The translations under genes and the position numbers were made by a program. A stretch of DNA of 64,000 nt from Alphaproteobacteria bacterium (GTDB lineage: Bacteria > Pseudomonadota > Alphaproteobacteria > JAJUGE01): contig JAJUGE010000007.1 of the NCBI GenBank assembly GCA_029268305.1, forward strand, positions 1 through 64,000, written 5' to 3'. Below the pieces are notes generated by a model. The model saw only the letters and a list, made by a program, of their open reading frames with translations. It was not told the origin of the DNA and ran no database searches. This document shows, one piece after another, positions 1 through 64,000 of the stretch; position 1 is the stretch's first letter, and each line of letters begins with the position of its first letter.

Positions 1-428
1 CGGCGCTGCGGGAGACGGAGCGTCGTCGTGAGCGTCAGCAGGAGTACAATCGCGAGCACGGCATCACGCCGCAGTCCATCCGAAAGAACATCGCCGACAT
101 CCTTTCCAGCGTCTACGAGCGCGGCGATCACGTGACGGTCTCGACCGGACTCCACGAGGAGCAGGCCCTCCTCGGCCAGAACCTTCATGCCGTGATCGAC
201 GACCTCGAGAAGCGAATGCGTGCTGCTGCAGCCGATCTCGAGTTCGAGGAGGCAGCGCGTCTGAGGGACGAGATCAAGCGTCTGCAGGCGATGGACCTCG
301 GCGTAGCCGAAACCGCAGGCAGCAGCGCGGCGCGGCCTGCCGGCCGCGCATCGAGCGCGGTCCAGCAGATCGCTCAGGGTTACAAGGGAAAGCGCGGCCG
401 CGGGGCTCGTAAAGGCCGTAGCCGATAG
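1..428 (+). CDS. uvrB: UvrABC system protein B, C-terminal part
   Basis: This is the 3' end of the excinuclease subunit UvrB, the damage-verifying helicase-like component of nucleotide excision repair. The reading frame is open from base 3, so the gene begins upstream of the window. The visible part starts in the conserved region containing [13 protein letters not shown]. It ends with a UVR domain ([15 protein letters not shown]), which contacts UvrC, followed by a basic Gly/Arg/Lys-rich tail. Only about 142 residues are present and the ATPase motifs lie outside. The call rests on these conserved motifs. There is no sign of damage to the gene. Confidence 0.93.
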
Positions 429-532
429 GAGCCGGCGAGCCGCCGAGTGCCGCGGTTTCGCTGCTGTGCAGTTGGTCCCGCTGGGGTACCCTTCAATCGA
501 TCGAATGATCGTCGTCGTCTCCGGCGTGACGG

Positions 533-3100
533 GTGTGGGGCGCGGTGGGCCAACGCCGAAAACGGATCATACGGGCTAAGGCGCCGGTCGCGCCGAGACG
601 CAACCGCGCTCCGGCCGTGGTCCTCCTCTTAGGTCTGCTCGCTCTTCGCCTGCTCGATCCTCCGCTTGTGGAAGGTTTGCGCGAGATCGGATTCGATCTC
701 TACCGCCTGGTCGAACGCACCGACGAAGCGCCCCGGGAAAGCCGCGTCCTGACGGTGACGATCGATGAGCGGAGCCTCGCCCGCTACGGCCAGTGGCCCT
801 GGCCGCGTAATCTGCTCGCGCGGCTTCTGGACACCATAGCGCGAGGAGGGCCGAGCGCCCTCGGGTTGAACATTCTGCTGCCTGAGCCGGACCGAATGTC
901 GCCCGCACGGATCGTCGAACATCTCGACGGGCTGAGCGCGGAGGCTCGGGAGGAGATCCTGCGGTTCGGGTCGGCGGATGACGAATTGGCATCCGTCCTG
1001 GCCGACACTCCGAGCGTTCTCGCTATGGCCGTAACAGGCCAGTCGTCGCGGAGGCGGAATACCGACCACATCAGGCTGCATGAGATCGTGTTTGCCGGCG
1101 CCCGCACGGAGGTGGGGCTGCCGCAGTTCGGCGGTGTGGTTCGCAGTCTGCCACGGTTGACCAATGCTGCGGCCGGTGAGGGGATCGTCAACTTCGAGCT
1201 CGAGCGCGGGGCCGTTCGCCGCCTGCCTGCGGCAGTGCGGGTCGGATCGACGACGCTGCCTTCCCTGCCTCTCGAAATGCTCAAGGTAGGTCTCGGTGCC
1301 AGGCAGGTTCTCGTGCGCACCGGGCCCGCCGGGATCGAGGGGATCATCGTCGGTGGCCAGTCCCTGCCGACCGACGGATCGGGGAACTTCAGACCCCGCT
1401 TCACCGAACCGGCGGCGCGCTCACAACTATCGGCCTTGGCGGTACTCGCCGGAGAGGTGCCGCCGGAGGTCTTCCGGGACAAGTACGTGATCATCGGCGC
1501 TTCGGCGAGCGGGTTGGCAGAGCGATACACGGTACCGGGGGTCGGCAGATTGACCGGGCTCCAGCTGCATGCGCAGTTGCTCGACAACATCCTAAGCTCG
1601 CAGCTCCTGCAGCGACCCGCATGGTCGCCGATCCTCGAACTGACCCTGATGCTCGCTTCCGCGACAATCCTGATCCTTTGCTTGCCGATGGTGCGGCCGA
1701 TCGGGGAGATCGTCCTCCTGTTCGCCGTCACCGGCAGTTTGATAGCGGGCGGGCTGACGGCGTACTTCGCCGCGGGAATGCTCATCGACGTCGTTTGGGC
1801 GCTTGTTGCCTGCTTCGCCGCGTTTCTCGCCATCACCATTCTCCGCCGCGTCGCGGAGGAACGGGACGGGCGAGAGGTCTCGCGCCGTATGCAGATTCTC
1901 GAATCGACGCTGGACACGGTGCCGGTACCGGTCTTCGTGTCTTCCCTTTCCGACGACGCCATCCTCTATGCAAATGCATCGGCGCGGGAGAACCTGCAGA
2001 TCGGCGGGGGTGCCGGTGCGGGTGCCGAGATGTCGCAGGTTCTGCGCAATGGGGACGATTGGGAGCGTCTTCTCGGACGACTCCATATCGACGGGCGGGT
2101 CGACGGCTTCGAATCACCGGTCAACGGCGCGTCCGGCGATATCGTGGCGCTGCTCTCCGCGCGAAGGCTCGAGTATCAGGGACAGGACGCCGCCCTCGTC
2201 GCCTGCGTCGACATCAGCGACCGCAAGCGGATGGAGAACGCACTTCGTTTCTCCCGCGACGAGGCAGAGCGAGCGAGCAAGCGGCTGCGCGACACCCAGG
2301 CGGAGCTGGTGCAGGCCGAGAAGCTCGCCTCTCTCGGCGGTCTGGTCGCAGGCGTCGCGCATGAGATCGCCACCCCGGTAGGAATTGGACGGGCCGGCGC
2401 CACGCACATCGTGGAACAGATCCGCGAGCTTCGGGGGCTGTTCGACGAAGGCGAACTTCGCCGATCCCGCTTCGAGCGCTTTCTCGAGGGCCTCGAGGAG
2501 GCGGCCGATCTGGTGGCGTCCAACGTCCAGCGCGCGGCGAATCTCATCCAGGGGTTCAAACGCGTGGCGGTCGATCAGGCAAACGAGCAGCGCCAGGTCT
2601 TCGAGCTGAAGGGCTATCTCGACGACGTGATCAACAGCCTGCAGGCGGAGCTAAACCGTACCGGCAATCGGGTAGACGTGGACTGCCCGGAGGAGATCAC
2701 GCTGGACAGTTACCCGGGCGCGATCGCGCTGATCGTGACGAATTTCGTCATGAACGCGCTAGCGCATGCATTCGAACCCGGCAGCCCGGGAACCGTACGG
2801 TTCACCGCGCGATCAGACGGCGACGAGGTCGAGCTTCGCTGTTCCGACGACGGCAGAGGCATGCCGAGGGAGGTCATTTCGAGGGTTTACGATCCCTTCT
2901 TTACTACACGGCGCGGTCGCGGCGGTAGTGGGCTCGGTCTCTATTTGGTATTCAATAGTGTCACCAAGGTCCTCAGGGGGCGGATCGAGGTCGAGAGCGA
3001 GGAAGGCAAAGGGACGACTTTCGTCGTCCGTTTCCCGCGTGTCGTGCCCATGGAAGAGGCATCATCGGGCGCATTGTCGGTGGTGGGCATCGGGGGGTAA
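533..3100 (+). CDS. CHASE2-domain PAS sensor histidine kinase
   Basis: This is a membrane histidine kinase with an extracytoplasmic CHASE2 sensor. Order of parts: a hydrophobic segment near residues 27-43; a CHASE2 region at about 50-350 (VTIDERSLARYGQWPWPR is typical); three membrane segments at about 364-440; a PAS domain at about 450-565; a coiled coil; and a dimerisation domain with phospho-acceptor His610 in VAHEIATP. The HATPase domain has an N box (TNFVMNALAHA), DDGRGMP and SGLGLYLV. The GTG start at 533 lacks a good ribosome site, and GTG 545 is an alternative. The next gene starts 11 bases on and encodes a receiver-kinase, so a phosphorelay is likely. The signal sensed is unknown. 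Confidence 0.88.
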   Translation: MWGAVGQRRKRIIRAKAPVAPRRNRAPAVVLLLGLLALRLLDPPLVEGLREIGFDLYRLVERTDEAPRESRVLTVTIDERSLARYGQWPWPRNLLARLLDTIARGGPSALGLNILLPEPDRMSPARIVEHLDGLSAEAREEILRFGSADDELASVLADTPSVLAMAVTGQSSRRRNTDHIRLHEIVFAGARTEVGLPQFGGVVRSLPRLTNAAAGEGIVNFELERGAVRRLPAAVRVGSTTLPSLPLEMLKVGLGARQVLVRTGPAGIEGIIVGGQSLPTDGSGNFRPRFTEPAARSQLSALAVLAGEVPPEVFRDKYVIIGASASGLAERYTVPGVGRLTGLQLHAQLLDNILSSQLLQRPAWSPILELTLMLASATILILCLPMVRPIGEIVLLFAVTGSLIAGGLTAYFAAGMLIDVVWALVACFAAFLAITILRRVAEERDGREVSRRMQILESTLDTVPVPVFVSSLSDDAILYANASARENLQIGGGAGAGAEMSQVLRNGDDWERLLGRLHIDGRVDGFESPVNGASGDIVALLSARRLEYQGQDAALVACVDISDRKRMENALRFSRDEAERASKRLRDTQAELVQAEKLASLGGLVAGVAHEIATPVGIGRAGATHIVEQIRELRGLFDEGELRRSRFERFLEGLEEAADLVASNVQRAANLIQGFKRVAVDQANEQRQVFELKGYLDDVINSLQAELNRTGNRVDVDCPEEITLDSYPGAIALIVTNFVMNALAHAFEPGSPGTVRFTARSDGDEVELRCSDDGRGMPREVISRVYDPFFTTRRGRGGSGLGLYLVFNSVTKVLRGRIEVESEEGKGTTFVVRFPRVVPMEEASSGALSVVGIGG

Positions 3101-3111
3101 TCGAAGCGACC

Positions 3112-4389
3112 ATGATCTCGCCTCCGGAGGACGATCCGTTGCTGTTCCTCGAGGAGGACAGCGATCCGCCCGCGCCCGAGGAGCATGGGGCGGTCTGGCG
3201 CGTTCTCATCGTCGACGACGATCCGGGGATAGCCGCGGTGGCTCGGGTAATCCTGCGGGACCTCGTGTTTCTCGGCCGCGGTGTCGAGTTGCTTGCCGCC
3301 GGGTCGGCGGCCGAGGCCAAATCCATTCTTCTCCATCGGTCCGATATCGCGGTCGTGCTTCTGGATGTCGTCATGGAGAGCGAGGATGCGGGATTGGTGC
3401 TCGCTCGGGAGATCCGGGGCGAACTGGAGAACGCGGACATCCGGATCGTCCTGCTGACCGGGCAGCCGGGTCAGGCGCCCGAGCGGGAGGTCGTCCTCGG
3501 CTTCGACATCAACGACTACAAATCGAAGGCCGATCTGACGGCGCAGAAGCTCTTCACCACGGTGGTGGCTGCCCTCCGTACGTTCGCCGAGATCACCGGG
3601 CGCCGGCGCGCGGCCGAAGAGCTGAAAGCGGCACTGACGCGAGCCGAAGTGGCCGATCGTGCGAAAATGGAGTTCCTGGCCAATGTCAGCCACGAGCTTC
3701 GCACACCGCTCACCGCCATAATCGGCTTCTCCGATCTCATGCTGCGAGAGATTTTCGGCCCGGTTCAGCCGCGGAAATACGGCGAGTATCTCGCCGACAT
3801 CCATGCCAGCGGAGAGCACCTGCTGAACCTGGTCAACGAGATCCTGGACATGTCCAAGATCGAGGCCGGGAAAGCCACCCTCGAAGAGACCGACATCGAC
3901 GTGGCTGCGGTCGTGGACGAATGTCTGCGCATGCTGGAGCCGGAGGCGGTCCGAAAGCACCTCGCGCTGCATCGAGTCATTCCGCCCGCCCTGCCTCGGC
4001 TGAGGGCGGACACGCTGATGCTGAAGAAGATACTTCTCAACTTGCTGTTCAATGGCATCAAATTCACGCCGCCAGGAGCTGGAGGGGTGGAGGTGAGCGC
4101 GAGTCTCGGATCCGACGACAGCATGACCCTGATCGTCTCCGACAGCGGAATCGGCATACCGGCGAAGGATCTCGCGCGGGTGGTCGAGCCGTTCAGCACG
4201 GTAGACACCGCGCTGAGCGGCAACTACCAGGGGATCGGGCTCGGCCTCACGATCGCCACCCGGATGATGGAGCTGCATGGCGGGCGACTGACGATCGACA
4301 GCGTCCCGAGCGTCGGCACGCGGGCAAGCCTCCACTTCCCGCCGGAGCGCACCGTGCTGCCGGATCAGGTGAGCGGCTCTCGCTGCTGA
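3112..4389 (+). CDS. Soluble hybrid: N-terminal receiver plus histidine kinase
   Basis: This is a cytoplasmic two-component protein with no membrane segment. After an acidic Pro/Glu/Asp-rich leader there is a receiver domain (about 29-150) with the acidic cluster DDD at 35-37, phospho-acceptor Asp85 in LLDVVM and a lysine in YKSK. A histidine kinase follows, with His194 in NVSHELRTPL, N box LLFNGIKFTPPG, DSGIGIP and GIGLGLT. The receiver-first order suggests it takes phosphate from, or is gated by, another kinase. The CHASE2 kinase ending 11 bases upstream is the obvious partner. No DNA-binding output domain is present. Confidence 0.87.
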   Translation: MISPPEDDPLLFLEEDSDPPAPEEHGAVWRVLIVDDDPGIAAVARVILRDLVFLGRGVELLAAGSAAEAKSILLHRSDIAVVLLDVVMESEDAGLVLAREIRGELENADIRIVLLTGQPGQAPEREVVLGFDINDYKSKADLTAQKLFTTVVAALRTFAEITGRRRAAEELKAALTRAEVADRAKMEFLANVSHELRTPLTAIIGFSDLMLREIFGPVQPRKYGEYLADIHASGEHLLNLVNEILDMSKIEAGKATLEETDIDVAAVVDECLRMLEPEAVRKHLALHRVIPPALPRLRADTLMLKKILLNLLFNGIKFTPPGAGGVEVSASLGSDDSMTLIVSDSGIGIPAKDLARVVEPFSTVDTALSGNYQGIGLGLTIATRMMELHGGRLTIDSVPSVGTRASLHFPPERTVLPDQVSGSRC

Positions 4390-4407
4390 GTTCGGGGGAG
4401 GGAAAAG

Positions 4408-4899
4408 ATGCTCAGTCGGCTGATCTTCGAGCTCGTCTGTCGGTCGAAAGCGGCGGCGCCGTTTCTGATCATCGCGGCCGGATTTCAGCTGATGACCCCG
4501 CTCCCAGCGGACGCAGCCGACTGGATCGGACGCGTCAAGACACTGGAGGGGATCGTCTATGTCGAACGCGACGGCAGCCGGGAGATCTTGTCGGCAGGTG
4601 ACCGGGTGATGCTGGGAGACTGGCTGGAAACCGACGGCTCCGGTTCGGTGGGTATCGCGTTTCGCGACAACACCATAATCTCCATCGGCCCCCGCACCCG
4701 CCTCTTGCTGCGCGAGTACGCATTCGCCCCGGCCGACGACCAGCTCGGCTTCGCCCTGGATCTCGTTCGCGGTACTCTGCTGTACATATCGGGCATCATC
4801 GCCAAGCTGCTGCCTGATGCGGTCGAGGTCCGAACTCCAGCCTCGACGGTCGCGGTTCGAGGGACGCGGTTTCTGGCAGCGGTAGAGCCGGAATCCTGA
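4408..4899 (+). CDS. Secreted FecR-domain protein
   Basis: This 163-residue protein has a likely signal peptide (hydrophobic stretch ending near residue 36 at ADAADW) and one FecR domain, shown by VRTPASTVAVRGTRF near the C terminus and an early ligand-like segment (GDRVMLGDWLETDGSGSVGIAF). Classical FecR is a transmembrane anti-sigma regulator. This protein has no cytoplasmic anti-sigma part and no sigma gene beside it, so a periplasmic structural or ligand-binding role is more likely. It lies 18 bases after the receiver-kinase gene and 49 before an OmpA-like lipoprotein gene, which suggests one envelope-sensing operon. Confidence 0.85.
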   Translation: MLSRLIFELVCRSKAAAPFLIIAAGFQLMTPLPADAADWIGRVKTLEGIVYVERDGSREILSAGDRVMLGDWLETDGSGSVGIAFRDNTIISIGPRTRLLLREYAFAPADDQLGFALDLVRGTLLYISGIIAKLLPDAVEVRTPASTVAVRGTRFLAAVEPES

Positions 4900-4948
4900 A
4901 GGCGGCGATCTCGAGGTTTCGGCGACGATATCGGGCGCTGGGGGGACG

Positions 4949-5542
4949 ATGGTACGACGGATTGTGACGCTGTGCTTCGTTGCTGTCGCGGTCGCGGCCT
5001 GCGAGGCGAAGGAAACCTTCGTGCTCTTGCCCGACGAGGATGGTTCAGGCGCGATAGAGGTGCGTGGGGCCGGTTCCGAGCTGCTCGTCGATTCCGCCTG
5101 GAGCGCAGTTGCCGTGGACGACGAAGGGGTTCCGCGTCGGCCCCTGCTCGGCATGAGCCGGGCCGCCGTCGTAAGCCGGTTCTCGGCCGTGCTCGACCGA
5201 CAGCCGCGACCTCCACATACAGAAATCCTGCATTTCGAGACCGGAGCCGTGACGCTGACGGCGCCGGCACGGGCTCGTCTGGCCGACGTGGTCGTGATGA
5301 TCGACGACCGGAGCTATCCGGACGTCAGCGTCGTAGGGCATACGGATCGCGCCGGGGACCTGGCGCTGAACCTCGAGCTGTCGCGGCGTCGTGCCGAAGC
5401 GGTCCGGGACCTGCTGGTCTCCAGGGGCGTCGATCCCGAGGTCATCAGTGTGACGTCCCATGGTGAAAGTAATCCTCTAGTGCCGACAGAGGACGACGTG
5501 CCGGAGCCGCGGAACCGAAGGGTTGAAGTCATTGTTCGATAG
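4949..5542 (+). CDS. OmpA-family outer-membrane lipoprotein
   Basis: The N terminus has a lipoprotein signal with lipobox AVAAC (Cys18), so the protein is probably lipid-anchored. The C-terminal half is an OmpA-like peptidoglycan-binding domain: ILHFETGAVTL, GHTDRAGDLALNLELS, RRRAEAV and the ending RNRRVEVIV. It would tether the outer membrane to murein. It is the last gene of the CHASE2 kinase, receiver-kinase and FecR series and may supply the cell-wall-contacting part of that system. The family assignment is firm. The link to signalling is inferred from gene order. Confidence 0.88.
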   Translation: MVRRIVTLCFVAVAVAACEAKETFVLLPDEDGSGAIEVRGAGSELLVDSAWSAVAVDDEGVPRRPLLGMSRAAVVSRFSAVLDRQPRPPHTEILHFETGAVTLTAPARARLADVVVMIDDRSYPDVSVVGHTDRAGDLALNLELSRRRAEAVRDLLVSRGVDPEVISVTSHGESNPLVPTEDDVPEPRNRRVEVIVR

Positions 5543-5665
5543 AATGCGACAAGCGGTGGGTGGCACCGTCCGCTTCTCGCGTATGGCGGGTCCCTCCCGG
5601 ACAGGCTATTCTTCCTACACATGATCCGGCACGTACCGGGCAGTCTTTGAAACCAGCGGGGGCAG

Positions 5666-6895
5666 ATGCTCTATCAACTGCACGAGATGCAACACGCGGC
5701 CTGGGCGCCGGCGCGAATGATGGCCGAAGCCGCGCTTCAGTTTTACCGGCACCCGATGGTTCCGATCTCCTATACCGGCTATGGCAGGGCCATGGCGGCG
5801 GCCTGCGAGGTGTTCGAACGAGTTACCCGACGCCGTGGCAAACCGCAGTTCGGCCTGCACGAAACGCAGATCGACGGGCGAGCGGTCCGCGTCGAGGAAG
5901 AGGTGGTGCTGGCGCAGGATTTCTGCGACCTGGTGCATTTTCGGCGGGATGCGGCGCGCACTGATCCGAAGGTGCTGGTGGTCGCGCCGCTCTCCGGACA
6001 TTTCGCGACGCTGCTGCGCGATACGGTACGAGCGCTGCTGCCGGCGCATGATGTCTACATCACCGACTGGATCGATGCGCGCGACGTGCCGGCTCGCCTC
6101 GGCGGCTTCGACCTCGACGATTACATCGAATACGTCATCCGCTTCCTGAAGTTGCTCGGGCCGGAGACGCACGTTCTCGCCGTGTGTCAGCCCTCCGTGC
6201 CGGTATTGGCCGCGGTCTCGCTCCTCGCTGCCGCGGGCGACGAGACGCAGCCGGTCTCGATGACGCTCATGGGCGGCCCGATCGACACGCGCCAGAACCC
6301 GACGAAGGTAAACGAAGCGGCCGAATCGCGATCGATTGGCTGGTTCGAGAACCGGGTGATCGCCACGGTCCCCGCAAACTATCCCGGCTTCCTCCGCCGG
6401 GTTTACCCGGGATTCATCCAGCTCACCGGCTTCATGAGCATGAATCTCGACCGACACCTGGGCGCCCACATGCAGCTGTTCGAGCATCTGGTGCAGGGGG
6501 ATGGCGAGAGTGCGGAAGCCCACCGTCGGTTCTACGACGAGTACTTGTCGGTGATGGATCTGCCCGCCGAATACTACCTGCAGACGGTCGAAACGGTCTT
6601 CCAGAAGCACTCGTTGCCGAAGGGAGAGATGACATGGCGGGATCACCGGATCGAACCGTCGGCGATCCGGCACACGGCGCTGATGACGGTCGAGGGGGAA
6701 CTGGACGACATTTCGGGCGTGGGGCAGACGCGAGCCGCGCACGATCTGTGCACGGCAATTCCGGCGGAGCGTCGTAGGCACTATCTGCAGCAGGGCGTCG
6801 GTCACTACGGGATCTTCAACGGCCGACGTTGGCGCGGCGAGATCCTGCCGCGAGTAGCCGCCTTCATGCGGGAATGCGAGGTAGGCCGCGCCTGA
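5666..6895 (+). CDS. phaZ: Intracellular poly(3-hydroxybutyrate) depolymerase
   Basis: The 409-residue protein matches the intracellular PhaZ family that breaks down stored PHB granules. Its alpha/beta-hydrolase nucleophile is Cys174 in the box VCQPSVPVLA, as in the Ralstonia-type enzymes, rather than Ser. A late GHYGIFNG segment supplies the His. The N terminus (MLYQLHEMQHAAWAPARMM) is characteristic of the family, and the length is normal. It stands alone here, with no phaC or phasin gene in the window. A 123-base gap precedes it and the aldolase gene follows 96 bases later. Confidence 0.92.
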   Translation: MLYQLHEMQHAAWAPARMMAEAALQFYRHPMVPISYTGYGRAMAAACEVFERVTRRRGKPQFGLHETQIDGRAVRVEEEVVLAQDFCDLVHFRRDAARTDPKVLVVAPLSGHFATLLRDTVRALLPAHDVYITDWIDARDVPARLGGFDLDDYIEYVIRFLKLLGPETHVLAVCQPSVPVLAAVSLLAAAGDETQPVSMTLMGGPIDTRQNPTKVNEAAESRSIGWFENRVIATVPANYPGFLRRVYPGFIQLTGFMSMNLDRHLGAHMQLFEHLVQGDGESAEAHRRFYDEYLSVMDLPAEYYLQTVETVFQKHSLPKGEMTWRDHRIEPSAIRHTALMTVEGELDDISGVGQTRAAHDLCTAIPAERRRHYLQQGVGHYGIFNGRRWRGEILPRVAAFMRECEVGRA

Positions 6896-6991
6896 CCGCG
6901 GTTGGCAGGGCCCGAGTCGATTGTCGCTCGTGGCGCGGGGCGTTACTCTGCGCGCCACCGGGTGCACCCCGCTTATCGAGAGGAGATCGCC

Positions 6992-7906
6992 ATGACCGAC
7001 AGCAGCGCCCGCGGCGTCTATGTCGCCGCGCTCACGCCCATGAACGACGACCTCTCGCCGAACCATGCCGCGTTCGCTTCCCATTGTCGGTGGCTGCTTG
7101 CCAGCGGCGCGGATGGGCTGGCGGTGCTGGGGACCACTGGCGAGGCGAATTCGTTCAGCGTCGACGAGCGGCTGGCGCTACTGGACGCGCTCGGCGAAGC
7201 CGGCATTCCCGGCCGGGCGCTCCTGCCGGGCACGGGCACATGTGCCATCCCCGATACGGTGACACTTACGCGGAAGGCGCTCGAGCTCGGCGCGGCGGGC
7301 GTCGTGATGCTGCCACCCTTCTACTACAAAGGGGTTGGTGACGACGGGTTGTTCGCGGCCTATTCCGAGGTGATCGAGAGGGTCGGGGACGATCGGCTCC
7401 GGGTGTATTTCTATCATTTTCCCGCGCAATCGAACGTGCCGATCAGTCACGACCTGATCGAGCGGCTGCTGAAGGTCTACCCAACGGCGATCGCAGGCAT
7501 CAAGGACAGCTCCGGCGACCTCTCGAACATGCTGGCGATGTGCGAGCGGTTTCCGGGCTTCGGTGTGTTCGCCGGGTCTGAGCAGTTCCTGCTGCCGGTG
7601 CTGCGCGCCGGCGGCGCCGGTTGCATCTCGGCCACGGCCAATGTGACAGTGGCCGCCTGCGCCGAAATCTACCGGCAATGGCAGAAGGAACAAGCCGACC
7701 GGCTGCAGGAAGGGCTGACCGCGCAACGCCTCGCCATTCAGTCCCAGGCGCTAGTGCCGGCGCTGAAGCAGATCATGGCCCGGCATTCCGGCGACCAGAG
7801 CTGGATCAAGATCCGGCCGCCGTTGATGCCGCTTGCGGCTGAGCAGGCAAAGAGCCTTTTCGACGCGCTAGACGCGACCGGTTTCAGTCTGGCGCGGGCG
7901 GCTTAG
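6992..7906 (+). CDS. Dihydrodipicolinate synthase/N-acetylneuraminate lyase family aldolase
   Basis: This is a 304-residue class I aldolase of the DapA superfamily, which condenses or cleaves pyruvate-containing substrates through a Schiff base. Visible sites are GTTGEAN (carboxylate binding), Tyr141 in YFYHFP and Schiff-base Lys171 in GIKDSSGD. The start is ATG 6992, with GAGAGGAGAT just upstream, rather than an in-frame ATG 90 bases earlier. It stands next to a convergent TRAP binding-protein gene, so a catabolic role on an imported acid or sugar acid is more likely than lysine synthesis. The actual substrate cannot be told. Confidence 0.85.
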   Translation: MTDSSARGVYVAALTPMNDDLSPNHAAFASHCRWLLASGADGLAVLGTTGEANSFSVDERLALLDALGEAGIPGRALLPGTGTCAIPDTVTLTRKALELGAAGVVMLPPFYYKGVGDDGLFAAYSEVIERVGDDRLRVYFYHFPAQSNVPISHDLIERLLKVYPTAIAGIKDSSGDLSNMLAMCERFPGFGVFAGSEQFLLPVLRAGGAGCISATANVTVAACAEIYRQWQKEQADRLQEGLTAQRLAIQSQALVPALKQIMARHSGDQSWIKIRPPLMPLAAEQAKSLFDALDATGFSLARAA

Positions 7907-7926
7907 TACCCTTCCTGCCTGGCACG

Positions 7927-8955
7927 TCAGGAACCGGCCGTCTTCTTAGCTTCGGCCAGGACGAAATCGAGAAGTTCCTGGCCGGGGATCCCCTTGGCCG
8001 TTACGTCCCGTACCCACTCTTCCCAGACTGGTTGGGCCGCTGTCTCGCGGAAACTTTGCAATATTTCATCCGGGTAGACGATCCGTTCCAGCCCGGTCTG
8101 ATCGAACAGCGGGATCCACTTCTCGTCGGCTTCCTTGAACGCTTCGATCGACTTCTCATAGGAGATCGCCTTCGCTTCCTCGATGAGTTGCCGGTACTCG
8201 GCCGGCAATGCCTCGAAAGCGGCAACGTTGTGGAGCGTGAGGCAATGGTTCGTACCCGGCGCCATGTTGAACGTGTACCAGTCCGTCACTTCGTGGACCC
8301 GGTACGATCCATGGGCATAGCTGAACGGGAACGCGACGGCATCGAACATCCCTCGCTCGATCCCGGTGTAAACCTCCGGCGCCGGCACACTGGTCGGGAT
8401 CGCCCCGATCTTCTCCATTGCCTGGCCGGTTCCGCCGAGCGCGCGCACCCTCATTCCCTTCCAGCCTTCCAGCGTAGTGGGCGGCTTGCCTCTGCCGAGG
8501 AACTCTGATTGGGGCAGCAGATTGCGGAAGGTGATCTCAGCGCTCCAGCGGGCCGCCTCCTCCTTAACCGGGGCGAGTTGATAAAAGGCCTCGGAGACCT
8601 TCGCCTGTTGCTCTAGGCTGGTTATCGGCAGGAAGGGCAGGTCGAGAACCGTCATGGCGAGGTTCTTGCCCGGGTGATAGCCGCTGCAGATGTTCCCCAT
8701 CTCGAAGGCGCCGATCTTGAGCCCGTCCAGGTTCTCCTTCGCAGGGGAGATCGTCTCGCCGTAATGCACCTTGATGGTGAAGTTACCGCCGGATTTCTCT
8801 TCGACGTACTGCGACAGCACGTCCACGCAGACGGTGGCGGCCCGCGGGTTGCCCCAGGCGGACAGGTTCCATTCAATCGTCTCCGCCGCCATGGCGCTCG
8901 CCGCCAGAGCGGAAATCGCTAACGCAACCGATACACCTCCTATCGACTCTTTCAT
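7927..8955 (-). CDS. TRAP transporter solute-binding protein, DctP family
   Basis: This is a periplasmic binding protein (342 residues) with a signal peptide ending near AMAAET. The DctP-family features are YGETISPAKENLDGLKIG and GMRVRALGG, whose Arg usually clamps a substrate carboxylate. A strong GGAGGG precedes the ATG. No membrane subunits (DctQ, DctM) are in the window, so this is an orphan subunit. It resembles the second TRAP binding protein at 23655-24695 closely, sharing the WN-S-WGNPRA start, EKSGGN and YGET-SPAKEN. The ligand is unknown. It converges on the aldolase gene 20 bases away. Confidence 0.9.
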   Translation of the reverse strand: MKESIGGVSVALAISALAASAMAAETIEWNLSAWGNPRAATVCVDVLSQYVEEKSGGNFTIKVHYGETISPAKENLDGLKIGAFEMGNICSGYHPGKNLAMTVLDLPFLPITSLEQQAKVSEAFYQLAPVKEEAARWSAEITFRNLLPQSEFLGRGKPPTTLEGWKGMRVRALGGTGQAMEKIGAIPTSVPAPEVYTGIERGMFDAVAFPFSYAHGSYRVHEVTDWYTFNMAPGTNHCLTLHNVAAFEALPAEYRQLIEEAKAISYEKSIEAFKEADEKWIPLFDQTGLERIVYPDEILQSFRETAAQPVWEEWVRDVTAKGIPGQELLDFVLAEAKKTAGS

Positions 8956-9338
8956 ATCGCACCCTCCCTGGAGTGGGGGGACGGGCGGTACGCAGGAGGC
9001 GGGCCGCCAGCCCCTTCGGCTATCGTCTGCCTAACGTGGACGAGGCACAATCCTCACTTGCGGCTGCGGGGAGCGCGGTAGTCGACCGGCCCAACCGACC
9101 GCAAATCGCAAAGTGCTTAATGGCAAATTGCAAAGGATGATCCGCGGCGATTCGCATTATGCGAGGCGCGGCGAGCTTCCACCAAAGGCCAGCCGGTCGC
9201 CTCCAACAGTTTAACCCAACAATTCCGGTGTTTTAGGCAAATCTGCTCACGGCAAGCTGCGCAGGCTAAGCCGTGGCACGTCGGTTGCTCTCCCAGGAGT
9301 GAAGACGAACGCTCACTTGAACTGCAAGGAACAGCGAG
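8956..9338. other. Divergent intergenic region with repeats
   Basis: This 383-base gap separates the TRAP binding-protein gene (leftward) from a LuxR-type gene (rightward) and has no convincing gene. Its middle part is clearly more AT-rich than the surroundings. It holds a 13-base direct repeat (9101-9135, listed separately) and a small palindrome, TCGCA-TTA-TGCGA, at 9152-9164. Both are candidate regulator sites. No clear sigma-70 or EcfG promoter could be assigned. Confidence 0.5.
9101..9135. repeat. Paired 13-base direct repeat, possible operator
   Basis: GCAAATCGCAAAG at 9101-9113 recurs as GCAAATTGCAAAG at 9123-9135, with one mismatch and a 22-base period, about two helical turns. Such phasing suits two protein molecules bound on the same DNA face. 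It lies between divergent genes, 146 bases from the TRAP binding-protein start and 204 from the LuxR-type start. The binding protein is unknown. Confidence 0.45.
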
Positions 9339-10049
9339 ATGCACATGCCGGCGAAGAAGAACATTCATCCGATGCCGCACTCTCAGTCCAGCTTGCGTTA
9401 TGCGACGCTCGCCGATGTGCAGGCATATCTCGTGGGGGGCGATCTGCTGTTCCGCGAAGGCCTGAAGGGGCTGTTCAGCGGCTCCCCTGTCCGTGTCTGC
9501 GGCGAAGCCGCTTCCGTTGCAGAGGCGGTCTCCGAGGGATCCTCGGTTACGCCGGACGTGGTGATCCTTCTGGACGCTCCGCGGGCGTGTGCCGCCGAGC
9601 TGCGGCGGGTCTGGCCGGAGGTGCGCTGCGTCGTTCTCGCTCGCCAAGCCAGCGCGGACGCGCTGCGGTCAGCCATTCGGCTCGGCGTCGACGGCTATCT
9701 CCTGACCGACATGTCGCCCGCGGCGCTCGTGCAGTCGATCAGCCTGATCAGGACGGGCGAGAACGTGTTTCCGGCGCGGCTGACCGCCGAGATGCTTGAG
9801 AGCCCGCGATCGCAGGAGATGGTGAGCTGCCACGCCGCGAACCTCACGCCGCGCGAGATCGATATCCTGCACGGCCTGCTGAACGGCTACTCCAACAAGG
9901 TGATCGCCAACAAGCTCGGCACGACCGATGCGACGGTAAAGGCGCAGCTCAGGCATCTGCTCCGCAAGATCGGCGCCGAGAACCGGACTCAGGCGGCATT
10001 GTGGGCCCGGGCGCAGGGGCTCGCCGCCGACGACCGGGCCGACGGATGA
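9339..10049 (+). CDS. LuxR-family regulator with degenerate receiver domain
   Basis: This 236-residue regulator has a receiver-like N-terminal half and a LuxR helix-turn-helix at about 165-225 (LTPREIDILHGLLNGYSNKVIANKL). The receiver is eroded: the acidic pair normally found before the FREGL motif is replaced by Gly-Gly (AYLVGGDLLFREGL), although an Asp remains in ILLDAPRA. Phosphorylation by a kinase may therefore not occur. The start is ATG 9339, with AAGGA seven bases upstream. No kinase gene is adjacent. Its targets are unknown; the divergent TRAP gene is one candidate. Confidence 0.85.
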   Translation: MHMPAKKNIHPMPHSQSSLRYATLADVQAYLVGGDLLFREGLKGLFSGSPVRVCGEAASVAEAVSEGSSVTPDVVILLDAPRACAAELRRVWPEVRCVVLARQASADALRSAIRLGVDGYLLTDMSPAALVQSISLIRTGENVFPARLTAEMLESPRSQEMVSCHAANLTPREIDILHGLLNGYSNKVIANKLGTTDATVKAQLRHLLRKIGAENRTQAALWARAQGLAADDRADG

Positions 10050-10148
10050 TCTGGCCGGCGGGGCGCGATATCCCACGCTCCGCTGGCAAGCCGCCAGCGA
10101 ATTCGGGCGCTTGCGTCGGAAGATGAAGTGCGGTACTCCGGATGATAT

Positions 10149-10163
10149 TGCGAGTTGTTCGCA
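10149..10163 (+). promoter_or_regulatory. Fur-like palindrome before iron ABC genes
   Basis: TGCGA-GTTGT-TCGCA is a perfect 5-base inverted repeat with a 5-base centre, in the context ATTGCGA...TCGCATC. It lies 20 bases upstream of the iron-binding protein start at 10184. The shape and half-sites resemble Fur-family boxes described in alphaproteobacteria. Binding here would block transcription or translation initiation when iron is plentiful. The assignment rests on sequence resemblance and on the gene downstream. Confidence 0.6.
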
Positions 10164-10183
10164 TCGTTGCTCCGGAGGTTCCC

Positions 10184-11215
10184 ATGAGAGACGTGCTCGT
10201 TCGCGGCGCGTGTGTGGTCGGGCTTTCCGTCTCGGCTTTGGCCGGCGGTGTATCGACGGCGATCGCCGCCGATGAGGTGAACGTCTACTCCTATCGGCAG
10301 CCCTTTCTCGTCGAACCGCTCTTCAAGGCATTTACTCAAGAGACCGGGATCAAGGTCAATGTGGTTCATGCCGACCAGGGCCTGACCGAGCGCCTCCAGC
10401 GCGAGGGGCGCAACAGCCCCGCGGACGTCATCCTCACCGTCGATATCGGACGTCTGGACGAAGCTAAGGCGGCCGACGTGACGCAGGCGGTGGAATCGGA
10501 GACGTTGGAAGCCAACATTCCAGAGCATTTCCGCGATCCCGAGGGCCACTGGTTCGGCCTCACCACGCGCGCCCGAATCATCTTCGCCGCGAAGGATCGG
10601 GTCGATCCGTCGCAGCCGATCAACTACGAGGATCTCGCCGATCCGAAATGGAAGGGTCGGATCTGTACGCGCAGCGGCAAGCATGTCTATCAGATCGGTC
10701 TGCTCGCCTCGATGATCGCACACCACGGCGCCGAAGAGGCCGAGAAGTGGCTGGCCGGTGTGAAGGACAACCTCGCGCGCAAGCCTCAGGGCGGAGATCG
10801 GCAGCAGGCTGAGGCGATCAGTCAGGGCGTCTGCGATATCGCGCTTTCGAACAGCTATTACTATGGCCACATGCTCGACAACCCGGAGCAGAAGCCCTGG
10901 GCCGAGGCCGTCAACGTGATCTTCCCGAACCAGGACGGGCGTGGGACGCACGTCAACATCAGCGGCGTTTCTCTCGCCAAGCACGCTCCGAACCGGGAAA
11001 ATGCCGTGAAACTGATGGAGTTCCTGTCGAGCGAGCAGGCGCAGGAGATCTATGCGCAGCGGAACTATGAATATCCGGTCAAGCCAGGTGTGCCGCTGGC
11101 GGAGCTGCTGCGCGATCTGGGCGAGTTCAAGGTAGACGACCTCAGCCTCGCGACCGTGGCCGAGCACCGCGAAGAGGCGTTCCGCATGGTCGACCGGGTC
11201 GGTTACGACCAGTAG
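10184..11215 (+). CDS. Iron(III) ABC transporter substrate-binding protein
   Basis: This 343-residue periplasmic binding protein belongs to the FutA/FbpA ferric family. It has a signal peptide ending near TAIAADEV, then the typical VNVYSYRQPFL start, LTERLQREG, and a tyrosine cluster NSYYYGHML that normally coordinates iron. The start is ATG 10184, with GGAGG six bases upstream. A 14-codon upstream extension would run through the Fur-like site and is unlikely. A permease gene follows 26 bases later. It captures ferric iron, or an Fe-chelate, in the periplasm. Confidence 0.9.
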   Translation: MRDVLVRGACVVGLSVSALAGGVSTAIAADEVNVYSYRQPFLVEPLFKAFTQETGIKVNVVHADQGLTERLQREGRNSPADVILTVDIGRLDEAKAADVTQAVESETLEANIPEHFRDPEGHWFGLTTRARIIFAAKDRVDPSQPINYEDLADPKWKGRICTRSGKHVYQIGLLASMIAHHGAEEAEKWLAGVKDNLARKPQGGDRQQAEAISQGVCDIALSNSYYYGHMLDNPEQKPWAEAVNVIFPNQDGRGTHVNISGVSLAKHAPNRENAVKLMEFLSSEQAQEIYAQRNYEYPVKPGVPLAELLRDLGEFKVDDLSLATVAEHREEAFRMVDRVGYDQ

Positions 11216-11241
11216 CTCCCATCGAGGCGCGAGCGGGGAGC

Positions 11242-12999
11242 GTGACCATATCCGCGTCGGCGCCTGCCGCGGCCACGGGCGATCGGTGGCGCCTGGCCTC
11301 GAAGGCGAATAAGTGGACGGCAGCGACCGCGGCGGTTGCCGCCGTCGCTGCGCTCCCGATCCTTGCGGTGATTTACCTCGCCGTTACCCCGGCCGCCGAG
11401 ATCTGGCAGCATCTCGCATCCACCGTTCTGCCGGCGTATTCGCTCAACACCGCTCTGCTTTCCGCCGGGGTCGGCCTCGGCACGGCCGTAATCGGCGTCG
11501 CGGCGGCGTGGCTGGTGACGATGTGCCGCTTCCCTGGTGTGCGATGGTTCGAATGGGCGCTCCTGCTGCCCCTCGCCATGCCGGCATACGTGGTCGCCTA
11601 TGTGTACACGGACCTGCTCGAATATGCAGGACCGTTACAGACGCTTCTCCGGGACGTCTTCGGCTGGTCGAGCGCCCGCGACTATTGGTTCCCCGACATC
11701 AGGAGCCTGGGCGGTGCCATCGGCGTATTCACGCTCGTGCTCTATCCCTACGTCTATCTGCTCGCGCGGGCGGCCTTCCTCGAGCAATGCGTCTGCGTCC
11801 TCGAAGTGAGCAGGGTGCTAGGGCGGGGAGCCTGGGGCACCTTCTTCGCGGTGGCGCTGCCGCTGGCGCGCCCGGCCATCGTCGTCGGCATCATTCTCGT
11901 GACGATGGAGACGCTGAACGACTACGGCACCGTTCACTATTTCGCCGTCCAGACGTTCACCGTCGGCATCTTCGATGTCTGGCAGCATCTCGGAAACGCG
12001 GCGGGCGCGGCGCAGTTGGCCCTGGTGCTGCTGGTGGTCGTGATGCTGCTGATCTTCGCCGAGCGGGCGGCACGACGTGGACAGCGCTATCATCATGCCA
12101 CCAGCCGCTACAGCGCTTTGACGAGGCTGGAGCTGAAGGGGCGCCACGCCGCCGCGGCCGTCACGGTATGCGTGATGCCGATCCTGCTCGGCTTTGCAGT
12201 GCCCGTGTTGGTCCTGCTGCGCTACACGCTCTTTCATCCGCATCCGGGCGGCTTCTGGTCCCGCTTCTGGGTAGAGGCCGGCAACAGCATGCTCGTATCC
12301 GGTCTGGCGGCCGTCTTCGCCGTGCTGATCGGACTCTTTCTCGCTTACGGGAACCGGCTCCATCGGGGACGGGCGCTGCTGATCGCGAGCCGTTTCGCCT
12401 GCCTCGGCTATGCAGTGCCCGGGGCGGTGCTCGCCCTCGGCGTGATTATCCCGTTCGCGGCCTTCGACAATGCGGTCGATGCGGCTATGCGCGATACTTT
12501 CGGGATATCGACGGGGCTGCTGCTCAGCGGCACGGTCGCCGCGATCATCTTCGCGTTGACGGTGCGTTTTCTGGCCCTCTCTTTCGGGGCCATCGAGGCG
12601 GGCCTCGGTCGGGTGACGCCGGTGATGGAGGAGACCGCGCGCAGCCTGGGTCACGGGCCCCGCAGCCGGCTGCTGCGGGTCCATGCACCGATGATCCGCG
12701 GCAGCGTCCTGACCGCCGCAGTGCTGGTGTTCGTCGATTCGATGAAAGAGTTGCCGATGACGCTTCTGCTGCGCCCGTTTAATTTCGAGACCTTGGCCAC
12801 CGGCGTGTTCCAGTACGCCTCGGACGAACGGATCGAGCAGGCTGCCCTTCCGGCGCTGGCGATCGTCGCCGCCGGAGTGGTTCCGGTGATCCTGCTCAGC
12901 AAAATGATAGCGAGGTCGAGGGCAGGTAGCGGCGCGGCACAACCCGAGGCGGAGGCAACCGTTACCCCCGATCCTCGGGCCGCTGCACCCGCCGCATAG
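11242..12999 (+). CDS. Iron(III) ABC transporter permease, two-domain (FbpB type)
   Basis: This 585-residue inner-membrane permease carries two fused binding-protein-dependent transport domains, as in FbpB/SfuB. It has about twelve hydrophobic segments and two ATPase-coupling loops, VSRVLGRGAWGTFFAVALPL and EETARSLGHGPRSRLLRVH. The start is GTG 11242, with GGGGAG just upstream. It forms an operon with the preceding binding protein. The usual third gene, the ATPase (FbpC), is absent: the next gene converges only 5 bases after the stop. An ATPase encoded elsewhere must drive it. Confidence 0.9.
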   Translation: MTISASAPAAATGDRWRLASKANKWTAATAAVAAVAALPILAVIYLAVTPAAEIWQHLASTVLPAYSLNTALLSAGVGLGTAVIGVAAAWLVTMCRFPGVRWFEWALLLPLAMPAYVVAYVYTDLLEYAGPLQTLLRDVFGWSSARDYWFPDIRSLGGAIGVFTLVLYPYVYLLARAAFLEQCVCVLEVSRVLGRGAWGTFFAVALPLARPAIVVGIILVTMETLNDYGTVHYFAVQTFTVGIFDVWQHLGNAAGAAQLALVLLVVVMLLIFAERAARRGQRYHHATSRYSALTRLELKGRHAAAAVTVCVMPILLGFAVPVLVLLRYTLFHPHPGGFWSRFWVEAGNSMLVSGLAAVFAVLIGLFLAYGNRLHRGRALLIASRFACLGYAVPGAVLALGVIIPFAAFDNAVDAAMRDTFGISTGLLLSGTVAAIIFALTVRFLALSFGAIEAGLGRVTPVMEETARSLGHGPRSRLLRVHAPMIRGSVLTAAVLVFVDSMKELPMTLLLRPFNFETLATGVFQYASDERIEQAALPALAIVAAGVVPVILLSKMIARSRAGSGAAQPEAEATVTPDPRAAAPAA

Positions 13000-13004
13000 A
13001 TCGA

Positions 13005-13514
13005 TCAGGCAGCTTTCTTCGCCTGCTGCATCGCCTTCTTGTTGATCTCGCCGACAGCGAGCTTGTTCAGCTTCTCGTCGGTCGCCGACTCTTCGTTCAG
13101 CGTCTCCTGGAGAAGCTTGGCGGCGTTCTTATGGCCGAGCGCGTCCGCCAGCGCCCGGAGAGACCCGTACGAGGAGATCTCGTAGTGCTCTACCTTCTGG
13201 GCCGCGACGATGAGAGCGGCATCGAGCACCTCCGGCGTCTTGACCTCCTCCATGATCTCCTTGCCTTCCTCGATCAGGCCTTCCATGGCTTCGCACGGCT
13301 TCCCGCGCTTGCGGAGATCGAGGTCGTCGAAGATTTGCTCGAGCCTATCGATCTGCCCCCGGGTTTCCTCCAGGTGCATCTCGAACGCCTGCTTCAGCTT
13401 GTCCGAGGATGCGGCTTTCGCCATCTTCGGCAGGGCCTTCGCCAGCTGCTTCTCCGCGTGATAGATGTCGCGGAGTTCTTCCACGAACAGATCCTGTACG
13501 TCCTTGACGGGCAT
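13005..13514 (-). CDS. YciE-like ferritin-fold stress protein (DUF892)
   Basis: This 169-residue, mostly helical protein is of the DUF892/YciE family, a four-helix ferritin-like bundle. Carboxylate and His residues in LFVEELRDIYHAEKQL, FEMHLEET, KVEHYEISSYGSL and LNEESATDEKL are placed as in diiron members. The C terminus is Lys/Ala-rich (KKAMQQAKKAA). The biochemical role of the family is uncertain, and members are stress-induced. An EcfG-type promoter (13564-13588) lies about 50 bases upstream. A second, more distant relative is at 55075-55581. Confidence 0.9.
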   Translation of the reverse strand: MPVKDVQDLFVEELRDIYHAEKQLAKALPKMAKAASSDKLKQAFEMHLEETRGQIDRLEQIFDDLDLRKRGKPCEAMEGLIEEGKEIMEEVKTPEVLDAALIVAAQKVEHYEISSYGSLRALADALGHKNAAKLLQETLNEESATDEKLNKLAVGEINKKAMQQAKKAA

Positions 13515-13563
13515 GGCGATGAGTCTCCTGATTGATGTTTCTCCCGTGCGGGAGCAGTCCGAG

Positions 13564-13588
13564 AACCCTTGATGGGCGTCTGAGTTCC
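13564..13588 (-). promoter_or_regulatory. EcfG-type promoter for the YciE-like gene
   Basis: On the minus strand the sequence reads GGAAC, then 17 bases, then GTT. This matches the alphaproteobacterial general-stress sigma (EcfG/RpoE2/SigT) consensus GGAAC-N16-17-CGTT, although the base before GTT here is G. The predicted transcript start is about 40 bases before the ATG at 13514. The same element with the same spacing recurs before five other small genes here. Confidence 0.75.
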
Positions 13589-13628
13589 ACGCCGCTTACG
13601 CGGGACCTCGCAAGGTCTGAAGGCGCCG

Positions 13629-13787
13629 CTACATCTGGCGTTTGGTATCCTCTGCACTACGCTCGATCGCCTGGCCGCCGGATTGGATATCTTCACCCGC
13701 CCCTTCGATGGTGTTGCACGCTGACAGGAAGAGCGCGGCAGCCGACGCCGCCACCAGGAACAAGGCTCGAATCGGATTAGTCGTCAC
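13629..13787 (-). CDS. Entericidin-family small lipoprotein
   Basis: This 52-residue protein has a hydrophobic signal and lipobox LSAC, then NTIEGAGEDIQSGGQAIE, the entericidin A/B signature. Entericidins are small membrane lipoproteins produced under stress or in stationary phase, and EcnB has been described as a bacteriolytic toxin. The start is GTG 13787, preceded by GGAG. Longer in-frame starts would add an unrelated leader and run over the promoter. An EcfG-type promoter lies at 13821-13845. Only one copy is present, with no separate antidote/toxin pair visible. Confidence 0.85.
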   Translation of the reverse strand: MTTNPIRALFLVAASAAALFLSACNTIEGAGEDIQSGGQAIERSAEDTKRQM

Positions 13788-13820
13788 TTTGGTCGCTCCG
13801 GAAGATTGTTGTCTCCCCGC

Positions 13821-13845
13821 AACAGGCGAGGCGGCAACTGGTTCC
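13821..13845 (-). promoter_or_regulatory. EcfG-type promoter for the entericidin gene
   Basis: On the minus strand: GGAAC-N17-GTT, with the -10 part at 13821-13823. It is 33 bases upstream of the GTG start at 13787, giving a predicted leader of about 25 bases. It lies between the divergent entericidin and recQ genes. The spacing is identical to that of the YciE-like promoter 250 bases away. Confidence 0.75.
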
Positions 13846-13893
13846 AGTTGCCAGTGGAGGACAGCCTGATTCCGCCTGGACGCCAGGTGTGAT

Positions 13894-15759
13894 ATGAGCG
13901 GACTCCTCCCATGCCGCTCTCCCGTAACGTGGTCCGACGCCGCCATGCCGCAAACGCCGCTGGAACTCCTCCGATCGACCTTCGGGTTCGAGGCGTTCCG
14001 CGGACATCAGGCCGAAGTGATCGACCATGTCGTAGCAGGTGGCGATGCGCTCGTGGTCATGCCGACCGGTGGCGGCAAGTCGCTCTGCTACCAGGTGCCC
14101 GGACTCCTGCGATCGGGCGTCGCGGTGGTGGTGTCGCCGCTGATCGCGCTGATGCAGGATCAGGTGGCTGCGCTCCGCCAACTGGGCGTGCGTGCCGCAG
14201 CGCTGAACTCGACGCTCGATCTCGCCGAAGCTGCGGAGGTCGAAAAGGCGATACGGCTGGAGGAACTGGACATCGTCTACGTGGCGCCCGAGCGTCTGCT
14301 GACGGACAGGTTCCTGCATCACCTCGACCATTGCCGCGTCGCCCTGTTCGCCATCGACGAGGCGCACTGCGTTTCGCAATGGGGCCACGACTTCAGGCCC
14401 GAATATCTGCAGCTCACGCTGTTGCACGAGCGCTATCCCGACGTACCGCGCATCGCGCTGACGGCAACGGCGGATCATCAGACGCGGCGCGACATCGTCG
14501 ATCGGCTGGCGCTCGGCTCCGGCCGCATCTTCGTCGCCGGTTTCGATCGTCCGAACATCCGCTATCGGGTCGCACCGAAACAGGACGCGCGCAGCCAGCT
14601 CCTGCGCTTCATCGAAGCCGAGCACCGGGGCGACTCCGGGATCGTCTACTGCAACACGCGACGTGCCGTCGACGAGACGGCGACGTGGCTGACGGGGCGG
14701 GGGATTGCGGCGCTTCCGTATCACGCCGGCCTCGATCGGGCCGACCGCGCCGCGCACCAGGACCGGTTCCTCCGGGAGGAGGGGCTGGTGATGGTGGCGA
14801 CGATCGCGTTCGGTATGGGAATCGACAAGCCGGACGTGCGGTTCGTTGCCCATCTCGACCTGCCGAAGAGCCTCGAGGCGTATTACCAGGAGACCGGGCG
14901 GGCCGGCCGCGACGGCCTCGCGTCCGATGCGTGGATGGTCTATGGCCTCGCAGACGTGGTCCGCGTCCGGCAGCTGATCGAAGGCTCCGCCGCACCGGAC
15001 ACGCAGAAGCGGCTGGAGCGGCAGAAGCTCGATGCGCTCCTCGGCTTCTGCGAGACGGTGCAGTGCCGCCGCCAGGTGCTGCTCGCCTATTTCGGCGATT
15101 CCTGCGAGCCGTGCGGTAACTGCGACACCTGTCTCGAGCCGCCGGAGGTGTTCGATGGGACGGAGGTGGCACAGAAGCTGCTCTCCTGCGTCTATCGGAC
15201 CGGCCAGCGGTTCGGCGCCGGCCACGTCATCGACATCCTGCGCGGCCGCGACAGCGAGCGCATTCGGCAGCTCGGTCACGATCGTCTGTCCACCTGGGGA
15301 ATCGGCAAGGAGCTTTCCGCGAATCAGTGGCGATCGGTCGTGCGCCAGTTGCTCGCGAGCGGGCTGCTCGTCGTCGATCCCGACGGTCACGGCGCTTTGC
15401 ACGTGGCGGCCGAATGCCGAGCGGTTCTGAAAGGGGAGCGGCGGATCGCCTTGCGCCGCGAGGTCTCGGGGCGGCCGGCCGGCAAATCGGCGACGAGCCG
15501 GTCGGCGGTCATCGAGGACGGCGATCGCGCCCTATTCGAAGAGTTGCGAGCCCTCAGGCGCAGACTCGCCGATGAACAGGGTGTACCGCCCTACGTGATT
15601 TTCCACGACAGCACGCTCGCCGACATGGCGCAGCGTCGACCTGGCAGCCGCCAGTCGCTGGCAAACGTCAGCGGCGTCGGCGGGCGCAAGCTGGAGCTAT
15701 ACGGAGATGCCTTTCTCGAGGTCATCACGCATCACCAGTCGATGGCCCGCGTGTCCTGA
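13894..15759 (+). CDS. recQ: ATP-dependent DNA helicase RecQ
   Basis: This is a 621-residue 3'-5' DNA helicase for recombination and fork repair. Walker A is MPTGGGKSLCYQVP and the DEAH box is IDEAHCVSQWGHDFRPEY. The second RecA lobe has HAGLDRADR and ETGRAGRDG. The zinc-binding cysteines are in CRRQ...CEPCGNCDTC, followed by winged-helix and C-terminal HRDC domains (FHDSTLADMA). All core motifs are intact. The start at 13894 has a modest AGGTG. ATG 13945 (MPQTPLELL) would also give a complete protein. It is transcribed divergently from the entericidin gene. Confidence 0.95.
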   Translation: MSGLLPCRSPVTWSDAAMPQTPLELLRSTFGFEAFRGHQAEVIDHVVAGGDALVVMPTGGGKSLCYQVPGLLRSGVAVVVSPLIALMQDQVAALRQLGVRAAALNSTLDLAEAAEVEKAIRLEELDIVYVAPERLLTDRFLHHLDHCRVALFAIDEAHCVSQWGHDFRPEYLQLTLLHERYPDVPRIALTATADHQTRRDIVDRLALGSGRIFVAGFDRPNIRYRVAPKQDARSQLLRFIEAEHRGDSGIVYCNTRRAVDETATWLTGRGIAALPYHAGLDRADRAAHQDRFLREEGLVMVATIAFGMGIDKPDVRFVAHLDLPKSLEAYYQETGRAGRDGLASDAWMVYGLADVVRVRQLIEGSAAPDTQKRLERQKLDALLGFCETVQCRRQVLLAYFGDSCEPCGNCDTCLEPPEVFDGTEVAQKLLSCVYRTGQRFGAGHVIDILRGRDSERIRQLGHDRLSTWGIGKELSANQWRSVVRQLLASGLLVVDPDGHGALHVAAECRAVLKGERRIALRREVSGRPAGKSATSRSAVIEDGDRALFEELRALRRRLADEQGVPPYVIFHDSTLADMAQRRPGSRQSLANVSGVGGRKLELYGDAFLEVITHHQSMARVS

Positions 15760-15899
15760 GCCGCGGCCGGCGCAATCGGTGCAGGTCGGGTGGTCGGGGC
15801 GAATTCGGGCCGTATCGGCGCTATTGCCGCGCCACAAGTGACTTCGGGCCGGCGTCCTCGCGCAGCCGGCCCGGGTCGATCCTCTGGAGCGCTCGATCG

Positions 15900-16346
15900 T
15901 CAGGCGGCGGAGCCTTGCATCATCGGGCGATCCAAGCGGTCGCGGAGGCTAGCCGGGCGCGGGGTCTCCCGCGTGACCGCCGCGGCGGGATCGCCGGCAA
16001 CCTGGGCGACGATGCCGTCGGCTCGGGGCGATGCAGCGATTTCGGCGGCATGGATCCCACCATAAGCAGCGGGGCGCGGGCCGCGGGCGTCGCCGAAGAT
16101 CGGGTTGGCGCGCTGCTTGTTCAGGATCTCGTTCGTCCGGCGCAGCTCGGTCAGCAGCAACTCGGTCTGCATGCGCTGGGCTACCTCGATCGCATCGAGA
16201 CGTCGCTTGACGCCGAAGACCGCGAACGGCAGGACGCACCAGAGCGCGCCGATCAGGAGCAGTGCACACATGAAGGTGAAGCCGGTCCAACTCAGATCCG
16301 CGAGCGTGTTCCCGAGCACCATGCTGAGGTCGACTGGCTGCTGCAT
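15900..16346 (-). CDS. Small single-pass membrane protein, unknown function
   Basis: I do not recognise a characterised family. The 148-residue product has one strong membrane segment at about 20-46 (FTFMCALLLIGALWCVLPFAVFGV), followed by a basic KRR and a short amphipathic helix (AIEVAQRMQTELLLTELRRTNEIL), then a low-complexity Ala/Pro/Arg tail. AGGAGA lies eight bases before the ATG, and codon use matches the neighbours. It stands alone between recQ, which converges on it, and the pteridine-reductase gene. Confidence 0.7.
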   Translation of the reverse strand: MQQPVDLSMVLGNTLADLSWTGFTFMCALLLIGALWCVLPFAVFGVKRRLDAIEVAQRMQTELLLTELRRTNEILNKQRANPIFGDARGPRPAAYGGIHAAEIAASPRADGIVAQVAGDPAAAVTRETPRPASLRDRLDRPMMQGSAA

Positions 16347-16613
16347 CGAGACTATCTCCTGTTACGGCGGTGCAGGCGACCGCGCCTTCGCGTGTTCCGG
16401 CCGCCCGGGTTGAATCAATACGGCCATCAGCATCGCCGCCTTTTGCTAACATGTCGTAAAATTCAGGGTCAATCCAGAACTTGTCGCAAATACCAGACAA
16501 CTAGTTTTCGCTCGCGCCGGAAGCATAATTCAAATGCGCATAAAATATAAAAGGTCGGGCTGCGGTGCCCGGGCCCGTCTCCGGCGCAGGAACGAAAGGA
16601 CGAATCGGCGGGT
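16347..16613. other. AT-rich divergent intergenic region
   Basis: This 267-base gap between a leftward membrane-protein gene and the rightward SDR-folB pair is AT-rich from about 16440 to 16555. It holds TGTCGTAAA at 16452-16460 and TGTCGCAAA at 16482-16490, 30 bases apart, and the inverted repeat TTGTC-N10-GACAA at 16481-16500. These are possible operator elements. No gene is visible. Confidence 0.4.
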
Positions 16614-17417
16614 ATGAATCACGAGATCGAACGGGTCCCGGAGGCACGGCCCGGAGCGCTGGTGACCGGCGCCGGTCGGCGGCTCGGCCGCACGGTGGCA
16701 GAGGCGCTGGCCGCCGACGGCTGGAGGGTATGCATCCATTACAATCGCTCCGGAGCCGAGGCGGACGAGGTCTGCCGCACGATCCGGGGGCGAGGCGGCA
16801 CCGCGGCCTGTCTCGGTGCGGACCTCGAGGACCTGCGGGCCGTGCAGGATCTCGTCGCTCGCGCCGAGGATGTTGTCGGGCCGCTCGGCTGTCTCGTGAA
16901 CAACGCCTCGCTGTTCGAGTACGACGGACCGAAGAAGTTCGAGCTCGACCGGTGGGAGCGACATCTTGCCGTCAATCTCACTGCTCCTTCGCTGCTAGCG
17001 CGCGATTTCGCGGCACGCGTACCCGAGGGCGAACGCGGCTGCATTATCCACCTACTCGACCAGAAGCTCTGGAATCTCAACCCGGATTTCTTCTCCTACA
17101 CGGTGAGCAAGATCGGTCTCTACGGGGTTCTGGAGATGACCTCGTTGGCATATGCACCGAGAGTGCGCGTCTGCGGCGTGGCGCCGGGTCTCATCCTGCC
17201 CAGCGGCAAGATGACGGAGGAGAGCTTCGAGAGGGCACACGGCAAGACGCCGCTGGGATACGGACCGACCGTCGCTGAGATCGTCCAGGCGGTGCGATTC
17301 ATCCTCGACACCCCATCCTTCAACGGACAGGTGATCACGATCGATGGTGGCGAGAGCCTGCAGCGACGACTCTCGGACGTGCAGTTCGATGGCCGGGTCG
17401 GAGCCGATCCCCGGTGA
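16614..17417 (+). CDS. SDR-family oxidoreductase, pteridine reductase/FolM-like
   Basis: This 267-residue Rossmann-fold reductase has TGAGRRLG, the TGX3RXG signature that separates pteridine reductases (PTR1/FolM) from ordinary SDRs. It also has NNAS and the catalytic YTVSK. Relatives reduce dihydromonapterin, dihydrobiopterin or dihydrofolate with NADPH. The coupling to folB (dihydroneopterin aldolase), which overlaps its stop by four bases, strongly supports a pterin/folate role. Which pterin it prefers cannot be read from sequence. Confidence 0.85.
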   Translation: MNHEIERVPEARPGALVTGAGRRLGRTVAEALAADGWRVCIHYNRSGAEADEVCRTIRGRGGTAACLGADLEDLRAVQDLVARAEDVVGPLGCLVNNASLFEYDGPKKFELDRWERHLAVNLTAPSLLARDFAARVPEGERGCIIHLLDQKLWNLNPDFFSYTVSKIGLYGVLEMTSLAYAPRVRVCGVAPGLILPSGKMTEESFERAHGKTPLGYGPTVAEIVQAVRFILDTPSFNGQVITIDGGESLQRRLSDVQFDGRVGADPR

Positions 17418-17806
17418 ACGATCTTCTGCTCCAGGGGATGCGCCGTATCTTTCTTCGCAACTTCCGCGTCGATTGCTCGATCGGCATTCACGACTTCGAG
17501 CAAGCACCGCAGAGACTGCTCGTGAACGTCGACCTCTATGTCGATCGCCCTGTTGCTCCGGGTTCCGATGTGATCGAGGCGGTCGTCGATTATGATTTCC
17601 TGCGCGAGCGGATCGCCGCCCTCGCGGCCACTCGGCATTTCAATCTCCAGGAGACCCTGGTCGAGGAAATCGCCGCAATTTGCCTCGGTCACCCCGGAGT
17701 GCGTGCGGCGCGTGTTTCGACCGAGAAGCCGGACGTCTATCCCGATTGCGATGCCGTCGGCGTCGAGATCTTCGTGAGAGCCGAGGAGCCGGCCACCGGC
17801 GGCTGA
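17414..17806 (+). CDS. folB: Dihydroneopterin aldolase
   Basis: This 130-residue folate-pathway enzyme converts dihydroneopterin to hydroxymethyl-dihydropterin plus glycolaldehyde, and may also epimerise it to dihydromonapterin. Visible features are the N-terminal FRVDCSIGIHDFE, VDYDFLRERI, LQETLVEEIA and the catalytic-lysine segment STEKPDVYP. The start is GTG 17414, inside GTGA, so its start overlaps the stop of the preceding SDR gene and translation is probably coupled. The length is normal. Confidence 0.92.
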   Translation: MNDLLLQGMRRIFLRNFRVDCSIGIHDFEQAPQRLLVNVDLYVDRPVAPGSDVIEAVVDYDFLRERIAALAATRHFNLQETLVEEIAAICLGHPGVRAARVSTEKPDVYPDCDAVGVEIFVRAEEPATGG

Positions 17807-17875
17807 ACGTGACCGGCACCCGGCTTGCATGTATCCTCATGACAAGCAGGCGCAGCAAGGCTCGGGTGCGGATAG

Positions 17876-19333
17876 ATGACCTACGATCTGGTGATTCGCG
17901 GCGGCACGGTTGCAACGGCTTCCGATGTGGTGAGATGCGACGTCGGCATTCGCGGCGGCCGCGTCGCCGCGCTTGGCGCGGATCTTCCGCGCGGCGAGAA
18001 GGAGATCGACGCCACCGGCCGCTATGTCCTGCCGGGCGGCGTCGACAGCCACTGTCATATCGAGCAGCCGGGCTCGGTCGGGGGGCAGAACGCCGACACC
18101 TTCGTCACCGGCACGACTTCGGCGGCCTGCGGCGGCACCACCACGGTGATCTGCTTCTCGCCGCAGAAGCGCGGCGGTTCGGTCAAGGAGGCGGCGGAGA
18201 ACTACCACCGCATCGCTTCGAAATCGGTGATCGACTACAGCTTCCACATCGTGATCAACGACCCGAGTGAGCAGGTACTGGAGGAGTTGCCGAAGCTCAT
18301 CGAGGACGGCCACCGCTCGCTCAAGATCTTCATGACCTACGACTCGAACTTCGTCGACGATTCGCAGGTCCTGAAGATTCTCGAAGTGGCGCGACGGAAT
18401 CAAGCGCTGGTCTGCGTTCATGCCGAGAATCACGAGGCGATCAAGTGGATGACGGCACGTCTCCTGGACGCCGGCTTGACGCATCCGCGCTATCATTCCT
18501 GGTCGAAGCCGCCGGTGGTGGAGCGCGAGGCGGTGCACCGGGTAATCGCGCTTGCCGAGATGGTCGATCAGCCGATCCAGATCTTCCATGTGACCTGCGG
18601 CGAGGCGGCAGAAGAGATCCGCCGCGCGCAGGCGCGGGGGCTGAAGGTGTTCGGAGAGACTTGTGCCCAGTACTTCGTCCTCACCGAAGACGATATGGAC
18701 CGGCCGGGGTTCGAAGGCGCCAAGTACATCTGCAGCCCTTCGCCGCGGCACGCGCGCGAGCACGATGCGCTCTGGCGTTACGTCGCCAGCGGGACGCTCG
18801 ACATCGTGACGTCGGATCACGCACCGTACATGTACGAAGGGCCGACCGGGAAGAAGGTGCGGGGCGACAACGCCCCCTTCAACATCATCCCGAATGGCGT
18901 GCCCGGGGTCGAGACACGATTGCCGATCGTGTTCTCCGAGGGCGTCGTCGGCGGGCGGATCGACCTTTCCACCTTCGTCGCCATCACCTCGGCCAACCCG
19001 GCGAAGCTGTTCGGGCTCTATCCGAAGAAGGGGACGATCGCCGTTGGCGCGGATGCCGACATCGCCATCTGGGATCCGGCGCGCAAGGTCACGATCCGAA
19101 ACGACGACCTGCACAGCGCGATGGACTACACGCCGTTCGAGGGCATGGAGGTGACCGGGTGGCCGGTTATGACGATCTCGCGAGGCGAAGTGCTGTGGAA
19201 CAACGGCGAGGTGACGGCGGAGCCGGGGCGGGGCGAGTTCCTGGCGCGTGATCCCTACGATTACATCAAGCCGAGAGGCATCTTCCCGACGCCGTTCGAC
19301 CCGATTACCGGCGAGGTAGGGTCCAGCCGCTGA
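17876..19333 (+). CDS. hydA: Dihydropyrimidinase/D-hydantoinase
   Basis: This is a 485-residue cyclic amidohydrolase that opens dihydropyrimidine or hydantoin rings. The metal site is complete: His59 and His61 in DSHCHIEQPG, carbamylated Lys150 in SLKIFMTYD, and DHAPY late in the barrel. Family length and motifs are normal. It faces a convergent amino-acid-type ABC importer, and the two stop codons touch. That suggests uptake and hydrolysis of a cyclic amide or amino-acid derivative, but the pairing is only positional. No carbamoylase gene is adjacent. Confidence 0.92.
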   Translation: MTYDLVIRGGTVATASDVVRCDVGIRGGRVAALGADLPRGEKEIDATGRYVLPGGVDSHCHIEQPGSVGGQNADTFVTGTTSAACGGTTTVICFSPQKRGGSVKEAAENYHRIASKSVIDYSFHIVINDPSEQVLEELPKLIEDGHRSLKIFMTYDSNFVDDSQVLKILEVARRNQALVCVHAENHEAIKWMTARLLDAGLTHPRYHSWSKPPVVEREAVHRVIALAEMVDQPIQIFHVTCGEAAEEIRRAQARGLKVFGETCAQYFVLTEDDMDRPGFEGAKYICSPSPRHAREHDALWRYVASGTLDIVTSDHAPYMYEGPTGKKVRGDNAPFNIIPNGVPGVETRLPIVFSEGVVGGRIDLSTFVAITSANPAKLFGLYPKKGTIAVGADADIAIWDPARKVTIRNDDLHSAMDYTPFEGMEVTGWPVMTISRGEVLWNNGEVTAEPGRGEFLARDPYDYIKPRGIFPTPFDPITGEVGSSR

Positions 19334-20005
19334 TCACCGGCCGGCGATCATCCGCCGCTCCATGCGGCTGAGGAGCCGCACCAGCGGCCAGAGCAGGACG
19401 AAGTAGATCGCCGCCGCCGCGATCAGCGGTGTGGGGTTGTAGGTGAGGCCCTGTGCCACGCGGGCCAGCCTGAGAAGCTCCGGCATGGCGACGACGCTGG
19501 CGAGCGAGGTCACCTTGATGACCTCCAGCGTGTTGCTCGTCAGGTCAGGCGCCACGTTGCGCGCGGCCTGCGGTACGATGACGTAGCGCATCGTTTGCAG
19601 AAAGCCGAGGCCGGTGGAGCGCGCGGCCTCCCACTGGCCGCGCGGAATGCTCTCGATCCCCGCGCGGAAGATCTCGCCGTAATAGCTCGACGTGTTCAGG
19701 GTCAGGGCCAGCACGACCGCCGCAAAGTCCGGGATATCGACGCCGACGAAGGGCAGGCCGTAGTAGATGAAGATCAGAAGCACGAGCGGCGGGAACGAGC
19801 GGAAGAAGTCGACATAGACGATCACCAGCCAGCTCAGCGGCCGGAAGCGGAAGCTGAACAGGATCGCGACGCAGAGGCCGGCGACGATGCCGCAAGGGAC
19901 GATGACGATGCAGAGCTGGAGGGTCATCCAGAGACCGTCCAGCAAAAAAGGGTACATCTCCCTGAGAACATCGAGATTGAAGAAGGTCTCGACAATCAGG
20001 TCCAC
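19334..20005 (-). CDS. Amino acid ABC transporter permease (HisM/GlnP type)
   Basis: This is a 223-residue inner-membrane permease of the polar amino-acid uptake family. It has about five membrane segments, DFFRSFPPLVLLIFIYYGLP, and the ATPase-contact loop EAARSTGLGFLQTMRYVIVPQA. It is the last gene of a four-gene operon (binding protein, ATPase, two permeases), starting 9 bases after the other permease. The two permeases are similar and probably form a heterodimer. Its stop codon directly abuts the convergent hydantoinase stop. Confidence 0.92.
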   Translation of the reverse strand: MDLIVETFFNLDVLREMYPFLLDGLWMTLQLCIVIVPCGIVAGLCVAILFSFRFRPLSWLVIVYVDFFRSFPPLVLLIFIYYGLPFVGVDIPDFAAVVLALTLNTSSYYGEIFRAGIESIPRGQWEAARSTGLGFLQTMRYVIVPQAARNVAPDLTSNTLEVIKVTSLASVVAMPELLRLARVAQGLTYNPTPLIAAAAIYFVLLWPLVRLLSRMERRMIAGR

Positions 20006-20014
20006 CGCCGCCTC

Positions 20015-20686
20015 CTACCGCCGCCAGGCGAAGCGTGTCTCGATCCACCGGCTGAGGGTGACCAGCGGAGCGAACAGGATCAGGTAGGCGATGGCGCCCA
20101 TCGTCAGCGGCGACGTATTGGCAGCGAACGCTTGTGCGGCAGTCGCTTGGGACAGGATCTCCGGGACGGCGACGACAGAGGCGAGTGCGGTGCCCTTGGT
20201 GATCGCGATCGTCCGGTTGGTCAGCGGTGGAATTGTCAGCCGCAGCGCCTGTGGCAGCACCACCGACCGCAGCGTGCGGAAGAACGGTAAGCCCGTAGAC
20301 CTCGCCGCCTCCCACTGGCCCTTGTCGACCGACAGGATGCCCGCCCAGTAGATCTCCTCGGCGAAGGCGGCGAGAACGAAGCCGAGCGCCAGCCAGGCAG
20401 CGACGAAGCCGCCGAGCTCCACCCCGACATAGGGCAGGGCGAAATAGAAGATGATCATGATCACGAGCGGCGGCAGCGCCCGGAACAGATCGACGAAGAA
20501 GACGATCAGCCAGTTGAGTGGGCGGATCTGAAAGGCGCGCACGACGGCGAGCGCCAGCCCCAGAGCCAGCCCGAACAGGACGATCGCTACCGCCAGGTAA
20601 ATCGTCAGAACGAACCCGCTCAGGATGTCCGGCAGGTAACGGGCCATCACTTCGAGGTCGAAGAAGTTCGCCACGATCTGGTCCAT
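20015..20686 (-). CDS. Amino acid ABC transporter permease (HisQ/GlnP type)
   Basis: This 223-residue permease is paralogous to the next gene. It shares VDLFRALPPLVIMIIFYFALP and the coupling loop EAARSTGLPFFRTLRSVVLPQA. The start is ATG 20686 (MDQIVANFFDLEVM), eight bases after the ATPase stop. The frame stays open much further upstream, but only as a shadow of the ATPase gene. It acts with the second permease as the membrane channel of the importer. Confidence 0.92.
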   Translation of the reverse strand: MDQIVANFFDLEVMARYLPDILSGFVLTIYLAVAIVLFGLALGLALAVVRAFQIRPLNWLIVFFVDLFRALPPLVIMIIFYFALPYVGVELGGFVAAWLALGFVLAAFAEEIYWAGILSVDKGQWEAARSTGLPFFRTLRSVVLPQALRLTIPPLTNRTIAITKGTALASVVAVPEILSQATAAQAFAANTSPLTMGAIAYLILFAPLVTLSRWIETRFAWRR

Positions 20687-20694
20687 GGCGGCGA

Positions 20695-21441
20695 TCAGCC
20701 TGCGAGCACGTTCTGGAGGAAGGTGCGCGTTCGCTGGTGCTTCGCATTGCCGAAGATCTCGGCGGGCCGTCCCTCTTCGACGATCTCGCCCTGATCCATG
20801 AAGATCACGCGATCGGCGGCTTCGCGCGCGAAGCGCATTTCGTGGCTGACCACGACCATGGTCATGCCGGATTTGCGCATCGCCCGCATCACGTTGAGCA
20901 CGCCGCCGACCAGCTCCGGATCGAGGGCGCTGGTCGGCTCGTCGAACAGCATGATCTTCGGCTCCAGGGCCAGCGCACGTGCGATCGCGACGCGTTGCTG
21001 CTGACCGCCGGAGAGCTGATACGGATAAGCATCGACCTTGTCGCGGAGCCCGACATCGTCGAGTGCCGCCCGTCCCCGTCTGTCGGCCTCGTCGCGCTTC
21101 AGCTTCAGCACTTTTCTCAGCGCCAGGGTCACGTTCCCGAGTGCCGTCATATGCGGGTAGAGATTGAACGACTGGAAGACCATGCCGATGCGCTGACGCA
21201 GCCTGTTGATGTCGGTCGATCGGCTCAGCACGTCGACGCCATCGACCCAGATGCTGCCGCTCGTCGCCTCTTCCAGTCGGTTGCAGCAGCGCAACAACGT
21301 GCTCTTGCCCGAGCCGGAAGGTCCGATGATGAAGACCAGCTCCTGCGGGTGAACGGCGAGGTCGATCCCTTTCAGCACCTCGAGACCGCCGAACGACTTC
21401 CGCAGCCCCTGTACGTCGAGAATTGGCGATTTTTTGTCCAC
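20695..21441 (-). CDS. Amino acid ABC transporter ATP-binding protein (GlnQ/HisP type)
   Basis: This is a 248-residue ATPase that powers the importer. Walker A is GPSGSGKST, the Q loop is [12 protein letters not shown], the signature is LSGGQQQR, Walker B is IMLFDEP and the switch His is in VVSHEM. All are intact. It sits between the binding-protein gene (67 bases upstream) and the permease pair. The order binding protein, ATPase, permease, permease is typical of polar amino-acid uptake systems. Confidence 0.94.
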
Positions 21442-21508
21442 AGTGCGCCCTCGTCGAAACCGAAAGAGGCCGGCGACGGGCCGGCCTCGGCAAGGCTCCG
21501 CGCCGGCC

Positions 21509-22363
21509 TCAGCCGCAGTTCGGCTCGTGCTCCGTGGGGTCGTAGCCCTCGAACCCCGGCTGACCGAAACCGGGCTGTACGACGTAACCGGCTGCGTCTT
21601 CCGGCAGTGGCTGGCCGACCCATTTCTCGCTGAGCTCGTTGAAGAAGCCGTCCTTCTTCATGCACTCGACGACCGCCTCGATCCGGTTGCGCAGCTCGGT
21701 GTCGCCCTTCCGGAACGGAGTGGACATGACGTCGCCGGTCGGCACGACGACCGAGAGCTCCAGCATCGGGCTCTTCGCCGCCGTCCAGCCGATCGCGGTC
21801 TGGCCGGCGATGTTCAGGTCGGCTCTTCCGGTCGCGACCGCCTGGAGGGCGTCGGCGTTCTTGCCGTAGCGCTGGATCTCCCAGTCGTACTTCTCCGCGT
21901 TCTCGGTCACCCACTTGTCGTAGAGATTGCCGCGGTTCACGGCGATGGTGAGGCCCTTGAGGTCGTCGAGGGTCTTGTAGTCGGGGGCACCCTTCTTCTT
22001 GAGGAACTGGTAGTTCTGATCGAGATAGCCCTCCATGAAGAGGAGGTTCTGCGCCCGTTCCTCGGTGACCGTGGTCGGCGCGATAATTAGATCGTACTTC
22101 TGGGCGTTGAGCCCGGCGAAGATCCCCGACCATTCCTGATCGACGATCTCGTAGTCCACGCCCAGGCGGCGGGCGATCTCCTCGATCATGTCGACATTGT
22201 AGCCTTCGTAACCGCCGCCCGGCTTCGCCATCACGTGCGGGGCGAAGCCGACGTCGGCCGCTACCACAAGCTTGCCGTCTTCGAGGCCGGCGTTGGCCGT
22301 CGCAATCAGCATTGCCAGGCCGCCGGCGGCCGGCAGGAGAGAATGGAAGAATTTGCGCATCAT
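21509..22363 (-). CDS. Amino acid ABC transporter substrate-binding protein
   Basis: This 284-residue periplasmic protein is of binding-protein family 3. The signal peptide ends near TANAGL. Ligand-site motifs include [20 protein letters not shown] and [16 protein letters not shown]. The start is ATG 22363, preceded by GGAGG. A longer in-frame start adds an unlikely Cys-rich leader. It is the first gene of the ABC operon. The substrate is not determinable; the adjacent hydantoinase hints at an amino-acid-like or cyclic amide compound. Confidence 0.9.
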
Positions 22364-22472
22364 GCCACCCGTGCCTCCATGTTCCGGCTTCCGGCAGCAA
22401 GGCTCGTGCCACCGGAAGCCTTCGTTGCAGGCAGGCTCAGAGAGCGGGACTGAGCATGCACTCGACAGGAGA

Positions 22473-22490
22473 ATACGGGTCTGCCTGTAT
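22473..22490. promoter_or_regulatory. Imperfect inverted repeat upstream of ABC operon
   Basis: ATACGGG-TCTG-CCTGTAT is an inverted repeat with six of seven arm bases matching. It lies 110 bases upstream of the binding-protein start, between that gene and the stop of the upstream SDR gene. It could be an operator for a GntR- or LacI-type regulator. No regulator gene is adjacent. Confidence 0.35.
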
Positions 22491-22510
22491 TTCAAGCAGA
22501 TGCAGTCGCT

Positions 22511-23437
22511 TCAGCTTTCCTGCGGAGGAGCGACGTTGGGGATCCCCGCCATCAGTGACCCCGGTACGGTCGCCGCCAGCTCGTCGACCGTGAACATTCC
22601 GTCGTCCGTGAACTTGTAGATCGAGCGGGCGACGTCGCCATAGTAGTAGGTGTGGATGAGCGACTTCTCGGCGTGGAACAGCTGGCCGTTTATGTCGCCC
22701 GATGCCTCAGTGCAAAGATAGGCGACCATCGGCGCGACATATTGCGGGCCCGGCATCGCCATGCGCGCGTCGTATTCCGCCTGCGTGAGCAGCCCCTGTT
22801 CCAGGCGTCGCTTCCAACCAGCGATGACAGCGTCGTTCACGGTCATACGCGTTGCCGCCATCGGGCACATTGCATTCGCCGTGATGCCGTAACGTCCACA
22901 TTCCCGGGCGATCGAGCGGGTCAGGCCGATGATGCCCGCCTTCGCGGCGGCATAGTTGCACTGGCCCACCGACCCCTTGAATGCGTCGGAGGAGAAATTG
23001 ACGATGCGGCCGTATCGGGCCGTGCGCATCACCTTCGCTGCATGGTGGCACATGTTCCAGTGCCCTTTGAGGTGGACGTTTATGACCTGGTCGAAATCGT
23101 CCTCCGTCATGTTCCAGATCATCCGCTCGCGAAGCATGCCGGCCACGTTCACGAGGAAGTCGATCTTGCCGAAGGTGTCGACGCACTGCTTCACCATGCG
23201 CCCGGCGTTCTCGTACTCGGCGACGGAATCGTAGTTGGCGATCGCCTTGCCGCCAGCCGCGGTGATGGTGCCGACCACCTCGTCCGCCGGCCGTTCGTCG
23301 GTCGCCTCGCCGCCACGCCCGACGCCGGGATCGTTGACCAGCACGCTGGCACCTTCCTTCGCCAGCAGCAGCGCGACCTCGCGACCGATGCCGCGCCCGG
23401 CGCCCGTGACGATTCCGGCTTTCCCTTCGAGGTTCAT
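22511..23437 (-). CDS. SDR-family oxidoreductase, multifunctional-enzyme-2-like
   Basis: This is a 308-residue NAD(P)-dependent dehydrogenase. It has a TGAGRGIG cofactor loop, a long VNDPGVGRGGE insertion typical of the 3-hydroxyacyl-CoA dehydrogenase domain of MFE-2/HSD17B4, NVAG, an active-site Ser in FSSDAF, and the catalytic YAAAK. Relatives oxidise 3-hydroxyacyl-CoA or alcohols. It is upstream of, and co-directional with, the ABC importer (147-base gap), and divergent from a TRAP binding-protein gene. The substrate is unknown. Confidence 0.85.
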   Translation of the reverse strand: MNLEGKAGIVTGAGRGIGREVALLLAKEGASVLVNDPGVGRGGEATDERPADEVVGTITAAGGKAIANYDSVAEYENAGRMVKQCVDTFGKIDFLVNVAGMLRERMIWNMTEDDFDQVINVHLKGHWNMCHHAAKVMRTARYGRIVNFSSDAFKGSVGQCNYAAAKAGIIGLTRSIARECGRYGITANAMCPMAATRMTVNDAVIAGWKRRLEQGLLTQAEYDARMAMPGPQYVAPMVAYLCTEASGDINGQLFHAEKSLIHTYYYGDVARSIYKFTDDGMFTVDELAATVPGSLMAGIPNVAPPQES

Positions 23438-23502
23438 GGCATGTCCTCCGTTATTTCGTTGGTGTTCAGAGACCCGTCGATTTCAGACCACGCGACGCGC
23501 CG

Positions 23503-23514
23503 TGGCAATTGCCA
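23503..23514. promoter_or_regulatory. 12-base perfect palindrome between divergent genes
   Basis: TGGCAATTGCCA is a perfect palindrome in the 217-base gap between the SDR gene (start 23437, leftward) and the TRAP binding-protein gene (start 23655, rightward). Its position, 66 bases from one start and 141 from the other, suits a shared operator. The regulator is unknown. Confidence 0.45.
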
Positions 23515-23654
23515 ATCCGCGGGAGTGGAGACAGTGCATCGGCCCGCTTTCTGCCCCACCTGGTCGCCCGATCGACAGCCAGCGCGTAGGGGAGCAGAGT
23601 GACGGCGTGAAGAAGCGGCGGGACTCGCCCGTATCAACGAGAGGAAATGCCCAG

Positions 23655-24695
23655 ATGAGACGCAGAGACGGATTTGTGCTGATAGCGGGGCTGACGGCCT
23701 TGGCCGCCTCGGCCGCGATCACGTCGGGTGCGCTGGCGGCCGAGAAGGTTACTTGGAACATCTCGATCTGGGGCAATCCCAGAGCACTTACGGCCGGGCT
23801 CGAGGCGGTGCGCGACTACGCCGCCGAGAAGAGCGGTGGCAATCTGGAGATCAAGATCGCCTACGGCGAGACGCTGTCGCCGGCTAAGGAGAACATCGAC
23901 GCCGTGAAGATCGGCGTCGTCGAGGGCGCGCAGTTCTGTTCGTCCTATGGCCCGGGCAAGACGCCGATCTGGACGGTGCTCGACCTTCCCTTCCTCCCCA
24001 CTCCGAATACGGCGGCGACGATCGCGGTTCACGAGGCCTTCTATAAGAACGAGAGCGCCTTGGAGGAATTGGCCCGGTGGAATGCCATGCCGTTCATGAC
24101 GCCCGCCAGCCCACGGTACGAGCTGATGGGCGTCGGGCCGGCACCGAAGGAGATCTCGGACTGGAAGGGCATGCGGGTGAGGGCGGTCGGTGGGCAGGGC
24201 GAGGCCATGAGGCGCCTCGGTGCCGTGCCGACCAATGTCACCGCACCCGAGATCTACACGGGCCTGGAGCGCGGCATGTTCGAAGCGGCCGCCTTTCCGT
24301 TCTCCTATGCCTTCGCGTCCTTCAAGCTCGACGAGATCTCGAAATGGTACACGATCAACATGAATCTCGGCGTGCTCGGGTGCCATTTCATCATCGGGCG
24401 CGCAGCGTGGACGGACCTGCCCGACGAATATCGCCAAATCCTCACCGAAGCGAAGGCGGTGGCGTACGAGGTTCATGAAAAGACGTTCGCTGACGCCGAC
24501 AAGGAGAACATTCCCGCCTTCGATGCGCGGGGGCTGACCCGCATCACCTATACGCCGGAGCAAGTGGACCATCTGCACGAGGTCGCCGGCCGGCCGGTCT
24601 GGGATGCGTGGGTCGCCGACATGGAGGCGAAAGGTCTGCCCGGCCGTGCCGTCCTCGATTACGTCATCGAAGCGGGGCGTGCCGCCGGCGGTTGA
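23655..24695 (+). CDS. TRAP transporter solute-binding protein, DctP family
   Basis: This 346-residue periplasmic binding protein has a signal peptide ending near GALAAEK. It shares WGNPRA, EKSGGN, YGETLSPAKEN and GMRVRAVGG with the binding protein at 7927-8955, so the two are paralogues. The start is ATG 23655, with AGAGGA upstream. Open frame extends much further upstream, but without signal-peptide logic. No TRAP membrane subunits are in the window. Both orphans may feed a shared permease elsewhere. Confidence 0.9.
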   Translation: MRRRDGFVLIAGLTALAASAAITSGALAAEKVTWNISIWGNPRALTAGLEAVRDYAAEKSGGNLEIKIAYGETLSPAKENIDAVKIGVVEGAQFCSSYGPGKTPIWTVLDLPFLPTPNTAATIAVHEAFYKNESALEELARWNAMPFMTPASPRYELMGVGPAPKEISDWKGMRVRAVGGQGEAMRRLGAVPTNVTAPEIYTGLERGMFEAAAFPFSYAFASFKLDEISKWYTINMNLGVLGCHFIIGRAAWTDLPDEYRQILTEAKAVAYEVHEKTFADADKENIPAFDARGLTRITYTPEQVDHLHEVAGRPVWDAWVADMEAKGLPGRAVLDYVIEAGRAAGG

Positions 24696-24748
24696 GCGAG
24701 CAATTCGAAAAGGCGACGGTCCGCGGTCCGGGCCGTCCCTTCTATCAT

Positions 24749-25783
24749 CTAAGAGGGCTGGTGCTCGCCCCTGAGGTGCCGCATTAGAAAGCGACCGACC
24801 GCAGCGTTCGATTTCGCCCGCACCTCGTCGTCTCCCTGGATGAGATAGCCGTCGCCGTTGATGCAGAGGGCGAGGATCAGCTTGCGGGTCAGCGGGCCGT
24901 TCATCGGCAGCCAGGTGTTTTCGTCGTAAACGCTGCCGTCGCGTTGGACCACGAGCTTGCAGTCGGCGAGGTGGTGCGGCGGCCGCCACGCCTGCACGGG
25001 GCCACCGTCCCACATGTGGTAGGCATCCTGATAGACGATCATCTCCACTTCCGAGCCGCCCTCGCGAAGATCGGCCGCGACTTCGCCGCACCGGTCGATG
25101 TCGATGATCTGATCGCCCCTGCCCATCAGCATCAGCACCGGCGCGCCGGTGGTGCGGTTGTCCTCGAACCGGGCGATGCAGGGCGCGTAGAAAGCGACGT
25201 GTGCCGCGAAGCGAGGCCCGTCCGGCGCGTAGGCTTCGGCAACCTGATGCTGGACCGCATAGAGCGTGGCCATGCCTCCGTAGGAGAAGCCCATCATCGC
25301 CACGCGCGTCCCGTCGACTTCCGGTCGCTGATCGAGCCACTTCAGACCGCCATAGGCATCGGCGAGCAGCATCGCCTCGGTGATCTCCACCAGCCGGTCG
25401 GTGAAGGAGGTCGCGAGATCGCGTCGTGACGCGAAGGCGTCGATGACGAGTGCCGCGATCCCCATGCTCGCGAACTGGCGGGCATAGGTGAGGCTGCGCG
25501 TCGACTTCACGCCGCTGGCCCCGTGCAGGAGGATCACCGCCGGGGCCGGAACCGCGGCCGATGCCCCTTCGGGCGCGAAGTAGGTCGCCCGCGCCTCGTT
25601 GGAGGGCGCGTTGCCGACCTCCGCGATCGTGAAGGGGTTGGAGGTCGGAAAGCTGATGCGTTCCCCGGCGGACGTCGCGGCGATGGAAGGCCACTCGTCG
25701 GGCAACTCCAGCGCCGCCGTCGTGCCGGTGGTCAGCATGCACAGGAATGCGCAGACGAGACTTCGAACCAGCTTCATCCCCAT
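24749..25783 (-). CDS. Secreted dienelactone-hydrolase-like alpha/beta hydrolase
   Basis: This 344-residue alpha/beta hydrolase has a signal peptide (ending near TTAALELP). It carries ILLHGASGVK as the oxyanion segment, nucleophile elbow GFSYGGM (Ser), and late Asp/His candidates in GRGDQIID and YHMWDGG. It resembles the dienelactone hydrolase family, but with Ser instead of Cys. The start is ATG 25783, with GAGG six bases upstream. It converges on the TRAP binding-protein gene and is divergent from the monooxygenase-like gene. The substrate, probably an ester, is unknown. Confidence 0.85.
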   Translation of the reverse strand: MGMKLVRSLVCAFLCMLTTGTTAALELPDEWPSIAATSAGERISFPTSNPFTIAEVGNAPSNEARATYFAPEGASAAVPAPAVILLHGASGVKSTRSLTYARQFASMGIAALVIDAFASRRDLATSFTDRLVEITEAMLLADAYGGLKWLDQRPEVDGTRVAMMGFSYGGMATLYAVQHQVAEAYAPDGPRFAAHVAFYAPCIARFEDNRTTGAPVLMLMGRGDQIIDIDRCGEVAADLREGGSEVEMIVYQDAYHMWDGGPVQAWRPPHHLADCKLVVQRDGSVYDENTWLPMNGPLTRKLILALCINGDGYLIQGDDEVRAKSNAAVGRFLMRHLRGEHQPS

Positions 25784-25966
25784 CGCCATCCTCGAACGTT
25801 TCCGGACCGACAATGTAAATGCGTCACTCGACCGGCGTGGAAAGATTTCCGCCTGCTCGAGCGGATGCGGCATCGCGGCGGCGCTCGTGTCGTTTACCTC
25901 GCAGGTAATTTCTTCCCCGCCGGACAAGGCGGATTCTCCCGACAGTCGATCGTCGAGGAGATCACG

Positions 25967-26401
25967 ATGAAGCTGAAGAGGCGTGAGGTGCTGCGATCCA
26001 TGATGTTCGCCGGTGCCGCTGCCGCCACCTTCGACGCGGAAGCCGCCGGCACCGGTGGGTCGGCTCGGAAGCACGAACCCATCGCAGTGGTAGTGACGAT
26101 CCAGGTGAAGCAGGGCCGCGAGCGGGAGTTTCTCGAGCTCTTGCGGCCGGTGCTCGATGCCATGCGGCACGAGGGGACGTTCGTGAACGCGGTGCTCCAC
26201 CGGGACCCGGAGGACCCATCGCGGTTCATGATCTACGAGACGTGGGCTGACCGGACCGATCTGGTCGACGTACAGGTCCATCGCGACTACCGGCGGGCTT
26301 ACATGGACGGCCTCTCCGACCTGCTGCACAGTCCGCGGGACATCCAGGTCTGGCAGCCAGTGCGGTCGGACTTCGCGTTCTTCGCGCCGAAGGGAACCTG
26401 A
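25967..26401 (+). CDS. Exported antibiotic-biosynthesis-monooxygenase (ABM) domain protein
   Basis: This 144-residue protein has an N-terminal export signal resembling a Tat leader (MKLKRREVLRSMMFAGAAAA), then one ABM dimeric alpha-beta-barrel domain (AVVVTIQVKQGREREFLELL, HRDPEDPSRFMIYETWADR). Relatives such as YgiN act as cofactor-free quinol or anthrone oxygenases. Export is unusual for this family. A strong GAGGAG precedes the ATG. The next gene, 95 bases on, encodes a quinone-reductase/UbiA fusion, so a role in quinone or phenol chemistry is possible but unproven. Confidence 0.82.
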   Translation: MKLKRREVLRSMMFAGAAAATFDAEAAGTGGSARKHEPIAVVVTIQVKQGREREFLELLRPVLDAMRHEGTFVNAVLHRDPEDPSRFMIYETWADRTDLVDVQVHRDYRRAYMDGLSDLLHSPRDIQVWQPVRSDFAFFAPKGT

Positions 26402-26496
26402 AGCCGGAGCGGGCGTCTCTACCCCGAGCATTCCGCAGAGTGGGATATCGGGTTGGGCATCGAACCGTCCGAGCCTGCCGAACCAGCGGCAGGTTC

Positions 26497-28014
26497 GTGA
26501 ATATTTTGCTGATCGTCGGGCACCCGCGTGCGGGTAGCCTCTGCCACGCCCTTGCGGACGCCTACGAAGCCGGCGCGCGCGACGCCGGCGCCGACCTGGT
26601 TCGGCTCGACCTCCGGGACCTCGCATTCTCGCGGGATGTCGAGACAGAGGCCATGAGCCTGCAGGAAACCGAGCCGGACGTCGCCCGGACGCGCGAGCTG
26701 GTGACGTGGGCCGAACATCTGGTCTTCGTCTACCCCACCTGGTGGGGAACGATGCCATCGCTGCTCAAAGGCTTTCTCGACCGGCTACTTCTGCCGGGCT
26801 TCGCGTTCCGGCATTCGGAGAACGCGATCGGCTACGAGGGTCTGCTCGGGGGTCGAAGCGCGCATCTGATCACGACCATGGACACGCCGCCCGCGATATA
26901 CCGGCTCGCCTACCGGGCGCCAGGACATAATGCGATGCGGCGGGCGACACTCGGCTTCTGCGACATTGCCCCGACGCGCGTGACCGCGTTCGGCTCTGTG
27001 CTGAACTCGGACATAGCCCGCCGCGCGCGATGGATCGAGCGGGTGCGGCGGGAAGGGCGGCGGCTCCGCGGTGCCGTCCCTACCCCGGGGGAGCGGGCGA
27101 AGGCGCGGCTCGGCGCCTGGCTCGCGGCGCTTCGTCTTCAATTTTATCCCACGACGTGGATGGCGTACGCCATCGGTGCGATGCTGTGGGCGGGCGTCTC
27201 CGCGCTCGGAACGGCAGCATTCTGGCTCGGCTATCTGGTCCTGTTCTTCCTGGAAGCTGCCACCGTGTTCACGAACGAACTCGCCGACCTCGCGGCCGAC
27301 CGGAAGAACCGCCGATACGGCCCGTTCAACGGCGGCTCCCGGGTGCTCGTCGAGGGGCGCGTCTCGGAGGCGGCGATGCGGGCCGGCCTGGTCGTCGCCC
27401 TCGGCCTGGCGCTCGCGTCCGCACTCTCGCTGGTCATATGGACGGATGCGCCGGCGCTCGGCACGAGCCTCGTGCTCGCGGTGACGGCCATCGCGGCACT
27501 TTCCTATACGATGCCGCCGATCAAGCTCTGCTACCGCACCCTCGGCGAGGTCGACGTCGCCTTCACCCACGGGCCCGCGGTGCTCGTCTGCGGCTGGGTG
27601 ATCATGGGGGGCGGGGTGCTACATGCGGCGCCCTGGCTCGCCGGCATTCCGCTGGCGCTGGCGGTCCTGCCCTCGATCACGCTCTCGAATGTGCCCGACC
27701 TGGAGGCCGATGCCGCCGTCGGCAAGGCGACGATCGCCGTGCGGTTCGGACAGCGGGCCGCGATCGGCTTCGCCATGGCCGCGACAGCCGCATCAGCCGC
27801 GTGCGCCGTCCTGTGGCCCTTCGTCGGCGCCGCGCCCGACTTCTATCTGACGGTGCCTTGGGGAGCGGTTCCCCATGCTGCCTGGTTGCTGTGGCTCCTG
27901 GCCCGGGCTCTCCCGGAGCAGTCGGTGCCGCGCAACATGATGTCCCTGATGCTGGCCTCGCTGACTCACGTACTGTGGTTCATAGTGCCGCCCTTCATAT
28001 TTCTGATGATCTGA
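26497..28014 (+). CDS. Fusion of flavodoxin-like NAD(P)H quinone reductase and UbiA prenyltransferase
   Basis: This is a 505-residue two-part protein. Residues 1-190 are a flavodoxin-like fold of the NQO/MdaB type (NILLIVGHPRAGSLCHAL, VFVYPTWWGTMPSLLKGFLDR). Residues about 215-505 are a polytopic UbiA-family prenyltransferase with two Asp-rich motifs, NELADLAADR and SNVPDLEAD, which bind Mg-diphosphate. There is no stop or frameshift between the parts. The start is GTG 26497. A membrane enzyme that reduces a quinoid acceptor and prenylates it, or handles prenylquinones, is a reasonable inference. This fusion is not one I know as characterised. Confidence 0.82.
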   Translation: MNILLIVGHPRAGSLCHALADAYEAGARDAGADLVRLDLRDLAFSRDVETEAMSLQETEPDVARTRELVTWAEHLVFVYPTWWGTMPSLLKGFLDRLLLPGFAFRHSENAIGYEGLLGGRSAHLITTMDTPPAIYRLAYRAPGHNAMRRATLGFCDIAPTRVTAFGSVLNSDIARRARWIERVRREGRRLRGAVPTPGERAKARLGAWLAALRLQFYPTTWMAYAIGAMLWAGVSALGTAAFWLGYLVLFFLEAATVFTNELADLAADRKNRRYGPFNGGSRVLVEGRVSEAAMRAGLVVALGLALASALSLVIWTDAPALGTSLVLAVTAIAALSYTMPPIKLCYRTLGEVDVAFTHGPAVLVCGWVIMGGGVLHAAPWLAGIPLALAVLPSITLSNVPDLEADAAVGKATIAVRFGQRAAIGFAMAATAASAACAVLWPFVGAAPDFYLTVPWGAVPHAAWLLWLLARALPEQSVPRNMMSLMLASLTHVLWFIVPPFIFLMI

Positions 28015-28111
28015 CGTCGGCGTCGCCCCGGGGCGGCCACGAAGGTCGCTGGCGAGCTTGACAGGGGCGGTTCGCGAGACCTTGATTCGGAAAGGCACGA
28101 GGCGAGGGAGC

Positions 28112-28306
28112 ATGCTAATGGAATCGATCCGCGCTGCGGTGGCGCCGAATCTGGTCGGGGTGAATCGGCTTTCCGCGGTGGGCTCGGCGCTCGCCGCCAT
28201 CGCTTTTGGCGCCTTTCTGCTCTGGGGTGCGGGCTTCGCGCATTCCGACCTGATCCATGATGCTGCTCACGACAGCCGGCATTCGTTCGTCTTTCCCTGC
28301 CACTGA
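28112..28306 (+). CDS. cbtB: Cobalt transporter small subunit CbtB
   Basis: This 64-residue protein has one membrane segment (VGSALAAIAFGAFLLWGAGFA) and the hallmark C-terminal His-rich tail, HDAAHDSRHSFVFPCH, which probably binds metal. The start is ATG 28112, with GAGGGAG upstream. CbtB always pairs with CbtA, which follows 33 bases later. The family is a predicted cobalt importer, usually under cobalamin control, but the 97 bases upstream are too short for a cobalamin riboswitch. Confidence 0.88.
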   Translation: MLMESIRAAVAPNLVGVNRLSAVGSALAAIAFGAFLLWGAGFAHSDLIHDAAHDSRHSFVFPCH

Positions 28307-28339
28307 GGTGGCAGTTCGCGCTCAGCGCGCGGCCCGCTG

Positions 28340-29059
28340 ATGTTCGCCCGCGTCTTCTTCTCCGCCATAGCCGCAGGTCTGGTCGCCGGCCTGCTGATCT
28401 CGCTGCTGCAGTCCCTGACGACGACGCCGCTGATCCGCGCGGCCGAGGTGTACGAGACGGCGGCGCCGGCTGAGCACCGCCATACCGAGGCAGAGGGGCA
28501 CGTACACGACGACTCGCACGAGCACGGGGCCGCACCTCCGCTGCTCTTGACCGTCGGCGCGAACGTCATCGTCGGCGTGGGGTACGCGCTGCTCCTGGTC
28601 GGCTGCCTAGCCCTGCACGGCCGTCCGGTGGACGGGCGCCGTGGACTGCTCTGGGGCGCTGCGGGCTTCGTCGTGTTCGTGGCGGCGCCAACCCTCGGGC
28701 TGCCGCCCGAGACGCCGGGCATGATGGCGGCGGATCTCGCGGCACGGCAGATGTGGTGGCTCGGCGCCGCGGCGGCCGCGGGGGCCGGTCTGTGGCTGGC
28801 CGTCTTCGCCCACATCCCCCTGGCCGTGCCGCTCGGCATCGCGGTCGCCCTGGTGCCGCATCTCGTCGGGGCGCCGGAGGCGGTCGGGAATGGCGGCGCG
28901 GTTCCGCCGGAGCTCGCCGCGCGGTTCGCGGTCACCGCCATCGGCGTGGGTGCCGCCTTCTGGGTCGTGCTCGGCTGGGTCGCCGGGACGATCTACGGAC
29001 GGTTCCGGTCGCCGGCGATCGATCAAGGCGGACAATCACGAACAATGGTGGAGGAGTAA
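28340..29059 (+). CDS. cbtA: Cobalt transporter subunit CbtA
   Basis: This is a 239-residue inner-membrane protein with about five to six hydrophobic segments, matching CbtA (MFARVFFSAIAAGLVAGLL start). A long His/Glu/Asp-rich loop at about 45-66 (EHRHTEAEGHVHDDSHEHG) probably collects metal ions. It forms an operon with cbtB. Its stop is only 4 bases before the TauD-family gene, so the dioxygenase is very likely on the same transcript. Confidence 0.88.
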   Translation: MFARVFFSAIAAGLVAGLLISLLQSLTTTPLIRAAEVYETAAPAEHRHTEAEGHVHDDSHEHGAAPPLLLTVGANVIVGVGYALLLVGCLALHGRPVDGRRGLLWGAAGFVVFVAAPTLGLPPETPGMMAADLAARQMWWLGAAAAAGAGLWLAVFAHIPLAVPLGIAVALVPHLVGAPEAVGNGGAVPPELAARFAVTAIGVGAAFWVVLGWVAGTIYGRFRSPAIDQGGQSRTMVEE

Positions 29060-29063
29060 CGCC

Positions 29064-29891
29064 GTGACCCTCGAGACCATCACCGTCAAGCCGGTGACGC
29101 CGCGCATCGGCGCCGAGATCGGCAATGTCGACCTGTCGCAGCCGCTCGGCAACCGGACCTTCCAGGAGATCCATGACGCCCTTATGCGGCATCAGGTGAT
29201 CTTCTTCCGCGATCAGAAGATGTCGCTCGAACAGCACAAGGAACTCGGGCGCATGTTCGGCGAGCTTCATATCCATCCCGGCTCGCCGGGGCCGGAGGGG
29301 CATCCGGAGATTCTGATCATCCACGCCGACGAGAAGTCGAAGCGCGTGGCGGGCGACCTCTGGCACTCGGATGTCTCGTGCGACGAGGAGCCGCCGATGG
29401 GCAGCATCCTGCACATCCACACCGTGCCCGAATGCGGCGGCGACACCCTGTTCGCCAGCATGTACGCCGCCTACGAGGCGCTCTCGGAGCCGATGAAGGC
29501 CTTCCTGGCACCGCTCACCGCCATCCACGAAGGCGAGCACGTCTATCGCGGGCGCTACAGCCATCAAGGCGTGGACGACGCCGGCAAGGTCTATCCGAAA
29601 GCGGAGCATCCTGTCGTCCGCACTCACCCTGTCACCGGCCGGAAGGCGCTCTACGTCAACTCCGGCTTCACGACGCGTATTCCTCAGCTCTCGAAGCTCG
29701 AGAGCGACGCAGTGCTGCGGATGCTCTACGAACATTGCGCCAGTCCGCTGTTCCAGTGCCGCTTCCGGTGGGAGAAGAACTCCGTGGCGTTCTGGGACAA
29801 TCGCTGCGTTCAGCACTATGCCATGTGGGACTATTATCCCCAGGTGCGATCCGGATACCGCGTGACGATCAAGGGCGAGCGCCCGGTCTGA
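29064..29891 (+). CDS. TauD/TfdA-family Fe(II)/2-oxoglutarate dioxygenase
   Basis: This 275-residue non-haem dioxygenase has the facial triad in WHSDVSCDEEPP (His-X-Asp) and a distal His in VQHYAMWDYYP. The C-terminal Arg that binds 2-oxoglutarate is in GYRVTIKG. Relatives hydroxylate taurine, alkylsulfates or aryloxyalkanoates and release the cleaved group. The start is GTG 29064 behind a strong GGAGGAG. The tight link to cbtBA upstream and a thioesterase gene 11 bases downstream suggests one operon. The substrate is unknown; a TauE-like exporter gene lies nearby. Confidence 0.9.
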   Translation: MTLETITVKPVTPRIGAEIGNVDLSQPLGNRTFQEIHDALMRHQVIFFRDQKMSLEQHKELGRMFGELHIHPGSPGPEGHPEILIIHADEKSKRVAGDLWHSDVSCDEEPPMGSILHIHTVPECGGDTLFASMYAAYEALSEPMKAFLAPLTAIHEGEHVYRGRYSHQGVDDAGKVYPKAEHPVVRTHPVTGRKALYVNSGFTTRIPQLSKLESDAVLRMLYEHCASPLFQCRFRWEKNSVAFWDNRCVQHYAMWDYYPQVRSGYRVTIKGERPV

Positions 29892-29902
29892 AGGAGAAGC
29901 AG

Positions 29903-30319
29903 TTGGCAGGTAAGGGACGTTCCCGGGAAGAGGTCGAGGCGAGGCTCGCGCGTTCGCCCTATCACCGTTGGCTTGGGCTCCGGATCGGCGAGATCGGCGA
30001 GGAGACGATCGAGATCGTCATGCCGTGGCGCGACGAGATCCTCAGTCGCACCGAGCCGCATCCGGTGGTGCATGGCGGCATTCTCGGCTCGTTGATCGAC
30101 ATGGCTGGATTGTTCGCGGTCTACGCTTCGGGTGCTACGCCGACTGGCACCGCCTACATGCACGTCGACTACCATCGCCCCGCCACCGCCGGACCGCTCA
30201 CCGCGAAGGCGCGCATCCTCAAGCTCGGCCGCAGCCTCTCGACGGCCGAGATCTTCATTTATGGCCCGGACGGGAAGCTGCTGGCCAGCGGCCGCGGCGG
30301 CTATCCCTGCGAGAGCTGA
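29903..30319 (+). CDS. PaaI-type hotdog-fold thioesterase
   Basis: This 138-residue thioesterase has the hotdog motif HPVVHGGILGSLIDMAG and ends in SGRGGYPC. It hydrolyses acyl-CoA, often aromatic or phenylacetyl-type. The start is an unusual TTG at 29903, supported by AAGGAG seven bases upstream. The first in-frame ATG lies well inside the fold. It begins 11 bases after the dioxygenase stop, so it is likely co-transcribed with cbtBA and the dioxygenase gene. Confidence 0.85.
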   Translation: MAGKGRSREEVEARLARSPYHRWLGLRIGEIGEETIEIVMPWRDEILSRTEPHPVVHGGILGSLIDMAGLFAVYASGATPTGTAYMHVDYHRPATAGPLTAKARILKLGRSLSTAEIFIYGPDGKLLASGRGGYPCES

Positions 30320-30363
30320 CGGTCGCGAGAACGGGTGGGGCCACGAAGGGGCCCGCGATCGCT

Positions 30364-30771
30364 TCAGCTTTGCGGCGCGGGGTAGCCGCGTGCGTCTGTC
30401 TCGCGGTCCTTGTAGTTGACGATCCGGCTCGGCGACAGGTGCGTGCCGAGCAGCTTCATGGGCCTGTCGCCCGCGGTGCGGAAGCTGTGCGGCACGTTGG
30501 CGGGGATGGCCACCGAATCGCCGGGGCCGAGGCGCACCTTCTCCTCCTCCCTCCCGTCGATCCATGCTTCGGCCTCGCCTTCGAGGATCAGCAGGATCTC
30601 CATGTAGGGATGCGAATGCACCGCGGCGGCATACCCCGGCTCCGCCACCTGAATGCCGGTGCGCACCGGCATCGATCCATCGTCGGCACCGAGCAAGGGC
30701 CGATAATGGGAAGCGGGACCGAACGAAACCGTCTCCGCATCGGCGAGACGTGCAACTCTCAGCTCGTCCAT
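30364..30771 (-). CDS. Cupin-domain protein
   Basis: This is a 135-residue single-cupin protein. The metal ligands are in motif 1, HSHPYMEILLILEGEAE (His-X-His and Glu), and motif 2, VPHSF. Single cupins of this kind serve as small dioxygenases, isomerases or sugar-acid binding proteins. The sequence does not settle the activity. It is the leftmost gene of a leftward set with TauE and a second cupin, and converges on the thioesterase gene. Confidence 0.8.
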   Translation of the reverse strand: MDELRVARLADAETVSFGPASHYRPLLGADDGSMPVRTGIQVAEPGYAAAVHSHPYMEILLILEGEAEAWIDGREEEKVRLGPGDSVAIPANVPHSFRTAGDRPMKLLGTHLSPSRIVNYKDRETDARGYPAPQS

Positions 30772-30833
30772 CGGGCGATCCTCCCGATCACAGCCAATTG
30801 CATCGAGGACGCATCATAGCCGCGGGGGAGCCA

Positions 30834-31592
30834 CTAGGTCATCACGTTCTGGACGAGCAGGATGGCGCCCGATGCCAGCAGGAGGCAGAGCACGACCCGA
30901 CGAAACAGCTCCTCGCCGACGCCGGCGTAGGCTTTGACGCCTGTCCAGGCGCCGAGGAGCGTGACCGGCGTCGCGGCCGCGCTGACGAGCAGCACCTGGG
31001 AGTCGATCTGGCCGCTGATGCCCATTCCCAGCGCCGCCAGGGCCAGTACGACCAGGTTGAAGGGCTGATACGTCGCCCGTTGCCCTGCGCTCTTTCCGCC
31101 GCGCAACTGCAGCCAGATCAGCGGCAGCGGGCCGGAGAGGCCGGAGAAGCCGCCGAGAAAGCCCCCGCCGACACCGACCGCGGCGTCGGCCCCGCGTCCG
31201 CCCCACTGCCCGATGGCGAAGCGGGCGGCGCCGCCGAGCTGGAATGCGGCGTACATCACCAGAAAGGCGCCGACCGTGGTCTTCAACAGCTCCGGCGAGG
31301 CGACCCGAAGCAGGGCGACCCCGGCAGGAACACCGACGACGCCGCCGATCAGGTACGGCGCAGCGCGCCGCCAGTCGAAGGATGAACGGACGGCAACCAG
31401 CCCGACCGTCTGGGCGCCGACCGAGGCGAGTGCCACCAGCGGCGGCACCATTCCCGCCGGCAGGGCATGAAACCAGAAGCCGGAGGCGACGAGCGCGGTG
31501 CCGAAGCCGGCAAATCCGGTGATGAAGCCGGCGATCAGGGCGCCGAGCAGCACGAATGCCCAGTCGAACGGGTCCGCCGGCAACGAAAACAT
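30834..31592 (-). CDS. TauE/SafE-family sulfite/sulfonate exporter-like membrane protein
   Basis: This is a 252-residue polytopic protein with about seven to eight hydrophobic segments and the duplicated Gly-rich signature of the TauE/SafE family (GFITGFAGFGTALV and GGGFLGGFSGLSGPLPLIW). Family members export sulfite, sulfoacetate or other anions. It lies between two cupin genes and a few hundred bases from a TauD-family dioxygenase gene, which could fit release of sulfite from an organosulfur compound. That link is an inference. Confidence 0.87.
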   Translation of the reverse strand: MFSLPADPFDWAFVLLGALIAGFITGFAGFGTALVASGFWFHALPAGMVPPLVALASVGAQTVGLVAVRSSFDWRRAAPYLIGGVVGVPAGVALLRVASPELLKTTVGAFLVMYAAFQLGGAARFAIGQWGGRGADAAVGVGGGFLGGFSGLSGPLPLIWLQLRGGKSAGQRATYQPFNLVVLALAALGMGISGQIDSQVLLVSAAATPVTLLGAWTGVKAYAGVGEELFRRVVLCLLLASGAILLVQNVMT

Positions 31593-31640
31593 GGATGGAA
31601 GCGAACCTCGATGCGCGGCCCCGGGCGAGGGTCCGCTTGC

Positions 31641-32060
31641 TCAGCCTTCGACGGGCGCCGGCGGCCGGCTGTAGTCTTCGTCGCTCACCTTCTCGAACCA
31701 TTCGGTGCCGCCGCCGCTCTCGCTCGTCTCGGACATGGCGAGATGGACGAAGAACCGGTCCGGCGCCGCTCCGTGCCAGTGGCGTGTGTCGGGAGGGATG
31801 CGCGCGGTGTCGCCCGGCCGCAACTCGTGCACCGGCTCTCCTTCGATCTGCAGGCGGCCGATGCCCGACACGACGAAGAGCACCTGGCCCACCGGGTGCG
31901 AGTGCCAGGCGGTGCGGGCGCCCGGTGTGAACGAGACGTTGGTCGCGCGCATGCGCGAGGGCGCCTTGCCGACGATTACCTCGTCCTGCCACACGTCGCC
32001 GGTGAAATTGCTCTCCGGCGCCTTCTTGCTCGGCCGCGATGCCGCTCGAATGATTTCCAT
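31641..32060 (-). CDS. Cupin-domain protein, carboxymuconolactone-type
   Basis: This is a 139-residue cupin. Motif 1 is WHSHPVGQVLFVVSGIG and motif 2 is PPDTRHWHGA. The N-terminal FTGDVWQDEVI and the late MSETS-EWFEKVSDEDY segments are typical of the cupins often found next to carboxymuconolactone decarboxylase or quinone-handling enzymes. The enzymatic role is unknown. It starts the leftward cupin-tauE-cupin group and is divergent from a GNAT gene 100 bases away. Confidence 0.8.
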   Translation of the reverse strand: MEIIRAASRPSKKAPESNFTGDVWQDEVIVGKAPSRMRATNVSFTPGARTAWHSHPVGQVLFVVSGIGRLQIEGEPVHELRPGDTARIPPDTRHWHGAAPDRFFVHLAMSETSESGGGTEWFEKVSDEDYSRPPAPVEG

Positions 32061-32160
32061 GCCCGCGTTTCCTCTTGGTCGTTCGGCTATCGTCGCGGGT
32101 ATCTTCCGTTACGTTCAGTCCGGCTGCAAGCCGGCGATGCGCGTGGGAGAGGGGGACGGA

Positions 32161-32625
32161 ATGTCCGACAGTATCGAGATCCGCGAAGCCGTGCACGCCG
32201 ACCTGCCGGCGATCGTGCGCCTGCTTGCCGACGACCCACTCGGCGCCACGCGCGAACGCTATGAGCAACCGCTGCCGCAGGCGTACGTCGACGCGTTCGA
32301 GGCGATCCGCTCGCAGGGCGGCAATCATTTGCTCGTGGCGACGATCGACGGACGGGTCGTGGGTTGCCTGCAACTCACCATCGTCCAGACGTTCTCTCGC
32401 CTCGGTGCACCGCGGGGGCTGATCGAGGGCGTGCGCGTCGACGCCGCCGTGCGTGGTCGGGGGCTGGGCGAGCGGCTGATCGATCATGCGGTGAAGCGGG
32501 CGAGGGCCGCAGGCTGCGGCCTCGTCCAGCTGACGAGCGACAAATCGCGCGTCGACGCCCAGCGCTTCTACGAGCGGCTGGGCTTCGTGGCGAGTCACGT
32601 CGGCATGAAGCTGGCGCTCGATTGA
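32161..32625 (+). CDS. GNAT-family N-acetyltransferase
   Basis: This 154-residue acetyl-CoA-dependent acetyltransferase has the core motif A GVRVDAAVRGRGLGERLI (pyrophosphate loop RGRGLG) and the late FYERLGFVASHVGMKL. The start is ATG 32161, with GAGAGGGGG upstream. The substrate, an amine of a small molecule or protein, is not known. It ends 10 bases before the stop of the convergent MATE gene. Confidence 0.85.
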   Translation: MSDSIEIREAVHADLPAIVRLLADDPLGATRERYEQPLPQAYVDAFEAIRSQGGNHLLVATIDGRVVGCLQLTIVQTFSRLGAPRGLIEGVRVDAAVRGRGLGERLIDHAVKRARAAGCGLVQLTSDKSRVDAQRFYERLGFVASHVGMKLALD

Positions 32626-32635
32626 TCGGTGCGTT

Positions 32636-34048
32636 TCATCGGTCGCGATTCCAGTTACGCCCGAAAAGCGAGAGGGCGATGATGCCGCCGAAGGCGGTCA
32701 CGCCGGCGGCGACGCAGGCGAACAGGGCCGTTGCGCCGGCTGAGAACCATGCCGCCGCCAATATGCCGCCGCCCGCGGTGAGGCAGAGGCGCACGACGCC
32801 GGCCGAGAACGGCATGACCATGTTGCCCGTCCCCTGGGAGGCGAAATAGAGGGCCATCCCGAGGCCGAACAGACCGTAGAACGGCCCGACGATCGAGAGA
32901 TACAGGGAGCCGAACCGCTGCGCTTCCGGCGCGGCGGTGAAGAAATCGAGCCACAGGTCCGGCTGGAGAGCGACGACACCGCCGATCACACCGGTCACCG
33001 CCGCTACGAACAGGGCGCCCGACCAGGCGATGCGGCGCGCCCGCGCGAATTGACGTGCGCCGAAGTTCAATCCGACCGCCGCCGTGAGCGCCCCACCGAT
33101 GCCGAACGAGACGGGGACGAGCATCAATTCGAGCCGGCTGCCGAGCCCGTAGCCGGCGAGCTCGGCGGCACCGTGCGCCGCGACCAGGCGGGTGACGACG
33201 AGAACGGTGCCGATCGTCAGCACGGCGTTTCCGCAGGCGAGGGCTCCGACCTTGAGGATGTCCGCGAACAGGGCCGGCTCCAATCGGATGCCGGCGAGCC
33301 GCAGGCGCACACCTGCTGCTCCCCGGAGCAGGATCGCCCCCATCACCAGCGTCGCGACGGTGAAGGCGGAGACGAGCGCCACCGCCGGTCCCTGGATCCC
33401 GAGCGCAGGCAACGGGCCCCAGCCGAGCGTGAGGGCGCCCGAAAGCGCGATCTGGAGCAGGCTGGTGCCTATCAGAACGCCGGCCGGCGTCGCCATGTCG
33501 CCGGTACCGCGGAGCACCGAGGCGAAGGTGTTCGCGAGCCATATCATTGCGGCCCCGCCGAAGGCGATGGCGGCATAGGCGACGGCTCCGTCCAGGACGG
33601 CGCTCTCGCCGCCCAGGACAGAGAACAAGGGCCGCGCCAGCACGGCTCCAAACAGAACGAACAGCGTCGCCATTCCGACCGCAATGAGCGCGGCGTGCAG
33701 CACGATCGCGTCGGCGCGCTCGTGGCGCCCTCCACCGAGGGCACGGGCCACCGCCGACGATACGCCGCCGCCCATAGCCCCGGCGGACATCATCTGCATA
33801 AGAGTCTGTAGCGGGAACACGAGTGCGAGAGAGGCGAGGGCCGCGATGCCGATTCGGCTGACGAACCATGCGTCGGCGACCGTGACCATCGTCATCGCCG
33901 CCACCACCGCCACGTTGGGTGCAGCGAGCCGCGCCAGGACCGGGCCGATCGGCCCCCGCAGCATCCGCTCCAAGCGAGGGCTGGCCGGCGCGGCGGAAGT
34001 ACGCTGCGAGGACGGTGGCACTGAAACGAGCTTCGCCGACGCAGTCAT
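32636..34048 (-). CDS. MATE-family multidrug efflux transporter
   Basis: This 470-residue inner-membrane antiporter has about twelve hydrophobic segments in two similar halves (PNVAVVAAMTMVTVADAWFVSRIG at the N half). It probably exports cationic drugs or metabolites in exchange for Na+ or H+. The start is ATG 34048, with GGAGG eight bases upstream. Further upstream in-frame ATGs would run through the operator-like palindrome at 34080-34098. It is divergent from the SRAP gene. Confidence 0.9.
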   Translation of the reverse strand: MTASAKLVSVPPSSQRTSAAPASPRLERMLRGPIGPVLARLAAPNVAVVAAMTMVTVADAWFVSRIGIAALASLALVFPLQTLMQMMSAGAMGGGVSSAVARALGGGRHERADAIVLHAALIAVGMATLFVLFGAVLARPLFSVLGGESAVLDGAVAYAAIAFGGAAMIWLANTFASVLRGTGDMATPAGVLIGTSLLQIALSGALTLGWGPLPALGIQGPAVALVSAFTVATLVMGAILLRGAAGVRLRLAGIRLEPALFADILKVGALACGNAVLTIGTVLVVTRLVAAHGAAELAGYGLGSRLELMLVPVSFGIGGALTAAVGLNFGARQFARARRIAWSGALFVAAVTGVIGGVVALQPDLWLDFFTAAPEAQRFGSLYLSIVGPFYGLFGLGMALYFASQGTGNMVMPFSAGVVRLCLTAGGGILAAAWFSAGATALFACVAAGVTAFGGIIALSLFGRNWNRDR

Positions 34049-34079
34049 GGAGGCGCCTCCAGTAGGGTTCGCGAAGAGT

Positions 34080-34098
34080 AAGTTCATTTTTTGAACTT
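34080..34098. promoter_or_regulatory. Operator-like palindrome before MATE pump
   Basis: AAGTTCA-TTTTT-TGAACTT is a perfect inverted repeat with 7-base arms, in an AT-rich patch of the MATE/SRAP divergent gap. It is 31 bases upstream of the MATE start. The layout suits a TetR- or MarR-type repressor of an efflux gene. A second 12-base palindrome, GGAGGCGCCTCC (34049-34060), covers the MATE ribosome site and could hide it in a hairpin. Confidence 0.5.
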
Positions 34099-34195
34099 GT
34101 AAACGGCTCGTTCGCGGTTCGAAGGCGTCGGCCCTATGAGCGGACGCGGTCACGCGGTAGGTTGCATCGTCCGAAACGGGAGGAGCCTGGACCCG

Positions 34196-34915
34196 ATGTG
34201 CGGGCGATACCTGATCACCACGCCGGTGGAAGGCATCAACGCCCTCTTCGGCACGACAGCGGTCGTCAATCTGCCGGCGCGCTATAATCTCGCGCCGACC
34301 CAGGAGGCACCGGTGGTGCGGCGGCGCGGCGATGGAAGCCGCGAGCTCGTGATGATGCGCTGGGGGCTTGTGCCGAGCTGGGCCGATGATCCGAGCGTCG
34401 GGAGCCGCATGATCAATGCGCGTGGCGAGAGTGTGGCCGAGAAACCCGCCTTCCGCGGCGCCTTTCGCGCGCGCCGCTGTCTAATACCTGCGAACGGGTT
34501 CTACGAATGGCGCACGGAAGGAAAGCGGAAGCAACCCTATCTCGTCAGGCTGCGCGGTGGCGGCCTTTTCGCGTTCGCCGGATTGTGGGAGAGCTGGCGG
34601 CCGAAGGGGAGCGCTGGCGAGGTGCTGGAGACCTACACCATCGTCACCACCGACGCCTCGCCGAAGATCCGCGACATCCATCCGCGCATGCCGGTAATGC
34701 TGGAGCCCGAACAGCACGGCACCTGGCTGGAGGGTAGTGCGGAGGATGCGGCCGAGTTGATTCGGCCGTTTCCGGCCGAGCCGCTGGAGGCGTTCGCCGT
34801 GAATCCGCGCGTGAACAACGTCGCCAATGACGATCCCGATTGTGCGAAGCCGCTCGACGAGGCACCGGTGAACCCGGCTGAAGACGAGAGCGAGCGGCAG
34901 ATGCGATTGATCTGA
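34196..34915 (+). CDS. SRAP-family protein (YedK/HMCES-like abasic-site sensor)
   Basis: This 239-residue SRAP protein covalently caps abasic sites in single-stranded DNA through an N-terminal cysteine. The start is fixed at ATG 34196 because Cys2 (MCGRYL) must become the first residue; AGGAG lies just upstream. The other conserved elements are RYNLAPTQ, MRWGLVPSWA, NARGE, CLIPANGFYEW with catalytic Glu, and HPRMPV with the active-site His. All key residues are present. It is divergent from the MATE gene and 13 bases upstream of the HisD-like gene. Confidence 0.93.
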   Translation: MCGRYLITTPVEGINALFGTTAVVNLPARYNLAPTQEAPVVRRRGDGSRELVMMRWGLVPSWADDPSVGSRMINARGESVAEKPAFRGAFRARRCLIPANGFYEWRTEGKRKQPYLVRLRGGGLFAFAGLWESWRPKGSAGEVLETYTIVTTDASPKIRDIHPRMPVMLEPEQHGTWLEGSAEDAAELIRPFPAEPLEAFAVNPRVNNVANDDPDCAKPLDEAPVNPAEDESERQMRLI

Positions 34916-34928
34916 AGCAGGAGGAGGC

Positions 34929-36209
34929 ATGCGGACCTACCTGAAGCGAGCGGGCGACACGCCGCCGTTCGACCGGAGAGAGGTCGAGGAGACCGTCCGG
35001 CGCATGCTGGCGGACATCGAGGAGAACCGCGACGACGCGATCCGTCGGTATGCCCGCGACCTCGACAAATGGCAGAATTCCGAGTTCCGCGTTTCCGAGG
35101 ACAGGATCGCTCAGGTCACAAGGCAGCTGCCCGAGACCTTCAAGGAAGATTACGACTACGCCCTGGGGCGGGTGCAGGCGTTCGCCCGGCGCCAGCGCGA
35201 GACCATGCTCGACCTCGAGGTCGAGGACGAGCAGGGGATCACCCTCGGCCACAAGCACATTCCGCTCGGGCGGGTTGGGTGCTACGTGCCGGGCGGCAAG
35301 TACCCGCTCGTGGCCGGCGCGATGATGAGCGTTGGCACCGCCGCGGTGGCGGGGGTCGGCCACATCGTCGGCTGCGCGCCGCCACGTGGTGCGGAGGGGA
35401 TGTACGGCCACACGCTGTACGCTCTTCACCGCGCCGGTGCGCACGCGATCTACAATCTCGGCGGCGTGCAGGCGCTGGCGGCGATGGCTTACGGCTGCGT
35501 CGGTATCGAGGCGGTCGACCTGATCACCGGCCCGGGAAACCCGTACGTGGCGGAGGCGAAGCGGCAGCTGTTCGGCGTCGCCGGGATCGACCTGCTCGCG
35601 GGACCGACCGAGATCCTGGTCATCGCGGACGAGACGGCGGATCCGGCACTGGTCGCGACCGATCTGCTCGGCCAGGCGGAGCATGGGCCGGACAGCCCGG
35701 TTTGGCTGGTCACCACGTCACGTGCGCTCGGCGAGAAAGTGCTGCAGGAGATCGGCGTCCAGCTCGAGTCTTTGCCGACGGCACCGGTCGCCGGTGCGGC
35801 GTGGGCGAACAACGGCGAGGTCGTCGTGGTGGAGAGCGACGATGAGGCGATCGAGGTTGCCGACGAGTACGCGCCGGAGCATCTGGAGGTGCTGACCGCT
35901 CGCGACGACTATTACCTCGCCAATCTCCGCAACTATGGCAGTCTCTTCGTCGGCGAGGAAAGCACGGTCGCCTACGGCGACAAGGGCGTGGGCACGAACC
36001 ACACGCTCCCGACCGGCCGGGCGGCGCGTTACACCGGCGGTCTCTGGGTGGGAAAGTTCATCAAGACGGTCACCTGGCAGCGGCTGACGCCGGAGGCCAG
36101 CCGCCGCATCGCACCGGTGATGGCGCGGATCTGCGAGGCCGAGGGCATGCTCGCGCACAAAGCCACCGCAGACGTGCGCTTTGCGCGCTATGCGCCGCGC
36201 AACGAATGA
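34929..36209 (+). CDS. HisD-family dehydrogenase, sulfopropanediol dehydrogenase (HpsN)-like
   Basis: This 426-residue zinc NAD-dependent dehydrogenase is of the histidinol dehydrogenase fold. Zinc and catalytic positions are present (GQAEHGPDSPVW, PEHLEV, KGVGTNHTLPTGRAAR). VGCYVPGGKYPLVAGAMMSV and the EHGPDSPVWLVTTS segment are more like the HpsN branch, which oxidises 2,3-dihydroxypropane-1-sulfonate, than true HisD. No other histidine-biosynthesis gene is in the window. A catabolic alcohol dehydrogenase is the better call, and HisD remains possible. It follows the SRAP gene after 13 bases. Confidence 0.8.
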   Translation: MRTYLKRAGDTPPFDRREVEETVRRMLADIEENRDDAIRRYARDLDKWQNSEFRVSEDRIAQVTRQLPETFKEDYDYALGRVQAFARRQRETMLDLEVEDEQGITLGHKHIPLGRVGCYVPGGKYPLVAGAMMSVGTAAVAGVGHIVGCAPPRGAEGMYGHTLYALHRAGAHAIYNLGGVQALAAMAYGCVGIEAVDLITGPGNPYVAEAKRQLFGVAGIDLLAGPTEILVIADETADPALVATDLLGQAEHGPDSPVWLVTTSRALGEKVLQEIGVQLESLPTAPVAGAAWANNGEVVVVESDDEAIEVADEYAPEHLEVLTARDDYYLANLRNYGSLFVGEESTVAYGDKGVGTNHTLPTGRAARYTGGLWVGKFIKTVTWQRLTPEASRRIAPVMARICEAEGMLAHKATADVRFARYAPRNE

Positions 36210-36221
36210 TCCGATAGCCGA

Positions 36222-36476
36222 TCAATGATGACGCAAGGCGTCGATCAGCTCCTTCTTGTCCATGTCGGATCTGCCCTCGATCCCGACCTGCTTCGCTTTG
36301 TCGTAGAGATCGCTCTTGGTCCAGTCCTCATACGCCGGTGACTTCCCGCCCCGCTTGGCGGCGGTCTTCCGGTTCGTGTTCGCGATACGCGCCGCCTTCT
36401 CCTTGCTGGCGCCTTCGCGGCGCAAGGCCTCGTACTGCTCGTCGTCCTTGATCTGGGGACCGTGATTCTTCGCCAT
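36222..36476 (-). CDS. Small Rho-N/SAP-like stress protein, unknown function
   Basis: This 84-residue basic protein has an N-terminal region MAKNHGPQIKDDEQYEALRR followed by a Lys/Ala-rich segment and a C-terminal SAP/Rho-N-like helical motif (WTKSDLYDKAKQVGIEGRSDMDKKELIDAL), which often binds nucleic acid. I recognise the family only as uncharacterised. An EcfG-type promoter (36509-36533) lies about 30 bases upstream, so it is probably stress-induced. It converges on the HisD-like gene. Confidence 0.8.
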   Translation of the reverse strand: MAKNHGPQIKDDEQYEALRREGASKEKAARIANTNRKTAAKRGGKSPAYEDWTKSDLYDKAKQVGIEGRSDMDKKELIDALRHH

Positions 36477-36508
36477 TCCGGGCTCCTTTCTGCTGCTTGC
36501 GGAGGGGA

Positions 36509-36533
36509 AACCCGGCCGACCGGTGGTTGTTCC
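36509..36533 (-). promoter_or_regulatory. EcfG-type promoter for the Rho-N-like gene
   Basis: On the minus strand: GGAAC-N17-GTT, with the -10 part at 36509-36511, 33 bases from the ATG at 36476. It lies in the 60-base gap after the stop of the quinone oxidoreductase gene, which suggests the small gene is transcribed independently under general stress. Confidence 0.7.
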
Positions 36534-36536
36534 CGG

Positions 36537-37529
36537 CTATTCCGGCACGACGTCCACCACCACCTGGCCGATTTTTGCGCCGCTCTCGACCGTCTTGTGC
36601 GCCTCGGCGATTCGCTCGAGCGGAAAGCGCGCCGCGATCGGGTGGATACCTTTCGCCTCGTGCGTCCAACGCGTCACGTCACGCTGTGCCTGCCGACGGG
36701 CCTCGATCGGCATGTTGTTCAGCGTGACGAGGCGAATCAGGGCGTTCCTGTTCATCAGGGCGTAGAACGGCAGTTTGGGCTGCTCGTCACCGGCCGAGGC
36801 GTAGGCGGCAATGCTGCCATTGAGCTTCAGCGTTTTCAGCGTGACGGCAAGATTGCCGCCGAAGTCGACTTCGACGATGCGGTCGACACCGGCGCCCGCG
36901 GTGATCTGCATCACGCGCTCGGCCACGTCTTCGGTGCGGTAGTTGACGACATGGTCGGCGCCCGCCGCCTTCGCATGCCGCGCCTTCTCGTCGCCGCTGA
37001 CGGTCGTGATCACCGTGGCGCCGTCCCATTTCGCCAGCTGAATGGCGTAATGGCCGACCGCGCCGGCGCCGCCGGTGACCAATACCGTGAGGCCGGTCAC
37101 CGGCCCGTCGGCGAAGACGCAGCGATGCGCCGTCATCGCCGGCACGCCGAGACAAACGCCTTCGGCGAAGCTCAGATGTTCCGGGAGCTCCGTGATCAGA
37201 TCGGCGTCGAGCGCGATGAAGTCCGCGGCCGTGCCGAACGCCCGCCCCAGCCGCTGGCCGTTGTAGAGCCAGATCCTCTTACCGAGCCAACTCTCCGAGA
37301 CGCCTTCCCCGACCTGATCGACCACACCGGCGCCATCGGTATTGGGAATGACGCGCGGATGATCCATCGACCAGCGGCCGACCGCGCGCCGCTTCACATC
37401 GCTCGGGTTCACCCCGGAGGCGTGCACGCGCACGCGAACCTCGCCGGGCCCGGCGACGGGATCGGGCATCTCGCCCACTTCCAGCACTTCGTCAGCGGGT
37501 CCCTGGCGTTCGTACCATGCGGCGCGCAT
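36537..37529 (-). CDS. Zinc-independent quinone oxidoreductase (MDR family)
   Basis: This 330-residue NADPH-dependent medium-chain reductase has the N-terminal MRAAWYERQGPADEVLEVG, a GroES-like domain, and a Rossmann loop VTGGAGAVGHYAIQLAKW with NADPH preference. The zinc ligands of alcohol dehydrogenases are absent, which fits the QOR type. It reduces quinones or enones by one or two electrons. The start is ATG 37529, with AGGAG seven bases upstream. It lies 192 bases after the stop of the dienelactone-hydrolase gene, with a hairpin between them. Confidence 0.9.
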   Translation of the reverse strand: MRAAWYERQGPADEVLEVGEMPDPVAGPGEVRVRVHASGVNPSDVKRRAVGRWSMDHPRVIPNTDGAGVVDQVGEGVSESWLGKRIWLYNGQRLGRAFGTAADFIALDADLITELPEHLSFAEGVCLGVPAMTAHRCVFADGPVTGLTVLVTGGAGAVGHYAIQLAKWDGATVITTVSGDEKARHAKAAGADHVVNYRTEDVAERVMQITAGAGVDRIVEVDFGGNLAVTLKTLKLNGSIAAYASAGDEQPKLPFYALMNRNALIRLVTLNNMPIEARRQAQRDVTRWTHEAKGIHPIAARFPLERIAEAHKTVESGAKIGQVVVDVVPE

Positions 37530-37685
37530 CGGCTGCTCCTGAGATGAATTGAATTGAAGCGCTACCGTTTTTTCTAGCACGCGGGCGGCTATTGCCACAG
37601 TCGGCGCTCCCGGGTCTCCGCATGATTCCGGACATGCTCCTCCTCGACTGACGGTTCGAATCAGACACCCGAGCACTCGGCTTCC

Positions 37686-37713
37686 GCCCGCCCCGGATAC
37701 TTCCGGGGCGGGC
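37686..37713 (-). terminator. Strong hairpin after the dienelactone hydrolase gene
   Basis: A perfect 12-base-pair GC-rich stem (GCCCGCCCCGGA pairing with TCCGGGGCGGGC) has a 4-base TACT loop. It lies 9 bases past the stop of the gene at 37722-38465. No T-run follows on either strand, so it may act as a Rho-assisted or RNA-stabilising hairpin rather than a classical intrinsic terminator. Confidence 0.55.
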
Positions 37714-37721
37714 ACTTCGTG

Positions 37722-38465
37722 TCAGCGGCTGTTCTCGGTCGAGATCGCCGGGGAGGGGGATCGGGCCTGGTCCAGAAGCGCTTCGCCGAATAGCGAGCGG
37801 GTACGGGCGTTCGCCTGCTCCCGCGCTCGCGGCACGTCCGCCGACGCTCCCTCGCGGGCAAATGCATGCCCGACGCCGGGGTAGGTGTGGATGGTCACCT
37901 CCGGATGGGAGCCGAGCACCTGGGAGAGGCGGGAGCGCACTTCCGGCGGGGTGTAGGGGTCGTCCTCGGCGATGTGCAGCATCAGCGGCTTGCCGATCCT
38001 GTCCGCCTCGTCGAGATAGTCCTCGATCCCGACGCCGTAGTAGCTGACGTTGCAATCGGCGTCACCCCGCGTCGCGGTGAGATAGGCGAGCAGACCGCCG
38101 AGGCAGTAGCCCGAGGTGCCGACCTTGCCGGAGCACGCGTCGAGCGAGCGCGCGTAGGCGATCGCCGCGCCGACGTCTTCGACCGCACGGTCGATCTCCA
38201 TCTGCTTCCGGGTCTCGAGCGCACGGTCGCGGTGGCCCTCGGTCTCCGGGTCGAGAACGATGCCGGGCGCGATGCGCCAATAGAGGTCGGGACAGATGGC
38301 GATGAACCCTTCGAGCGCCCAGAAGTCGGCGATCTTCTGCATGAAGCGGTTCACCCCGTAGACCTCCTGGAGGAGGATGATCGCCGGCGCCGGCGTCGTC
38401 TGCGGCAGGGCGACATAGGCGGCGAAGTCGCCGCCGTCCTGGGTCGGGATGCGGTGCTCGGTCAT
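37722..38465 (-). CDS. Dienelactone hydrolase family protein
   Basis: This is a 247-residue cytoplasmic alpha/beta hydrolase. The nucleophile is Cys in SGYCLGGLLAY, as in true dienelactone hydrolases, with EVYGVN near the oxyanion/Glu site, Asp in AEDDPYTP and His in PGVGHAFAREG. Dienelactone hydrolases open lactones from chloroaromatic degradation, but many homologues have other substrates. The start is ATG 38465, with AGGAG seven bases upstream. The tRNA-Val gene lies upstream on the same strand. Confidence 0.9.
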   Translation of the reverse strand: MTEHRIPTQDGGDFAAYVALPQTTPAPAIILLQEVYGVNRFMQKIADFWALEGFIAICPDLYWRIAPGIVLDPETEGHRDRALETRKQMEIDRAVEDVGAAIAYARSLDACSGKVGTSGYCLGGLLAYLTATRGDADCNVSYYGVGIEDYLDEADRIGKPLMLHIAEDDPYTPPEVRSRLSQVLGSHPEVTIHTYPGVGHAFAREGASADVPRAREQANARTRSLFGEALLDQARSPSPAISTENSR

Positions 38466-38582
38466 CGAGACGCTCCTAGAGTTCCGGTCGGGGAGGTGAC
38501 GAGAGCGCCATGCTGCCATGGGCTGTGGACAGCTGTCCCGGCCAATGTCGCGCGACGAATTTTCGGAAAAAGGATCGGGGGG

Positions 38583-38657
38583 TGGTGGGCGCGGCTGGGA
38601 TTGAACCAGCGACCCCCGCCGTGTGAAGACGGTGCTCTCCCGCTGAGCTACGCGCCC
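38583..38657 (-). tRNA. tRNA-Val(CAC)
   Basis: A full cloverleaf folds on the minus strand. The acceptor stem is GGGCGCG/CGCGCCC. The D arm is GCTC...GAGC, the anticodon stem CCGTC/GGCGG with loop TTCACAC (anticodon CAC), and the T arm GCTGG-TTCAATC-CCAGC. The discriminator is A and a genomically encoded CCA is present at 38583-38585. The anticodon reads the valine codon GUG, which is very common in this GC-rich genome. The tRNA body is 72 bases and no intron is present. Confidence 0.95.
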
Positions 38658-38812
38658 GATCCGAGGATCGGAGCTTTAGGGGAGGATCGGCCGACTGTCA
38701 ACGGATTCGCGCTTGTGTCCGTTTCGCGATAATGTTTGGCCTGCTGTAGCAGGATGGGCACGGCACCTTATGCCATTCTCAGCTCCATCATGTCCGTAGA
38801 AGGGTTGCCGGC

Positions 38813-40000
38813 ATGTCGGGAGAGCGCCTCCGTCTTCTCTTTCTGAACCTCGGGCACACCTACGATCACCTCTTCATGCTGCTCTACGCGACGGCGGTGA
38901 TCACGATGGAGGCCCACTTCGACCTCACCTATGGCGAGCTGCTGGCGCTCGCGACTCCGGGCTTCATCGCGTTCGGGGCGGGCGCGCTGCCGGCCGGCTG
39001 GCTCGGCGACCGCTGGAGCCGGACCGGCATGATCACGCTGTTCTTCATCGGCATCGGCGCTGCCAGCGTGCTGACCGGCCTGGCGCGGACCCCACTCGAG
39101 ATCGCGACCGGCCTCTTCCTGATCGGTGTATTCGCGTCGATCTATCATCCGGTCGGGATCGCGATGGTCGCCGAGGGGGCGCCGGAAAGGCTCGGCTGGC
39201 GGATCGGGGTCAATGGCGTGTTCGGCAACATGGGCGTGGCCGGGGCGGCCCTGGTTGCCGCGTTCCTGGCCGAGACGATCAGCTGGCGCGCCGCCTTCAT
39301 CGTGCCCGGCGTCGTCGCCGTCGCCACCGGGCTCGGCTTCCGCGTCCTCGCCAACCGGATGCACGCGGCGGGTGCGCCGCGCAAGCCGGCGAAGAAGGGG
39401 GTCGGCATGATCCCGGGCTGGCAGCGGGCCCTGGCGGTGATCGCGATCACGACCCTGTTCGGAGGCATCATCTTCAATGCGACCACCGTGTCGCTGCCGA
39501 AGGTGTTCGACGAGCGGCTCGGCGGTATCGCTCTCACGACGATCGGCGTGGGCGCGATGGCATCGATCGTCTATGCCGTCGCCGGCTTCATCCAGATCGT
39601 GGTCGGCAAGCTGGTCGACCGCTATCCGGTGCGGCCGATCTTCATCGGCATCACCGGTGCGCAGGTGCTGACGCTGATCGTTGCCGCCTATGCGACCGAC
39701 TGGGCGATGTTCCTGATCGCGCTCTGCATCATGCTGCTGGTCTTCGGGCAGATCCCGATCGCGGATACGTTGGTGGCCCGGTTCACGCCCGACGAGTATC
39801 GCTCGCGCGTCTATTCGGTGAAGTACCTGCTGACCCTCGGCGTCTCCTCGATGGCCGTACCTGCCATCGCGATCCTGCACGGTGTCGGCGACGGCTTCGC
39901 GACGCTGTTCTTCGCGCTCGCGGCCTGTGCACTGTTGGTCTGGCTGGCGACGCTGGCCCTCCCGGGGCGGCGGGCCGTGGCGGTTGCACCGGCCGAATAG
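38813..40000 (+). CDS. MFS-family transporter
   Basis: This is a 395-residue inner-membrane carrier with about twelve hydrophobic segments. Typical MFS loop signatures are present (PAGWLGDRWSRTGM between helices 2 and 3, and GKLVDRYPVRPIF in the second half). The N-terminal LNLGHTYDHLFMLLYATAV and the IYHPVGIAMV segment recall fosmidomycin-resistance-like and other drug or metabolite exporters. Substrate and direction are unknown. AGAAGGG precedes the ATG. It stands alone. Confidence 0.87.
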   Translation: MSGERLRLLFLNLGHTYDHLFMLLYATAVITMEAHFDLTYGELLALATPGFIAFGAGALPAGWLGDRWSRTGMITLFFIGIGAASVLTGLARTPLEIATGLFLIGVFASIYHPVGIAMVAEGAPERLGWRIGVNGVFGNMGVAGAALVAAFLAETISWRAAFIVPGVVAVATGLGFRVLANRMHAAGAPRKPAKKGVGMIPGWQRALAVIAITTLFGGIIFNATTVSLPKVFDERLGGIALTTIGVGAMASIVYAVAGFIQIVVGKLVDRYPVRPIFIGITGAQVLTLIVAAYATDWAMFLIALCIMLLVFGQIPIADTLVARFTPDEYRSRVYSVKYLLTLGVSSMAVPAIAILHGVGDGFATLFFALAACALLVWLATLALPGRRAVAVAPAE

Positions 40001-40012
40001 CGGCGTGCGCGA

Positions 40013-40627
40013 TCAGTCGCGCGGCGGCTTGGTCGCGGTCATGGACGAGCGCGCCGCGAAGGTTTCGTACCATTCGGCCAGTGCCGAGCGCCCTTCGCGC
40101 CACTCGTCCTCCGGCTGGCGGAGGTCGGCATGGCCGAGGGTCACTCCGACCGTGATGTGCGCGATCGTGAGGCGTTCCTCCAGACGGTCCTCCATCCGTG
40201 CGAGCGCGTCGTAGCAACGGCGGCACCGTTCAGCCTCGTATTCGAGGAAGCCGGGCGAGCGCTCGTCCGCCGGCCGCCTCAGCTCCCGCGTCCGCAAGGC
40301 GAGGGAATCCAAGAGGGCCGTCGCAATGCCTTCCATCTCCGCTGCGCGCCAGCGCGTCTCCGGATCGGTCGGATGCAGCTTCGGCCCCTCGTTCATCTCG
40401 TCGAGGTAGGCACAGACGATCGACGACTCCGTCAGCAGCAGACCATCGTCTGTCAGTAGCGCCGGCACCTTGCCCGTCGGGCCGTACTCCAGCAGTTCGT
40501 TCTCGGGGGTCCTGATATGAGCGACAATCTCCTCCACGGCCCCGACGAGGCCGGCCTCCCGGAGCACGACGCGGGCCTTGCGCGCGTAGGGAGAGGTCGG
40601 CGAGTAGAAGAGCTTCATGTCTGTCAT
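40013..40627 (-). CDS. Glutathione S-transferase family protein
   Basis: This 204-residue GST-like protein has an N-terminal thioredoxin fold (MKLFYSPTSPYARKARVVL, GKVPALLTDDG, LTESSIV as the glutathione gamma-glutamyl site) and an all-helical C-terminal domain. The start at ATG 40627 overlaps the stop of the upstream kinase-like gene as ATGA, indicating translational coupling. ATG 40618 is an alternative. Detoxification or a catabolic glutathione transfer is possible. Confidence 0.9.
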   Translation of the reverse strand: MTDMKLFYSPTSPYARKARVVLREAGLVGAVEEIVAHIRTPENELLEYGPTGKVPALLTDDGLLLTESSIVCAYLDEMNEGPKLHPTDPETRWRAAEMEGIATALLDSLALRTRELRRPADERSPGFLEYEAERCRRCYDALARMEDRLEERLTIAHITVGVTLGHADLRQPEDEWREGRSALAEWYETFAARSSMTATKPPRD

Positions 40628-41703
40628 CCTCGTCTCCGTCCCTCGACCAGGCTCCAGGCGATGTCCGCCAGCTGGCGGCACATCTCACGCCGCTCGATCG
40701 CGCGCGGCGATGCGGCGTTGCCGTCGACCCCGCGCTTGTAGACGCCTTGGGCGATCGCCGCCAGGCGGAACAACGAGACGATGATGTACACGGGCCAGTC
40801 CTCGATGCCGTCTCGTCCGGTCCGCCGGCAATATGCAGCGACGAAGTCCTCCTCGCCGGGAATGCCATAGCTCGCGTAGTCTATCGAGGTGATATCGCCG
40901 CGATGCCGGTCGGCGTAGTAGTAGGGGAGACAGAGGTAGGCTAGGTCCGACAGCGGGTGGCCGAGCGTGCCCAACTCCCAATCGACCACCGCCAGCACCC
41001 GGTATTCGCTCGGATGCCAGATCATGTTCTCCAGACGGAAGTCGCCGTGGACGATCGTCGTCTCGTCCTCGCGTGGCAGGTTCTCGGGCAGCCAGCGCAT
41101 CAGGTTTTCCATCGACGGCAGTTCTTCCGTCTTCGTCAGCTCGTACTGACGTGTCCAGAGCCTGACCTGGCGCTCGATATAGCCGCCGACCTTGCCGTAT
41201 CCCTCCAGCCCGACCGCCCGAAAGTCCACTTTGTGCAGGCGCGCGAGCACGTCGTTCATCACGTCGTAGACGATCGAGCGCTCCGACGGCGGCAAGTCGG
41301 GTAGCGTGAAATCGCGGAAGATGCGGCCCTCGACGTGCTCCATCACGTAGAATGCCTGCCCGATCACGCTTTCGTCTTCGCACAGCACGTAGGGTTTTGC
41401 GACCGGCACGTCGGTCGGGTGCAGAGCGGTGATCACGCGGTATTCGCGGTCGACTGCGTGGGCGGAAGGCAGCAGCTTGCCCGGTGGCTTCTTGCGCATC
41501 ACGTAACGCCGACCGGCCCCGTCGACGAGCATGAAGGTCGGGTTCGACATGCCGCCTTCGAACTGCCGGACGTTCAGCGGTGGCTCGAGCTCGGGGACCT
41601 TCTCTCGCAGAAAGCGCTCCAGGGCAGCCACATCGAATCGGTGCTGTTCCAGCACGGGGATGGATTCACGCGTATCGGATACCGGATTGCGGACAGCAGG
41701 CAT
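40624..41703 (-). CDS. Phosphotransferase family protein (APH/ACAD10-like)
   Basis: This 359-residue protein has the aminoglycoside-phosphotransferase/choline-kinase fold. It has GGMSNPTFML in the glycine loop, YVMRKKPPG for the ATP lysine, catalytic VHGDFRLENMIWH (Brenner motif HGDxxxxN) and metal-binding VVDWELGTLGHP. It resembles the kinase-like domain of ACAD10/11, which phosphorylates 4-hydroxyacyl-CoA. It is not likely to be an antibiotic-resistance gene. The start is ATG 41703, with GGAG upstream. It is coupled to the downstream GST gene by a 4-base overlap. Confidence 0.88.
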   Translation of the reverse strand: MPAVRNPVSDTRESIPVLEQHRFDVAALERFLREKVPELEPPLNVRQFEGGMSNPTFMLVDGAGRRYVMRKKPPGKLLPSAHAVDREYRVITALHPTDVPVAKPYVLCEDESVIGQAFYVMEHVEGRIFRDFTLPDLPPSERSIVYDVMNDVLARLHKVDFRAVGLEGYGKVGGYIERQVRLWTRQYELTKTEELPSMENLMRWLPENLPREDETTIVHGDFRLENMIWHPSEYRVLAVVDWELGTLGHPLSDLAYLCLPYYYADRHRGDITSIDYASYGIPGEEDFVAAYCRRTGRDGIEDWPVYIIVSLFRLAAIAQGVYKRGVDGNAASPRAIERREMCRQLADIAWSLVEGRRRG

Positions 41704-41853
41704 CGCGAGCTCCGTTTCCTCCGACCGCCGAGCCGCGTAAGAGAGTCTTAATCCTTGCGGACCCATTTATTCTTGCGCCGGACTCCCGGCTCGGCTACCT
41801 CAGCTTAGGTGGCGGCCCGCTCACGGGCAACGCTGTCTCGAGGCCGCTGAAGT

Positions 41854-41879
41854 GGAACCGGAGCCACCGTTTCGCGGTT
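41854..41879 (+). promoter_or_regulatory. Possible EcfG-type promoter, 18-base spacing
   Basis: GGAAC at 41854 and GTT at 41877 are separated by 18 bases, that is GGAAC-N17-GGTT. The -10 part lies 35 bases upstream of the small membrane-protein ATG at 41915. The spacing is one base longer than in the six better sites in this window, so this is a weaker candidate. Confidence 0.4.
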
Positions 41880-41914
41880 CGGGGGGTGGAATATCTCTGA
41901 AGGAGCAGGGGACA

Positions 41915-42148
41915 ATGGCGGATTCGTCGCGTGGGCGAGGCTCCGAGTGGGGGGCTAGGTTCCTGATCGGACTTGTCGCTTCCATCGTAGTCATGGCCGG
42001 CTTCACGGCCGGGATTGCTTCGGGCGGATGGCCGCCGCCCGGAACTTTCCTGGCCGTGCTGGTCCTTCTTTTCTTCCTGTTTGGGGCAGTCCGTATGCTG
42101 GACGAGCCGGCGCGGAAGCCGGTGCCGGTCAGAGCGCGGCGGGATTGA
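41915..42148 (+). CDS. Small two-segment membrane protein, unknown function
   Basis: This 77-residue protein has two hydrophobic segments (FLIGLVASIVVMAGFTAGIA and FLAVLVLLFFLFGAV) separated by SGGWPPPGT, and a basic C terminus. I do not recognise a named family. The start is ATG 41915, with AGGAG nine bases upstream. Its 3' end overlaps the 3' end of the convergent queG gene by 20 bases. A possible EcfG promoter lies just upstream, which would fit a small envelope stress protein. Confidence 0.65.
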   Translation: MADSSRGRGSEWGARFLIGLVASIVVMAGFTAGIASGGWPPPGTFLAVLVLLFFLFGAVRMLDEPARKPVPVRARRD

Positions 42149-43304
42149 TGGCGCGCGCGGCGGCGACGGAAAGGTCGGCCGCCGCCCAATTCCATTCGTT
42201 CCGGACGTTGGGGTCGCTCTCCACCGGCTGAAGCCGCTCTCGAAGTTTCATGAACTCCGCCGGCTCCATTAACTTTCCGCTTGCCCAGACCGCCATCGCC
42301 CGCACCAGCGCGGAAGGGTCGTCAAGAAGGTCGGCGGCGACTGGGGCGAGAAATCGGTCGCCGCTGTTCCCAATAGCGATCAGCACATTGCGGACAAACC
42401 GGTCCCGGCCAGTGCGCTTGATCGGCGAGCCGGCGAAGACGCTTCGGAAATCTTCGTCATCCAACTCCGCTAGGTCTCTGAGGCGCGGCGACTGCAGCTC
42501 CATCCGCGGCCAGAGCTCTTCCAGCCGGCCACGCTTCGCGAACTTGTTCCATGGACATACGGCGACGCAATCGTCGCACCCGTAGATCCTGTTGCCGATC
42601 GCCGGGCGCAGCTCGCGCGGGACGTGACCTTTGTGTTCGATCGTCAGGTAGGAAATGCAGCGCCGCGCATCGAGCCGGTAAGGGGCCGGGAAAGCCTGCG
42701 TCGGACACGCATCGAGACAGCGACGGCAGGAGCCGCAGTGGTCCTCCTCGGGCTCGTCATGGGGAAGATCGATCGTGGTGAACAGCTCGCCGAGAAAAAG
42801 CCAGGAGCCGAACTCACGCGACACCAGGTTCGTGTGCTTGCCCTGCCAGCCCACGCCGGCTCGCGCGGCCAGCGGCTTTTCCATCACTGGGGCGGTGTCG
42901 ACGAATACCTTCAAGTTACCGCCGTAGGTCTCTTGCAGCCAGCGACCCATCGCTTTCAGGCGCTTCTTCAACACGTCGTGATAGTCGCGGGCGCTTCGAG
43001 CATAGACCGAGATGTTGCCCCGATCCGGGCGGGCGAGGTTCGCCAGCGGCTCATCCGACGGCGCATAGCTGGACCCGAGCACGACGACGGTGCGCGCCTC
43101 CGGCCAGAGACGTGCCGGGTCGGGCCGGATGTCGGCCTTCGCCGCGAGCCAACCCATGTCGCCGTGATAGCCCCGGGAGAGGTAGTCTGCGAGCCCGGAA
43201 CGCGCGCCAGGCGCCGCCTCGGCGGGAGCGAACCCTATCGCATCGAAACCGAGCGACAGCGCCTGGTCGCGGATCGCATCGCGGATGGCGGACGGGTCGG
43301 TCAC
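42129..43304 (-). CDS. queG: Epoxyqueuosine reductase
   Basis: This 391-residue cobalamin-dependent iron-sulfur enzyme does the last step of queuosine tRNA modification, reducing epoxyqueuosine to queuosine. Two [4Fe-4S] clusters are carried by CGSCRRCLDACP and CDDCVAVCPWN. The catalytic region includes VDTAPVMEKPLA and GVGWQGKHTN. A C-terminal HEAT-like repeat region may contact tRNA. The start is GTG 43304, five bases after the queF stop, so queF and queG form an operon. Cobalamin dependence makes the nearby cobalt transporter (cbtBA) physiologically relevant, though it is 14 kb away. Confidence 0.94.
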   Translation of the reverse strand: MTDPSAIRDAIRDQALSLGFDAIGFAPAEAAPGARSGLADYLSRGYHGDMGWLAAKADIRPDPARLWPEARTVVVLGSSYAPSDEPLANLARPDRGNISVYARSARDYHDVLKKRLKAMGRWLQETYGGNLKVFVDTAPVMEKPLAARAGVGWQGKHTNLVSREFGSWLFLGELFTTIDLPHDEPEEDHCGSCRRCLDACPTQAFPAPYRLDARRCISYLTIEHKGHVPRELRPAIGNRIYGCDDCVAVCPWNKFAKRGRLEELWPRMELQSPRLRDLAELDDEDFRSVFAGSPIKRTGRDRFVRNVLIAIGNSGDRFLAPVAADLLDDPSALVRAMAVWASGKLMEPAEFMKLRERLQPVESDPNVRNEWNWAAADLSVAAARAINPAAL

Positions 43305-43309
43305 GAGCC

Positions 43310-43774
43310 TCAGCCGCGGCCGCGGTAGGGCTGCACTCCCTGATCGGGCAGCCACAGTCCTTCGGGGGCGGGGCCGGTCTGGTAGAACACGTCGATCGGA
43401 ATCCCCCCACGCGGATACCAGTATCCGCCGATCCGAAGCCATTTCGGTGAAAGAGATTCGACGAGCCGCCGGGCGATACCCACGGTGCAGGCTTCGTGGA
43501 ACGATCCATGATTCCGGAACGAGCCGAGGTAGAGCTTCAGCGACTTGCTTTCCACCAGCCAGCGCTCGGGCACGTAGTCGATCACGAGATGCGCGAAGTC
43601 GGGCTGTCCCGTCACAGGGCAGAGCGCAGTGAATTCCGGGCAGGTGAACCGCACGAGATAGAGCACGTCGGGCTCGGGATTGGCGATCTTCTCCAGAACA
43701 GCATCGTCCGGAGAGTCTGGGTTCTCCACCGCGCTGCCGAGCTGCGTGAGATTCTGGCCGGTTGGCTGGCTCAA
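43310..43774 (-). CDS. queF: NADPH-dependent 7-cyano-7-deazaguanine reductase
   Basis: This 154-residue enzyme reduces preQ0 to preQ1 in queuosine biosynthesis. The active-site Cys is in [14 protein letters not shown] and the NADPH motif is [16 protein letters not shown]. The length matches the short unimodular QueF type. The start is an uncommon TTG at 43774, supported by GGAGGG six to seven bases upstream. No closer ATG or GTG keeps the fold complete. It is followed immediately by queG. Confidence 0.94.
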
Positions 43775-43897
43775 GTTCGACCCTCCGTCGGCGGCCGCGG
43801 TTCGGCCTTTCCCCCGCGGCTACCATGGATTACTACTCCGATCCGGATATAGCGCAGTCGCGCCGGCGCGCGAGTGTCGACAACGGGAGCAGGTTCA

Positions 43898-44701
43898 GTG
43901 GCAGAAGACATTCTCCTCTACGAGCAGGACGGGCGGGTGGTCACGCTCACCATCAATCGCCCGGAGATCAGGAACTCGATCTCGGCGCCCGAGATGCTCG
44001 ACGCGCTGGAAGAGGCGTTCGGGCGGATCGGCCGCGACCACGGCGTTTCCTGCGTCATCCTGACGGCGACGGGCACCGCCTTCTCCTCGGGTGGCGACGT
44101 CAAGGATATGGCGAAGCGCGCCCAGCGAATGCAGGAGTTTCCCGCCGGTACGCGCCACTGGTATCGCGAAGGGATCCAGCGCATTCCGCTCGCCATCAGC
44201 AAGCTTGAGGTGCCGCTGATCGCCGCCGTCAACGGCCATGCCATCGGCGCCGGCTGCGATCTCGCGATGATGTGCGACATCCGCATCGCGTCGGACAAGT
44301 CGCTGTTCGCCGAGAGTTTCGTCAAGCTTGGCATCATCCCTGGCGACGGCGGGGCCTGGTACTTGCCGCGCCTGGTCGGGCGCAGCCGCGCCTTCGAGAT
44401 GGCGTTCACCGGCGACATGATCGATGCGCAGACGGCGGCCGAATGGGGCCTCGTGTCGCGTGTCGTGCCGCACGAGAAGCTCATGGACGAGGCGAAGGCG
44501 CTCGCGCAGAAGATCGCGCGCAATCCGCCCGAAGCGTTGCGCATGACGAAGCGTCTCCTGCTGGAATCCGAGTTTTCGCGGCTGGACACGCTGCTCGACA
44601 TGTCGGCGGCGATGCAGGCACTGGCGCAGGCGACGAAGGACCACGAGGAGGCCGCGACCGCCTTCGCCGAGAAGCGGAAGCCGGTCTTCAAGGGCAACTG
44701 A
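43898..44701 (+). CDS. Enoyl-CoA hydratase/isomerase family protein
   Basis: This is a 267-residue crotonase-fold enzyme. The oxyanion-hole segments are FSSGGDVKDM and NGHAIGAGCDLAMMCD. Of the two catalytic glutamates of classical hydratases, the first position appears to be Phe141 (in FAESFVKLG) while the second is kept in RAFEMAFTGD. Hydration may therefore be replaced by another reaction, such as isomerisation. The start is GTG 43898, with GGGAG eight bases upstream. The pgk gene follows after 24 bases. Confidence 0.88.
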   Translation: MAEDILLYEQDGRVVTLTINRPEIRNSISAPEMLDALEEAFGRIGRDHGVSCVILTATGTAFSSGGDVKDMAKRAQRMQEFPAGTRHWYREGIQRIPLAISKLEVPLIAAVNGHAIGAGCDLAMMCDIRIASDKSLFAESFVKLGIIPGDGGAWYLPRLVGRSRAFEMAFTGDMIDAQTAAEWGLVSRVVPHEKLMDEAKALAQKIARNPPEALRMTKRLLLESEFSRLDTLLDMSAAMQALAQATKDHEEAATAFAEKRKPVFKGN

Positions 44702-44725
44702 GCGATCGGGAGAGGCGGAAAAGCA

Positions 44726-45928
44726 ATGGCCGGCTTCAAAACGCTCGACGATCTCGACGTGAGCGGCAAGCGCGTTCTGCTGCGCGCCGACCTCAACGTG
44801 CCGATGGAAGCAGGGCGTGTGACGGATGCCACCCGCATCGAGCGCACGGTGCCCACTATCCGAGAGCTCGCGGAGAAGGGGGCGAAGGTGGTCGTGCTCT
44901 CCCACTTCGGCCGCCCGAAAGGCAAGCCCGTTGCGGAGATGTCGCTGAAGCCGGTGGCGAAGGCGTTGTCCGAGGCGCTCGGGCGGCCGGTCGATTTTGC
45001 CGAGGACTGCATCGGCAGCCCGGCGGAGAAGGTCGTTGCCGGACTGGAGAACGGCGGGGTCGCGCTGCTCGAGAACCTTCGCTTCCACGCGGGGGAAGAA
45101 AAGAACGATGAAGGCTTCGCCCGATCGCTCGCGGCGCTGGGCGATCTCTACGTCAACGACGCGTTCTCGGCTGCGCATCGGGCGCACGCCTCGACCGAGG
45201 CTATCGCCCGTCTGCTGCCGGCAGCGGCGGGGCGGCTGATGCAGGCCGAACTCGAAGCTCTGGAGCGGGCGCTCGAAACGCCGGAGCATCCGGTCGCCGC
45301 GATCGTCGGCGGCGCCAAGATCTCGACGAAGCTCGACCTGCTCCGCAACCTCATCGCCAGGGTCGACGCGCTGATCATCGGCGGCGGCATGGCGAACACC
45401 TTTCTGCACGCGCTCGGCGTCGAGGTCGGCAAGAGTCTCTGCGAGCGCGACATGGCGGATACTGCCCACGCGATCGTCGAAGACGCGAAGCGGCGTGGGT
45501 GCGAGATCGTGTTGCCCCTGGATGCAGTGGTTGCCGACAAGTTCGCCGAAGGAGTGGAATCGACGGTGGTCGCTGTCGACGCCGTCCCCGCCGACAAGAT
45601 GATCCTAGATGTGGGGCCGGCGAGCATAAGTGACCTGAAGGAAAGACTGGCCGCCTATCGAACCCTGGTCTGGAATGGGCCCCTCGGCGCGTTCGAGGTG
45701 GCGCCTTTCGACGAGGGGACCAACGCAGTGGCGAGGGAAGCGGCGGACCTGACCCGTGCCGGGAAGCTGGTTACGGTGGCCGGCGGAGGCGACACCGTGG
45801 CAGCCTTGGGCCGTGCCGGCGTGGTCGAGGCATTCACCTACGTTTCGACCGCAGGTGGTGCGTTCCTAGAGTGGTTGGAAGGCCGGACATTGCCGGGCGT
45901 CGCCGCGTTGAGCGAGGCGACGGGATGA
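44726..45928 (+). CDS. pgk: Phosphoglycerate kinase
   Basis: This is a 400-residue glycolytic and gluconeogenic enzyme that interconverts 1,3-bisphosphoglycerate and 3-phosphoglycerate with ADP/ATP. Motifs are [55 protein letters not shown] and the nucleotide loop [10 protein letters not shown]. It is full length. A gap (glyceraldehyde phosphate dehydrogenase) gene is not adjacent, unlike in many relatives. Its stop overlaps the next start (ATGA). Confidence 0.97.
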
Positions 45929-46320
45929 CGGGAGGGGCGACTGGCCGCCGTCTGCGGCTCACAATCGGCGACATTGAGCTCGAGGTCGAGTTGCTGGACA
46001 CGCCGACCGCCGATGCCCTCTACAATGCCGCGCCGTTCGAGTCGACGGTCTCGACCTGGGGGGACGAAGTCTACTTCGCGGCTCCTGTCTCTTGTGCGCG
46101 GGAGCCCGGCGCGAAAGCGGTGGTCGAGCCGGGAGAAATCGCCTTCTGGGTCGAGGGGAGCTCGATAGCGATCGGCTTCGGGCCTACGCCGATTTCCCGC
46201 GGCGAAGAGATCCGGCTGGCCGCCCCGACCAATATCTGGGGACGGGCGTTGGGCGATATCCGGATCCTTGCTGTAGTGCAACCCGGAGCGCCGGTCAGGG
46301 TGGAACGAAGTCCCGCTTGA
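45925..46320 (+). CDS. Cyclophilin-like (TM1367-type) protein
   Basis: This 131-residue beta-rich protein matches the small cyclophilin-like family without proven isomerase activity ([62 protein letters not shown]). The start is ATG 45925, overlapping the pgk stop by four bases, so translation is coupled to pgk. Its biological role is unknown. The coupling suggests either a role in central carbon metabolism or simple co-expression. Confidence 0.8.
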
Positions 46321-46323
46321 AGT

Positions 46324-46353
46324 AAAAAAAGCGGCCCTGCGGGTAGCAGGGCC
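46324..46353 (-). terminator. Intrinsic terminator of the leftward secreted-protein gene
   Basis: An 8-base-pair stem, GGCCCTGC/GCAGGGCC with loop GGGTA (46333-46353), is followed on the minus strand by a run of seven T (46324-46330). This is a classical Rho-independent terminator located 20 bases past the stop of the gene at 46374-46709. It may also slow convergent transcription from pgk. Confidence 0.85.
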
Positions 46354-46373
46354 ACGAGCACGACGTCAGACGT

Positions 46374-46709
46374 TTAGCGGCTGTCGCCGCCCGTTTCGCC
46401 GTGCGGACTGTACCTGTCGCTCGACCTCACGCTATCGCCGTCGAGCCACGGGCGGTCCGCTCTCATGCGCTCAAACCGCTCCGTGTCCTCGGTGCCGGCG
46501 AACCCTTCTGCCGCCGCCTCGTTCAGCCGCGTCGTTTCAATCAGCTCGTCGAGCCTCTGACCGGGGCCCATGCGGTGCATCACCTTCTCGCGCACCTCCG
46601 GAGAGAGGTGGTCGAGGCTCGCGCGGTCGGCTCCATAACCAGCAGCCACTGCAGCATTGCTTCCGAGCGCAATCGCGGCCGCCATCGTAAGTGCAGTCAT
46701 ACGATTCAT
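46374..46709 (-). CDS. Small secreted protein, stress-regulated, unknown function
   Basis: This 111-residue product has a signal peptide (MTALTMAAAIALGSNAAVAAG) and a charged mature part (SPEVREKVMHRMGPGQRLDELIETTRLNEAAAEGF). I do not recognise a characterised family. An EcfG-type promoter (46754-46778) lies 45 bases upstream and an intrinsic terminator follows, so it is a single-gene, stress-induced unit. A role in the envelope is likely. Confidence 0.75.
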   Translation of the reverse strand: MNRMTALTMAAAIALGSNAAVAAGYGADRASLDHLSPEVREKVMHRMGPGQRLDELIETTRLNEAAAEGFAGTEDTERFERMRADRPWLDGDSVRSSDRYSPHGETGGDSR

Positions 46710-46753
46710 GGCATCCTCTCGCGTGATTGACGCTTCACTGTGGTGCCCGCTTA

Positions 46754-46778
46754 AACAACGAGAGATCGGCTTTGTTCC
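46754..46778 (-). promoter_or_regulatory. EcfG-type promoter for the small secreted protein
   Basis: On the minus strand: GGAAC-N17-GTT, -10 part at 46754-46756, followed by TAA. It lies in the 84-base gap between the DUF2336 gene stop (46794) and the secreted-protein start (46709), giving a leader of about 37 bases. Confidence 0.75.
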
Positions 46779-46793
46779 GGCGCGTAAGGCCGT

Positions 46794-47864
46794 TCAGAGG
46801 CCGGCGACCTGCCGGAGCGCATTCAGATATTCGGTATCGCGGCGCCAACGTGCCAGGACCCGTCTCGCTGCCAGGGGATTCAGTCGGTCATAGAAGGCGA
46901 GTGCCGTTGCGACTTCCTGGGCGCCGGTGGTCTCTGTTTCGCGTGTCAGAAGGAAGATGGCGGCAAAGGCGCGCCTCGGCACTTCATTGGCGACACAGAT
47001 GGTCGCCAGCGCCTCGCCACCCGCTTCATAGATCATGCGGCGGACGAGGTTCGTGCGGAGCTGGCTCAGACGTGCGATGCCCGCTTCGAACTCGGAGATC
47101 CTTCCATCTTCCAGCAGCTTCACCAGTGCATCGGGCGTCGTGAGCATATCCGCTGCAGCCTCTGCGCCAGAAGCCTCCTGCACACCGCTTCGCCCTCCCA
47201 GTGTGCGGGAAGCCTCCTCCACCGCGTACTGAAGGGCATCGTCGAGCACGACCTCGTCAATCCTCTGTTTCTCCAGGATGTGCTGGCGGAGAGCAACGCT
47301 GCACCAGAGGCAAAGGCGTCGGACAAGGCCGGCCGGCAGGTCCTCGGCTTCGACCGCCGGCGCTGGCGCGGTATCGGTCGGTCTGAAGAAATTGCGATGC
47401 GCCGCTCCTTCCGGTGCTCGGGCTGCCGGGCCGAGCGCCTCCGCGAGTAGTTCCTCGAGGTCCTCTCGCGGACCCTCCGCGCGCGCGAGGGTCAACTGAT
47501 GTTGCAGGGCTTTGTGGTAGAGCGCCTCGACCAGCTCGATGTCGCCGAGAACACCGCTGTCGGCCAGGACGGAATAAGCGATCGAATGCGATCCGCCGGA
47601 CAGATACCCGATCGCAGCATGCGGGGCGTCCGCCAGTGACCCGAGGTAGCTCGCGAGCTGCGAGCGCACCACCGTCTCGATCCGATCCACCAGGGATCGA
47701 GCCATGTCGTGCATCAGGATGCGGTCCGACTGCGTCAGAACGCGCTCGCGGCCGTTGAAAAGGTCCTGAGCGATGGCCTGCAGCCTGTCTCTGGCGGTGT
47801 TGGAGCGATCGCGCGCGAGGTTCAGGAGGCCTATGACCTGGCGGTCCGGGTGCTGCGGATCCAT
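46794..47864 (-). CDS. DUF2336 domain-containing protein
   Basis: This 356-residue, mainly helical cytoplasmic protein matches DUF2336, a family almost confined to alphaproteobacteria. Recognisable stretches are LTQSDRILMHDMARSLVDRIE, LVRRLCLWCSVALRQHILEK and ANEVPRRAFAAIFLLTRET. The central part (about 145-175) is Ala/Pro-rich and disordered. The function is not established. It stands alone, transcribed leftward, with a 219-base gap to a short rightward gene. Confidence 0.82.
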   Translation of the reverse strand: MDPQHPDRQVIGLLNLARDRSNTARDRLQAIAQDLFNGRERVLTQSDRILMHDMARSLVDRIETVVRSQLASYLGSLADAPHAAIGYLSGGSHSIAYSVLADSGVLGDIELVEALYHKALQHQLTLARAEGPREDLEELLAEALGPAARAPEGAAHRNFFRPTDTAPAPAVEAEDLPAGLVRRLCLWCSVALRQHILEKQRIDEVVLDDALQYAVEEASRTLGGRSGVQEASGAEAAADMLTTPDALVKLLEDGRISEFEAGIARLSQLRTNLVRRMIYEAGGEALATICVANEVPRRAFAAIFLLTRETETTGAQEVATALAFYDRLNPLAARRVLARWRRDTEYLNALRQVAGL

Positions 47865-48082
47865 TCCGGCGCATCCTGCTGTGTCACTGTCTTGCGGGGT
47901 GCAAGGCAGGTTGCATAGGGTTGGCGGACGAGGCCAATCTAACGGAGGTTCGTTGACAAACCGTAAAGCGAGGGTCTGTCATCGACAGGCGGGCAAGACA
48001 GTGCCACGCGTTTACGCGCGCTTAACCGGGCGCCTGTACTGAGATGGGAACGTAAAGTCCCTCGCTCGCGAGCCCAGGTCCC

Positions 48083-48322
48083 ATGCAGATACCGTCGTCG
48101 GGGAGCATCTTCAGCGCACTCAGTAGCCTTACCGGCCCGACCACGCCGTCGCGCGGCGTCGGCGAGGTGGGCCAGCCTGCTCCTGCACGACCGGCTGCCC
48201 CGGTTCAGCACCCCGGCGCCGTCAAACAGGCGGCGGCAGTTCAGCCAGCCGCCCAGCACACGCGTGACACTCCCCCGCCCTCCAACCTGCCTCGCGGAAG
48301 CCTCCTGAACATCAAAGTGTGA
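48083..48322 (+). CDS. Small Pro/Ala-rich protein, unknown function
   Basis: This 79-residue protein is rich in Pro, Ala and Gln, with a short hydrophobic-polar start (MQIPSSGSIFSALSSLTG) and a compact C-terminal motif, LPRGSLLNIKV. I cannot assign a function. The ribosome site (CAGG) is weak, so the gene is only moderately supported. It is followed by a hairpin at 48355-48380 shared with the convergent PRC-barrel gene. Confidence 0.5.
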   Translation: MQIPSSGSIFSALSSLTGPTTPSRGVGEVGQPAPARPAAPVQHPGAVKQAAAVQPAAQHTRDTPPPSNLPRGSLLNIKV

Positions 48323-48354
48323 GGCGCGGCAAAGACAGGCTGTCCCGAACGGAA

Positions 48355-48380
48355 AGGGCCCCGACTTTCGTCGGAGCCCT
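48355..48380. terminator. Bidirectional hairpin between convergent genes
   Basis: AGGGC-C-CCGAC, loop TTTC, GTCGG-A-GCCCT forms a ten-pair stem with one internal mismatch. It is placed between the end of the small Pro/Ala-rich gene and the end of the leftward PRC-barrel gene. On the minus strand only a short TTTCC follows. Termination in both directions is plausible but weak. Confidence 0.55.
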
Positions 48381-48407
48381 CCTTAGCACCCTTGGGAAGA
48401 ACAGGTC

Positions 48408-49070
48408 TCAGTTGCTCGTGCCCATGCCCGTGGCGGGGGGCGTCGTGCCCTGCTGCATTTGGGCGTTTGATGCGGCATCCTCGCTCTGCTTGTCCTCCAG
48501 CGTCTTGAAGGTCGGCGCGTTCTCGAGTTGCTCCTTCGTCATCGAGACCATGATTTCTTCGCCCGCCTCGCTCGAACGGATCTGGAGCTGATCCCAGGCC
48601 AGGGCGACGTTCTTCGAGCCGATCCCGAGGAAGCCGCCGACCGCGACGACTGCCGCCTCGATCCGGCCGTCTTCACTGAACACGAGGTCGTTGATCTTGC
48701 CGATGCTCTCGTCTTCCGCATTCTTGACGTCTGCACCGATCAACTTGTCGGCGCGCCATTGGCCTTCGCTCTGATCTGTCAGGAAGGTCTCGCCGCTGGC
48801 GGTGGAGCCTGCGGCTCCGGTTGTCGCCGTGCTCGCACTATCCTGGGTAGTGCCCATGCTCCCGGATGATGCGGCTCCGCTCTCCGCTGCGGTGCCCGAG
48901 CTGGCGGCGGAATCGCCGGCGCCGCTGGTGCCCGTTGAGGTACTGTCCGTCTGCTCTGCGGCGGGGGACATCGTGCTGGGGCTGGCGCTGCCGGCTTGGT
49001 CGGATTGTGCGTAAGCCGGGGCGGCCATCAGCGCCAATACGGCTGCGGTCGAAAGAAAGTGCTTCAGCAT
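48408..49070 (-). CDS. Exported PRC-barrel protein with Ser/Thr/Ala-rich linker
   Basis: This 220-residue protein has a signal peptide ending near PAYAQS and a low-complexity linker at about 25-95 made of Ser, Thr, Ala and Gly. It then has one PRC-barrel domain (WRADKLIGADVKNAEDESIGKINDLVFSEDGRIEAAVV, GFLGIGSKNVALAWDQLQ). Exported PRC-barrel proteins are common in alphaproteobacteria, are often stress-induced, and have no settled function. An EcfG-type promoter (49108-49132) lies about 40 bases upstream. Confidence 0.87.
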   Translation of the reverse strand: MLKHFLSTAAVLALMAAPAYAQSDQAGSASPSTMSPAAEQTDSTSTGTSGAGDSAASSGTAAESGAASSGSMGTTQDSASTATTGAAGSTASGETFLTDQSEGQWRADKLIGADVKNAEDESIGKINDLVFSEDGRIEAAVVAVGGFLGIGSKNVALAWDQLQIRSSEAGEEIMVSMTKEQLENAPTFKTLEDKQSEDAASNAQMQQGTTPPATGMGTSN

Positions 49071-49107
49071 CGCGCTAGCTCCTGTCTATCAGCGGATCAC
49101 CAGCTTT

Positions 49108-49132
49108 AACCCCAGAATGAAGAAGTGGTTCC
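49108..49132 (-). promoter_or_regulatory. EcfG-type promoter for the PRC-barrel gene
   Basis: On the minus strand: GGAAC-N17-GTT, -10 part at 49108-49110, followed by AAA. It is 37 bases upstream of the ATG at 49070. Spacing is identical to that of the other stress promoters in the window. Confidence 0.75.
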
Positions 49133-49536
49133 CATCCGCGAGTGAGATCAGCGAGAGGACAAGAGGCCGGGGAGCCGTCGGCAAGAGAACGGTTCTGCCG
49201 GACAAGTCATGTCGTCGTCACGGGTTCGCTGGCGGCGTTGGAATTGCTGCCCGATACTCGCCATGTACTCACCGATCATAGGAGCTGGTGGCAGGTACTC
49301 GTTTCGGCCCAGGCGAGGGGAACGGTGTACGGCGCCGTGCTGTATCCGCAATAATGCCCGAGTCTGGGGATCGCCACTTTCAGGCGAACCGGAGAACCGG
49401 ATGCGCCGCCGAGCACGGGCTGGGCTCTCGGAGCATGTCGAACCGAACTGGACATGCTTACAACTCTCGCGGTCCGCTGGACGATCCGCTATACGTGCCG
49501 GCCTGCTGCGGATTCGGTCTCAGGAGGTCCAGGAGC
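49133..49536. other. Intergenic stretch with no supported gene
   Basis: These 404 bases separate the PRC-barrel promoter from cysS. Short open frames occur on both strands, but none has a convincing ribosome site or recognisable product. I see no clear promoter, hairpin or repeat. The cysS promoter is presumably here. Confidence 0.4.
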
Positions 49537-50922
<1,386 letters not shown>

Positions 50923-51129
50923 GCTGGTGGCTTCCCATGCACGGCACCCACTCAGTCGTTGCGCGACCCTGAGCCGGTATCGCGAGGAACCAAAGCCGAC
51001 GCGGCAATCCAGCCCGGTCGCCGCCGCCCCGTGGGCGTGGATTGCCGCGCTCCCTCCGGCCGCTCGCGATGACGGCGTTCTCGTGGCCATGAACCAGCCG
51101 AGCATTCTCCGCGCCGACGGAGCCGAGCC

Positions 51130-52722
51130 ATGACCGACCGACGCATCTATCTCTTCGATACCACCCTTCGCGACGGGAACCAGACCCAGGGCGTGGACTT
51201 CGGCGTCCCCGATAAGGTCGCAATCGCGCGAGAGCTCGACCAACTCGGGATCGATTATGTCGAAGGCGGCTGGCCGGGGGCCAACCCGACCGACGACGGT
51301 TTCTTCGACGCACCGCCGCGGCTTCCCCGTGCCAGGCTCACCGCCTTCGGCATGACCCGGCGCGGCGGCCGAAGTGCCGCGAACGACCCGGGGCTCGCCG
51401 TCACGCTCCGCTCGAAGGTCGACACGATCTGTCTCGTCGGCAAGTCGCACGCGCGCCATGCTGAAGTCGCCCTCGGCGTCAGCCGGGAGGAGAACATTCA
51501 GATGATCGCCGACAGCATCGGCGAGGTCGTCCGGCGCGGCAAGGAGGCCCTGTTCGACGCCGAGCACTTCTTCGACGGCTACAAGTACGACGCCGGTTAC
51601 GCGCTCGAATGCCTCAGAGCGGCACACGGTGCCGGCGCCCGGTGGGTGGTGTTGTGCGACACGAACGGCGGCGCGCTCCCGGACGAGGTGGAGCGCATCG
51701 TCGGAGAGGTGACGAGCGTGATCCCGGGCACGAGCCTGGGCATCCATACCCATGACGACACCGGCAATGCGGTCGCCAACAGTCTGGCCGCAGTGCGTGC
51801 CGGGGCGCGCCAGATACAGGGCACCTTGAATGGTTTGGGCGAGCGCTGCGGCAATGCCAACCTCGTCTCGATCATCCCGACGCTGATGCTGAAGATGGGC
51901 TACGAGACCGGCGTGACGGAAGAGGGGCTGCAGCGCCTGACCCACGTCTCGCGTCTGCTCGACGACCGGCTCAACCGACCTTCCAACCGGCACGCGCCCT
52001 ACGTCGGAGCGTCGGCCTTCGCGCACAAGGCGGGACTGCACGTATCGGCGGTAGAGAAGGACCCCTCCTTCTACGAGCATATCGAGCCGGCCAAGGTCGG
52101 GAACGTGCGGCACATCGTCGTCTCTGACCAGTCCGGCCGCGCCAACGTTCTCGCCCGCTTTCGCGACCTCGGCATCGCCCTCGACGCCGGCGATGACAAG
52201 ATCCGCCGGCTGGTCGAGCTGGTGAAGCAGCGCGAATTCGAGGGATATGCCTATGACGGTGCCGAGGCCAGTTTCGAGCTGCTGGCGCGGCGGATGCTGG
52301 AGTCCGTGCCCGAATATTTCCGCCTCAACAGTTTCCGGGTGATCGACGAGCGCCGTTACAACGCGCAGGGGGACCTCGTCACCATGTCCGAGGCGACGGT
52401 GAAGGTGCAGGTCGGAGAGGCACAGGCGATGACGGTCGCCGAGGGGAACGGACCGGTGAACGCGCTCGACCACGCCCTTCGCAAGGCGTTGACCCCCGCC
52501 TATGCCGAGCTCGAGGGGGTGCGCTTGGTCGACTACAAGGTGCGCATCCTCACGCCGACCGCCGGCACCGCCGCCGTCACCCGCGTCATGATCGAGAGCG
52601 CGGACGCCAACGACGAGCGCTGGTCGACAGTGGGTGTCTCGGGAAACATCATCAACGCGTCCTACGAGGCGCTGTACGACAGCCTCACCTATAAGCTCTA
52701 CCGCGAGGGCCGGCGCTGCTGA
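51130..52722 (+). CDS. cimA: (R)-citramalate synthase
   Basis: This 530-residue enzyme condenses pyruvate and acetyl-CoA to citramalate, the threonine-independent route to isoleucine. The catalytic barrel has LFDTTLRDGNQTQG, metal-binding HTHDDTGNAVAN and NGLGERCGNANL. A C-terminal LeuA-dimer regulatory domain (from about 400) probably mediates isoleucine feedback. HTHDD and the length fit CimA better than 2-isopropylmalate synthase. Its stop overlaps the trmJ start by one base. Confidence 0.92.
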   Translation: MTDRRIYLFDTTLRDGNQTQGVDFGVPDKVAIARELDQLGIDYVEGGWPGANPTDDGFFDAPPRLPRARLTAFGMTRRGGRSAANDPGLAVTLRSKVDTICLVGKSHARHAEVALGVSREENIQMIADSIGEVVRRGKEALFDAEHFFDGYKYDAGYALECLRAAHGAGARWVVLCDTNGGALPDEVERIVGEVTSVIPGTSLGIHTHDDTGNAVANSLAAVRAGARQIQGTLNGLGERCGNANLVSIIPTLMLKMGYETGVTEEGLQRLTHVSRLLDDRLNRPSNRHAPYVGASAFAHKAGLHVSAVEKDPSFYEHIEPAKVGNVRHIVVSDQSGRANVLARFRDLGIALDAGDDKIRRLVELVKQREFEGYAYDGAEASFELLARRMLESVPEYFRLNSFRVIDERRYNAQGDLVTMSEATVKVQVGEAQAMTVAEGNGPVNALDHALRKALTPAYAELEGVRLVDYKVRILTPTAGTAAVTRVMIESADANDERWSTVGVSGNIINASYEALYDSLTYKLYREGRRC

Positions 52723-53483
52723 TGGCCGGGACGGACTCCACCCGGGTTCCCGTGGAAGAACCCGGCCCCGCCATCATCCTCGTCGAGCCGCAGCTCGGCG
52801 AGAATATCGGCATGGCGGCGCGGGCGATGTGGAATTGCGGGCTGACGGATCTCCGGCTCGTACGGCCGCGGGGCGAGTTCCCCAATCGCTATGCGATCGC
52901 GGCGGCCTCTGGCGCGGACATGCTGATCGAACGGGCGCGGCTGTTCGACAGCACGGCTGAGGCGATTGCGGATCTGCATCATGTGTTCGCGACCACCGCC
53001 CGCCACCGCGACATGCTCAAGCCGATCGAGACACCGCGCTCGCTGGGGACGACGCTCCGCACGCTGATCGGCCGGGGCGAGGCCTGCGGGGTGCTGTTCG
53101 GCAAGGAGCGTACCGGCCTCTCGAACGAGGACGCGGTGCTCGCCCAGACGCTCGTGAACGTGCCGCTCAACCCCGCCTATTCTTCGCTCAACATCGCCCA
53201 GGCGGTGCTGCTGATCGGCTACGAATGGTTCCAGGCCGGAGACACGACGCCGCCCCGCGAGATGCCGCTCGGCCATACGCGGCCGGCGACCGCAGCCGAG
53301 CTCCAGGGCTTCTACGACCAGCTCGACGAGGCGTTGGAGGCGGCGCAGTTCTACAGGACCGAGGAAATGCGCCCGGTGATGTGGCGGAACGTGCGCAACA
53401 TCTTCCAGCGCGCCGGCCTGACCGAGCAGGAGGTGCGGACGTTGCGAGGGCTGGTGAGTCGGCTCGCGGGAAGCCGGAAGTAG
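52722..53483 (+). CDS. trmJ: tRNA (cytidine/uridine-32-2'-O)-methyltransferase TrmJ
   Basis: This 253-residue SPOUT-class methyltransferase probably methylates the ribose at position 32 of the tRNA anticodon loop. Motif 1 is EPQLGENIGMAARAMWNCG, with VLFGKERTGLSNEDA and the knot segment VPLNPAYSSLNIAQAV. The first A of its ATG is the last base of the cimA stop (TGATGG), so the two are coupled. The C-terminal extension after about 170 is typical of TrmJ. Confidence 0.92.
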   Translation: MAGTDSTRVPVEEPGPAIILVEPQLGENIGMAARAMWNCGLTDLRLVRPRGEFPNRYAIAAASGADMLIERARLFDSTAEAIADLHHVFATTARHRDMLKPIETPRSLGTTLRTLIGRGEACGVLFGKERTGLSNEDAVLAQTLVNVPLNPAYSSLNIAQAVLLIGYEWFQAGDTTPPREMPLGHTRPATAAELQGFYDQLDEALEAAQFYRTEEMRPVMWRNVRNIFQRAGLTEQEVRTLRGLVSRLAGSRK

Positions 53484-53632
53484 GGCCGTCCGCTCCGGAA
53501 TGCCACGACGCTGCGCGCCTCGCGATAACAAACATCATTACCCGAGCCGGTAGCTGGAGAACCGCAGGGGCGCTTGTGCGGAACTCCGCCTCCGGCCTAT
53601 CTTCCGCGCGCTGCAAGCAGAGGAAGATCGAG

Positions 53633-54925
53633 ATGATACCGCGTTACAGCCGCCCCGAGATGGCCAAGATCTGGGAGCCGGAGACGAAGTTCCGGATCTG
53701 GTTCGAGATTGAGGCGCACGCTTGCGATGCACAGGCGAAGCTGGGAGTAATCCCCGCCGATGCGGCCAAAGCGGTCTGGGAGCGCGGGCGCTTCGAGGTC
53801 GAGCGGGTCGACGAGATCGAGCGCGAGACCAAGCACGACGTGATCGCCTTCCTCACGAATCTCGCCGAGCATGTCGGACCGGAGGCGCGCTTCGTTCACC
53901 AGGGTATGACGTCTTCCGACGTGCTGGACACATGTCTGGCCGTTCAACTCGCACGTGCGGCCGACATCCTGCTCGACGATATCGACCGGCTGCTTGCGGT
54001 GCTGAAACGGCGTGCCCTCGAGCACAAGACGACGCCTTGTGTCGGCCGTAGCCACGGCATCCATGCCGAGCCGACCACCTTCGGCCTCAAGCTTCTCGGC
54101 CACTATGTCGAGTTCGAGCGCAACAGGAGACGCCTCCAGGCGGCGCGGGCCGAGATCGCCACCTGCGCCATCTCCGGCCCGGTCGGCACGTTCGCCAGCA
54201 TCGATCCTGCCGTCGAGGCGCATGTGGCGGAGAAAATGGGTCTCACCGTCGAGCCGGTCTCGACCCAGGTCATCCCGCGCGACCGTCACGCCATGTTCTT
54301 CGCGGTGCTCGGCGTTATCGCGAGCTCGATCGAGCGTCTGGCAACCGAGGTGCGGCATCTGCAGCGCACCGAAGTGCGCGAGGCGGAAGAGTTTTTTTCG
54401 GAAGGGCAGAAGGGCTCCTCGGCGATGCCGCACAAGCGGAACCCGGTGCTGAGCGAAAATCTCACCGGCCTCGCTCGCGTGGTGCGCTCCGCGGTCATTC
54501 CCGCGATGGAGAACGTGGCGCTCTGGCACGAGCGGGATATCTCGCATTCCTCGGTGGAGCGGATGATCGGCCCGGACGCGACGGTCACCCTCGATTTCGC
54601 GCTCAACCGGCTCGTGGGCATGATGGACAAGCTGGTCATCTATCCCGATCAGATGCGGCGCAACCTCGACCAGCTCGGCGGCCTGGTCTTCTCGCAGCAC
54701 GTGCTGCTCGCCCTGACCCAGGCAGGCATGTCGAGAGAAGACGCCTATCGCACGGTGCAAAGCGGGGCGATGGAGACATGGCGCGAAGGAGGCGACTTCG
54801 CGGCGCGTCTCAAGGCCGATCCGGCCGTTCGCGAGCATCTCGCCGAGGACCAGATCGATGCCATGTTCGATCTCGATCACCAGTTCCGCAACATCGATCG
54901 CATCTTCGAACGCGTCCTCGGCTAA
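53633..54925 (+). CDS. purB: Adenylosuccinate lyase
   Basis: This 430-residue enzyme of the fumarase/aspartase superfamily acts twice in purine synthesis, releasing fumarate from SAICAR and from adenylosuccinate. It has TSSDVLDTCLAVQL, GRSHGIHAEPTTFG and the signature loop GSSAMPHKRNPVLSEN with the catalytic Ser. The start is ATG 53633, with AGAGGA upstream. Full length. Confidence 0.96.
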   Translation: MIPRYSRPEMAKIWEPETKFRIWFEIEAHACDAQAKLGVIPADAAKAVWERGRFEVERVDEIERETKHDVIAFLTNLAEHVGPEARFVHQGMTSSDVLDTCLAVQLARAADILLDDIDRLLAVLKRRALEHKTTPCVGRSHGIHAEPTTFGLKLLGHYVEFERNRRRLQAARAEIATCAISGPVGTFASIDPAVEAHVAEKMGLTVEPVSTQVIPRDRHAMFFAVLGVIASSIERLATEVRHLQRTEVREAEEFFSEGQKGSSAMPHKRNPVLSENLTGLARVVRSAVIPAMENVALWHERDISHSSVERMIGPDATVTLDFALNRLVGMMDKLVIYPDQMRRNLDQLGGLVFSQHVLLALTQAGMSREDAYRTVQSGAMETWREGGDFAARLKADPAVREHLAEDQIDAMFDLDHQFRNIDRIFERVLG

Positions 54926-54978
54926 GGGAGCATGTGGGGCGGCTACCCGCCGGCTCGGGCGCGCCGATATCGTGAATC

Positions 54979-55003
54979 GGAACGTTCCTCGCCGGGGAGG
55001 GTT
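54979..55003 (+). promoter_or_regulatory. EcfG-type promoter for second YciE-like gene
   Basis: GGAAC at 54979-54983, 17 bases, then GTT at 55001-55003. The ATG of the downstream DUF892-type gene is at 55075, giving a predicted leader of about 65 bases. It has the same spacing as five other sites in the window. Confidence 0.7.
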
Positions 55004-55074
55004 GGGTAAGCGGCCGGAGCCGGGCTGCTGCGCGGCTACGTCCCACAACTCTCGTACAGGCGGAGGTATTTGCT

Positions 55075-55581
55075 ATGGAGCGCGCGAAGGAGCGGCTGGT
55101 CCAATGGCTCAAGGACGCTCATGCGATGGAAGCGCAGGCGGAAACCATGCTGAAGGGCATGGCGAGCCGACTGGAGCATTATGACGAGTTGCGCCATCGG
55201 GTGGAGCAGCATGTTCAGGAGACACAGGCGCAGGCGAAAAAGATCGAGCAGTGTCTCGATCGGTGCGGCGCCGGCACTTCAGCCTTGAAAGACATGGCCG
55301 GCAAGACGACCGGCATGGGCCAGGCGCTTAGCGGGTTGTTCGTCGGGGACGAGGTCGTCAAGGGTGCGCTCGCCGGCTACACCTTCGAACATTTCGAGAT
55401 CGCTTCCTACCAGGCCCTGATCACGACCGCGGAAGCCGCCGGAGAGACTGAAATCGCGGAGGTCTGCCGTGGCATCCTGAAGGAAGAGGAGGCGATGGCG
55501 AATTGGTTGCGGGAGCATTTGCCGGTCGTTACCCGCGCGTTTCTTGCGCGCGAGGGGATGGATCAACCCGCCAAGCGCTGA
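55075..55581 (+). CDS. YciE-like ferritin-fold protein (DUF892), divergent member
   Basis: This 168-residue helical protein has carboxylate-rich helices (DAHAMEAQAETML, HVQETQAQAKKIEQCLD, YTFEHFEIASYQALI, ILKEEEAMANWL) that match the ferritin-like DUF892 fold. It contains two Cys (EQCLDRCG) not seen in the paralogue at 13005-13514. The precise activity is unknown. An EcfG-type promoter precedes it, so both paralogues appear to be stress-controlled. Confidence 0.82.
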   Translation: MERAKERLVQWLKDAHAMEAQAETMLKGMASRLEHYDELRHRVEQHVQETQAQAKKIEQCLDRCGAGTSALKDMAGKTTGMGQALSGLFVGDEVVKGALAGYTFEHFEIASYQALITTAEAAGETEIAEVCRGILKEEEAMANWLREHLPVVTRAFLAREGMDQPAKR

Positions 55582-55600
55582 GGCAGGACGGCGCAACGGC

Positions 55601-55984
55601 TCACTTCCGCGTGCGCTCCCGATCCCGGTCGTGGGTTAGGTCATGCGGACGGGGAGCTGGCGGCAATTCGTATATCGTCGTCCGATCTATGCCGATCGAT
55701 GACGGGTAAGGACCCAGCCACGGGTCCAGGGTCGCAGGCGGCGGGTCGCAGGCGGGGCGATTGATGCCGCAGTCCCATTGATACCCGCCTGGCCGATCCG
55801 TCATGACGGAGGCGCGGACATAGGTGCACTCGCATCTGACCCCTGCCTGGCAACTCAATTGGCCGAGCGTCGCCCGTTCGCACTGCGGCGGCGTCTCGGT
55901 GGCGCCGCCGGCGGCAGTCCAGATCAGTAGGGCCGATGCGGCCAAAGCCGAGACGGCTCGGCGGGTTCTGATGCGGTTCGACAT
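55601..55984 (-). CDS. Small secreted Cys-containing protein, unknown function
   Basis: This 127-residue product has a signal peptide (VSALAASALLIWTAAGGATE) and a mature part with six Cys (QCERATLGQLSCQAGVRCECT and DCGINRPACDPP), suggesting disulfides in the periplasm. It is Pro-rich and ends with a charged tail. I do not recognise a family. It is divergent from the arsR gene, sharing the 103-base gap. Confidence 0.65.
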   Translation of the reverse strand: MSNRIRTRRAVSALAASALLIWTAAGGATETPPQCERATLGQLSCQAGVRCECTYVRASVMTDRPGGYQWDCGINRPACDPPPATLDPWLGPYPSSIGIDRTTIYELPPAPRPHDLTHDRDRERTRK

Positions 55985-56067
55985 GACATGTACGCTGTGG
56001 AATTTGCCGACAGTGTAGCGGCGGATCTTTCCGGCAGGGTTAACGAGGGCGCTTGACGCGCGCCTTC

Positions 56068-56087
56068 ATTTCCATAATTCTGGAAAT
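56068..56087 (+). promoter_or_regulatory. Operator palindrome abutting the arsR start codon
   Basis: ATTTCCA-TAATTC-TGGAAAT is a perfect inverted repeat with 7-base arms and a 6-base centre. It ends at the base before the arsR ATG (56088). TTGACG at 56053-56058 could be a -35 element, with TAATTC (56075-56080) as the -10 at 16-base spacing. The operator would then cover the -10 and the transcript could begin at or near the ATG. Confidence 0.6.
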
Positions 56088-56426
56088 ATGGAAAAGAAAT
56101 CCGCCATCGCGGCGCTCGCGTCCCTCGCACATGAAAGTCGGCTCGACATCTTCCGCAGGCTGGTGGAAGTGGGTCCGGCCGGGGAAGCTGCCGGGACGCT
56201 CGCGGAGCGGCTCCGCCTGCCGGCGGCCACCTTGTCGTTCCATCTCAGTCAATTGCGGCAGGCCGGGCTGGTGGCGTCCAGGCGAGAAGGACGGTCGATC
56301 ATCTATTCCGCCGACTTCGAAGCGATGAACGCACTGATCGGCTATCTCACCGAGAATTGCTGCCGTGGCAAAGAGGATTGTTTCGGCACGGCGTGCAGCC
56401 CGGCGTTGGCAACCGAACCGGCTTGA
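56088..56426 (+). CDS. arsR: ArsR-family arsenic-responsive repressor
   Basis: This 112-residue winged-helix repressor has the DNA-recognition region ATLSFHLSQLRQAGLV. It lacks the classical Cys pair of the helix-3 type. Instead a C-terminal cluster, Cys91-Cys92-X5-Cys98, with Cys103 beyond, resembles the AfArsR-type site that binds As(III) with three thiolates. No normal ribosome site is visible, since the operator palindrome occupies the bases before the ATG. It leads the arsR-arsI-acr3 cluster and probably represses it. Confidence 0.9.
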   Translation: MEKKSAIAALASLAHESRLDIFRRLVEVGPAGEAAGTLAERLRLPAATLSFHLSQLRQAGLVASRREGRSIIYSADFEAMNALIGYLTENCCRGKEDCFGTACSPALATEPA

Positions 56427-56435
56427 GGAGCAGCC

Positions 56436-56897
56436 ATGAAGCGCCTGCACATACATGTTTCCGTCAGCGACCTCGCCGACTCGATCCGCTTCTACGCGAC
56501 CCTGTTCGGCACGCAGCCGACGGTAGAGAAGCACGACTATGCGAAGTGGATGCTCGACGACCCCTGCGTGAACTTCGCGATCTCGGCGCGTGGCCGCAGT
56601 GTCGGCCTGGACCATCTCGGGATTCAGGTCGACTCCCGGGATGAACTGGTCGAGGCCTCGCGGAGGCTCGCTTCGGCGGAGCGTCCGCTCGTCGAGCAGA
56701 CGGATGCCGCCTGCTGTTATGCCCGGAGCGACAAGGCCTGGATCTCCGATCCTCAGGGCATCGCCTGGGAGACGTTTCACACCCACGGCGACCACACCGC
56801 CTATGGTGAAGACGGCATCGACCGTGCCGAGCTGAAGCCGGTTGCAGGGAAGGCTTGCTGCGCGAGACCCGGAACTTCTGAGACCTCGGCACCCTGA
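56436..56897 (+). CDS. arsI: ArsI/CadI-family C-As lyase
   Basis: This 153-residue vicinal-oxygen-chelate dioxygenase resembles ArsI, which cleaves the C-As bond of methylarsenite and aromatic arsenicals. The likely Fe(II) ligands are His5, His60 and Glu112. The adjacent Cys93-Cys94 in ACCYARSDK is the organoarsenical-binding thiol pair that distinguishes ArsI from other glyoxalase-fold proteins. A further CC occurs near the C terminus. It starts 9 bases after arsR. Confidence 0.88.
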   Translation: MKRLHIHVSVSDLADSIRFYATLFGTQPTVEKHDYAKWMLDDPCVNFAISARGRSVGLDHLGIQVDSRDELVEASRRLASAERPLVEQTDAACCYARSDKAWISDPQGIAWETFHTHGDHTAYGEDGIDRAELKPVAGKACCARPGTSETSAP

Positions 56898-56994
56898 ATG
56901 TGGCCGCTCGACCGCATCCTCACGATCTCGGCAACGTGCGCCGAAGAAGACGCCGCGATCCGCACATGATTCCCTGCTGCCGGTGAAGTGAACG

Positions 56995-58056
56995 ATGGGG
57001 CTTTTCGAGCGCTGGCTGTCCCTCTGGGTCGCCCTCTGTATCATTGCGGGCGTGGTGCTCGGCAACATGGTGCCGGAAGTGTTCGGGGCGCTCGCCGCCG
57101 TCGAGTACGCCAGCGTCAATCTGCCGGTGGCCATCCTCATCTGGTTCATGATCTACCCGATGATGGTCGGCGTGGACTTTGCCAGCCTCAGGCACATCGG
57201 CGACCGGCCGAAGGGCCTCTGCATCACGCTGGTGGTCAATTGGCTCATCAAGCCATTCACCATGGCGGCGCTGGGGCTCCTGTTCTTCGAGGTCCTGTTC
57301 CGCGATCTAATCGACCCGCAGGATGCTCGCTCCTATATCGCCGGACTCATTCTGCTCGGGGCCGCACCGTGCACGGCCATGGTGTTCGTCTGGAGCCATC
57401 TCACCCGCGGCGACCCGACCTACACCCTGGTGCAGGTGTCGGTGAATGACGTCGTGATGGTGTTCGCGTTCGCCCCGATCGTCGCCTTCCTGCTCGGCGT
57501 TGCAGAGATCGTCGTGCCGTGGGAGACGCTGCTGCTTTCGGTGCTGCTTTACGTGATCGTCCCGCTGGCCGCCGGCGCATTCACCCGGCGGGCGCTGGAG
57601 CGGTGCGGCGATGTGTGGGAGGTGGAGCGCTTCATCGCTCGCTTGAAGCCGCTTTCGATCGGCGGACTGCTCGCGACCGTCGTGCTCCTGTTCGGCTTTC
57701 AGGGCGAAACCATCGTCGCCAACCCATTGATCATAGCGCTCATCGCCGCGCCGCTGCTGGTGCAGAGCTATGGCATTTTCGCGGTGGCTTACGCGTGGGC
57801 GTGGGTGTGGCGGATCCCCTTCTCGATCGCGGCACCGGCGGCGCTGATCGGCACGTCGAACTTCTTCGAGCTCGCGGTCGCGGTGGCGGTCAGCCTTTTC
57901 GGCCTCAACTCGGGTGCGGCACTGGCGACGGTGGTCGGGGTGCTGGTCGAGGTGCCCGTTATGCTCTCGCTGGTCGCATTGGCAAACCGCACGCGCAATC
58001 TGTTCCCCGCGGAAACGGTCGCCGGCAGTCTTGCGCCGGAGCGCGGGGCCGTGTGA
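56995..58056 (+). CDS. acr3: Arsenite efflux permease ACR3
   Basis: This 353-residue membrane protein with about ten hydrophobic segments is of the BART superfamily. The signature [13 protein letters not shown] contains the conserved functional Cys, and [11 protein letters not shown] matches the family. It exports As(OH)3. Together with ArsI upstream it would remove methylarsenite by demethylation and then expel the arsenite. The start is ATG 56995, 97 bases after arsI. No arsenate reductase (arsC) is in the cluster. Confidence 0.93.
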
Positions 58057-58112
58057 CTCTTTCTCCCAAAGACGGCGACGCCTGGTTCGCCGGATTGCGG
58101 GAGGCAAGATCA

Positions 58113-59198
58113 ATGCTCGTTCAGGCCGATGTGCTGCGCCGCCTCGTTTCGGAGATATTCCTGCACGCGGGGTCCGGCCAGGAAGAAGCCGGGCGCATCG
58201 GCCACTATCTCGTCGATTCCAACCTCGCCGGCCACGACAGCCATGGCGTGATCCGGGTGCCGCGCTACGTGCAGATGCTGCGCGACGGCCGCATCCACGC
58301 CAATCGCACGATAAAGATCGTTCGGGACACCGATGTATTGGCGGTCGTCGACGGCCAGTTCGGGTTCGGCCAATCGATCGCGCCGCAGGCGGTTCAGCTC
58401 GGCATCGACAAGGCGAAGAAGCACGGCGTCGCGATCGTGGCCCTCCGCAACACCGGCCATATCGGCCGCGTCGGCAACTGGGGCGAGATGGCGGCGGAAG
58501 CGGGGCTGGTTTCGGTCCACTTCGTCAATGCCGCCGGCAGCATCCTCGTGGCGCCGTTCGGCGGAACCGACCGGCGCTTCTCCACGGCTCCGTTCTGCGT
58601 CGGAGTGCCGCGACCAGGCGATCCGCCGCTGTTGCTCGACTTCGCCACGTCGGTAGTCGCCGAGGGTAAGGTTCTGGTAGCGGCGAAGGGCGGGAAGCCG
58701 GTGCCGCCGGGCAGTCTGATCGACGAGAACGGCAACCTCAGCACCGACCCGATCGTCCTCTATGGGCCCGCCGGACCCGATGCGCCGCCCGATCAGCGCA
58801 ACGGGAAGGGCGCGATTCGTGCGATGGGTGAGCACAAGGGATCGGGCGTGGCGTTGATGTGCGAGATCCTCGGCGGCGCCCTCACGGGCAACGGCACCGC
58901 CGGCCCCGGGTCGCGGCAATTCTCGAACGGCATGCTCTCAATCTATATCGCGCCCGACCTGCTCGGCACCGACGATTTCTTCGCCGCCGAGATGAAGCAG
59001 TACGTCGACTTCGTGAAATCCGCCAACCCGGCGACGCCGGGTGGCGAAGTCCTGGTGCCGGGGGAGCCGGAAAGGCGCACCGCCGCCACCCGATCGGCCG
59101 AAGGCATCCCACTGACGGATGAAGTCTGGCAGTCGCTGCTCGAGACCGCCCGCAAAGTCGGGATCGGGGAGAACAGTCTGAATTCGCTGGTCCAATGA
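58113..59198 (+). CDS. Malate/L-lactate dehydrogenase family oxidoreductase (Ldh/YbiC type)
   Basis: This is a 361-residue NAD(P)-dependent dehydrogenase of the Rossmann-independent Ldh_2 fold. It has GHDSHGVIRVPRYV (catalytic His region), GFGQSIAP, NTGHIGRVG (substrate His), LDFATSVVAEGK and GEHKGSGVALMCEILGG. Relatives act on malate, ureidoglycolate, sulfolactate or other 2-hydroxyacids. The start is ATG 58113, with GGAGG eight bases upstream. An upstream in-frame GTG overlaps the acr3 stop and is less likely. Confidence 0.9.
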   Translation: MLVQADVLRRLVSEIFLHAGSGQEEAGRIGHYLVDSNLAGHDSHGVIRVPRYVQMLRDGRIHANRTIKIVRDTDVLAVVDGQFGFGQSIAPQAVQLGIDKAKKHGVAIVALRNTGHIGRVGNWGEMAAEAGLVSVHFVNAAGSILVAPFGGTDRRFSTAPFCVGVPRPGDPPLLLDFATSVVAEGKVLVAAKGGKPVPPGSLIDENGNLSTDPIVLYGPAGPDAPPDQRNGKGAIRAMGEHKGSGVALMCEILGGALTGNGTAGPGSRQFSNGMLSIYIAPDLLGTDDFFAAEMKQYVDFVKSANPATPGGEVLVPGEPERRTAATRSAEGIPLTDEVWQSLLETARKVGIGENSLNSLVQ

Positions 59199-59249
59199 CC
59201 GCTACGGGGCACGAGGCCCGGTCACTGCCGCTGTCGGCCTCTAGCCTGT

Positions 59250-60347
59250 TCATCCCGTCAGCCGCTCCAGCACCTCCTCCGCCTCCCGCGCGAGGTCGCG
59301 TACGATCTCACCGGCCGAGCGGCGCTTCGTGATGCCGCCGGCACCTTGGCCTGCGGCGTTCATGAACAGCTCCCACCGCCCCGTAGCTTTCACGGCCTCC
59401 AGAAAATCCTCCATCAGCACCCGCTGGTGAGGAGTCGGAAGCGGGTCGAGCCCAGATTCCGCCCAGGCCTGCGATACCGGATTGCGGTAGGCGCGAAGCG
59501 TCTTGCCGGTCCACGATCGGGTGATATCGAAGTCCGTGGCAATGCCGGACACCAGCTCGTCCTTGCAGAGATCGGGCATGTCCGATTCCGCCGCTGTGAG
59601 GAACAGGGTGCCGATCCAGGCGCCGACCGCACCGAGCGCCAGGGCGGCGACGATACCGCGACCGTCGGAGATGCCGCCGGCGGCCACCACCGGCACCGGG
59701 GCGATCGCGTCGACCGTCTGCGGGATCAGGGCGAAGTTGGCGATGCGCCCGGTGTGGCCGCCGCCCTCGGTGCCCTGGCTCACGACGATGTCGACACCCG
59801 ACCGGACTTGGCGCTGGGCGTTTCGGGGCGAACCCGACAGGCCCATCAACACCATCCCCTGTTCGCGCGCGCGGGGCGCCACCCGTGCAGGATCGCCCAG
59901 CCCGGCCGCGAATACCGGCACCTTCTCCTCAAGCGTGACGGCAATCTGAGATTCGACGAAGGTGTCCGAGATGACGATGTCGTCCTGGACCGGCGTCTCC
60001 GAAAGGCCGAAGCGCTCCAGCAGCGATTCATAGAAGGCCACGTGCTCAGGGTGGTTTCGGCGCAGGTCCTCGCGAACGCCGGAGCGGGTGGTCGCCGCGG
60101 GGGCGAGGCTCGCCGGCAGCAGGAGATCGACTCCGAATGGCTTGTCGGTGAGGCGCCGGGTCTCCCGAATGCGTCGGCGCATCTCCTCCGGCGACAGGCC
60201 CGAGCAGCCGAGGACGCCGAGCCCTCCCGCGTTCGAGACAGCGGCTACCAGCTTCGGCGGTGTCGCCATGCCCCAGACACCCATGCCGGCCTGGATGATC
60301 GGCAGCTCGATTCCGAGAAGATCGCAGAGCGGCGTGCGAAGGGGCAT
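59250..60347 (-). CDS. Nitronate monooxygenase family flavoprotein
   Basis: This 365-residue FMN-dependent TIM-barrel enzyme is of the nitronate monooxygenase/2-nitropropane dioxygenase family. It has the N-terminal PIIQAGMGVWG, SNAGGLGVLG, the FMN-binding GTEGGGHTGR and VVAAGGISDGRG, and AWIGTLFL. It oxidises alkyl nitronates or may act as an NADH:quinone reductase, as some members do. The start is ATG 60347, with GGAG eight bases upstream. It is divergent from the AI-2E-type permease gene. Confidence 0.9.
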   Translation of the reverse strand: MPLRTPLCDLLGIELPIIQAGMGVWGMATPPKLVAAVSNAGGLGVLGCSGLSPEEMRRRIRETRRLTDKPFGVDLLLPASLAPAATTRSGVREDLRRNHPEHVAFYESLLERFGLSETPVQDDIVISDTFVESQIAVTLEEKVPVFAAGLGDPARVAPRAREQGMVLMGLSGSPRNAQRQVRSGVDIVVSQGTEGGGHTGRIANFALIPQTVDAIAPVPVVAAGGISDGRGIVAALALGAVGAWIGTLFLTAAESDMPDLCKDELVSGIATDFDITRSWTGKTLRAYRNPVSQAWAESGLDPLPTPHQRVLMEDFLEAVKATGRWELFMNAAGQGAGGITKRRSAGEIVRDLAREAEEVLERLTG

Positions 60348-60440
60348 GAGGCGTCTCCGACTATGGTGCGTGGTTTTCTGGGAGCGAGCATATCGGGCCG
60401 CCGATCCGGCCGTCATCAATCGATCGGCCGGAGCGAGGTC

Positions 60441-60466
60441 GGAACGGTACCTGACGCGCTGCCGTT
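60441..60466 (+). promoter_or_regulatory. Possible EcfG-type promoter, GGAAC-N17-CGTT
   Basis: GGAAC at 60441-60445, then CGTT ending at 60466 (18 bases to GTT). This matches the published GGAAC-N16-17-CGTT consensus but is one base longer than the six core sites here. It lies 73 bases upstream of the permease ATG at 60540. Confidence 0.5.
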
Positions 60467-60539
60467 TATTCCGGGCAACGCCAGCAGGGGGCTTCATGGA
60501 CATTCGACCATCGACCGCCGCTCTTTCCAGGAAGCTCCC

Positions 60540-61664
60540 ATGAGCAAGGTTCTTCCCGAGCAGGGCGAGGCAGGCGGACACCAGTCGCTCCTGGATCAGA
60601 CGGCGAAGGTGTCGGTCATCGGCATCTTCCTCATCCTGATCGGCGGCGTGCTCTTCTTCGCCAAGGATTTCCTGCTACCGGTCTCGCTCGCATTTCTGAT
60701 CGCGCTCGTCCTCAGTCCCGTGGTTCGATACCTGAGAAGGCGCGGCATCCCGGAAGGGCTGTCGGCGCTTGTCCTGGTTCTGTGTCTGTTTGCCGGAATC
60801 GGGGCGGCGGCTTACGGATTGAGCGGCCCGGTGGCGCAGTGGGTCGCGGATGCCCCAAAGCATGCGCGCGAGATTCAGTACAAGATCTCTTCGCTCCGAC
60901 GGCCAGTGGAAGCTGTGGTCGAAGCCTCGAAGCGAGTGGAGGCACTGGCGGAAAGCGACGACTCCTCTACGCAGAAGGTCGTGCTCGCAGAGCCGGGCCT
61001 GATCGCCCGCGCCGCCACCGGCGCGCCCGAGGCCGTGGCGAAGATCGGCCTGACCCTCGTCCTCCTGCTGTTTCTGCTCGCATCCGGGGATCTGTTCTAC
61101 GAGAAGTTGGTCAAGTCGCTGCCGACATTCTCCGACAAGAGGCGCGGAGTGCGCATCGCGCGCGAGGTCGAGCGAGAGGTATCTCGTTATCTGCTGACGG
61201 TGGCCTGCATCAATGCGGGTCTCGGCATCGCGGTCGGTATCGCCATGTACGTCGTGGGCATGCCGAACCCGGCGCTCTGGGGACTGACGGCGGCAGTGCT
61301 GAATTTCGTTCCCTATCTCGGCGCCTTGATCGGAATCGTCGTGGTGGCCGCGGTGGGGCTTGTCTCGTATGACACGCTCGGGCAGGCACTGGTGCCGCCG
61401 CTGATCTACGCCGCTCTGACCACACTCGAGGGGCAACTCGTGACGCCTCTGCTCGTGGGACGCCGGCTGGAGATGAATGCGGTTGCGGTCTTCATCGCCG
61501 TTGCCTTCTGGGGCTGGCTGTGGGGCATCGTCGGGGCGATCATCGCCGTGCCGATGCTGGTCGTGGTCCGGATCTTTGCCGATCACGTCGAAGGGCTGGG
61601 CGCTCTCAGCCAATTCCTCGCGGCGAGGGACACGCCGGCCGACCCCGAGAAGGAGGATACATAA
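60540..61664 (+). CDS. AI-2E/PerM-family membrane transporter
   Basis: This 374-residue inner-membrane protein has about seven to eight hydrophobic segments and the family C-terminal signature (LNFVPYLGALIG, LEGQLVTPLLVGRRLEMNAVAVFIAVAFWGWLWG). Members transport various solutes; true autoinducer export is shown only for some, and others are Na+/H+ antiporters. The start is ATG 60540, with AGGA eight bases upstream. A possible EcfG promoter precedes it. Confidence 0.9.
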   Translation: MSKVLPEQGEAGGHQSLLDQTAKVSVIGIFLILIGGVLFFAKDFLLPVSLAFLIALVLSPVVRYLRRRGIPEGLSALVLVLCLFAGIGAAAYGLSGPVAQWVADAPKHAREIQYKISSLRRPVEAVVEASKRVEALAESDDSSTQKVVLAEPGLIARAATGAPEAVAKIGLTLVLLLFLLASGDLFYEKLVKSLPTFSDKRRGVRIAREVEREVSRYLLTVACINAGLGIAVGIAMYVVGMPNPALWGLTAAVLNFVPYLGALIGIVVVAAVGLVSYDTLGQALVPPLIYAALTTLEGQLVTPLLVGRRLEMNAVAVFIAVAFWGWLWGIVGAIIAVPMLVVVRIFADHVEGLGALSQFLAARDTPADPEKEDT

Positions 61665-61713
61665 CCCTGGGCCATGCTGACCGGCGGTCTCCTTCAACCA
61701 CGAGAGCAGGCGC

Positions 61714-62664
61714 ATGATCGACTACGAGGAGATGCGCGATCCGCAGAAGCGCCCGCGGTATACCGGACTGGCGACCTTCATGCGGTCGCGCTGGGCCGAG
61801 AGCCTGGAGGGTGTCGACATCGGCCTCGTCGGTGTTCCGTTCGACGGCGGAGTTACCAATCGCCCCGGAGCGCGTCACGCGCCGCGCGAGGTGCGAAATT
61901 ATTCGAGTCTGATCCGCGGCGTGAATCAGGCGACGCGCGTTGCACCCTTCGAGCTGTGCCGTGTGGCCGATATCGGCGACGCCTGGGTCGAGCGACCGTA
62001 TGCCCTCGAGACGGCACACGACGAGATCGAGGCTTTCTACCGCCGAGTATTGGCCGCCGGCATCTGGCCGCTTTCCGTGGGCGGCGATCATTCCGTCAGT
62101 CTGCCGATCCTCCGGGCCGTCGCCGCTGAGCGCCCACTCGGGCTCATCCATATCGATGCGCACTGCGATACCGGCGATGACTACATGGGGTCTCGCTACC
62201 ACCATGGAGCGCCCTTCCGCCGCGCGGTCGAGGAGGGGCTGCTCGATCCAGGGCGGGCGATTCAGATCGGGATTCGGGGGCAACTCACCGATCCGGATCT
62301 TTGGAAGTTCAGCCACGATGCGGGGATGCGGGTCGTCTACATGGAGGAATTCTACCGCATGGGCGCGGTCGAGGCGGCGCGGGAAGCGAAGCGTGTGGTA
62401 GGGGAGGGACCCGCCTATCTCAGCTTCGACATCGACAGCCTCGATCCGGCATTTGCGCCCGGCACGGGTACGCCCGAAGTCGGGGGCCTCACGACGCTGG
62501 AGGCGCAACTTCTGTTGCGAGGGCTGCGCGGGCTCGAGATCGTGGCGGCGGATCTGGTGGAAGTGTCTCCGCCGTTCGACCAGGGTGGGATAACGGCGTT
62601 GGCTGCCGCCAATCTGATGTTCGAAATGCTCTGTCTGATGGCGGAGGCGCGGATTGCCGGCTGA
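61714..62664 (+). CDS. Ureohydrolase (agmatinase/guanidino-acid hydrolase) family
   Basis: This 316-residue binuclear-manganese hydrolase removes urea from a guanidino compound. The metal ligands are seen in GGDHSVSLP, HIDAHCDTGDDYMG and SFDIDSLDPAFAPGTGTPE. The sequence fits the agmatinase/guanidinobutyrase group, and the precise substrate cannot be told. The start is ATG 61714, 49 bases after the permease gene, possibly in one operon. Confidence 0.92.
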   Translation: MIDYEEMRDPQKRPRYTGLATFMRSRWAESLEGVDIGLVGVPFDGGVTNRPGARHAPREVRNYSSLIRGVNQATRVAPFELCRVADIGDAWVERPYALETAHDEIEAFYRRVLAAGIWPLSVGGDHSVSLPILRAVAAERPLGLIHIDAHCDTGDDYMGSRYHHGAPFRRAVEEGLLDPGRAIQIGIRGQLTDPDLWKFSHDAGMRVVYMEEFYRMGAVEAAREAKRVVGEGPAYLSFDIDSLDPAFAPGTGTPEVGGLTTLEAQLLLRGLRGLEIVAADLVEVSPPFDQGGITALAAANLMFEMLCLMAEARIAG

Positions 62665-62673
62665 GTGCCTTCC

Positions 62674-63372
62674 TCAGCCGCCCATCCCGGCGGCCTTCTG
62701 TACCCGACCGGGATCGCGTTCGGCTTCCAGCTCCTCGACCCGGGCGGAGAGGCGCAGCACCTCGTCGTGGAGGCCGTTGAGCGCCTTGGCCACCGGGTCG
62801 CTGACGTCGTCTACAGGCGTGCCGTACGCCAGAAACTCAGGTTTGAGTAGGGTCTTCTCGCGGGCGCCGACCGCCTTCGCCGGAATGCCGACGACGGTGA
62901 CGTCAGGGGGCACGTCGGAAAGCACGACTGCGTTGGCGCCTACGCGGGCATTCGCGCCGACCGTGAACGGCCCCAAGATCTGCGCCCCCGATCCGACGAT
63001 CACGCCGTCCTTCAGTGTCGGGTGGCGCTTGCCCTTCTGGATCGAGGTGCCGCCGAGCGTGACGCCCTGATAAAGGGTGACGTCGTTGCCGACCTCCGCC
63101 GTCTCGCCGATCACGACGCCCATACCATGATCGATGAATAGCCGCTCACCGATGGTGGCGCCGGGGTGGATCTCGATGCCCGAAAACATCCGGCCGAGAT
63201 GCGAGATGAACCGTCCAAGTAGATACCAACCGCGCCGCCAGGCGGCGTTCGCGATGCGATGAAACACGATCGCATGGAAGCCCGGATAGCAGAGCACGAC
63301 CTCTAGCCGCGATCTGAGCGCGGGGTCGCGGGCCACGTAGGAGTCGATGTCGGCGCGCAGTCTCTGGAACAT
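62674..63372 (-). CDS. cysE: Serine O-acetyltransferase
   Basis: This 232-residue left-handed beta-helix enzyme makes O-acetylserine for cysteine synthesis. It has the N-terminal [18 protein letters not shown], hexapeptide repeats ([54 protein letters not shown]) and catalytic His in DHGMG. The start is ATG 63372, preceded by GAGG. An upstream ATG at 63417 lacks a ribosome site. It converges on the ureohydrolase gene. No cysK is in the window. Confidence 0.93.
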
Positions 63373-63592
63373 CACCTGAGCCTCGTGCAGATGCTGCGGG
63401 AGGATGGCCCCGTGCATCAGGGATGACAATGGTGCGTTGCGCACCCGACTGCAAGCGGGCAAACATTGCGTCGAGAGCACGAGTGCTTTGCCGGGCGTCG
63501 AGTCTCTTCCCATTCCCGCACAAAGCGGCCGAAGCGGGATTGCTGGAATCCGGATCGTCGCAAATGCATCCATCGGCTCGGGCGCTCACACC

Positions 63593-63617
63593 GGAACCGC
63601 GGGTCGCCGAGGGAGTT
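63593..63617 (+). promoter_or_regulatory. Possible EcfG-type promoter before AMP-forming ligase
   Basis: GGAAC-N17-GTT with the same spacing as the core stress sites. The -10 part is 33 bases upstream of the ATG at 63651. The downstream gene is a metabolic ligase rather than a typical stress gene, so a chance match is possible. Confidence 0.4.
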
Positions 63618-63650
63618 CGCGGTTATTGGATCTGAACCCGCGGCGAAAGC

Positions 63651-64000
63651 ATGCCTGACCTCGAGACACTCGGCCAGCTCATCGAATCGTTCGCTGCGCG
63701 CGGTGAGGCGCCGGCGCTGGTGGTGCGCGCCGACGGCTCGACCTGGAGCTATCGGCATTTGCATGCCGAGATTCTGCGCCTCGCGGCCGGCCTGCGGGCA
63801 TTGGAGCTGGAGCCGGGCACCCGCATCGGCCTGATCGCGCCAAACCGGCCGGAATGGGTGGTGGCCGCACTCGGGACCATCGCGTCCGGAGCCGTTGTTG
63901 TCCCGCTCGACACGATGATGCCGAAGGACGATCTCGCCCACGCGCTCGCCGACAGCGGGTGTCGGCGTGTCTTCACGACCCGCAGCCAGCGCGAAGCGGT
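63651..64000 (+). CDS. AMP-dependent acyl-CoA synthetase/ligase, N-terminal part
   Basis: The frame runs off the right edge. The 116 visible residues show the N-terminal subdomain of the ANL superfamily (RADGSTWSYRHLHAEILRLA, IGLIAPNRPEWVVAALGTIASGAVVVPLDT). The family activates a carboxylic acid as acyl-AMP and passes it to CoA. The ATP-binding and signature motifs lie beyond the window, so the substrate and completeness are unknown. Confidence 0.88.
   Translation, partial: MPDLETLGQLIESFAARGEAPALVVRADGSTWSYRHLHAEILRLAAGLRALELEPGTRIGLIAPNRPEWVVAALGTIASGAVVVPLDTMMPKDDLAHALADSGCRRVFTTRSQREA

Follow-up and report, generated by a model that had tools for sequence, protein, structure and literature searches.

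A CHASE2 sensor kinase gene clustered with an apparently split FecR/OmpA pair in an alphaproteobacterial genome

Gene content of the locus

The window analysed here, i.e. the whole stretch of 64,000 nucleotides from contig JAJUGE010000007.1 of an alphaproteobacterium, starts at position 1 of the contig. Between positions 533 and 5542 of the + strand, open reading frames and Pfam domains define genes for a histidine kinase with a CHASE2 domain, a soluble receiver-histidine kinase, an exported FecR protein and a lipoprotein of OmpA type. These four genes had been described in the original prediction as a tight series, which their coordinates bear out (intergenic gaps of 11, 18 and 49 bp). The individual features are:

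533-3100, + strand: gene 1, CHASE2-type sensor histidine kinase, 855 aa, GTG start (ORF, Pfam)
626-1663, + strand: CHASE2 domain of protein 1 (Pfam PF05226, E 8e-45)
3112-4389, + strand: gene 2, soluble receiver-histidine kinase, 425 aa, with Response_reg, HisKA and HATPase_c (ORF, Pfam)
4408-4899, + strand: gene 3, short exported FecR protein, 163 aa (ORF; Pfam FecR profile, positions 3-80 of 97)
4858-4866, + strand: RGT codons, aa 151-153 of protein 3 (motif; by Pfam FecR coordinates near Gly181-Thr182, where E. coli FecR cleaves itself)
4949-5542, + strand: gene 4, OmpA-like lipoprotein, 197 aa (ORF, Pfam)
5009-5230, + strand: LLPD region of protein 4, aa 21-94 (homology to the segment after the FecR domain in single-chain FecR proteins)
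5234-5518, + strand: OmpA peptidoglycan-binding-type domain of protein 4, aa 96-190 (Pfam)

The series is flanked on the 5' side by the end of a UvrB-like gene (3-428, recognized by eye), where the view upstream stops with the contig, and on the 3' side by a PHA depolymerase gene (5666-6895). No sigma-70-like promoter was found at the locus, a search of low weight in a genome of 65% GC. As the original prediction held for the cluster, ORFs and Pfam domains revealed no DNA-binding response regulator within 533-5542, nor in the adjacent genes as far as the contig end upstream.

Protein 1 combines a CHASE2 domain with a kinase core, the combination that defines a CHASE2 sensor histidine kinase. 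Beyond CHASE2 it contains additional hydrophobic segments, a cytoplasmic linker, an H-box with His610 (nt 2360-2362) and a HATPase_c domain (Pfam, E 7e-24); HisKA had no Pfam match. In protein 2, the receiver possesses Asp85 (nt 3364-3366) together with the usual acidic residues, Thr and Lys, and the kinase part has its own HisKA His194. Both residues between which phosphotransfer had been predicted, His610 and Asp85, are thus in place. We take the receiver (window 3112-3560) to resemble those usually paired with DUF3369, which is absent here.

Inspection of the sequences shows a signal peptide at the N-terminus of protein 3 and a lipobox (VAAC, with Cys18) at that of protein 4. FecR (PF04773) is the sole Pfam domain of protein 3, in keeping with the earlier description of a FecR protein devoid of an anti-sigma part. 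The OmpA domain of protein 4 carries HTD ... NxxLSxxRA, the signature of the murein-binding type. The preceding region, which we named LLPD after its motif VVLLPDxDG, matches no Pfam family. In an AlphaFold model of gene 4, which carries little weight for or against the proposal below because its input alignment had two sequences, the OmpA domain folds and the LLPD region does not.

Association of CHASE2, FecR and OmpA genes

CHASE2 and FecR genes number just three each in the genome containing the window, and they form three neighbouring pairs, every FecR gene being situated within about 3 kb of a CHASE2 gene. Among 59 relatives of the same class, many CHASE2 loci, for the most part with cyclase outputs, had FecR in their vicinity; OmpA near CHASE2 was rare in them, and the module was not evident there from OmpA alone.

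The phylum was then searched with an alignment of two FecR proteins, that of the window and its counterpart from a sister genome (the only one sampled from the same family), a query blind to both CHASE2 and OmpA. The 38 loci with the best FecR similarity, including the window, its sister and one locus from a separate FecR-pair search, were annotated with our own profiles. An OmpA gene was located directly downstream of FecR on the same strand in 36 of the 38 loci, and the two genes overlapped by 4 bp in 11 of the 38, like a translationally coupled pair. CHASE2 genes were present at most 9 kb from FecR in 23 of the 38 loci, as against approximately 0.3 expected by a rough estimate, and these loci come from ten families of the sampled phylum. 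At the level of whole genomes (n=397), CHASE2 was present in 161 of 174 genomes with FecR of this kind vs 40 of 223 without it, corresponding to an odds ratio of 57; as the 397 genomes are mutually related, the p-value should not be taken for a strict probability.

OmpA-like genes are common, several per genome, and the locus might accordingly be read as unrelated envelope genes that are neighbours by chance or for housekeeping reasons. Since the genes are enriched near one another in this genome and across families, and also co-occur at the level of whole genomes, we attach practically no credence to this reading. Chance pairing of FecR with CHASE2 and of FecR with OmpA is refuted by the surveys; the association of all three is not due to chance, and the co-occurrence anticipated in the original prediction extends far beyond it, across the ten families.

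The arrangement of the genes is less constant. In the sister genome, whose FecR and OmpA proteins are 42% and 40% identical to those of the window over the aligned part, the order is FecR-OmpA-CHASE2 kinase, while the kinase comes first in the window. The survey thus spoke against a conserved gene order, which is permuted even within the family. A receiver-kinase companion was not detected in the other modules examined with a single-sequence profile, which a distant version could escape. Of the initial interpretation, the grouping of CHASE2, FecR and OmpA therefore stood, and the fixed order and the receiver-kinase membership found no support; the putative signalling step through the receiver-kinase is suggested by gene adjacency. 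The lack of a DNA-binding regulator is usual for the module, none being seen directly beside the other kinase-type loci. Finally, 15 of the 38 FecR loci had no CHASE2 nearby, from which it follows that the FecR-OmpA pair may have other partners as well. Thirteen of these loci belong to 12 searched genomes, and CHASE2 was present elsewhere in all 12.

A FecR domain apparently divided between two proteins

Protein 3 ends 10 residues past RGT. This motif is at least 90% conserved among short FecR proteins, and 26 of 26 aligned short FecRs stop 7-15 residues past RGT or its equivalent. We rejected the possibility that gene 3 is a mere truncation, as its relatives terminate at the same place.

A profile of the LLPD region was constructed from 35 OmpA lipoproteins of split loci and nothing else. 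It matched the region just past FecR in single-chain proteins, with domain E-values of 2e-15 (L166), 2.5e-15 (L182), 1.3e-14 (L175), 4e-14 (L181) and 2e-11 (L154), the weakest matches being 5e-6 (L168) and 3e-3 (L052). The LLPD match begins 7-10 residues past the FecR match in these proteins (25 in L168). An independent profile comparison (hhalign) of LLPD with the post-FecR region gave 97% and E 1.7e-11 over 70 columns. The single-chain proteins L154, L166, L175, L181 and L182 have a surface- or adhesin-type look, and some of them are thousands of residues long.

Judged by this homology, the OmpA lipoprotein carries what elsewhere continues the FecR domain. Since short FecRs stop past RGT and LLPD matches the post-FecR segment, a single FecR domain seems to be divided between the products of genes 3 and 4, the latter of which would be anchored to the outer membrane and murein. 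The homology of LLPD to the single-chain continuation also provides an argument of the gene-fusion type for physical association of FecR and OmpA, which falls short of proof of a complex. Alternatively, FecR and OmpA might be two independent exported proteins, each presenting a cell-wall or outer-membrane cue to CHASE2 with no joint domain, as originally proposed. Their shared compartment and conserved neighbourhood speak for such separate presenters, but the homology of LLPD to the post-FecR region and the termination of short FecRs just before it speak against them. We regard this alternative as unlikely; the two proteins are probably parts of one FecR domain.

A division at this point has a possible counterpart in the self-cleavage of FecR proteins. 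In both E. coli FecR and FoxR, self-cleavage takes place at a Gly-Thr bond of the periplasmic FecR region, and the two halves of FoxR stay associated and function jointly. Gly181-Thr182 of E. coli FecR sits in the motif LTALGTEFTV at approximately Pfam position 75, and the GT of the window FecR at approximately position 73, which would place the gene split near the natural two-chain site. These positions were derived from Pfam coordinates because global alignment with anti-sigma FecRs misaligned them; a comparison of the window FecR with E. coli FecR by hhalign put GT on GT in a weak match (3%). Based as it is on Pfam coordinates (about 73-75) and the motif, the placement of the split with respect to Gly-Thr is to be taken as approximate. 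The two-chain state of FoxR may be regarded as a precedent for a two-chain FecR domain. In FoxR, the two chains result from self-cleavage, whereas those proposed here come from two genes, the second ending in OmpA.

Input or output of CHASE2 signalling

The first half of gene 3 matches a cell-surface anchoring domain of an RTX adhesin (PDB 5ix9) both in sequence (profile, E 1e-10) and in predicted fold (Foldseek TM 0.77 over the target, for an AlphaFold model that is well folded only at about aa 40-80), and it weakly resembles the LapA retention module. A PDB sequence search with gene 3 found 5ix9 and not PupR. The 5ix9 domain, deposited as an antifreeze protein, belongs to a giant surface adhesin, unlike gene 3. 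The resemblance suggests shared ancestry of FecR domains and adhesin retention modules. It would also suit a reading in which FecR-OmpA serves a structural or anchoring purpose, much as such modules do, and CHASE2 signalling merely controls its level or state, which would make the pair an output. The 15 loci where CHASE2 is not nearby would suit this reading too.

On the other hand, periplasmic CHASE2 domains with quite different outputs retain the same exported partners, as expected of an input. The outputs among the module loci were cyclase, HD-GYP, GAF plus HD, SpoIIE phosphatase, kinase and kinase with receiver, most relatives having cyclase, HD-GYP or SpoIIE. Moreover, a periplasmic FecR-LysM protein is encoded together with a CHASE2 kinase in the BiofilmReg operon (see below). 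We therefore consider it quite improbable that the exported pair is an output, and treat it as input.

Two loci deserve mention with respect to outputs. In L151 (4910-9932), genes for STAS-like, metallo-beta-lactamase-fold-like, CHASE2-SpoIIE, OmpA, FecR and RsbW-like kinase proteins occur together (STAS-like and RsbW-like assigned by eye), likely a partner-switching pathway under the same sensor. One relative, represented by the two contigs L041 and L044, has a CHASE2 kinase gene whose product ranks among those most similar in sequence to the window kinase. This gene is apparently interrupted where a contig ends, and a FixJ-like regulator and a lone receiver come after it.

Proposed model

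The locus unites all features of the module we propose: a short FecR protein ending past RGT, an adjacent LLPD-OmpA lipoprotein and a CHASE2 receptor nearby. The model starts from what was computed: which genes are present, how they are conserved, and that the gene 4 region is homologous to the post-FecR segment. According to the model, secreted FecR (gene 3) and the N-terminal region of gene 4 would join in trans to form a single beta-solenoid of the FecR type, tied to the outer membrane and murein by the lipoprotein. Thus anchored, the FecR unit would touch the CHASE2 domain of the kinase in the periplasm, and through this contact CHASE2 might be altered by a ligand or by changes in the cell wall or the outer membrane. 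Autophosphorylation of His610 could then be followed by transfer of phosphate to Asp85 of the receiver-kinase, tuning its own activity toward a response regulator encoded elsewhere. We hold such a three-protein envelope sensor, with the split FecR/OmpA unit contacting CHASE2 and feeding a kinase pair, to be the leading explanation of the locus, and a moderately probable one.

Comparison with known systems

CHASE2-FecR clusters are already known. The BiofilmReg operon of Burkholderia contaminans encodes a response regulator, a LysM-FecR protein, a CHASE2 kinase and a DUF4136 protein (PMC5192318). It shares with the window a CHASE2 kinase beside an exported, murein-tied FecR protein, plus an exported protein of a lipoprotein family. 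The murein tie of FecR is a LysM fusion in BiofilmReg, while here, FecR stands alone in Pfam terms and the tie would be provided by OmpA on a separate lipoprotein with a region similar to the C-terminal part of FecR. Furthermore, BiofilmReg has a DNA-binding response regulator, in place of which the window locus has a receiver-kinase as its second gene. In Campylobacterota, a CHASE2 adenylate cyclase is clustered with a phosphodiesterase, a FecR outer-membrane protein and a TPR protein (PMC9239204). As outlined in that source, this cluster likewise joins CHASE2 with an exported FecR-domain protein, but the output is a cyclase, and an OmpA lipoprotein is not part of the cluster described.

With the anti-sigma regulators FecR, FoxR and PupR, protein 3 shares the PF04773 domain with its conserved GT; unlike them, it lacks the anti-sigma domain, the membrane helix and the STN domain. 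E. coli FecR additionally contains FecR_C, whereas protein 3 has PF04773 only.

Neither CHASE2, FecR and OmpA together nor the split FecR/OmpA arrangement was found in the literature searched, and the papers joining CHASE2 with OmpA were unrelated, judging by titles and abstracts. It is conceivable, and we suggest it tentatively, that the module stands for a broadly distributed class of envelope sensors. In these, a single FecR domain, assembled in trans from two exported proteins with one half fixed to the outer membrane and murein, would report the condition of the envelope to CHASE2 receptors with interchangeable outputs. The murein-tied exported pair, apparently one domain in two pieces, offers a concrete candidate for what CHASE2 reads. 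If true, this would provide a likely function for the many short FecR proteins that lack an anti-sigma part.
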